Shown here piece after piece: positions 1-30,620 of a DNA stretch of 30,620 bases. Numbering within the stretch: position 1 is the stretch's first letter; every line of letters starts with the position of its first letter. The notes under the pieces are model-generated. The model made no database searches. It saw only the letters and a program-made list of their open reading frames with translations, and was not told the DNA's origin. Source of the DNA: Candidatus Helarchaeota archaeon (GTDB lineage Archaea > Asgardarchaeota > Lokiarchaeia > Helarchaeales > HEL-GB-A); NCBI GenBank assembly GCA_013375405.1, contig JABXJU010000027.1, positions 1 through 30,620 on the forward strand. Direction: 5' to 3'. A program made the position numbers and the translations under genes.

Positions 1-906
1 GTATATGACAATTTAAACGACGCTCCCGATGCAGTGTTCGGAATGAACACTCCCGTGGCGGTGGATTTCGATTTTGCTGCGCGGCGGTTGATTAGGGGCG
101 CAATTGAACTCATGAAAGAAAAACCGGAGATGCAAGAAAAATTCAAAGTCATCGTAACGTCTGCAGGTGATCCCTTACCTTGGGCGATCGATGCTAAGGA
201 AAAAGGCGCCAGAAAACCAAGAATTCCGATCAAGGAAGAATTGCCTGGGATCACCTGGTGCCATGTTTGCCCAAGTGTGAAAACTGCCAAACGGTGCGAA
301 AAAGCTGATGTCGATATAATTATTGCATCTGGGAGAGAAGGTGGGGCGCATTGCTCCTGGCGAGATGTCTCCTCCATGGTGCTACTTCCTGAAGTCGTGA
401 AAAATGTTACTACCCCAGTGGTAGGCGCAGGAGGATATGCTGATGGGGCATCACTAGCGGCCGCCCTCGCGTTAGGTGCCATCGGAATTCAAATGGGCAC
501 CCGGTTTATTGCCACCAAAGAGTCTGATTTTCAACAAATGTGGAAAAATGCTCTAGTTAAACGAACTGAAGAAGATACACTAGTTGGTCGTGGCGTTTTT
601 GGACCAATGCGATTCTTAAGAAATGTGAAAAGTCTTGAAATCGTGGACGAAACCATTAAAGGGGCTTCGGATTTATATCGTGGAGTCCCCTGCCGCACTA
701 CGACTCCTATAATGAAATTAGAAATGGAGGGTTTCTCGAAATTAATGGACGAAGTTGAAGATGAAGCGGCCTTTATGGGCGGTGTCGTCACTGGTAGAAT
801 CCATGATATCCCCTCTGTCAAAGAATTGCTTGAACGAACAGTCGCTGACGCCGAAAAAATCATTAAAAACTTACCAAGCAAGGTAGTTAAGTCCATTCCC
901 GCTTGA
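1..906 (+). CDS. Nitronate monooxygenase / 2-nitropropane dioxygenase-like flavoprotein (5' end missing)
   Basis: The frame is open from the first base of the window, so the N-terminus lies outside; the GTG at 34 is internal. The protein is a TIM-barrel FMN enzyme of the nitronate monooxygenase / FabK-like family. Visible family marks are the ASGREGGAH segment (the family's G-x-E-x-G-G-H active-site and FMN region), followed by VVGAGGYADG and the GIQMGTRFIAT phosphate-binding end of the barrel. The C-terminal tail (GGVVTGRIHDIPSVKELLE) resembles archaeal and anaerobe members. The substrate cannot be read from sequence: the family includes nitronate oxidases, enoyl-ACP reductases and uncharacterised oxidoreductases. 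A T-run follows the stop. Confidence 0.85.
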   Translation, partial: VYDNLNDAPDAVFGMNTPVAVDFDFAARRLIRGAIELMKEKPEMQEKFKVIVTSAGDPLPWAIDAKEKGARKPRIPIKEELPGITWCHVCPSVKTAKRCEKADVDIIIASGREGGAHCSWRDVSSMVLLPEVVKNVTTPVVGAGGYADGASLAAALALGAIGIQMGTRFIATKESDFQQMWKNALVKRTEEDTLVGRGVFGPMRFLRNVKSLEIVDETIKGASDLYRGVPCRTTTPIMKLEMEGFSKLMDEVEDEAAFMGGVVTGRIHDIPSVKELLERTVADAEKIIKNLPSKVVKSIPA

Positions 907-916
907 ATTCCTTAAA

Positions 917-924
917 TTTTTTTT
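917..924 (+). terminator. Oligo-T terminator
   Basis: Eight consecutive T lie 11 bases after the stop of the nitronate monooxygenase gene, in an AT-rich gap. Archaeal RNA polymerase terminates on such runs without needing a hairpin. Inferred from sequence only. Confidence 0.45.
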
Positions 925-1022
925 ACCATTTATTATAATCTTAAAGTATTATTGTAATGTTCAAATAATAAAAAAAGAGAAGGTGAATCCACATTTCTCA
1001 GGAACGGGACGCAACAGCCCGA

Positions 1023-2537
1023 TTGGAAACCCAGGTTAGTATAAAAATCACTGATATGATGTTTCGGTTCCTGAAAGGGCTACCTAAAATTTGGTTAGCG
1101 AAGATCAGAGCGAAACGATTGCTGAGAAACATGCCAGAATATGAGGCGGAGCTCAAACTTCCAGATTCAGACGAGATTTTCGCCTGGATTACACGGATCT
1201 GTCGAACGCCCCATCGCCGTCCTGGAACTCCGGAGGGGCACGAAGCGGAGCAGTGGGTAGCCAAGAAATTAAAAGAATTTGAATTGGAAAATGTCACGAT
1301 GGATCCCATTCCCATTACGGTCTGGAATGCTGTCCGTTGGTCCTTGAAAGTTGATGACTGGGAAATCCCTTCTTTTTTCGTGGTCAACACAGGATTCACA
1401 AGCACGCAAGGAGTGACTGCGCCCCTCGTTTATGTTGGTACGGGAACCTGGAAGGATTTTAAAAAGGTGGATGTTGCCGAGAAAATAGTGGTGGCCGATG
1501 TCCCCTTCCCTTACATGCCCACGGGTGTCCTGGTAAAGCTCCTCCAGGTTTTGGGCGCATCCTACTGCATCTCGGATCCCGACCACTCCCTGACATTACG
1601 GGCCGGGCAATATCTCAACTTCGTGCGCCAGAATTTCATTGGTGGGGCCACGAGCGACACTGCGCCCCCAAGCGATGTTTATTGGCAAGCTTATAAGCGA
1701 GGGGCAAAGGCGATCTGTCTCATCCTGAGAGATCAGCCCTCTAACTCTAATAGCCACTTTGGCCCTTATGATGGATTAATGAAACCCATGCCGGGACTCT
1801 GGATTGGAAAATATGACGGGATGGAACTTCGGAAGAAAGCCAAGGCTGGGACTACTGCCACAGTACTTCTCGAAGGGACCACAATCCCCGGCACCATGCA
1901 TAACGTCTGGGGAGTCCTTCCTGGTATGTCCGATGAAGTCGTCTTGGTGACATCCCATCATGATTCGCCTTTCAAGGGAGCAACCGAAGATGGGGCTGGC
2001 GTGGCGCAGGTTTTTGCCCAAATCAAAGCGTGGTCGAGCGTTCCTAAAGAAAAACGGGCGCGCACTCTCGTCTTCGTCGTGGATGCGGGACATTTTTATG
2101 GCTCCGAGGGTGGCAGCGCCTTCGCCCGGGATCACGCGGACCTGATGAAAAGGGTGAAGATTCTCGTCACCTTGGAACATCTCGGCGCAAAAGAGGTTGT
2201 TGAAAAAGAACGTTCCTACGTCGAAACAGACCATCTTGCTCTCACGGTCATGTTCACGTCTAATGACCCCCTGTCCCTCGCGACCGTCGTGAATGCCCTG
2301 AAGAAAAAACCCGCAAAACGGACCATTCCCATTCCTGCCACCCTCTTTGCTCCTGCACCCACCTCCGATGCCGCCGGTTACGTGCTTGAGGCAGGAGTTC
2401 CCGTCATTTCGTGGATTGGCTGTCCTTACTACCTGCTTGATGCCCATGATACGCTCGATAAGGTTGCCAAAGATGAATTACGCCCTATTGCTGAAACGGT
2501 AACCGAACTCATCAAACCATTCATGTGTTCTGGTTAA
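1023..2537 (+). CDS. M28-like zinc peptidase (aminopeptidase superfamily), atypical metal site
   Basis: 504 residues. The C-terminal third has the M28 plan: a strand ending in TSHHDSP (H312-x-D314), then GATEDGAG near 319-326, then VVDAGHFYGSEGG, and a late HDTLDKV where M28 enzymes have their last His ligand. The N-terminal 250 residues would hold the PA-like insert common in this family. Two usual ligands look changed: the bridging Asp aligns with Glu322 and the catalytic Glu-Glu pair aligns with Gly-His, so activity is uncertain. The start is doubtful. TTG 1023 has no Shine-Dalgarno site; the frame is open back to 987, and an ATT at 993 sits 7 bases after AAGGTG (980-985). No signal peptide is seen. 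Confidence 0.75.
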   Translation: METQVSIKITDMMFRFLKGLPKIWLAKIRAKRLLRNMPEYEAELKLPDSDEIFAWITRICRTPHRRPGTPEGHEAEQWVAKKLKEFELENVTMDPIPITVWNAVRWSLKVDDWEIPSFFVVNTGFTSTQGVTAPLVYVGTGTWKDFKKVDVAEKIVVADVPFPYMPTGVLVKLLQVLGASYCISDPDHSLTLRAGQYLNFVRQNFIGGATSDTAPPSDVYWQAYKRGAKAICLILRDQPSNSNSHFGPYDGLMKPMPGLWIGKYDGMELRKKAKAGTTATVLLEGTTIPGTMHNVWGVLPGMSDEVVLVTSHHDSPFKGATEDGAGVAQVFAQIKAWSSVPKEKRARTLVFVVDAGHFYGSEGGSAFARDHADLMKRVKILVTLEHLGAKEVVEKERSYVETDHLALTVMFTSNDPLSLATVVNALKKKPAKRTIPIPATLFAPAPTSDAAGYVLEAGVPVISWIGCPYYLLDAHDTLDKVAKDELRPIAETVTELIKPFMCSG

Positions 2538-2888
2538 TCAAATTATTTGATGGGGAGAAGAAAAATTAAAGAGAATAAATTCTGCGTAAAAAAATAGGGA
2601 CATAAATTTTGCAATAATCGCAATCTTTTAATGGAAAGTAGAGAATTTCGCATTTTTGAATTTTGTCATTACTCATCTAATATAATTGATATTGGGAGAT
2701 TCACAAACTTTATAAATACTAAACATGGTTTTATTTCTAAAGTTACTACCGAAACATTTTTATATCTTTCGATTTTTTCAGTTGAAATTCGAGCCTACTT
2801 AGGCTCTTGGGCAGGTCTCGGAGCACTATGGAACATTTTGGGAAATACCTCTTGTAGATAATGGTCCATGTCATAAATAGGTGATTGA
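2538..2888. other. Intergenic gap before TFB
   Basis: About 350 AT-rich bases. A TATA-like string (CTTTATAAATAC) lies at 2708-2719 and could drive TFB with a long leader. A 76-codon open frame at 2631-2861 has no Shine-Dalgarno site and no recognisable protein character; I do not call it a gene. Confidence 0.4.
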
Positions 2889-3839
2889 TTGGTTTTAGAG
2901 AAAGATCCAAGTTATGATAGTGAAACCGATGAGCAAGTGGTAGAATGTACTGAATGTGGATCAAAAAATATACACACAGATTATACTCGTGGGGAGACAA
3001 TTTGTTCAAACTGTGGGATCGTAATTTCCTTCCGTAATATTGATCAAGGTCCAGAGTGGAGAGCATTCACAAATGAAGAACGTAATAAAAGAAGCCGTGT
3101 AGGGAGTCCATCTACTTTTACAGTTCATGATAAAGGACTCTCGACGATGATCGATTGGCACGATAAAGATGCCTATGGGAAAAAGTTAACTCCGAAACGG
3201 CGAGCTCAGATTTATCGGTTAAGAAAATGGCAAATTCGAACGCGAGTACATTCGTCTATGGATCGCAATTTAGCGTTTGCTATGTCTGAACTCGACCGAT
3301 TGAGTTCGCAACTGGGCATTCCGCGCGGCGTAAAGGAAACAGCAGCGGTGTTGTATCGTCGAGCGATCGAAAAAAAGTTAATTCGTGGACGTTCCATCGA
3401 AGCAATGATTGCCGCTTCGGTATATGCGGCATGTCGAGAACGAAAGGTCCCACGAACACTTGACGAAATAGCAAGACATTCCCGGGTGAATCGGAAAGAA
3501 CTAGGCCGTTGTTATCGTCTCATTTTACGGGAATTAGAAATTATCATTCCAATGGCATCTCCGGTTGATTTTATCCCACGATTTGGTACAGAATTAATTC
3601 TTTCAGGACGGACTCAGCGGAAAGCAGCCGAAATTGTAACTCTCGCCCGTGAAAAGGGTATAACCGCTGGTAAAGATCCGACGGGATTAGCCGCCGCCGC
3701 CATCTACATTTCCGCTATTCTGGAAGGCGAACGCCGTACCCAGCGAGAAATTGCGGAAGTCGCCCACGTGACGGAAGTCACCGTTCGCAATCGGTACAAA
3801 GAGTTAGTGAAAGAACTAAACATCCGCGTTGAAGTATAA
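2889..3839 (+). CDS. tfb: Transcription initiation factor TFB (TFIIB homologue)
   Basis: 316 residues, normal TFB length. It recruits RNA polymerase to TBP-bound promoters. The N-terminal zinc ribbon is CTECGSKN...CSNCGIV (about residues 21-45), followed by the B-reader segment (QGPEWRAF, then RSRVGSP) and two cyclin folds (about 115-210 and 215-310), the second ending in the helix-turn-helix that reads the BRE. The TTG start is set by AGGTG at 2879-2883; the codon just upstream is a stop, so no earlier start is possible. The gene stands alone with a T-run after it. Confidence 0.96.
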
Positions 3840-3855
3840 ACTATCAACCTATCTC

Positions 3856-3869
3856 TTTTTTTCTTTTTT
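3856..3869 (+). terminator. Oligo-T terminator after TFB
   Basis: A T-rich stretch of two runs broken by one C follows the TFB stop in the short convergent gap before the crotonase gene. Confidence 0.4.
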
Positions 3870-3880
3870 CATTACCATTC

Positions 3881-4729
3881 TTAACGTAAGCCATATTTGG
3901 GTGGTCTTTTTTCAAAGAAGGAAATCACACCTTCGGGGGCATCTTTTGTGTTTGCCGTTATGACTTGATTCCGATTTTCGTAATCGAGGGCAACTTCAAG
4001 CGCGGGTGCATCCATATTCTTGTTTATCCCTTCCTTGGTAAGCCGTAAGCCTAACGGACTTTTCGTCAGCAACATTTCTTCAGCCAAATTGATGGTATCT
4101 TTCAGTAGTGTGGTGGAGGGGACGACTTTTGAGACGAAGCCGATTCGATCCGCCTCATTTGCGTCGAAAAACCTTCCCGTGTAGAGAATTTCAGTGGCTC
4201 GGGAAAGTCCAATCAACCGGGGTAAGAAGTAAGAAGACCCGAGATCACAGCCAGAAACTCCTATTTTTATAAATGCATTGTTAAATTTCGCATTTTCAGA
4301 AGCAATACGGATATCGCAAGCCATTGCAATTGCAAAGCCTCCGCCTGTCGCCGCTCCATTGACAGCTGCGATGATCGGTTGTGGAATACGCCGCATTTTA
4401 ATGATAATATTAGCAATCCATCTTTGTGCGTAATAATTTGTTTTTATCGGATCGCCCATATTAAAAATCTGTAGGTGTTTGAATTTTTCTGATTTCCCTC
4501 GTCGCAACGCTGGAAATTCCTTCAAATCCAGCCCAGCACAAAACGCCCGCCCAGCTCCAGTAATAATCAAGACTCGACAATCAAAATTCCATTCCAAATA
4601 ATCTAATATTTCGTGAAGTTCTTCAATTAATTTAATGGAAAGGGCATTTAACTTGTCAGGGCGATTGAATGTCAAGATCGCGACGCCATTTTCATTTTCT
4701 TCAAATTTTATGGTTTCAAATTCTCGCAT
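3881..4729 (-). CDS. Enoyl-CoA hydratase/isomerase (crotonase) family protein
   Basis: 282 residues. Crotonase fold with both oxyanion-hole segments: AFCAGLDL and AVNGAATGGGFAIA, followed by ACDIRIAS. The downstream signature FIKIGVSGCDLGSSYFLPRL differs from true crotonase. The hydratase Glu in the usual PE position is absent, and an Asp sits where dienoyl-CoA isomerase-type members carry one. It is therefore better called a crotonase-superfamily acyl-CoA enzyme than a proven hydratase. GGTGAT precedes the ATG. It is divergent from the small gene at 4826. Confidence 0.88.
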   Translation of the reverse strand: MREFETIKFEENENGVAILTFNRPDKLNALSIKLIEELHEILDYLEWNFDCRVLIITGAGRAFCAGLDLKEFPALRRGKSEKFKHLQIFNMGDPIKTNYYAQRWIANIIIKMRRIPQPIIAAVNGAATGGGFAIAMACDIRIASENAKFNNAFIKIGVSGCDLGSSYFLPRLIGLSRATEILYTGRFFDANEADRIGFVSKVVPSTTLLKDTINLAEEMLLTKSPLGLRLTKEGINKNMDAPALEVALDYENRNQVITANTKDAPEGVISFFEKRPPKYGLR

Positions 4730-4825
4730 TATATCACCATCTTGAAATTTAGCGATGAAAAATTTAAATATACTCGCATTGAATCATTACCACCCCTTAA
4801 AATAAGGTGGATGAGGTGAAATAAC

Positions 4826-5152
4826 ATGGTTTATCTGATAAATAATGTATGGTGTCCACATGACAAACCGAATGAGGTTGCGAAAAAATATTTGGAAATC
4901 ATTAAAAAATATCCTCCAGATCCTGCTTTAGGAACAATTGTCGCCATCTTGGTAAGATCGAATAAAGATAATGTGCACGTTATAGGGATTGGTAAAGTAA
5001 AAAAAGGTAAATTGACAGAAAATATTAAACGTACCACAGAGTCTAATCAAATGATGGCGAACAGCATTGAGGGATTTAAATACGAAGTGAGTACTTATCT
5101 AGATATAACAGAAGCCTATGATATTTTAGGAATGAAGGCGCCCGACATTTAA
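4826..5152 (+). CDS. Small protein of unknown function (108 aa)
   Basis: I do not recognise this family. It has a convincing GAGGTGA Shine-Dalgarno site at 4813-4819 and an ATG start. The protein is soluble and mixed alpha/beta, with a hydrophobic strand (GTIVAILVRS), a second (NVHVIGIGKV) and a helical C-terminus; a WCPHD string near the N-terminus holds the only Cys. No membrane segment or known motif is seen. It is monocistronic, divergent from the crotonase gene and followed by a T-run. The gene structure makes it real; function is open. Confidence 0.7.
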   Translation: MVYLINNVWCPHDKPNEVAKKYLEIIKKYPPDPALGTIVAILVRSNKDNVHVIGIGKVKKGKLTENIKRTTESNQMMANSIEGFKYEVSTYLDITEAYDILGMKAPDI

Positions 5153-5182
5153 CAGTTAAAAACTGATAAAAAACTTAATTTC

Positions 5183-5191
5183 TTTTTTTTT
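5183..5191 (+). terminator. Oligo-T terminator
   Basis: Nine T follow the 108-aa gene, just overlapping the convergent stop of the phosphatase gene. Confidence 0.4.
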
Positions 5192-5714
5192 ATTTAATAA
5201 TCTCATTTTTTAATTTGGTTAAAAACAACTGGAGATAATTCAGAATTTCGTTTGCCGTTTCCTTATAGACCGCTAAGCTGCCACCGTAAGGGTCATCGAC
5301 ATCTCGGACAGAGCCAGTCGCCAATTCACAAAGTGTAAAGGTCTTAGATCGATATTGGGGTGGAATATGGCGAACATGATATTCCTCCATGGTAATTATG
5401 AAATCGGCCTCTCGGCAGCGTACTGGATCTCGATCGATGTGGCACGAGTTGAACTGTTTAAGCCGTGCTTGCGGCACTTTGTAAATGTTACGGAGTACGG
5501 TCTCCGCATACTCATCCATACTTCCAGTCCAATGATACACCACCGCACCAGATTTGACAATAACTTCATCAAAATAAGGGAGGGGGGTCTGCTGGAGGAG
5601 TTGCTCGCATAGGATTTCCGCCATAGGGCTTCGACAGATGTTTCCCGAGCAAATAAAGAAAAGGTAGAGCGTTTTTTGATCTTTCTCTTTTATTTTTTTA
5701 ATCACGGATTCCAT
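5190..5714 (-). CDS. Low-molecular-weight protein-tyrosine phosphatase / ArsC-type family
   Basis: 174 residues. The P-loop C-x5-R-S is visible as C22-S-G-N-I-C-R28-S-P near the N-terminus, and the general-acid Asp lies in VDDPYGGS near the C-terminus, as in LMW-PTPs. It may dephosphorylate Tyr-phosphoproteins; some archaeal relatives are arsenate reductases, and the extra Cys27 inside the P-loop does not decide between them. It lies 30 bases after the flavodoxin gene on the same strand, so co-transcription is likely. Confidence 0.88.
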   Translation of the reverse strand: MESVIKKIKEKDQKTLYLFFICSGNICRSPMAEILCEQLLQQTPLPYFDEVIVKSGAVVYHWTGSMDEYAETVLRNIYKVPQARLKQFNSCHIDRDPVRCREADFIITMEEYHVRHIPPQYRSKTFTLCELATGSVRDVDDPYGGSLAVYKETANEILNYLQLFLTKLKNEIIK

Positions 5715-5744
5715 GAGATCAACTTTAGAAAAAAGAAAAAAAAA

Positions 5745-6245
5745 TTAAAGTTCAGAAATGACTGATTTTGCGAAGTCTTTCGCGTTTTCAAGGTCTTTCG
5801 AGTCTGGGTGTCCTTTTGCGGCCTCAAGCCACTCTTTTGATGCTGGATCCGCTTTCTGCAGCATTTCTATCACTTGCGGATTTTTAAGTTCACCAATGCA
5901 CTGAAATTGTGCACAAATTTGGCAATCGCATTCTGTAATTTGCTTATGAACTTTCTTAAAGGCTTTCGTGTAAGGGGCTGGGTCTGGACTCGCGTGAGTA
6001 CAAAAGAGAACAAATTTTGAGGACAAATCAGGTACTTCCTTCATTAGGTTTTTCAAAGATTTCCCGAGACCACCACCATAAGTTCCTGATCCCAGAAATA
6101 CGACATCATATGTATTTAAAGTGGCAGGATCCACCTCTTTCGCTGGTAAAAGGGTTGTTTCATGTTCGGTCAATCCTTCAGCCATGCTCTTTGCTACGGC
6201 TTCCGTATTTCCCGTGTCCGAATGATAACAAATTAAGATTTTCAA
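5745..6245 (-). CDS. Flavodoxin family protein
   Basis: 166 residues. Starts MKILICYHSDTGNTEAVA: a first beta strand followed by the FMN-phosphate loop (S-D-T-G-N-T). Further flavodoxin marks are the VVFLGSGTYGGG loop and the VLFCTHAS strand. It would be a one- or two-electron carrier, or a flavodoxin-like reductase; four Cys between about 118 and 135 (CDCQICAQFQC) are unusual for flavodoxin. Start is TTG, chosen because GGTGATC lies just upstream. It probably heads a two-gene unit with the phosphatase. Confidence 0.85.
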   Translation of the reverse strand: MKILICYHSDTGNTEAVAKSMAEGLTEHETTLLPAKEVDPATLNTYDVVFLGSGTYGGGLGKSLKNLMKEVPDLSSKFVLFCTHASPDPAPYTKAFKKVHKQITECDCQICAQFQCIGELKNPQVIEMLQKADPASKEWLEAAKGHPDSKDLENAKDFAKSVISEL

Positions 6246-6411
6246 TGATTGATCACCATCTAGGTTTGAAAATTTTTGAATTGAGAATACAAGAGGATTT
6301 ATTCAACTTTAATTTTATGTAAGAAATATTTATAACACACAAAAAAAAAACCTAAAGAAAATTATTCAATTCAATACTATTGGTCTGTGAAAGTTATAGA
6401 GGTTTTATAAA

Positions 6412-8337
6412 ATGAACGCGCTCTATTCTGGTCCTTTCTCCCGAGTGGTCTTAGTTAAACCCTCTGGATCCTCGGGATTAGCATTTGCTCTGAATCCTAT
6501 CCCTCTAGGACTTGAGTCTATCACCGCCAATATTCGCGAACTTGTCGATGACATTCTAATTTACGATCAATTTATGGAAAAAGAATCACTCCAGCGTGTT
6601 TTATCATGGTTTAAGCCTGATCTTGTAGGATTTTCTATGAGTGCCACGGAACATTATACAGGTGGCGAGCTGATGCAAGCAGTAAAGAACTTCGACCCGA
6701 AAATTCCAATCATCGCAGGTGGGTACCATCCTACCGGTACACCTGAACTCGTTCTCAATGACATTAAATGCGATGCTGTTTGCCGTGGTGAGGGCGAGAT
6801 TCTTTTTAAGGAGTTTGTCCAAGGCGATGCATGGGAGCGAATTGAGGGTTTAAGTTATAAACTTCCGGAAAATGGGAAAGAAATCATTCATAACAAGGAT
6901 CGTCCTTTTATAAAAGACCTTGATACATTGCCGTTCCCTGCTCGGAACCTCCGGAAACGCCGCGGGTATCATTATAAGAATGTACTAGTCCTGAATCGCG
7001 AGTATGACTTAATGGAATTCGGCCGTGGCTGCTATGGAAAATGCACTTTCTGTTGCGAACCCTATTTTTCTCAAGGAAGACAGCGATATCGGTCGCCGGA
7101 GAGAACAATGGAAGAGATCCGAACAATCTGGGAATTCCACGGGGGTAATCCCCTACGGATTCTAATTGCAGACCCCAACATCTTGGGAAACTTCAGGAAG
7201 GTTGATTCCCTGTGCGATCTCCTTCTAGAGGCAGATTTGGATATTACATTCCAAGTCATGACCAGGACCGAGTCAATTGTTAAACACCCGGATATTGTCG
7301 AGAAAATGATACGCGCTGGGATGATCTCGTGGGAACTAGGCATTGAATCTTTTACTCAAGATGACTTAGATACAACCTTAAAACACATCCCCGTCGAGGT
7401 CCAGACCCAAGCAGTCGCTATCCTTCGCCAATTAGGCGGGGAACCACTAGGTACCTTCGTGATAGGGTTGCCCAACCATACCCAAAAGTTCATCAAGCGA
7501 TTTCCAAATTACGCGCGAAAAATTGGCTTATCAGCAGCAGCATTTGGTATCGCTACACCCTTTCCTGGGACAGGATTCTGGAACGAGTTGTCTTCCCAAG
7601 ATCTTATTTTCGAGCAGAACTGGGCAAAATTTGATGAAAATCACAGCGTCTTCCGCCACCCCTTACTCTCTCCAGATGCCATCGAGAACTTGCGAAACTG
7701 GTGTATGGGGAATTTTTGGAACTTGGATGCGATTTTAGAACAAATTCGTCTCGACGAGAACCGCGTGGGAAAGTTCAGGGCAAAATATAAAGTAAATCTC
7801 CGGGATTTTATAATTATGGTAATCAGAAAATTAAACTTTGCGGTAGAGGCTGGATCTGAATTAGCAGAGAAAGGAGATGGGAATACAGAAAGTAATTATT
7901 ATAAGTCTGTAAGATTTGTATTTGACGCATGGGCCAACCCGCGTATGAAGCAATACTTTCAAAAACATCCAATGCATGAAATTATCGATATGCGGCAATT
8001 CGGGAAATTATTTGCGGGAAAACGCCTTCAAGTCGTCATCGAAGATGCCCCACAGAAAAAATGCTTGTTCGCGATGCTTATTACGGTTAGTAAGAAAGGC
8101 ATCGACTCCATTATAACTTCTAAAAAACCCTCACTCGATTATGATTTCTTGATAAGGGCGGACTTGAAAAGTCTGTATACGGATCCGACCTTGTCTCGAA
8201 CTGCCCAGTTAAAAAGAACACTTCAGCTTTTCTCACGCGGCGAGGTAAGAATTACAGGATTGCGTACGTTATTTAAGCTGATTTTATATGGATTCAAGGA
8301 ATTCCTTTCTTTTCGATTAAATAATGGCAAGTTATAA
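6412..8337 (+). CDS. B12-binding-type radical SAM protein with C-terminal SCP2-like domain
   Basis: 641 residues. The N-terminal ~150 residues form a cobalamin-binding-like Rossmann domain (VGFSMSATEH, IAGGYHPTGTPE) without the classical D-x-H-x-x-G. The radical SAM cluster follows as C207-x3-C211-x2-C214. Residues ~520-641 look like an SCP2 sterol/lipid-carrier fold: a GKRLQVVIED strand, then DYDFLIRADLKSLY, then FSRGEVRITG, which matches the SCP2 closing motif (GKLKIxGD). The fusion suggests a lipid substrate, but that is inference. It has its own GAGGTT ribosome site and is convergent with the next radical SAM gene. Confidence 0.82.
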   Translation: MNALYSGPFSRVVLVKPSGSSGLAFALNPIPLGLESITANIRELVDDILIYDQFMEKESLQRVLSWFKPDLVGFSMSATEHYTGGELMQAVKNFDPKIPIIAGGYHPTGTPELVLNDIKCDAVCRGEGEILFKEFVQGDAWERIEGLSYKLPENGKEIIHNKDRPFIKDLDTLPFPARNLRKRRGYHYKNVLVLNREYDLMEFGRGCYGKCTFCCEPYFSQGRQRYRSPERTMEEIRTIWEFHGGNPLRILIADPNILGNFRKVDSLCDLLLEADLDITFQVMTRTESIVKHPDIVEKMIRAGMISWELGIESFTQDDLDTTLKHIPVEVQTQAVAILRQLGGEPLGTFVIGLPNHTQKFIKRFPNYARKIGLSAAAFGIATPFPGTGFWNELSSQDLIFEQNWAKFDENHSVFRHPLLSPDAIENLRNWCMGNFWNLDAILEQIRLDENRVGKFRAKYKVNLRDFIIMVIRKLNFAVEAGSELAEKGDGNTESNYYKSVRFVFDAWANPRMKQYFQKHPMHEIIDMRQFGKLFAGKRLQVVIEDAPQKKCLFAMLITVSKKGIDSIITSKKPSLDYDFLIRADLKSLYTDPTLSRTAQLKRTLQLFSRGEVRITGLRTLFKLILYGFKEFLSFRLNNGKL

Positions 8338-8404
8338 CTTGGATATTACCTACACTTCTTGATTATTAAAAATAAACTAATTAGATAGTTGTTGTTTATT
8401 AGTT

Positions 8405-9982
8405 TTAATATCCTAACTTTTCTGCAACTACACTTCTCAACATATGGGCAGTAACCTTGACATCAATAAATTCATCCAATTTGATCCTTTCTTTAACTCC
8501 GACAATTAAAGGATATGTTCCAATTTGCCGCCCAAATGTCGTGTTCCCATCATAGGTCTCGGTTCTAATCCCCTTTAAGATTGTTCCCACTGGTAAAAGG
8601 TTTTTTAACATTGGGGCATCAATTTGTTGCCTTATCTCATTCCGCCATTTCCAGTAGTATTTCTTATTTTTCCTGATGTACTTGTCACCGCATTCATCAT
8701 ACAAGAAAGTTCCCGGAAATACAACGACTTGTCGTATATTTATTCGTCTTATTAATAGACCATCGTTTAAGATTTTCCTTAGCCAATACATGTTTTCTTC
8801 ATGGGTCTTTTTACTTTCCTTAATCAATCCAAACAGAATATTTATTCCCGGTAAGAATTTTGGCATTCCATTTTTACCCCGCTCCGCCCCATACTTATTC
8901 AATATCTTGATCGCATTATATATGGTTTCAGGATTAGCATTCAAATTGTTGGCATTTAGCACCTCTCGATCAAAACTCTCGACACCAAATGCCGCAATGT
9001 TCCCTTCCGTGCAGTATTTCACGATAAGTTTCGTTTTTTTTTCAGTTACAGCGGCAGGATTAGCATTATCAATATGTAATACTTCTGCAAAATTTCTCGC
9101 ATTTCTTAATAATTTTTCAATATCGGTCGAAGATCCATACGAATAAAAGCAGCTTTGTTTCCCTAACCTAAAATTCTTTATACCCGCTGCGTTTAACGCT
9201 TGGATTTCGACGATTATATCCTCAATGCTTCTTTTTAAAACACCATCCGATTTCAACGGTTCTGTACAGAAACTACAGCCTGGCTTTCTTGGACATCCCT
9301 TACCGGTTTCTATTTCTGCGATGATGAAGCCAGGATAATTTGGATGTTGATTGACAATCTCAGCCCCAAGTACAGCTATTTTCTTGAGGTCCTTATAACC
9401 ACTAATTTTATCGATATCTGCTGTGAACTTGTTTTGAATTAATTCCTGAATTTTAAACGCAAGATCATTCACAATTAGATCAAAATGCTCAAAATCTCGG
9501 CTTATTTCTCTTGCAATTTTCCCTCCATAAAGTCCAGATCCTAATTGTGCAGCAGGACCAGTAAGAATGGTAAAGTTGGTATAATTTATTTCACGCAGCA
9601 ATTGTATAATTTCTTTGGTGGTTCCAGGAAGAGCAGCTAAATATTTACCTGGCGTATGAATACCTGCAATAACAATAAGAACGTCCGACTTCTTGAGTAT
9701 TTTTTGGATCTCAAAAATATTTTTTGATAAATTCTTGATTTTAATATTTGTTTTAAGTTTTTGTTTCTCGTTTTGTATTTGGCTTGTTATGCGCTCTCTA
9801 TTAGTCTTATAATTCGTAACTCGTGCAGAATAAAACCTTAAATCATCAATTGTTAAATAAAAGACGCTTTTTTTTGATTCAAGAATGGCCCCGGCAATGT
9901 AGCGTGGATAGGTTCCGATATACGGGGGAACTCCTAAACCGGCTGGTTCATCAGTATAACAATCAAGAATTGTGAAAAGCAT
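8405..9982 (-). CDS. Radical SAM Fe-S oxidoreductase, COG1031-like archaeal family
   Basis: 525 residues. The N-terminus (DEPAGLGVPPYIGTYPRYIA) and the later cluster C230-x5-C236-x2-C239 (GCPRKPGCSFC) match, from memory, the archaeal COG1031 family of uncharacterised radical SAM enzymes. Members of that family usually end in a helix-hairpin-helix; here the chain stops at LRSVVAEKLGY, where that domain would begin, so the HhH appears absent. Function unknown. The GAERGKNGMPKFLPGINILFGL segment is typical of radical SAM barrels. Confidence 0.82.
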   Translation of the reverse strand: MLFTILDCYTDEPAGLGVPPYIGTYPRYIAGAILESKKSVFYLTIDDLRFYSARVTNYKTNRERITSQIQNEKQKLKTNIKIKNLSKNIFEIQKILKKSDVLIVIAGIHTPGKYLAALPGTTKEIIQLLREINYTNFTILTGPAAQLGSGLYGGKIAREISRDFEHFDLIVNDLAFKIQELIQNKFTADIDKISGYKDLKKIAVLGAEIVNQHPNYPGFIIAEIETGKGCPRKPGCSFCTEPLKSDGVLKRSIEDIIVEIQALNAAGIKNFRLGKQSCFYSYGSSTDIEKLLRNARNFAEVLHIDNANPAAVTEKKTKLIVKYCTEGNIAAFGVESFDREVLNANNLNANPETIYNAIKILNKYGAERGKNGMPKFLPGINILFGLIKESKKTHEENMYWLRKILNDGLLIRRINIRQVVVFPGTFLYDECGDKYIRKNKKYYWKWRNEIRQQIDAPMLKNLLPVGTILKGIRTETYDGNTTFGRQIGTYPLIVGVKERIKLDEFIDVKVTAHMLRSVVAEKLGY

Positions 9983-10036
9983 AACTATGACTAACGATAT
10001 TACCTATAATTAAAAAATTTGAGGGAAATTTTTTAC

Positions 10037-10261
10037 CTATTCCAAATTAATCGTCTTTATACAATTTGAACAATAATATAATCCGTTGTGTTCTTGTAAC
10101 TCCTGTGTTGGGAATCTCTGACCGCATGATTCACATCGGATATAATTAATTTCATCCCCTTCTGCATGCATCCCCATAATTCTTGCTTTTTTCACTGGAT
10201 CTATTTCAGCCTCATCCTTTTTTTGTTTTTTTTCCTTCAATTTTTTTGTAAGTTCATCCAA
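10037..10261 (-). CDS. Zinc-ribbon miniprotein (74 aa)
   Basis: A charged Lys/Glu-rich N-terminal helix (about 1-25) is followed by a two-knuckle zinc site: C-E-S-C near 43-46 and C-S-N-C near 65-68. The spacing resembles a LIM-like or ribbon module. No enzyme motif. It lies just 23 bases from the VTT membrane gene on the same strand and follows it, so the two are probably co-transcribed. Function unknown. Confidence 0.7.
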   Translation of the reverse strand: MDELTKKLKEKKQKKDEAEIDPVKKARIMGMHAEGDEINYIRCESCGQRFPTQELQEHNGLYYCSNCIKTINLE

Positions 10262-10284
10262 ATCCTATCCACTCCTTTCATATT

Positions 10285-11274
10285 TTATAAATATTTACGA
10301 TACATTCTTTGAAGCAAAATACTTTTGCCTCCAAAAGATATAAGATTAACTTCAACACCTTTCTTGGCTTCTATATCTTTCTCTTGACGTTTGAATAATT
10401 TCTTAAATTGTTTTGACCAGTCCACATAAAATAACAGGAATATGAACATCAACAAGCCAACCCATGCGGCAAATGAGATCCACGGATTAATACTCGATTG
10501 ATAATGCCCGGTGGATTCATATTCAATAATAGCTTGTTTATCAATTCCTAATAGTGAAAATACAAATCCAAATGCGGGAACATCCCATGCAAATAAAATA
10601 AGATATGCAGTTCCAAGGCAAATTATTACTTTGCCTACAAAATAAGTAATGAGCATCTTCCAAATACTGTAATTTGCATAACCTAACATTAGTAATAGGG
10701 GGTCATCTGGAATTGGCGTGGCGGCAAATAACAACATCAATGGGATCGCCCAGCCTCTATTAATTCGATCTTTCATTTTCTTAGCTTTTTCACTTTCTTC
10801 CGTACCTGATTCAATGAGGACCGCGCTTCCTTTCCCTAAATAATATGCCGTAACTTCCCCGAGCGCCGCTCCAGCACCTGCCACGAATCCTAATAGCAAG
10901 GGATTAATACCCATGGTGAAGATAATTATTGAAAGCGCAATGATGTAAGGAACGGGGAACAACACGGTTAAATTTGCAAAAATACTAATCAAAAAGATTG
11001 CTAAATAGATTCCTAAGGGCCCAAACTTCGTTTCATAATTTAAAGTCCATTGAATAAAGACCTCGCCTAAATTTACACCTGATAAAGCCAATATCAGTAA
11101 AATAACAATAAAACCAGCTATGGACGCTATTATTATAATATTTTTTCGAGTAAACCAAGTCTCTTTTTCATCCGAATTTATTTTGGTTGCCCTAAAGTCG
11201 TTTTGACTCATTATTTTTTCACTCATATGCGATAAATATTGATTAACAGTTTTATTTTTTTTAATTGTTTGCAT
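10285..11274 (-). CDS. VTT/DedA-family (SNARE-associated type) membrane protein
   Basis: 329 residues. A cytosolic N-terminus is followed by TM1 (about 48-67). The VTT/DedA core contains the re-entrant segment with GAGAALGEVTAYYLGKG and the later FAATPIPDDPLLLMLGYANY, the family's conserved Gly/Arg/Pro loop area. It ends with two further hydrophobic helices and a basic tail. Family members (DedA, TMEM41B, VMP1) are lipid scramblases or related transporters; the substrate here is unknown. Several in-frame ATGs lie in the first 25 codons, so the start is uncertain. Confidence 0.82.
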   Translation of the reverse strand: MQTIKKNKTVNQYLSHMSEKIMSQNDFRATKINSDEKETWFTRKNIIIIASIAGFIVILLILALSGVNLGEVFIQWTLNYETKFGPLGIYLAIFLISIFANLTVLFPVPYIIALSIIIFTMGINPLLLGFVAGAGAALGEVTAYYLGKGSAVLIESGTEESEKAKKMKDRINRGWAIPLMLLFAATPIPDDPLLLMLGYANYSIWKMLITYFVGKVIICLGTAYLILFAWDVPAFGFVFSLLGIDKQAIIEYESTGHYQSSINPWISFAAWVGLLMFIFLLFYVDWSKQFKKLFKRQEKDIEAKKGVEVNLISFGGKSILLQRMYRKYL

Positions 11275-11291
11275 TTAAAAAAAAGGTTGAA

Positions 11292-12761
11292 TTACCCTTT
11301 GGTTACACCAATGGGTTTTAATCGGACGACGAGCGTGGCAATTCCGAGGTCATGGCTCACTTTAGCAACGGAATGGATGTCCTTATAGGCACCCGGGGCT
11401 TCTTCGCTCAGAACTCGTTTTGAGGCTGCTTTGACAAAGGTCCCCTGCGATTCAAGTTCTTTCTTGACGGTATCACCCCAATACTTTTTTAAAGCAGCAT
11501 GTCTAGAAAGGAAACGCCCCGCTCCATGGGCCGTACTACCAAATGAGAGCTCCATTGAACGTTCTGTACCAATTAACAGATAGGAGGCAGTTCCCATTGA
11601 GCCCGGGAGGAGTACTGGTTGTCCAATATTTTTATAATCGGCAGGAAGGACTTTGTGATTGGGGGGAAAGGCGCGTGTCGCACCTTTTCGATGCACACAA
11701 ACTTTTCTAGACTTTCCCTCAATATTATGTTCTTCGATTTTTGCCATATTATGCGCAACATCATAGATAAGGTGCAAATCTAAATCTTCTGCCGATGTTT
11801 TTAAGGTGTGTTCAAAAGATTCTCTTATCCAATGCATGATGAGTTGACGGTTGCACCATGCAAAATTTGCCGCCGCCGCCATTGCCTGTAAATAGTCTTG
11901 TCCCTCTCTGCTTGAAATGGGAACACACGCGAGTTCTCGATCTGGAACCCTAATATTATACTTTCGTATTGCATGTTCCATGGTTCTCAAGTAATCCGAG
12001 CAGACTTGATGCCCGAACCCGCGACTACCCGTATGAATCATAACTGTAACTTGGCCTTCCTCAAAGATCCCCATTTTTTTTGCTACCTCCTGATTAAAAA
12101 TTTTATCTACATATTGAATTTCTAAGAAATGGTTTCCAGATCCTAAACTCCCTATTTGAGATTTTCCGCGTTCTTTCGCTCGTTGGGATACTTTTGCAGG
12201 ATTGGCATTTGGCATGCAACCCCGTTCTTCTGCGTGCTGTAAATCTTCATCCCATCCGTATCCATTTTCTACGCCCCATCCCGCTCCATTTATGAGCGCT
12301 TTATTCAATTCCGGGATGGAAACTCGAATCTTACCTTTAGATCCTAAACCGGATGGAACGTTACTAAAAAAACTATTGAGCAAGGATTGTATATGTGGCA
12401 GAATATCCTTTTTATTAAGCGATGTCCGAAGTAGTCGAACTCCACAATTGATATCGTAACCCACACCACCAGGTGAAATCACCCCTGTTTCGATGTCGGT
12501 TGCAGCAACTCCTCCAATAGGAAAACCATATCCTTGATGTGCATCTGGCAATCCGACAGCCCATTTAAGGATACCCGGCAAAAAAGTTATTCCAATTAAT
12601 TGCGAAAACGTCCGATCTTTCCGCATTTTATTAACTAAATCTTGGCTAGCGTATAACCGCGCCGGAACCCGCATTCCGGGTTTATACGTCGCAGGAATTT
12701 CCCATTCTAAATTTGAAATCTTGTTTAGCATTTCATCTGACATCAAACCACCACAATTCAT
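11292..12761 (-). CDS. rtcB: RNA-splicing ligase RtcB
   Basis: 489 residues, typical archaeal size without intein. RtcB joins 2',3'-cyclic phosphate and 5'-OH RNA ends after tRNA endonuclease cleavage, using Mn2+ and GTP. All key sites are present: GYDINCGVR (metal Cys), GSGNHFLE (His), HTGSRGFGHQ (His), DVAHNMAKIEEHN (His) and VHRKGATRAFPP with the His that carries GMP. The C-terminus also shows GSMGTASYLL. An alternative ATG lies at 12743 (MSDEM). The archease gene is 1.5 kb away on the same strand and an intron-rich tRNA-Ser gene is next to that, a coherent splicing neighbourhood. Confidence 0.97.
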   Translation of the reverse strand: MNCGGLMSDEMLNKISNLEWEIPATYKPGMRVPARLYASQDLVNKMRKDRTFSQLIGITFLPGILKWAVGLPDAHQGYGFPIGGVAATDIETGVISPGGVGYDINCGVRLLRTSLNKKDILPHIQSLLNSFFSNVPSGLGSKGKIRVSIPELNKALINGAGWGVENGYGWDEDLQHAEERGCMPNANPAKVSQRAKERGKSQIGSLGSGNHFLEIQYVDKIFNQEVAKKMGIFEEGQVTVMIHTGSRGFGHQVCSDYLRTMEHAIRKYNIRVPDRELACVPISSREGQDYLQAMAAAANFAWCNRQLIMHWIRESFEHTLKTSAEDLDLHLIYDVAHNMAKIEEHNIEGKSRKVCVHRKGATRAFPPNHKVLPADYKNIGQPVLLPGSMGTASYLLIGTERSMELSFGSTAHGAGRFLSRHAALKKYWGDTVKKELESQGTFVKAASKRVLSEEAPGAYKDIHSVAKVSHDLGIATLVVRLKPIGVTKG

Positions 12762-12995
12762 TTTTAAGTAATTTGTTTTGAAAATGCAAATTACGTTTCA
12801 AAAAGGTATGTCACATCGAAGATATTCACTAAGTCGAACCGCTGACACTCTTTGTTCTAATTAATTCTTTTTTTCTGGCTATTTATAAATTTCGAGATTT
12901 TCCTAAAAAAAAAAATAACAATAATTGAGCTCGTTTGGATAGATTTAAAAATCTAAATTAAAATCTAAAGATAAATAATTGGTGTTTAAATCTAA

Positions 12996-13538
12996 ATGAA
13001 TAGAGCGAGTAAAATCTTTTTACTGACTTACTTCTTTATTTCAATTGGAATTCCAGCCCAATATTTATTTGGGATAAAAAAGGCTGATGCGGTTACTGCA
13101 ACTATTATGGTCTCTTTTTATTTTATAACCTCTGCTATTTTTGGAATTATTTTCTCGAGATTATCAGATAAACTAATGAAAAGGAGAATTTTCGTATTAG
13201 GAGGGCTTTTACTTATTGCTATTGCTTTTACAGGCTATTTCTTTGCTTCTGCCTCGTCACCATTGCAATTAATTGTATGTTCGAGTTTTATTGGGATTTC
13301 TGTTGGCGCATATAGTCCCAACTCCATAGCCCTTTTTACAGAAATGGAACCTACTATATCTAAAGGCAAATTAATGGGTTATTTCCATGTTGTTAATAGC
13401 GCTGGATGGGCAGTCGGTGCTCTTGTTGGAGGTGTTGTTGACCAATATTTCGGGGATCTCGTCTTTCTTTTTGCCGCCGTCTCAATTATAATTGGATTAA
13501 GTATCTATTTTTTTAAAATCCATGATATTCCTCCTTAA
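12996..13538 (+). CDS. MFS transporter, N-terminal half (TM1-6) ending at an in-frame stop
   Basis: 180 codons encode six hydrophobic helices. After TM2 comes the MFS motif A-like SRLSDKLMKRR, then TM3 to TM6, ending ...YFFKIHDIPP and a TAA at 13536-13538. The same frame stays open straight after the stop and continues without a break into the C-terminal half, so the intact gene would be 12996-14192 (398 aa, normal for the family). The stop falls in the cytoplasmic loop between the two six-helix bundles. Substrate unknown; drug or sugar efflux-type MFS are the closest in feel. Confidence 0.75.
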   Translation: MNRASKIFLLTYFFISIGIPAQYLFGIKKADAVTATIMVSFYFITSAIFGIIFSRLSDKLMKRRIFVLGGLLLIAIAFTGYFFASASSPLQLIVCSSFIGISVGAYSPNSIALFTEMEPTISKGKLMGYFHVVNSAGWAVGALVGGVVDQYFGDLVFLFAAVSIIIGLSIYFFKIHDIPP

Positions 13539-14192
13539 AAAGATGATTCATCAACGCTTACATATTATAATGATTCTAAAAATAATTCAAATCTCCAAAA
13601 GTACTCCTTTTTAATAGCTATTCTTTCCATCTCAGTTCTAGTTCGCCATCTTTCTGTACAAGGTGGATTTGCGCTCCTTCCTAATTATATGGAAGAAGGC
13701 CTCGGTGCAGATCCTATGGTAATTGCTTTGATTTCAGCTTCCAATATGATCATACAAGCATGTCTAATGATTCCTGTCGGTAGATTAACCGACTATTTTG
13801 GGCGAAGAATTGTCCTCCTCCTTGGGATTCTTTGTTCAGAACTTGCAATCCTGGGTTTTTCATTTATTTTCATTCCATGGATGTTGATTTTCCCCCAAAT
13901 GGTTATGGGGTTTGCTTGGCCTGCCATGGCTACTTCTACATATGCCATGGTTACAGATATTACCACCCGACGCAATAGGAGTCAAGGTATGGCTTGGTTA
14001 AATGCTGGATTCGCCATTGGTGGGAGTATAGGTCCTCTCCTGGCAGGTCTAATTCTATCACAATCTGGAAATAACTTCAACCTTGCCTTTCAAATCCTTT
14101 CTATCTTCCCCATCGCTAGCATTCTCCTCCTTCTTATTGCCTTCTCAGAAAATCGGACGACTCATCAATATTTCAGATTGAGAGAGAGATGA
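13539..14192 (+). CDS. MFS transporter, C-terminal half (TM7-12)
   Basis: In frame with the N-terminal half across a single TAA. The frame reads KDDSSTLTYYNDSK (loop), then TM7 (YSFLIAILSISVLVRHLS), TM8 with a second motif A-like GRLTDYFGRR, and TM9-12. The first ATG of the open part is at 13689, inside the protein after TM7, so this half is unlikely to be made alone with a full fold unless translation starts in the loop or reads through. Most simply a nonsense-mutated pseudogene or a base-call error; a true two-part transporter is possible. Confidence 0.65.
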   Translation, partial: KDDSSTLTYYNDSKNNSNLQKYSFLIAILSISVLVRHLSVQGGFALLPNYMEEGLGADPMVIALISASNMIIQACLMIPVGRLTDYFGRRIVLLLGILCSELAILGFSFIFIPWMLIFPQMVMGFAWPAMATSTYAMVTDITTRRNRSQGMAWLNAGFAIGGSIGPLLAGLILSQSGNNFNLAFQILSIFPIASILLLLIAFSENRTTHQYFRLRER

Positions 14193-14233
14193 AATCATAC
14201 ACTACTTGAACAGGAAGGTCATGAAAAATGCGG

Positions 14234-14659
14234 TTATATATCGACAACAAACCGCAGGATAACTTCTGATGGTTCCTGAATAATTTCCATTAGGCTATAG
14301 GTGGGAGCTTTAATTTCTGTACGAGGTGGATGTTTTTCAGGATTATATTCTTCTCCCCAACACTTTCCAATTATTATATATTTATCATCCCTCCTTTCTA
14401 TTTGGATCTCAAATTTTGAAAAGATTAATAGTTTGGTATCAAAAAAATATAGAAATTCATTAATCCATTCAAATAAAAGTGAGTTTAAATCTTCTGCCTC
14501 TAACTTTATTTGTCGCTTCTCCTTCGGTTCAATGGATTTTAAATCGGTCATTGTCTCAAATAAAGCATACGATGCTTGCACAAAAGCTTCCTCTAATGAA
14601 TTTCCCCGTGCTTCAATATAAACATCGGAGGTATGCTCCAAGAAGCGAAATCCTGCCAT
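14234..14659 (-). CDS. Archease (RtcB activator)
   Basis: 141 residues, typical length. Begins AGFRFLEHTSDVYIEARG, the family's hallmark (EHTxDV with metal-binding Asp), with LEEAFVQASYALFETMTD next and a central DLNSLLFEWINEFLYFFD. Archease stimulates RtcB guanylylation and turnover and broadens its cofactor use. It shares a divergent intergenic region with the tRNA-Ser gene at 14754, which makes a functional link with tRNA splicing attractive. The start ATG at 14659 is supported by protein alignment from memory. Confidence 0.94.
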   Translation of the reverse strand: MAGFRFLEHTSDVYIEARGNSLEEAFVQASYALFETMTDLKSIEPKEKRQIKLEAEDLNSLLFEWINEFLYFFDTKLLIFSKFEIQIERRDDKYIIIGKCWGEEYNPEKHPPRTEIKAPTYSLMEIIQEPSEVILRFVVDI

Positions 14660-14722
14660 GATTACGCCTTACCTAATTAAATCCTACATAATACTAGCAA
14701 TTTATTTTTATGCAATCTTGAT

Positions 14723-14732
14723 CTTTTAAAGA
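14723..14732 (+). promoter_or_regulatory. TATA-like box of tRNA-Ser
   Basis: CTTTTAAAGA lies 22-31 bases before the first base of the tRNA, the normal distance for an archaeal TATA box. Inferred by position and composition. Confidence 0.45.
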
Positions 14733-14767
14733 TAAGAACATTTCAATTGATACGCCGAGATAGCCAA

Positions 14768-14789
14768 AGAACGGAATAACGTTCGGCGA
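14768..14789 (+). other. Predicted tRNA intron 1 (D-loop, ~22 nt)
   Basis: The intron holds a 5-bp hairpin (GAACG/CGTTC, 14769-14773 with 14780-14784). The exon GCC at 14763-14765 pairs with intron GGC at 14785-14787. This leaves 3-base bulges AAA and GAA on opposite strands, a relaxed bulge-helix-bulge. The boundary could shift by one base. Confidence 0.65.
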
Positions 14790-14814
14790 AGCGGATTACG
14801 GCGCAGGCCTTGAG

Positions 14815-14833
14815 TTCCTTCTTAAAACAGGAA
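14815..14833 (+). other. Predicted tRNA intron 2 (position 37/38, 19 nt)
   Basis: Canonical site after G37. The central helix is CTTG (14809-14812) with CAGG (14828-14831), the bulges are AGT and AAA, and the outer helix is the anticodon stem. This matches the bulge-helix-bulge cut by archaeal tRNA endonuclease. Confidence 0.8.
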
Positions 14834-14845
14834 AGTCTGTGACTC

Positions 14846-14871
14846 ATTGAATGCTTTCAATGAAAGTCATG
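14846..14871 (+). other. Predicted tRNA intron 3 (variable arm, ~26 nt)
   Basis: The region between the anticodon stem and T stem is 43 nt, far beyond any normal variable arm. It contains a strong hairpin (14845-14851 with 14856-14862). TGAC (14840-14843) pairs with GTCA (14866-14869), followed by a TGT bulge. Removing 26 nt restores a 17-nt arm. The bulge on the first strand is not canonical, so the ends are tentative. Confidence 0.55.
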
Positions 14872-14908
14872 TGGACAGTCGCGAGGGTTCGAATCCCTCT
14901 CTCGGCGC

Positions 14909-14928
14909 TTTTTCTTTCTTTCTTTTTT
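14909..14928 (+). terminator. Oligo-T terminator of tRNA-Ser
   Basis: A T-rich tract (T-runs broken by single C) starts two bases after the discriminator base. Confidence 0.5.
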
Positions 14929-15886
14929 ATGACTGTTTATTATAATCTTCTATTAGTAATTCCCCTAAATAATGAAACGCTTCATCTATATTTTCAGATG
15001 TCTTCGCAGAAATCTCATAGTAGGGCATGTTTAATTTAGCAGCTAATTTTTTACCTTCGTCACGAGTAACTTGTCGATGTTCTACTAAATCAATTTTATT
15101 TGCACATAAAATAGAAGGAATTTTTGAAGTAACGAAGGAATTCAGTTCTTCAATCCATGTTTGGACATTTTTAAACGAGAGCGGTCGGGTTACATCGTAC
15201 AAAATCAAGCAGCCCTGAGCTCCCCCATAATATATTCGACGCATATCCTTCCAGAATGTTTGGCCGGCAATATCCCAAATCTGAAAATTAACTAAATCTT
15301 TCCCAATCCAATACTCATTTTTAACAATACCCACTCCAATCGTGGGTTTATACTCCGATTCAAATCTGGAATGGGCAAATTGGACCGTCGTCGTCGTCTT
15401 CCCGACCCCTACATCCCCAATAATCACAATCTTAAATACAAATTCTTTCCTTGGTGTGATTTCCTCCTTAACCTTTGTCTCAGATTTTGGAACATCAGGC
15501 GACACAAATTTTCTTTTCAGAATTGTCTCAATTTTATTCGCAACATACACACTATAAGCGGTTAATACTTGTTTATTCGCAGTCTCATCACAAATTGTAA
15601 TCAGAACTACGTCTGGATCGACTTGACGAAACACAAATCCCTTCCCGGGCGTGGAGATTTGTTGCACACTCTTCCGGAAATACCCCGTTTCAAAATCGAT
15701 ACGAATAATATCTGAAATATAACTAATTAAAGTGGTTAGTCCTCCAATTTCCTGTTCATTGAATCCTGGACGTATAATTGACGTAACAATTGATCCATCC
15801 CGCTTTACAATGAACACCGCCTCCGACCCACTGGTCGCTGCCAGATAATTCTTTAATAACATATTCAACGGGCCCAATTCTGCCAT
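14927..15886 (-). CDS. Roadblock/LC7-small GTPase fusion protein (Rab/Ras-like)
   Basis: 319 residues. Residues ~1-110 form a Roadblock/LC7 domain (EAVFIVKRDGSIVTSI strand pair, then VLITICDETAN). A charged linker (~127-147) leads to a complete Ras-superfamily GTPase: G1 GDVGVGKT at 157-164, G2 Thr in YKPTIG, G3 DIAGQ with the catalytic Gln, G4 NKID, G5 SAK. The G domain resembles Rab/Ras. There is no C-terminal prenylation Cys. In bacteria (MglB) and eukaryotes Roadblock proteins act on small GTPases in trans, so the fusion suggests self-regulation or dimerisation; that is inference. GAGGAACG precedes the ATG. Confidence 0.92.
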   Translation of the reverse strand: MAELGPLNMLLKNYLAATSGSEAVFIVKRDGSIVTSIIRPGFNEQEIGGLTTLISYISDIIRIDFETGYFRKSVQQISTPGKGFVFRQVDPDVVLITICDETANKQVLTAYSVYVANKIETILKRKFVSPDVPKSETKVKEEITPRKEFVFKIVIIGDVGVGKTTTTVQFAHSRFESEYKPTIGVGIVKNEYWIGKDLVNFQIWDIAGQTFWKDMRRIYYGGAQGCLILYDVTRPLSFKNVQTWIEELNSFVTSKIPSILCANKIDLVEHRQVTRDEGKKLAAKLNMPYYEISAKTSENIDEAFHYLGELLIEDYNKQS

Positions 15887-15944
15887 ACTTCGTTCCTCAT
15901 TTTCTCATTTTGTTTAAAATATTGAAAGATATGAGAATGAATAT

Positions 15945-16754
15945 TTATTCTGCTTTTTCTTCTTTTATTTTTTTGATATCACGGAATTTCGGCTTACGTT
16001 TCTCTAGAAATGCGTTCTTTCCTTCCACTGCCTCTTCGGTGCCATAGTAGAGAGAAAGACCACCAACACCTAAATAAGTGGCACCCGTTGTTCCGTCAGT
16101 ATCAGCCAGAAAAGCATATTTCAACATCTTCAATGCCGTCGGGCTCTTTTCTAACAGTTCCTGACACCAACGATCTATTTCTTCATCTAATTTTTCTATG
16201 GGCACAACGGCGTTAACGAGTCCCATTTCTAAAGCTTGCTGAGCGGTGTACCGGCGACAAAGAAACCAAATTTCTTTCGCACGTTTGATACCCACGGCAC
16301 GCATTAAGTCGCCGGTTCCGTATCCCGGATCAAAAGATCCCACACGCGGTCCCGCTTGTCCAAGTTGCGCATGTTCTGCTGCAATGCTGAGATCACAGGC
16401 GACATGCCACACGTGCCCGCCCCCAATCGCGTATCCATTCACACGGGCGATGACCGGCTTAGGTAAGGTGCGGATCTGATGGGTTACGTGCTGCCAGCCT
16501 ACCTCTAATGGCAACAGATATTGTCCCTTATAGCCGCCCTTCTCACGGGTCGTCTGATCTCCGCCAGTACAGAACGCCTTTTCCCCAGCTCCCGTGAAAA
16601 CAACAACTCCGATCCCATCATCATTGCACCGGTTGAATGCGTCGATCAATTCATGGACGGTGTGCTGTGTACATGCGTTATAGCGCTGCGGTCGATTAAT
16701 AGTTATACGCGCTATCCCATCTTTTTTCTCGAATATAATATCTTCATAATCCAT
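15945..16754 (-). CDS. MenB/BadI-type crotonase (dihydroxynaphthoyl-CoA synthase or ketocyclohexanecarboxyl-CoA hydrolase family)
   Basis: 269 residues. Crotonase fold with NRPQRYNACTQHTVHEL, the oxyanion segments FCTGGDQ and VNGYAIGGGH, and GPRVGSFDPGYGT followed by EIWFLCRRYTAQQALEMGLVN. MenB proteins typically read GSFDGGYG, BadI proteins DPGYGT; this one combines both. The Ser and Asp used by MenB are present. The reaction may be Dieckmann-type ring closure or ring cleavage in alicyclic acid breakdown. The adjacent divergent acyl-CoA dehydrogenase favours a degradative CoA-thioester pathway over menaquinone synthesis, but no other men gene is in view to test this. Confidence 0.85.
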   Translation of the reverse strand: MDYEDIIFEKKDGIARITINRPQRYNACTQHTVHELIDAFNRCNDDGIGVVVFTGAGEKAFCTGGDQTTREKGGYKGQYLLPLEVGWQHVTHQIRTLPKPVIARVNGYAIGGGHVWHVACDLSIAAEHAQLGQAGPRVGSFDPGYGTGDLMRAVGIKRAKEIWFLCRRYTAQQALEMGLVNAVVPIEKLDEEIDRWCQELLEKSPTALKMLKYAFLADTDGTTGATYLGVGGLSLYYGTEEAVEGKNAFLEKRKPKFRDIKKIKEEKAE

Positions 16755-16914
16755 TATTTCATCACCATTTTGAGATCTACTTAATTATCAAATGAATTAA
16801 TTTTTTGATTAATATTACGTTATAACTTTATTTTTTCCCTGAAATCGAGACTGTATTCTAATGAGAAAAGAATTTTAATTAAATGAAAAAAATAAATTTC
16901 GATGGGTTGAGACA

Positions 16915-18063
16915 ATGGAACGATTATTTTACTCTGATAAGGAAATCGCGTTGAAAGACGAAATTCGTGATTTTTTATCGAAGAAATTGGCACCTATTCA
17001 AGATGAGATCAATCAAAAGAAAGAAATTCCGATTTCCTTAATAAAAGAAATGGGTAAAATGGGCTTTTTTGGCCCTCTGATCCCAGAAGAGTACAATGGA
17101 ACTAATCTGGGTATGATTGCTCATTGCATTATAACCGAAGAAATTTCAAAACTAAACGTGGCAGCTTCTGTAACTAGAACACCATGCATTTTAGATGGAT
17201 ATACCCTCATCAATTACGGAACTGTCGCCCAAAAGGAAAAATATTTAAAGAAAATCGTCACTGGAGATAAATTGTGTAGCATTTGCATCACCGAGGAGAG
17301 GGCAGGATCAGATGCTGCGAGTATACAATCTATTGCAAAAAAGGATGGGGCGGGATATATCCTGAATGGATCAAAACGATTCATCACAAATGCGGGACTT
17401 GCGGATTATTACTTAGTTTGGTGCGTGACAAACAAGAAAGTAGATCCACGCCAGGGAATAAGTGTCTTTTTAGTGGAGAAGGATACGCCAGGATTTACTA
17501 TCGAAGCTCCATATGGATTATTAGGATTAAATGGAGTAAAGAATGGCATTTTAAATTTTGATAATGTAAGAATTCCTCAGGACAATCTGGTTGGAGAGGA
17601 AGGCAAGGGATTTCAAATTTTAATGTCAACCTTTAACGTGGAACGAATCACATTAAGTTCCGAATGTAATGGTATTTCGCTCGCAGCGTTGGAAGCTTCA
17701 AAAAATTATGCAAAAACTCGGATTCAATTTGGGAAACCTATTGCAAGTTTTCAGGGAATCAGGTTCAAAGTAGCCGACATGGCTACTAAACTTCGAGCAG
17801 CCCGACTATTAACTTATAGTGCTGCTAAATTAGCAGATTTAAATTTGAAATTTACTAAAGAAGCTTCTATGGCGAAAGCCTTTTCAAGCAAAACAGCGGT
17901 CGAAATTGCCTTGGAAGCAGTACAAATTCATGGTGGTGATGGCTACACCGATCAATATCCAGTAGAGCGGTATTTGCGTGACGCCAAATTTTTCCAGATC
18001 GGGGGTGGCACTTCTGAAATCCAGAATTTAATTATCGCGCGGGAAGAATTAAAGGAAAGTTAG
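16915..18063 (+). CDS. Acyl-CoA dehydrogenase
   Basis: 382 residues, standard FAD acyl-CoA dehydrogenase. Visible: CITEERAGSDAASIQ (FAD/substrate loop), GSKRFITNAG, the middle beta domain, and IHGGDGYTDQYPVERYLRDAKFFQIGGGTSEIQ at the C-terminus. The usual catalytic Glu of the Y-E-G-T motif is Gly here (IGGGT). A Glu in FNVERITLSS sits where isovaleryl- and long-chain-type enzymes keep the base, so the enzyme should be active with the relocated base. It is divergent from the MenB/BadI-like gene and probably in the same pathway. Electrons would go to an electron-transfer flavoprotein not encoded here. Confidence 0.94.
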   Translation: MERLFYSDKEIALKDEIRDFLSKKLAPIQDEINQKKEIPISLIKEMGKMGFFGPLIPEEYNGTNLGMIAHCIITEEISKLNVAASVTRTPCILDGYTLINYGTVAQKEKYLKKIVTGDKLCSICITEERAGSDAASIQSIAKKDGAGYILNGSKRFITNAGLADYYLVWCVTNKKVDPRQGISVFLVEKDTPGFTIEAPYGLLGLNGVKNGILNFDNVRIPQDNLVGEEGKGFQILMSTFNVERITLSSECNGISLAALEASKNYAKTRIQFGKPIASFQGIRFKVADMATKLRAARLLTYSAAKLADLNLKFTKEASMAKAFSSKTAVEIALEAVQIHGGDGYTDQYPVERYLRDAKFFQIGGGTSEIQNLIIAREELKES

Positions 18064-18112
18064 AATCTATGCAACAAGAGGAAATCTTTTAAAAAAAAAA
18101 CAAATCAACTTT

Positions 18113-19345
18113 TTATCTTTTCTTTCCTATATATCGCAAGATGTGTTTGACGATCCCATCGCCTTTAATATGGAATTTCTTTGCTGCCAATTTATAGTAA
18201 CCTAACATTTGGTTGGTGACAGTCTCTACCGTATATTTGTCCTGCACGGTCTTATATCCCTTTTCCGCTAATCGTTTACATAATCGTTCGTCTTGTAGCA
18301 GGGCCAATATCTGGCCGTAAGCCTCGGCTTGCTTATTAAACAACATCCCGTTTTCCGTATGGGTTATTACGTCTCCCATACCTCCGGCTCGACGCGCGCA
18401 AACGGCCATATGATTTGACCAATAATTCAGGAGGGTTATATCAAAGACCTGCGCACCATCAACAAAGATGACTCCAAGAGAACTCATGTGCAATAAATTG
18501 GAAAGCGTGTTGTCAGATACATAACCAGTGAAAGTAACAGATTTTGGTGCAATTTTATGAGCCAGTCTTCTGTATTCGTTCAAATATGGACCTTTTCCCA
18601 CCATAATAAAATGGGTTTCCGGATCTTCTTTTACTACCTGTGGTGCTATTTTAATAATATCTGGAATTCGTTTCTCTGGACTCATTCGACCAACATAGAT
18701 AACAATCTTTTTCCCATGCAATGCGTAATGATCCCGTAACCGCTGCATGCGTTCTTCTGATATACGTTTGTGATTTTCTTGGAGATTAACACAATTTGGC
18801 AACACGAAGAGTTTACGTTCCTCAAATCCACGTGCAATTAAATCCTTCCGAATCTTGTTTGCAGGAGTTGTTATTAAGTCGAAAGAATTGTAGATAAATT
18901 TTTCAACTCTATCTAAAAAGAATTTATAACGGATAGGAACAAATCGCGGCGCATATCTTCGGTAATGTTCACCAGGTGTATGATATGTGATAATTTTTAC
19001 ACAATTTTGCCTTTTTCCCACCATAGATGGCGCAATACCATTGAGCGGGCCATTGGCATGCACAACATCAAATTTAAGCTTCAATTTCTTAAAAATTGTT
19101 TTAAGCGGTAGAGCAATTCTCAAATCTTTATAAGCCCCAGCAGGAAAGGAAAAAAGACGATGTAATATTATATTATCTTGAACTTTTACTTCCTTTTCTT
19201 GCCCCGAATACTGCGATGGTTCGAAAACATGAATTTCATGGCCTAATTTTGCTAATTGTTTTGATACCGCTTCTATAAATGCGCTGACACCATTGGGGAG
19301 GATTGGATTAAATGTCGGTACTTCAGAAAACATAGCTATCCGCAT
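18113..19345 (-). CDS. GT4-family glycosyltransferase
   Basis: 410 residues, GT-B fold. The N-terminal domain begins MRIAMFSEVPTFNPILPNG with a glycine-type loop and has DVVHANGPLNG. The C-terminal domain has VIYVGRMSPEKRIPDI and a nucleotide-sugar site with RRAGGMGDVITHTENGMLF, in which the first Glu of the E-x7-E motif appears as Asp-type variation. Such enzymes in archaea make glycolipids, N-glycans or surface polysaccharides; the sugar is not readable. Preceded by a long AT-rich gap. Confidence 0.9.
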   Translation of the reverse strand: MRIAMFSEVPTFNPILPNGVSAFIEAVSKQLAKLGHEIHVFEPSQYSGQEKEVKVQDNIILHRLFSFPAGAYKDLRIALPLKTIFKKLKLKFDVVHANGPLNGIAPSMVGKRQNCVKIITYHTPGEHYRRYAPRFVPIRYKFFLDRVEKFIYNSFDLITTPANKIRKDLIARGFEERKLFVLPNCVNLQENHKRISEERMQRLRDHYALHGKKIVIYVGRMSPEKRIPDIIKIAPQVVKEDPETHFIMVGKGPYLNEYRRLAHKIAPKSVTFTGYVSDNTLSNLLHMSSLGVIFVDGAQVFDITLLNYWSNHMAVCARRAGGMGDVITHTENGMLFNKQAEAYGQILALLQDERLCKRLAEKGYKTVQDKYTVETVTNQMLGYYKLAAKKFHIKGDGIVKHILRYIGKKR

Positions 19346-19934
19346 TTTACCAATACTCCAAGGGTATTCGCTATTGAAAATCGAACAAAATAAATTAATT
19401 TTATTTTAATCGGTTCAATTTTTTATTGATTAAACCGTTGTCTAGCTTTTAAAACTTTATGATATCTGAAAAATGTAACATGATTGTGAAAATTCTAAGA
19501 TCATAATCCAAGGTTTTTTAACTTAAACCTGTTAATTTTTTGAAATTAGCATCTTGTTAGCGCAAATATGTTAATTTATATTGACTATTATTCAATATTT
19601 TTACATAAATATATAAATTTCAATAGTAGTTCAGAAGTAAATTATATAGAACAAATTCATTTTAAGGTTGAAAGGCGTCACGATTTTTAAATTTATGTTT
19701 AATAGATTCAAGATAGATTTTAAATTAACTAAAAAAAGAATATTTTAGCAATGCTACTAATCAATACTATACAATTTAGTGTAGAATTAAGAATAAAAAT
19801 ATGAAAAAATTAGAGAAGCGTAAGTTATTTTAAATATAAGCTTGATATTTGTTTTTTAGGAAAAATTTTTAATTTTTATCCTTTCAGATCGTATAGCGAA
19901 TAGAAGATCTCAAACAAACGAGGGTGATAATCCC
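19346..19934. other. Long AT-rich intergenic region
   Basis: About 590 bases between the divergent glycosyltransferase and V4R genes. No credible ORF, tRNA or repeat array is seen. A TATA-like string (TTTAAATATAAG) at 19829-19840 may serve the V4R-GTPase operon. A weak inverted repeat (CGGTT at 19411-19415 with AACCG at 19433-19437) lies close to the glycosyltransferase start. Confidence 0.4.
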
Positions 19935-20504
19935 ATGTCTTTAAGTCTGGGAGAACCAAAAGAAATTCGGATGATTGTATTCTCTGCATTGCTTACGGCA
20001 TTACACGAAGTTATGGGACGAGATGGTAAAAATTCAGTCCTTCGATTTGCCGGCCTTGACGAATACATCAACCGAGAGATACCACCACCCTCTATACACC
20101 GATCAATTTCCTTTAAAACATTCAAATCATTAATTATTTCCATGCATGATTTACTTGGACATGGCACAGATGCCATTTTATATGAATCAGGCCGAAAATT
20201 CGCTATTTATCTCACACCCTTCGGTTATTCTTTACGAGAAGTAGTTGAGAAATTAGAAAAGTGGATTGGCGGCACGTGGACCGTAATGAAAGATGATGAT
20301 AAGGGCATTGTCCAAATTAAGAATAATCCTGTTTGTAAGGGGATGGTTTCAGATAAACCAACCTGTCATGTGGTTAGTGGTGCCCTGGCAAAGATTAAGG
20401 AAGAATCGACAGGCAAACATTACCTCGTTAAAGAAGTTTTATGTGAGTCCAAGGGAGATTCTCACTGCGAGTTTTATATTGAAAAAATAGATGAGGCGAG
20501 TTGA
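19935..20504 (+). CDS. V4R-domain protein (Bet3/TRAPP superfamily)
   Basis: 189 residues. The C-terminal two thirds match the V4R (4-vinyl reductase) fold, whose signature is the Cys-rich end: NPVCKG, then PTCHVVSGALA, then TGKHYLVKEVLCESKGDSHCEFYIE. The N-terminal helices (ALLTALHEVMGRDG, then FKTFKSLIISMHDLLGHG) fit the Bet3-like helical part. V4R proteins are relatives of eukaryotic TRAPP subunits. The strong ribosome site GAGGGTGAT at 19920-19928 fixes the ATG. The reading frame overlaps the following Rab-like GTPase gene by 14 bases, so the pair is translationally coupled. Confidence 0.88.
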   Translation: MSLSLGEPKEIRMIVFSALLTALHEVMGRDGKNSVLRFAGLDEYINREIPPPSIHRSISFKTFKSLIISMHDLLGHGTDAILYESGRKFAIYLTPFGYSLREVVEKLEKWIGGTWTVMKDDDKGIVQIKNNPVCKGMVSDKPTCHVVSGALAKIKEESTGKHYLVKEVLCESKGDSHCEFYIEKIDEAS

Positions 20505-21024
20505 ATTGGTACCCGAACGAAAATTTGTCTTTAAAATTGTTGTTATTGGCGATGGAGCTGTTGGGAAAACTTCCCTAATTGCAAGATTTGCGGAAAAAAC
20601 ATTTCAAGCTGAATATAAGCCAACGCTGGGCACAAATATCGTCATAAAAGAATTAAAACTTGAGAATAATCAGATTAAACTCCTGCTCTGGGATATTGCG
20701 GGGCAAGCCAAGTGGCGCGATGTTCGCCATCTTTATTATCGTGGCGCCCAAGGATGTATTCTTGTATTTGATGTGACCCGCCCTGGTACTTTCGAATCCA
20801 TTCCAGCATGGTATAAAGATCTCATTAAGTTTAGTGGTGATATACCTCGTGTTCTTCTAGCGAATAAAGTAGATTTGACTGATATTCGCAAGATTGCAAA
20901 AGAACAAGCTCAATCCACGGCAGATGAACTCGAAGCATCATATTTCGAAACGTCTGCAAAGGATGGAACACAGGTAAATGATGCATTCGAAAAAATCTCT
21001 GGTTTAATTCTGCAAAAAGCGTAA
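20491..21024 (+). CDS. Rab/Ras-like small GTPase
   Basis: 177 residues, a single G domain. G1 is GDGAVGKT at 20-27, the switch I Thr lies in YKPTLGT, G3 is WDIAGQ with Gln, G4 is NKVD and G5 is SAKDG. WRDVRHLYYRGAQG is a Rab-type switch II. There is no C-terminal Cys, so membrane attachment would need another route. It starts inside the end of the V4R gene; the two proteins are likely partners, possibly GTPase and regulator. Confidence 0.93.
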   Translation: MRRVELVPERKFVFKIVVIGDGAVGKTSLIARFAEKTFQAEYKPTLGTNIVIKELKLENNQIKLLLWDIAGQAKWRDVRHLYYRGAQGCILVFDVTRPGTFESIPAWYKDLIKFSGDIPRVLLANKVDLTDIRKIAKEQAQSTADELEASYFETSAKDGTQVNDAFEKISGLILQKA

Positions 21025-21333
21025 TAATTCCTCCCAATCAGTGCTCTCCATTCTCTATAGAGCGTATTCACAAATCAATACATTTTTATAAATTCTTGAT
21101 TTGGAAGCAATAAGGTTTAATGAGATCCTTTCTTCTGAAAGAATACAAAATCTTTATTAAATTCAATACCTTTGAAATACCGAAGCCGAAATTCCAAATT
21201 ATAAATCAAACTAATAAAATCAGTAAAAATATCTGAAAAATAAGCAAGATAATATGAGATTATAAATGGAGATCGCAAAACTATAGAAAATATTTGAAAA
21301 TTGAAATACTTCATATGAGAATACGTGATAAAG
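21025..21333. other. Gap upstream of the ribosomal protein operon
   Basis: About 300 AT-rich bases without an acceptable gene. TATA-like strings occur at 21083-21095 (TTTTTATAAATTC) and 21258-21269 (GATTATAAATGG); the second is well placed to start the operon with a short leader. Confidence 0.4.
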
Positions 21334-21804
21334 ATGTCATTCCGGCACATAATAAGAGTAGCCAGCACAGATCTTGATGGGCACCTAAAGATTCCGCACG
21401 CCTTAACCAAAATTAAAGGTGTAAACATACGCTATGCTGAAATTCTTACTAAACTTGCAAAAATTGATCCAGAGCAGCGGTTAGGCTTTCTGCCCGATAG
21501 AGATGTTAAAAAAATCGAGGAGATAATGAAGGCTACACCTGAAGATTATGAAATACCTAGTTACCTAGTAAATCGCCAAAAGGATATCAAGACGGGAGTA
21601 AATGATCACGTCATAGGTTCTAAATTAATGTTGGTTAATAAGAGCGACATTGATAGGATGAAACGCACTAGGAGCCGGAAAGGGATCCGACATCAATTAG
21701 GCTTGAAGGTTCGCGGCCAACGAACGAAATCAACGGGTCGAAGAGGCCAAATCGTGGGAGTCCATCGCCGTAAACTTCTCAAACAACTAAAGAAGAAAAA
21801 GTAG
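21334..21804 (+). CDS. rps13: Small ribosomal subunit protein uS13
   Basis: 156 residues. Begins MSFRHIIRVASTDLDG and carries IPHALTKIKGVNIRYAEIL, then the basic C-terminus RKGIRHQLGLKVRGQRTKSTGRR typical of uS13 at the subunit head. A GTG at 21325 is in frame, but GTGATAAAG is better read as the ribosome-binding site for the ATG at 21334. It is the first gene of a tightly packed operon. Confidence 0.97.
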   Translation: MSFRHIIRVASTDLDGHLKIPHALTKIKGVNIRYAEILTKLAKIDPEQRLGFLPDRDVKKIEEIMKATPEDYEIPSYLVNRQKDIKTGVNDHVIGSKLMLVNKSDIDRMKRTRSRKGIRHQLGLKVRGQRTKSTGRRGQIVGVHRRKLLKQLKKKK

Positions 21805-21821
21805 AATTTAGAGCTGATAAA

Positions 21822-22346
21822 ATGGGCGATCCTAGAAAACAACACAAAAAATATAGAGCTCCAAGACATCCTTGGCAGAAAGAACGACTAGAGACCGAAC
21901 TGAGGATACTTGGACGATACGGATTACGAAATAAAAAGGAAATTTGGAAGTTTAAGACAAAAATAGAAGACTTTCGTGGTATTGCTAAACAGCTACTTGC
22001 TCTTTCTGCTGAAGAAGCCGCTAAAAAACAACGCGAATTAATGACGAAACTGGATCGGCTAGGGCTTCTTCCTACGACTGCCTCCCTCGATGATGTGCTT
22101 GACCTGAGTTTGGATGACTTATTAGAGCGCCGCTTGCAAACCATTGTTGTACAAAAAGGTCTTGCAAGGACGATGGACCAGGCTCGCCAGTTCATTGTTC
22201 ATAGGCATATTGCCATTGCAGGAACCCGTGTAACCTCGCCCAGTCATATTGTGCTTAGGAAAGAAGAGGATGAAATTACTTATGCACCGAGCTCCCCCCT
22301 AGTCAATCCGGAGCATCCAATTCATGTGGAACAATCTCAAGAATGA
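21822..22346 (+). CDS. rps4: Small ribosomal subunit protein uS4
   Basis: 174 residues. N-terminus [17 protein letters not shown] and [20 protein letters not shown] match archaeal/eukaryotic uS4. An S4 RNA-binding domain follows ([32 protein letters not shown]). It is 17 bases after uS13. Confidence 0.97.
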
Positions 22347-22374
22347 TGTAAAACTAAGAATAGATGAGTATCTT

Positions 22375-22788
22375 ATGTCAGCTGAGAAAAGAGAGAAAGA
22401 AGAGAAAAAGAGATGGGGTGTCGCCCATATCTTTTCGTCCTACAACGATACAATTGTCCATATTACTGATCTATCTGGCGCAGAGACTATCGCAAGATAC
22501 TCGGGTGGAATGATAGTGAGGGCGGACCGTGATGAAGCTACACCCTATGCCGCTATGCAAGCAGCATTCCGGGCAGCAAATGAGGCTCGAGAGAAAGGAA
22601 TAACTGCAATTCATATTAAAGTCCGAGCACCTGGAGGACATGGACCTAAAACACCAGGCCCAGGAGCACAAGCGGCAATACGTGCATTAGCACGTGCTGG
22701 ATTACAGATCGGACGTATTGAAGAAGTGACTCCAGTACCGCACGATGGTACCCGGAGACCAGGCGGACGACGAGGCCGTCGCGTTTGA
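22375..22788 (+). CDS. rps11: Small ribosomal subunit protein uS11
   Basis: 137 residues from the ATG at 22375. Core: [20 protein letters not shown], then [20 protein letters not shown], and the C-terminal [19 protein letters not shown] decoding-platform tail. The frame stays open upstream to 22324, overlapping uS4, but archaeal uS11 normally starts only a few residues before WGVAH, so the shorter form is preferred. Confidence 0.96.
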
Positions 22789-22832
22789 GATGATCAAAAA
22801 AACGCTGATCATAGAAGAGATGATTTAAAAAT

Positions 22833-23642
22833 ATGAAAATTACTATCCTTGAGCAAAGAGACAATTACGTAAAGATGATTGTAGAAGGTATTGATCCTTC
22901 TATTGCTAATTCATTACGAAGAGTCATGATTGCCGAAGTCCCATGTCTTGCTATTGAAGATGTTTGGATTGTTGAAAATGATGGTCCTTTGTATGATGAA
23001 ATTATCGGTCATCGGTTAGGGTTAATCCCTCTGAAGACTGATCTAGATACTTATATTCTCCCGAGTTTATGTGGGTGCAAAGGCGAAGGCTGTCCACAGT
23101 GTCAAGTTACGTTTACACTTAATAAGGAAGCTGTCGATGGCCCACTTATCGTGTATGCGGAAGATCTTGAACCAGAGGACCCTGTTATAACGCCGGTTAA
23201 TCCTAAGGTCCCAATTGTTGAGCTAGTGAAAGGGCAAAAAATAGTTCTTGAAGCGTATGGAAAACTTGGGATTGGGGAAGAACATTCAAAATGGCAACCG
23301 GTTGCCACAGTTGCTTATAAATATTTGCCGTTAATTAAAATAGATTATGAAACATGTGAAAAATGCGAAAAATGTGTTGAGGCATGTCCTCGCAATATTA
23401 TCTCCTTTAAAAATGATCGTATTCAAATTTCAGATGCAATGACATGCAACTTTTGCAAAGCATGTGAAGACGTATGTGAGACTGAGCCTGAAAAAGCAAT
23501 TCAAGTGAATTGGGATTCCACTAAGTTTATCTTCACGATTGAATCAAGTGGTGCATTGGCCGCCGAAAAAGTTGTTACCGAAGCAATTAAAATCTTAAAA
23601 GATAAAATTAAAAACTTTTTAGAAATGTTGGAAACGTTATAG
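22833..23642 (+). CDS. rpo3: RNA polymerase subunit Rpo3 (D) with two 4Fe-4S motifs
   Basis: 269 residues. The alpha-like dimerisation part has IANSLRRVMIAEVPCLAIEDV and HRLGLIPL. A zinc-type knot is C80-x-C82-x4-C87-x2-C90. The inserted ferredoxin domain has both clusters complete: C175-x2-C178-x2-C181-x3-C185 and C205-x2-C208-x2-C211-x3-C215. The C-terminal coil (AAEKVVTEAIKILKDKI) pairs with Rpo11. The Fe-S clusters in archaeal Rpo3 are thought to stabilise assembly with Rpo11. Confidence 0.97.
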   Translation: MKITILEQRDNYVKMIVEGIDPSIANSLRRVMIAEVPCLAIEDVWIVENDGPLYDEIIGHRLGLIPLKTDLDTYILPSLCGCKGEGCPQCQVTFTLNKEAVDGPLIVYAEDLEPEDPVITPVNPKVPIVELVKGQKIVLEAYGKLGIGEEHSKWQPVATVAYKYLPLIKIDYETCEKCEKCVEACPRNIISFKNDRIQISDAMTCNFCKACEDVCETEPEKAIQVNWDSTKFIFTIESSGALAAEKVVTEAIKILKDKIKNFLEMLETL

Positions 23643-23653
23643 CTGGTTAAAAT

Positions 23654-24007
23654 ATGGTGAATCCTATTAGAACAACAGATCCACGCAGACGGCGATTAAT
23701 CCGAGCGTTGGACCGTACAAAAAGACGGATCTGGAAAAATGTCAGTGGATTTTTACAAAAATCACGAACTAACCGCATAATCGTGAATCTCGGGAAAATA
23801 AATGTATTTTCAGAAGGGAAAGATATTATACTTATTCCTGGAAAAGTTTTATCTTCAGGTGAATTAACACATCATGTTACTGTCGCCGCATTTGCATTCT
23901 CTAAGAAGGCAAGAAAAAAAATCCTGAAAGCTGGAGGCGAATCAATTATAATTGAAGATCTTTTGAAAAGAAATCCAACAGGTTCCAAAGTTAAATTACT
24001 AACTTAA
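23654..24007 (+). CDS. rpl18e: Large ribosomal subunit protein eL18
   Basis: 117 residues. RTTDPRRRRLIRALDR near the N-terminus, then VNLGKINVFSEGKDIILIPGKVLSSGEL, the eL18 fold shared with uL15. Its position after rpo3 is the conserved archaeal order. Confidence 0.95.
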   Translation: MVNPIRTTDPRRRRLIRALDRTKRRIWKNVSGFLQKSRTNRIIVNLGKINVFSEGKDIILIPGKVLSSGELTHHVTVAAFAFSKKARKKILKAGGESIIIEDLLKRNPTGSKVKLLT

Positions 24008-24019
24008 GAAGGGATAACC

Positions 24020-24457
24020 ATGAAACCTAGAATTATTAACGCTGATGGACTAATATTGGGGCGGGTAGCCTCAAAAATTGCAAAAATGTTATTACTTGGT
24101 GAAAAAGTTATTGTCATCAATGCAGAAAAGACCATTATTTCTGGCAATAAAAGACAAATTATTGCACGCTATAAGGAACGCCAACAAATTCGAACCCACT
24201 ATAATCCCATAAAGGGACCTTTTTGGTATAAATCACCCGATCAACTGGTCCGTAGGACCATTCGAGGCATGCTACCGTGGAAAAAAGACCGCGGTAAGCA
24301 GGTTTATAGAAATCTTAAAGTCTATATAGGAATTCCTGAAGACTTTGAGTTAGATGAAGCTGATATCGAGACTTTTGCAGATCTTTCGATCGATCGTATA
24401 AAAGGCTCGTTCATGCAAGTCAATGAATTAGCTAAGGAAATAGGATACAAATATTAA
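24020..24457 (+). CDS. rpl13: Large ribosomal subunit protein uL13
   Basis: 145 residues. INADGLILGRVASKIAKMLL at the start, VIVINAEKTIISGNK, the basic YKERQQIRTHYNPIKGPFW and RTIRGMLPWKKDRGK are clear uL13 signatures in the archaeal length class. Twelve bases separate it from eL18. Confidence 0.97.
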   Translation: MKPRIINADGLILGRVASKIAKMLLLGEKVIVINAEKTIISGNKRQIIARYKERQQIRTHYNPIKGPFWYKSPDQLVRRTIRGMLPWKKDRGKQVYRNLKVYIGIPEDFELDEADIETFADLSIDRIKGSFMQVNELAKEIGYKY

Positions 24458-24472
24458 TTATAGGGTTAAAAA

Positions 24473-24877
24473 ATGGCAAAATTAATTTTAACATCGGGCA
24501 AACGCAAAACTGCTATAGCTAGAGCAGTTATCAAAGAAGGTAAAGGGAAGCTGCGAATTAACGGGGTACCTATCGCACTTTGGGAGCCCGAATTGGCTCG
24601 TTTAACGATCATGGAACCCATAATACTCGCAGGGGAAAAATTTAGTAACAAAGTTGATATAAAGGTTCGAGTAAAATCTGGCGGTTTTATGGGGCAAGCA
24701 ATGGCGGTAAGAATTGCAATTGCTCGTGCGCTTGATAGATTCTTTCAAAAGCCCGAATTGAGAAGTAAACTTATCTCATATGACCGAACTATGTTAGTAG
24801 GCGATTCCAGAAGGTCAGAACCCAAAAAGTTTGGAGGCCACTCTGCCCGTGCACGGAAACAAAAAAGTTATAGATAA
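24473..24877 (+). CDS. rps9: Small ribosomal subunit protein uS9
   Basis: 134 residues. [20 protein letters not shown] at the start and the end [20 protein letters not shown], whose terminal Lys-x-Tyr-Arg reaches P-site tRNA. The spacing to uL13 is short. Confidence 0.97.
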
Positions 24878-24916
24878 TTTGAAATAGTTTTTTATGATTT
24901 GAGGTGTAATTTAGTC

Positions 24917-25117
24917 ATGATCATACCGGTCCGTTGCTTCACATGCGGTAAAATTATCGCTGATAAATGGGAGCCATTTACTCAGCGCACTCAGCAAGGA
25001 GAAAATCCCAAAGAAGTATTGGATGATTTAGGACTCAATCGATATTGTTGTCGGCGGATGTTACTCACGTATATTAATTTATTAGATGATATCAGTAAAT
25101 TTCGATATTTAGGATAA
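24917..25117 (+). CDS. rpo10: RNA polymerase subunit Rpo10 (N)
   Basis: 66 residues from the ATG at 24917, set by GAGGTG at 24901-24906. Zinc site: [11 protein letters not shown] and RYCCRRMLL (C-x2-C...C-C), the invariant Rpo10/RPB10 pattern. The subunit bridges Rpo3 and the large subunits. No rpo6/RpoK gene follows, although it often does in this cluster. Confidence 0.96.
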
Positions 25118-25155
25118 AAAACCCATTGTGGCTTTAAATAGAAAGGATAGTATCG

Positions 25156-26133
25156 ATTATTTTTCGAGAAAGTCTTGCTTCCGCACCAGGAAAATGTATA
25201 TTGACAGGCGAACATGCCGTTGTTTATGACGCAGCGGCAGTGGTAATTGCGATTGATCTTCGAGCGCTTACTAAAATCCAAGCAAAATCCGATTCATCAT
25301 TTACCTTTTACTTAAAGGATTATAATTTTAAAGAGACAATTTCTGATATTTCCCAAAATCCAAAAAATAACCAAATAACTCCAATATGGCAAATAATAAA
25401 GACGATATATAACAGATACCATTTAACAAGCGGGCTGAATATTGAGGTATGGTCGGATATTCCAATTGGAGTTGGGCTGGGATCATCTGCAGCAATTACA
25501 GTGGCGACCACTGCAGCCTTAAACAGCTTATTTGATCTTAAATTGGGATTGGATGCCATTTCTTCAATTGCTTATGAGGGGGAAAAAATAACTCACGGTA
25601 CTCCCTCTGGAATTGATAATAGTATCTCAACCTATGGTGGAGCCATCTTATTTAAAAAAGGAAAGATTTCACATATAGAAATCCCCTATGAATTCCCACT
25701 TCTCATAGTAAATAGTGGAATTTCACGTTCAACAAAAGTTCAGGTAGAAAATGTGAGGAATTTGTATAAAGCCTACCCCTCTATTTTCAAGCACGTCTTT
25801 CAAGCTATAAATGCCATTTCGGTGAAAGCTGAAAATACTCTTCGCTTCCCAAATATAAAGAAGCTGGGAGATTTATTAACCTATAATCAGCAGCTTTTAC
25901 AAGTTTTAGGTGTTTCCCGAAGGGAGCTTGATGATTTGATTGAAATACTCATATCAAATGGTGCATTGGGAGCAAAATTGACTGGTGCTGGAGGGGGCGG
26001 GTGTTTAATAGCCTTGTTTGAATCAATTAATAGTAAAGACAGATGTGTTAGCGCTTTGAAATCTAAAAAAGTAGAGTATTATGATACCAGTCTCAGCGAA
26101 TACGGCGTAAAACCAGAGCATATATTGAAATAA
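25156..26133 (+). CDS. mvk: Mevalonate kinase (GHMP kinase)
   Basis: About 325 residues. The enzyme phosphorylates mevalonate in the isoprenoid (archaeal lipid) pathway. Motif 1 is ASAPGKCILTGEHAVVY, motif 2 (ATP loop) PIGVGLGSSAAITV, motif 3 KLTGAGGGGCLI; GIDNSISTYGG is also typical. The first standard start codon (TTG 25201) falls inside motif 1 and would lose the Lys of APGK. The frame is open back to 25141 with no ATG, GTG or TTG. I therefore propose the ATT at 25156 (or 25159), just after GAAAGGATAG. Mevalonate kinase is often part of this ribosomal cluster in archaea. Confidence 0.9.
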   Translation: MIFRESLASAPGKCILTGEHAVVYDAAAVVIAIDLRALTKIQAKSDSSFTFYLKDYNFKETISDISQNPKNNQITPIWQIIKTIYNRYHLTSGLNIEVWSDIPIGVGLGSSAAITVATTAALNSLFDLKLGLDAISSIAYEGEKITHGTPSGIDNSISTYGGAILFKKGKISHIEIPYEFPLLIVNSGISRSTKVQVENVRNLYKAYPSIFKHVFQAINAISVKAENTLRFPNIKKLGDLLTYNQQLLQVLGVSRRELDDLIEILISNGALGAKLTGAGGGGCLIALFESINSKDRCVSALKSKKVEYYDTSLSEYGVKPEHILK

Positions 26134-26301
26134 AATTCCCCAGTCATTTTTCTGGCTTGTAGAAAAAACAAAGCATTTTAATAGGTAGCTTCTAAGTTAG
26201 TTCTAAATATATTACCTCAAATGAATTGCCAAGATTAAAGCAAAAATTGGCATTTCTTTCAATACCAATGAAAAAAGTAAAGCTTTAGGAGGTATGATTT
26301 A

Positions 26302-26667
26302 ATGTCTAAACCTATGTATATGAATAAAGAGATTCCAGAAGAACTCAATAAAAAATCACTAGAAGCACTTGAAATTGCCCGCGATACGGGAAAAATAAAA
26401 CGCGGAATTAATGAATCTACCAAAGCCATTGAACGTGGAGTTGCGAAGTTAATTTTAATCGCTACTGATATAGAACCTGCCGAAATTGCCGCTCACATTC
26501 CTTTGCTATGTGAAGAAAAGAAAGTCCCCTACACTTTTCCAACTATTAAGAAAAAATTAGGAAAAATTTCGGGGATCGATGTCAACACGAGCACTGTTGC
26601 AGTTCTGGATGCAGGGGACGCAAAAGCTTTGATCAAAGATCTCTCTGAAAAATTAGCGGAATTCTAG
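26302..26667 (+). CDS. rpl7ae: Ribosomal protein eL8 / L7Ae (kink-turn binder)
   Basis: 121 residues. Core of the L7Ae family: [30 protein letters not shown], then [12 protein letters not shown]. It binds kink-turns in rRNA, box C/D and H/ACA RNAs and RNase P. AGGAGGT lies before the ATG. It leads the conserved eL8-eS28-eL24 order. A TATA-like TAAATATA lies at 26204-26211. Confidence 0.96.
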
Positions 26668-26693
26668 TAAATTTTAAGTCATTGGTGAAAAAA

Positions 26694-26915
26694 ATGAGCG
26701 AATATGAACTTGAAGAAGTTGTAGAAGCCGAAATAATACAACTCATCGGTCGGACGGGGACCACAGGTGAAATTACTCAAGTAAAAGTAAGGATCTTATC
26801 TGGAAGGGATAAAGGGCGAATTTTAACGAGAAATATAAAAGGACCAGTTAGACTTCAAGACATTGTCACACTTCGAGAAACTGAACGCGAAGCTCGCAAA
26901 ATTAAGGCCCCATAA
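26694..26915 (+). CDS. rps28e: Small ribosomal subunit protein eS28
   Basis: 73 residues from the ATG at 26694, with GGTGA at 26684-26688. Sequence [25 protein letters not shown] and the closing [11 protein letters not shown] are the eS28 hallmark. A TTG at 26682 is in frame but covers the ribosome site. Confidence 0.96.
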
Positions 26916-26947
26916 TAATAGATTAAATATCAGCAGATGTAATTAAG

Positions 26948-27130
26948 ATGGTAAAACTCAGGAATTGCACCTTTTGTGGGAAAAAAATAGAACTAGGAAC
27001 GGGAAGTATGTACGTCCGTAGAGATGGGTCAGTCATGTACTTTTGTTCCAGCAAGTGCAACAAGTCGCGATTAAAGTATAAACGGAATCCCCGTAAATTG
27101 AAATGGACAAAATTCTATCAAAAAACATAG
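26948..27130 (+). CDS. rpl24e: Large ribosomal subunit protein eL24
   Basis: 60 residues, the short archaeal form. The zinc site C-x2-C (CTFCGKKI) and C-x3-C (CSSKC) is followed by a basic [15 protein letters not shown] tail. Confidence 0.96.
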
Positions 27131-27169
27131 AATAAAACTATACTGGAAAAATAGTTAAAGTCATAATAA

Positions 27170-27820
27170 TCAGAGAAGCACATTTTCAATAATAATATTC
27201 GCAAAATTTCTAATTGTTTGAGTATCCGATAGGGGGCATTCTTCAGCTAATATTCGAGTTAAATCCCGATGAACCTCTTCCTTCCTTGATTGATTCTCAG
27301 TTAAATTTCTACAAAGATTTCGTAATTTAAATACATTTTCTTCTTTTAATGTATTAATCCATTTAGTAATATAGTCCTTGATTTTTTTAAGCGCATTCAG
27401 GTCCTTATTTAAACTAGCTAAATTTTTCCACAGGTCTAACTCTCGCCGCCCATTTTCGGGACTATCCGAGGCATGTACTGAATTTACACCCCCCCAAATG
27501 CCAAATCTTCCTCTTATAGTACCCAATTCCGCCTTTTGAACAAAGGTAGCCCCAAGAAAATCCCGAATTTGTTGAATTTCTCCTTGGACAATCATAGCTA
27601 AAACGGGGGCCGAACAAATTGATTTTACAAGCCATGGGAAAAAGATCTTCCCTTCATGCTCCTGATAATGTTTTTTTGCTAAGTCTGCACTTACTTGTAC
27701 TTCCTTAAAAGCCACTATAGAAAATTTATCATCATTCTTGAGAAATTCTTGTAAGATTGCTGCCCCAATACTCCTTCTTAGAACTGCATCGGGCTTCAAA
27801 AAGACGAGACTTTCCTCCAT
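27170..27820 (-). CDS. ndk: Nucleoside diphosphate kinase with C-terminal extension
   Basis: 216 residues versus about 150 for usual NDKs. The enzyme core has LVFLKPDAV (Lys of the active site), TIRGRFGIWGG and NSVHASDSPENGRREL with the phosphorylated His. After ELDLW come about 80 extra residues rich in charged helix (KKIKDYITKWINTLKEEN...). The fold of the tail is unknown to me. In many archaea ndk follows eL24 on the same strand and precedes infB; here it is inverted. Confidence 0.92.
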   Translation of the reverse strand: MEESLVFLKPDAVLRRSIGAAILQEFLKNDDKFSIVAFKEVQVSADLAKKHYQEHEGKIFFPWLVKSICSAPVLAMIVQGEIQQIRDFLGATFVQKAELGTIRGRFGIWGGVNSVHASDSPENGRRELDLWKNLASLNKDLNALKKIKDYITKWINTLKEENVFKLRNLCRNLTENQSRKEEVHRDLTRILAEECPLSDTQTIRNFANIIIENVLL

Positions 27821-27914
27821 ACGTTATACACCACATTAAAATAGTTAAGTATCAGTTCATCTATTATATTGAAAATTATTTAATACATTGAAAAATATTT
27901 TTAGAATCACTAAT

Positions 27915-27927
27915 AAATTTTATATTA
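27915..27927 (+). promoter_or_regulatory. TATA-like box of Rag-like GTPase
   Basis: AAATTTTATATTA lies about 40 bases before the ATG at 27965, an appropriate archaeal promoter position. Confidence 0.4.
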
Positions 27928-27964
27928 CGGCTCTGAAAGAGACGAGAATTGAAGGTAAATTAAT

Positions 27965-28888
27965 ATGTCTGAGGAAACTCTTAAAATCATGGTTGTAGGA
28001 TTAGAAAACGTAGGGAAAACCTCGATCCTACTTACGATGGAGAAAAAATACAGTTTATTAGGTGCTCTCACTCCGACTAAGGGCATTGAAAGATCTATAT
28101 TCAAAATATTTGGTTATAAAGTTTCAGCATGGGATTTGGGGGGGCAAGAAGCATATCGAAAAGGATATTTACAAAAAGATATATTTTTTGAGGAAACTGA
28201 CTTATTTTTATATTGTGTTGATGTAAAAGACCCAAAAAATTATGATTTAGCTTTAGATTATTACCAAAAAATTATTGAAATTTTTAATAAATTAAATATT
28301 GAACCTCCGATTATCATTTTTCTACATAAAGTAGACCCTGACATTAAAAACACTCCTGAAATTCGCCAAAATATTAAAATACTTAAGGATATGTTTCAAG
28401 AAGGTTCAGGTAATCGTCAGATCGAATTTTTTGAAACATCTATATTTGATGAATGGTCATTAATCAAAGCCTTTTCAAGCGGGTTAACTCACCTATCTAC
28501 AAAAGCTGAAATTCTCTCCCATCATTTGGCTGATTTTGCGAAGAAAATATTAGCAAATGCTGTTATATTATTGAATCAAAACGGCTACTTAATAGGAGAA
28601 TACGCGAGTAATGAATTAAGTGCTTTCTTGTGTCAAAGTATTTCCACCCAATCACTTTACATGTATCTAGTCATGAAAGAAAGAGATATTAAACCGGAAA
28701 AAATCACAGTCACTGTTGAGAATGGATTCATAATTTTCCGTGGAGTTACTATCAAAGATGAACAATTATTCATCATTTTTTATTCTAAAGTCTCTCGAAC
28801 ACTTGAATTATTTAATGAATTTTTCCCCAAATTCGCAGAACAGGCACAAGATATTTTTAAATTCTTTTTTACTGAAAAATCATCATAA
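27965..28888 (+). CDS. Rag/Gtr-like GTPase with C-terminal roadblock-like domain
   Basis: 307 residues. G1 is GLENVGKT (12-19), switch I Thr lies in TPTKGIE, G3 is WDLGGQE, and G4 is HKVD instead of NKxD. The G5 region ETSIFDEWSLIKAFSSGL closely resembles eukaryotic RagA (TSIWDETLYKAWSS). The HK-x-D variant and this G5 are specific to Rag/Gtr GTPases. Residues ~195-300 (VILLNQNGYLIGEY...) fit a roadblock/longin-type C-terminal domain, again as in Rags. In eukaryotes Rags signal amino-acid supply to TORC1; the archaeal role is unknown. It stands between ndk and aIF5B. Confidence 0.88.
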   Translation: MSEETLKIMVVGLENVGKTSILLTMEKKYSLLGALTPTKGIERSIFKIFGYKVSAWDLGGQEAYRKGYLQKDIFFEETDLFLYCVDVKDPKNYDLALDYYQKIIEIFNKLNIEPPIIIFLHKVDPDIKNTPEIRQNIKILKDMFQEGSGNRQIEFFETSIFDEWSLIKAFSSGLTHLSTKAEILSHHLADFAKKILANAVILLNQNGYLIGEYASNELSAFLCQSISTQSLYMYLVMKERDIKPEKITVTVENGFIIFRGVTIKDEQLFIIFYSKVSRTLELFNEFFPKFAEQAQDIFKFFFTEKSS

Positions 28889-28900
28889 ATCGGATTTTTA

Positions 28901-28910
28901 ATTTATAAAT
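28901..28910 (+). promoter_or_regulatory. TATA-like box of aIF5B
   Basis: ATTTATAAAT lies about 45-53 bases before the aIF5B ATG, so the gene probably has its own transcript start. Confidence 0.45.
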
Positions 28911-28953
28911 AATTATCCTTTTCTTATTTACAGAGTATTCAAGGTGTGTGAAA

Positions 28954-30620
28954 ATGTCAATCCGTCAACCTATAGTATCGGTCCTCGGACATATAGATCA
29001 CGGAATGGACTATTGTTCTCAATAGTTCACGGTAAGACCTCTATATTGGACCGAATAAGAGGTACTGGGGTGCAAAAACGAGAAGCTGCCGGCATTACGC
29101 AGCATATCGGTGCTAGTTTTCTACCAATTGAAACAATAATTGACATTTGCGGCCCTTTGATCCAAAAAACTGGCATTCAACTCCAAAAGATAAACGGACT
29201 TCTTGTTATTGATACTCCCGGGCATTCAGCTTTCATAAATTTACGACGCCGTGGAGGCGCAGTTTCGGATATAGCAGTATTGGTAATAGATATTAATGAG
29301 GGATGCCTAGAGCAGACCTTTGAATCATTAAAGATTCTAAAAGAGCGAAAAACTCCTTTTTTAATTGCGGCAAATAAGATTGATCGGGTTCCCGGATGGA
29401 AATTCCATGATCCTTCTTTTCTTGAATCCTTTAAAAAGCAAGTACCTTCCGTCCAAACAGAGTTAGATAATAGAATTTATGAGATAATGGGGACATTGAC
29501 GGAAGAAAGACTTTTAGCTGACCGATTCGACCGAGTTGCTGACTTTACGCAAACAATTGCAATCGTTCCAACGAGCGCAAAGACAGGCGAAGGAATCCCA
29601 GAATTATTAATGGTCCTTGCAGGATTAACCACCCAGTATTTACAGCAGCGCTTAAAAACGAGTCAAGGCGCTGGAAAAGGAGTCGTATTAGAAGTAAAGG
29701 AAGAACCGGGATTAGGAGTCACCATAGATACCATCCTATATGATGGAGTCTTAAAAAAGGGGGACTCTATTATTGTTGGAGGATTGACGAAATCCATTCA
29801 GACAAAAATTAGGGCTTTACTCCTCCCAAAACCCTTGGATGAAATTAGGGACCCGCGTGAAAAATTTTCATCAATTCAAAAAGTTTCAGCAGCGGCTGGA
29901 ATAAAAATCGCAGCCCCCAATCTTGAAGATGCCGTTGCTGGTGGTCCAGTTCTAGTTGTAAATACTCCCCAAGAACAAGAAGAAGCCATTGCGACTATTA
30001 AATCTGAGATCCAAAGCATTCGTATTGATACGGATTCTTCAGGAATAATTTTAAAGGCCGATACGCTTGGATCCTTGGAAGCACTGATCGATTTCCTCAA
30101 GGAGGAAAAAGTTCAGATTAGAAAAGCAGATGTGGGATCGATTTCAAAAAGAGATATTACCGAGGCTACAATTGTAAAGGAAACTGATCCGCTTTCCGCC
30201 GTGATTCTTGCTTTTCATACAAAAATCTTACCCGATGCAAAAGAAGAAGCGTTTAACCAAGAGATATTAATATTTGAAAATGATGTAATTTACCGGTTAA
30301 TTGAGGAATATCTCGACTGGGTTAAGGAAAAGGAAGACGAATTTAAAACTATCGAATACGATAAAGTCAAGCACCCTAGCAAGATACTTTTTCTTCCTCA
30401 ATATATTTTCCGTCGATCAGATCCTGCAGTAATAGGCATTCGGGTCTTAGGGGGAACGATCCGCCCAAAAACTCAATTGATTAATAAAAATGGTAAAATT
30501 ATTGGAGTAATTCGCCAAATTCAAGATAAGAGTGAAACCATAGCCCGAGCTACGAAAAATCAAGAGGTTGCCATCTCCATCGCGGGGGGTGTTGTCGGCA
30601 GAAACATCAAGGAAACAAAA
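28954..30620 (+). CDS. infB: Translation initiation factor aIF5B, reading frame broken by a 29-nt insert; 3' end outside window
   Basis: aIF5B is the GTPase that joins ribosomal subunits at initiation. From ATG 28954 the frame reads MSIRQPIVSVLGHIDHG, then ends at TAG 29023. Deleting 29 bases (29004-29032) joins DHG to KTSILDRIRGTGVQKREAAG and gives a normal protein: G1 GHIDHGKT, the switch I ITQHIGA, G3 DTPGH, G4 NKID, domain II, and so on, open for 530 codons to the window end. The insert falls exactly in the P-loop, where no residue change is tolerated. Either the sequence is wrong, or the insert is spliced out or skipped by ribosomes; see findings. Confidence 0.9.
28998..29032 (+). repeat. 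29-nt insert with hairpin, flanked by TCACGG direct repeats
   Basis: TCACGG at 28998-29003 recurs at 29027-29032, so the insert's ends are ambiguous within six bases. Between them a 9-bp stem (29007-29015 with 29020-29028, one G-U pair) closes a TTCT loop. It adds a frame change (29 is not a multiple of 3) and a TAG. Confidence 0.85.

Follow-up and report, generated by a model that had tools for sequence, protein, structure and literature searches.

Tiny introns interrupt the cbf5 pre-mRNA of Crenarchaeota. They are 16-44 nt long, lie in structures like the bulge-helix-bulge (BHB) whose motif is often relaxed, and are cleaved between the second and third bulge base (PMC2738675). The available portions of that article tie relaxed motifs to hetero-oligomeric EndA and give cbf5, as of 2009, as the sole archaeal protein-coding gene with confirmed splicing, others being predicted (PMC2738675). 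Archaeal tRNA introns, by the accessible part of a second article, have either a canonical BHB (two 3-nt bulges and a 4-bp helix) or a relaxed one (PMC6379350).

We describe a 29-nt insert that interrupts the P-loop of aIF5B, the last gene of a window (the whole stretch of DNA analysed, 30,620 nt) in a Helarchaeota-like Asgard contig. Positions 29006-29034 are probably a tiny relaxed-BHB pre-mRNA intron, cut by the splicing endonuclease and joined by RtcB; we infer cutting and joining in this organism from the geometry of the site, the reading frame regained on removal and comparable introns in other archaea. The insert looks like a cbf5-type archaeal mRNA intron, one of a set of mini-introns that seems to recur in translation GTPases. 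As far as the cited text on cbf5 goes, it is alike in size, in its BHB-like relaxed motif and in proposed cut position; it differs in gene (aIF5B), host (Asgard) and site (P-loop), and in being known from sequence alone. With archaeal tRNA introns it would share the bulge and helix sizes outlined in the portions cited. The strand order is alike as well; unlike theirs, its host is an mRNA, in which codons constrain the exon side. In a literature search of open papers we recognised no article dealing with introns of aIF5B or of Asgard mRNAs.

The exon 1 frame of aIF5B reads MSIRQPIVSVLGHIDHG and then meets an in-frame TAG. The insert contains the hairpin GGACTATTG / TTCT / CAATAGTTC. The gene start is present; P-loop break, TAG and hairpin with its UUCU loop are as a preliminary description of this DNA had reported them, and its central observation holds: deleting 29 nt restores GHIDHGKTS, the only length that works among the 20-59 tested, and leaves 528 open codons up to the window end. 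The frame that follows the break is open upstream as far as a GTG at 28944, which accounts for a 559-aa database protein with its P-loop broken or missing. Rfam and ARAGORN gave no match anywhere in the window.

Because GGA and GGT both encode glycine, the deletion can be placed in nine equivalent registers. The preliminary description had noted a 6-bp direct repeat; TCACGG is indeed present twice, but it alone accounts for seven registers, and 29006-29034 falls beyond those seven. The true repeat is also longer: ATAGATCACGG at 28993-29003 and ATAGTTCACGG at 29022-29032 are identical at 10/11 bases with a spacing of 29, the 3′ end of the intron thus duplicating the end of exon 1. This copy yields both matching codons of the kind seen in bypassing and a weakened central helix. 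A BHB does not predict such a repeat, which might stem from a duplication when the intron arose. Coordinates are given in Table 1.

Table 1. Features of the window, with intron-like inserts in sister translation GTPases (caret, point of interruption or cut)
Feature	Position or locus	Strand	Basis
RtcB RNA ligase, candidate exon ligase	11292-12761	-	PF01139, E 1.7e-174
aIF5B exon 1, MSIRQPIVSVLGHIDHG plus first base of Lys codon	28954-29005	+	Restored frame; third-position differences to G081
Proposed intron, 29 nt, cut GGA A^...^AG ACC, phase 1 of Lys codon	29006-29034	+	Canonical BHB geometry, in this register alone of the nine
aIF5B exon 2, runs off window	29035-30620	+	Open frame
Outer exon-exon helix, exon-1 strand (AUAUAGA + UC)	28991-28999	+	Minimum-energy fold
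Central helix, exon side (ACGG)	29000-29003	+	Strict: with 29029-29032, 2/4; minimum-energy fold: with 29030-29033, 3/4
5′ bulge AA^U	29004-29006	+	BHB geometry
Intron hairpin, 29007-29015 with 29020-29028, loop UUCU	29007-29028	+	Fold, shuffles
Central helix, intron side	29029-29033	+	Strict geometry and minimum-energy fold
3′ bulge UA^A	29033-29035	+	BHB geometry
Outer helix, exon-2 strand (GA, two unpaired C, UCUAUAU)	29036-29046	+	Minimum-energy fold
EF-2 inserts	L117, L118 (P-loop); L120 (AH^ID)		
EF-2-like inserts	L111 (P-loop); L110 (AH^ID)		
EF-2 inserts at DTPGHV^DF	L106-L108		
aIF2-gamma P-loop inserts	L112, L114 (two each); L113, L115, L116		
EF-1A insert at DAPGH^KD	L109		

In an archaeal BHB the strands run through the exon helix, the central helix (exon 1 with the intron 3′ end), the 5′ bulge and the intron hairpin, and return through the central helix, the 3′ bulge and the exon helix. 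Locus L010 agrees with this order; the opposite one, with the central helix formed by the intron start and the 3′ exon, was dropped for that reason. The preliminary description had found no canonical BHB at the window site and for that reason leaned away from an intron. In one of the nine registers, 29006-29034, the 9-bp hairpin begins 1 nt past the 5′ cut and stops 6 nt before the 3′ cut, as it does in BHB introns; cuts behind the second bulge base then yield exact exons (GGA AAG ACC). This register, and like inserts in distant archaea, speak against that lean. Its observation that the motif is non-canonical is borne out: under strict geometry only the two middle positions of the central helix pair (C-G and G-C), and each end is an A.G mismatch. 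The unconstrained fold shifts this short helix by one base, to A-U, C-G, G.G and G-C, and sets it between two AA bulges, one towards the exon helix and one towards the hairpin, the outer exon-exon helix having nine pairs and a two-base bulge.

The window hairpin is not due to chance: when the insert was shuffled 200,000 times, 50 shuffles gave an arm of at least 9 pairs at the canonical place. Shuffling the seven non-hairpin bases yields at least two central-helix pairs in 44% of cases; the fold z-score of the site is -1.5, with 15 of 200 shuffles folding equally well; and the central helix is the weakest among the aIF5B carriers scored. The window motif would thus be a relaxed BHB that alone would not convince, and the case draws on relatives.

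The closest database proteins (P0003-P0020, 18 in all, 73-83% identical and mostly Helarchaeota by name where the source names them) all have an unbroken GHIDHGKTS, as does the aIF5B of genome G081. Since all 18 lack it, the insert is young or rare. These absences, the direct repeat at a spacing of 29 and the weak central helix favour a different reading, in which a recent duplication or hairpin-type mutation broke the gene, leaving an unspliced scar or polymorphism while an intact copy elsewhere sustains the cell. We regard this as unlikely. Neither exon appears to decay: among the 53 rows of an aIF5B tree the window branch measures 0.098, against 0.11 and 0.12 for the uninterrupted sisters P0003 and P0004, and 10 of the 13 nucleotide differences to G081 in the first 18 codons fall at third positions. 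Uncorrected pS and pN against G081 are 0.78 and 0.08 over those 18 codons and 0.76 and 0.11 over the next 528, so each side of the insert evolves as coding sequence in its own frame, at least until recently. A second aIF5B match, considering the best five candidates per genome, occurs in only one of 204 matching Asgard genomes (G188; E 1e-100). Two other Asgard genes, moreover, are interrupted at the very same nucleotide.

The preliminary description had proposed a search of related genomes for like inserts. Among genomes with an aIF5B match, 10 of 207 in Asgard and 25 of 159 in Thermoproteota carry intron-like inserts in this gene, 17-36 nt long across both phyla; others lie in EF-2, aIF2-gamma and EF-1A. 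The Asgard set comprised 227 genomes from the phylum of L003's Thorarchaeota genome, 207 of them with an aIF5B match; 75 of the 227 were searched again at a looser cut-off, a re-search that left out three match-less genomes. The screen misses in-frame introns without a stop. A single-protein scan of genome contigs gave four distant loci only.

Four Asgard genomes (G003-G006) carry 30-33 nt at GI^TQHIG, with central helix 4/4, a hairpin of 9-11 pairs and an outer helix of 3-6 pairs. The other six have P-loop or nearby inserts: 30 nt in G115 (central helix 4/4, fitting bulges, interrupted hairpin), 32 nt in G103 (3/4), and 29 nt in G073-G076 (3/4, hairpin 9), where the cut lies two bases beyond the window's nucleotide. 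Window, G115 and G103 share an identical cut nucleotide, behind the first base of the Lys codon. The layout of 1 nt, hairpin and 6 nt recurs in nine of the ten carriers, the exception being G115, whose nearest protein (98% identical) is uninterrupted. An assembly or sequencing artefact would be very improbable: the window insert is known from a single contig, but inserts of similar size sit at the same site in other genomes, one insert is common to the four related genomes G073-G076, and another is common to G004-G006 with diverged loops.

Several Asgard candidates were set aside. In G031 the frame breaks near residue 270 with about one base missing by hand arithmetic, an ordinary frameshift, and seven genes some 33-36 nt longer than the query have a protein insertion and no intron. 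Separately, the Asgard aIF5B protein P0217 has an extra ten residues inserted precisely where GHIDHG meets KTT; the gene caller probably translated an in-frame intron that lacks a stop.

Phage T4 gene 60 and the byp elements of Magnusiomyces undergo programmed bypassing, with a hairpin, a stop in the gap and matching codons. The window insert has all three, and ribosomes leaving the His codon CAC at 28999 for the CAC at 29028 would also read across it, one of the possibilities that the preliminary description had leaned toward. Matching codons are not kept in the relatives checked: read by hand, the landing codon in G073-G076 would be the stop TAA, and G103 has no matching codon pair that continues the protein. 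Carriers' hairpins instead keep BHB offsets, and bypassing predicts neither exon-exon nor exon-intron pairing. We find it scarcely credible here, and return to the intron reading.

For a second phylum, 161 genomes were drawn evenly from that of L001's Bathyarchaeota genome, which we take to be Thermoproteota in GTDB; 159 had an aIF5B match. Inspection of 37 suspect genes gave 25 with introns, nine (eight and L153) dropped because the stop is the gene's natural end, and three that are intein-like. The 25 genomes hold 23 introns at GI^TQHIG and four in the P-loop; L151 (G253) and L152 (G277) have one at each site, of 17-20 nt, all with central helix 4/4. Overall, 22 of the 23 introns at GI^TQHIG have a 4/4 helix, as do three of the four in the P-loop, and most aIF5B introns of the relatives are textbook BHBs. 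In L080 and L094 the uninterrupted hairpin is just 1-2 pairs.

Outer exon-exon pairing of at least 3 at GI^TQHIG was found in 23/23 Thermoproteota carriers versus 1/20 intron-less genes (a hand-picked, non-random set), and in 4/4 Asgard carriers versus 2/27 intron-less Asgard genes; the exon codons thus fit the intron. In an alignment of seven 27-nt introns 94% of cells are paired, against 24-50% when slid. By the alignment these introns covary, one of 500 shuffles reaching their covariation score; two of five measures (both-side pair changes and further pair types) were no higher than in shuffles. Alignments A1 and A3 were left out of covariance modelling because their hairpins were not lined up.

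The three intein-like Thermoproteota genes (L097-L099) have a long open frame before the P-loop break, ending HN^T. L098, the one tested, gave 29.9 bits with PF14890 (intein splicing), below the cut-off of 35.8, and we tentatively call all three probable P-loop inteins. The preliminary description had mentioned inteins at this site and offered an intein-related scar as an option. Its remark finds tentative support in these genes, which share with the window the gene and the insertion motif; an intein, however, acts at the protein level with a long open frame, and the window insert is excluded as one by its 29-nt size and in-frame TAG.

Sister genes were scanned with GTP_EFTU in 18 Asgard and Thermoproteota genomes (17 carriers and G081, a non-random set). 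Among 15 broken GTPase loci inspected, 14 have an intron-like insert, mostly of 29-36 nt (Table 1). The central helix is 4/4 in 12 loci (L106-L114, L116-L118) and 3/4 in L115 and L120; L106, L108, L111 and L116 have a short uninterrupted hairpin of just 0-2 pairs. Gene names rest on G081 references, of which aIF2-gamma and EF-1A pass NCBIfam cut-offs; for the EF-2 reference, incomplete at its stretch end, and for L111, aEF-2 is the top family, below cut-off. G103 has P-loop introns in four translation GTPases. By eye the insert sequences lack obvious similarity, so recent copying between GTPase genes is unsupported. L119 runs off its contig with no intron visible, and gaps of 12-15 nt placed by splice-aware alignment in L110, L111, L116, L120 and L124-L130 were taken as alignment noise and left uncounted. 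Three further Asgard EF-2 matches may have introns, two starting only near the P-loop (G102:C188:20461-22458 and G227:C137:3211-5196) and one only near DTPGH (G161:C118:3599-5383).

In the proposed mechanism the flanking exons of the transcript would pair together and exon 1 with the intron 3′ end, the intron itself forming its 9-bp hairpin. A tRNA-type splicing endonuclease would cleave each bulge behind its second base (AA^U, UA^A), and RtcB would ligate GGA A to AG ACC, restoring GHIDHGKTS. RtcB is encoded in the window, as the preliminary description had read. EndA-family genes were found in 11/11 Asgard genomes (the ten carriers and G081, a set that does not include the window's own genome), two copies in 8/11 and one in G081, G074 and G075; two such genes would fit a hetero-oligomeric enzyme.

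The window also encodes Ras-like and Rag/Gtr1-like small GTPases (14927-15886, 20491-21024 and 27965-28888). Close to them are genes that match ribosomal proteins S4 and S11 and an Rpb3/Rpb11-type RNA polymerase subunit with a 4Fe-4S domain (22833-23642).

A broader proposal, which we hold to be possible though rather doubtful, is that in archaeal translation GTPases the P-loop and nearby codons for GTP binding serve as a common landing site, where mini-introns jump or re-arise between paralogues (aIF5B, EF-2, aIF2-gamma and EF-1A), as in G103, perhaps coupling translation-factor synthesis to splicing capacity. The window intron would then be a young, duplication-born member whose 3′ end copies its exon.

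If the recurrent class is true, it occupies the best-conserved codons that essential translation GTPases have, in both Asgard and Thermoproteota, and genes of this kind can end up with an annotation as truncated or broken. Control of translation would be tied to the tRNA-splicing machinery, and one site with and without an intron in many lineages would offer a natural series for the birth and loss of archaeal introns.
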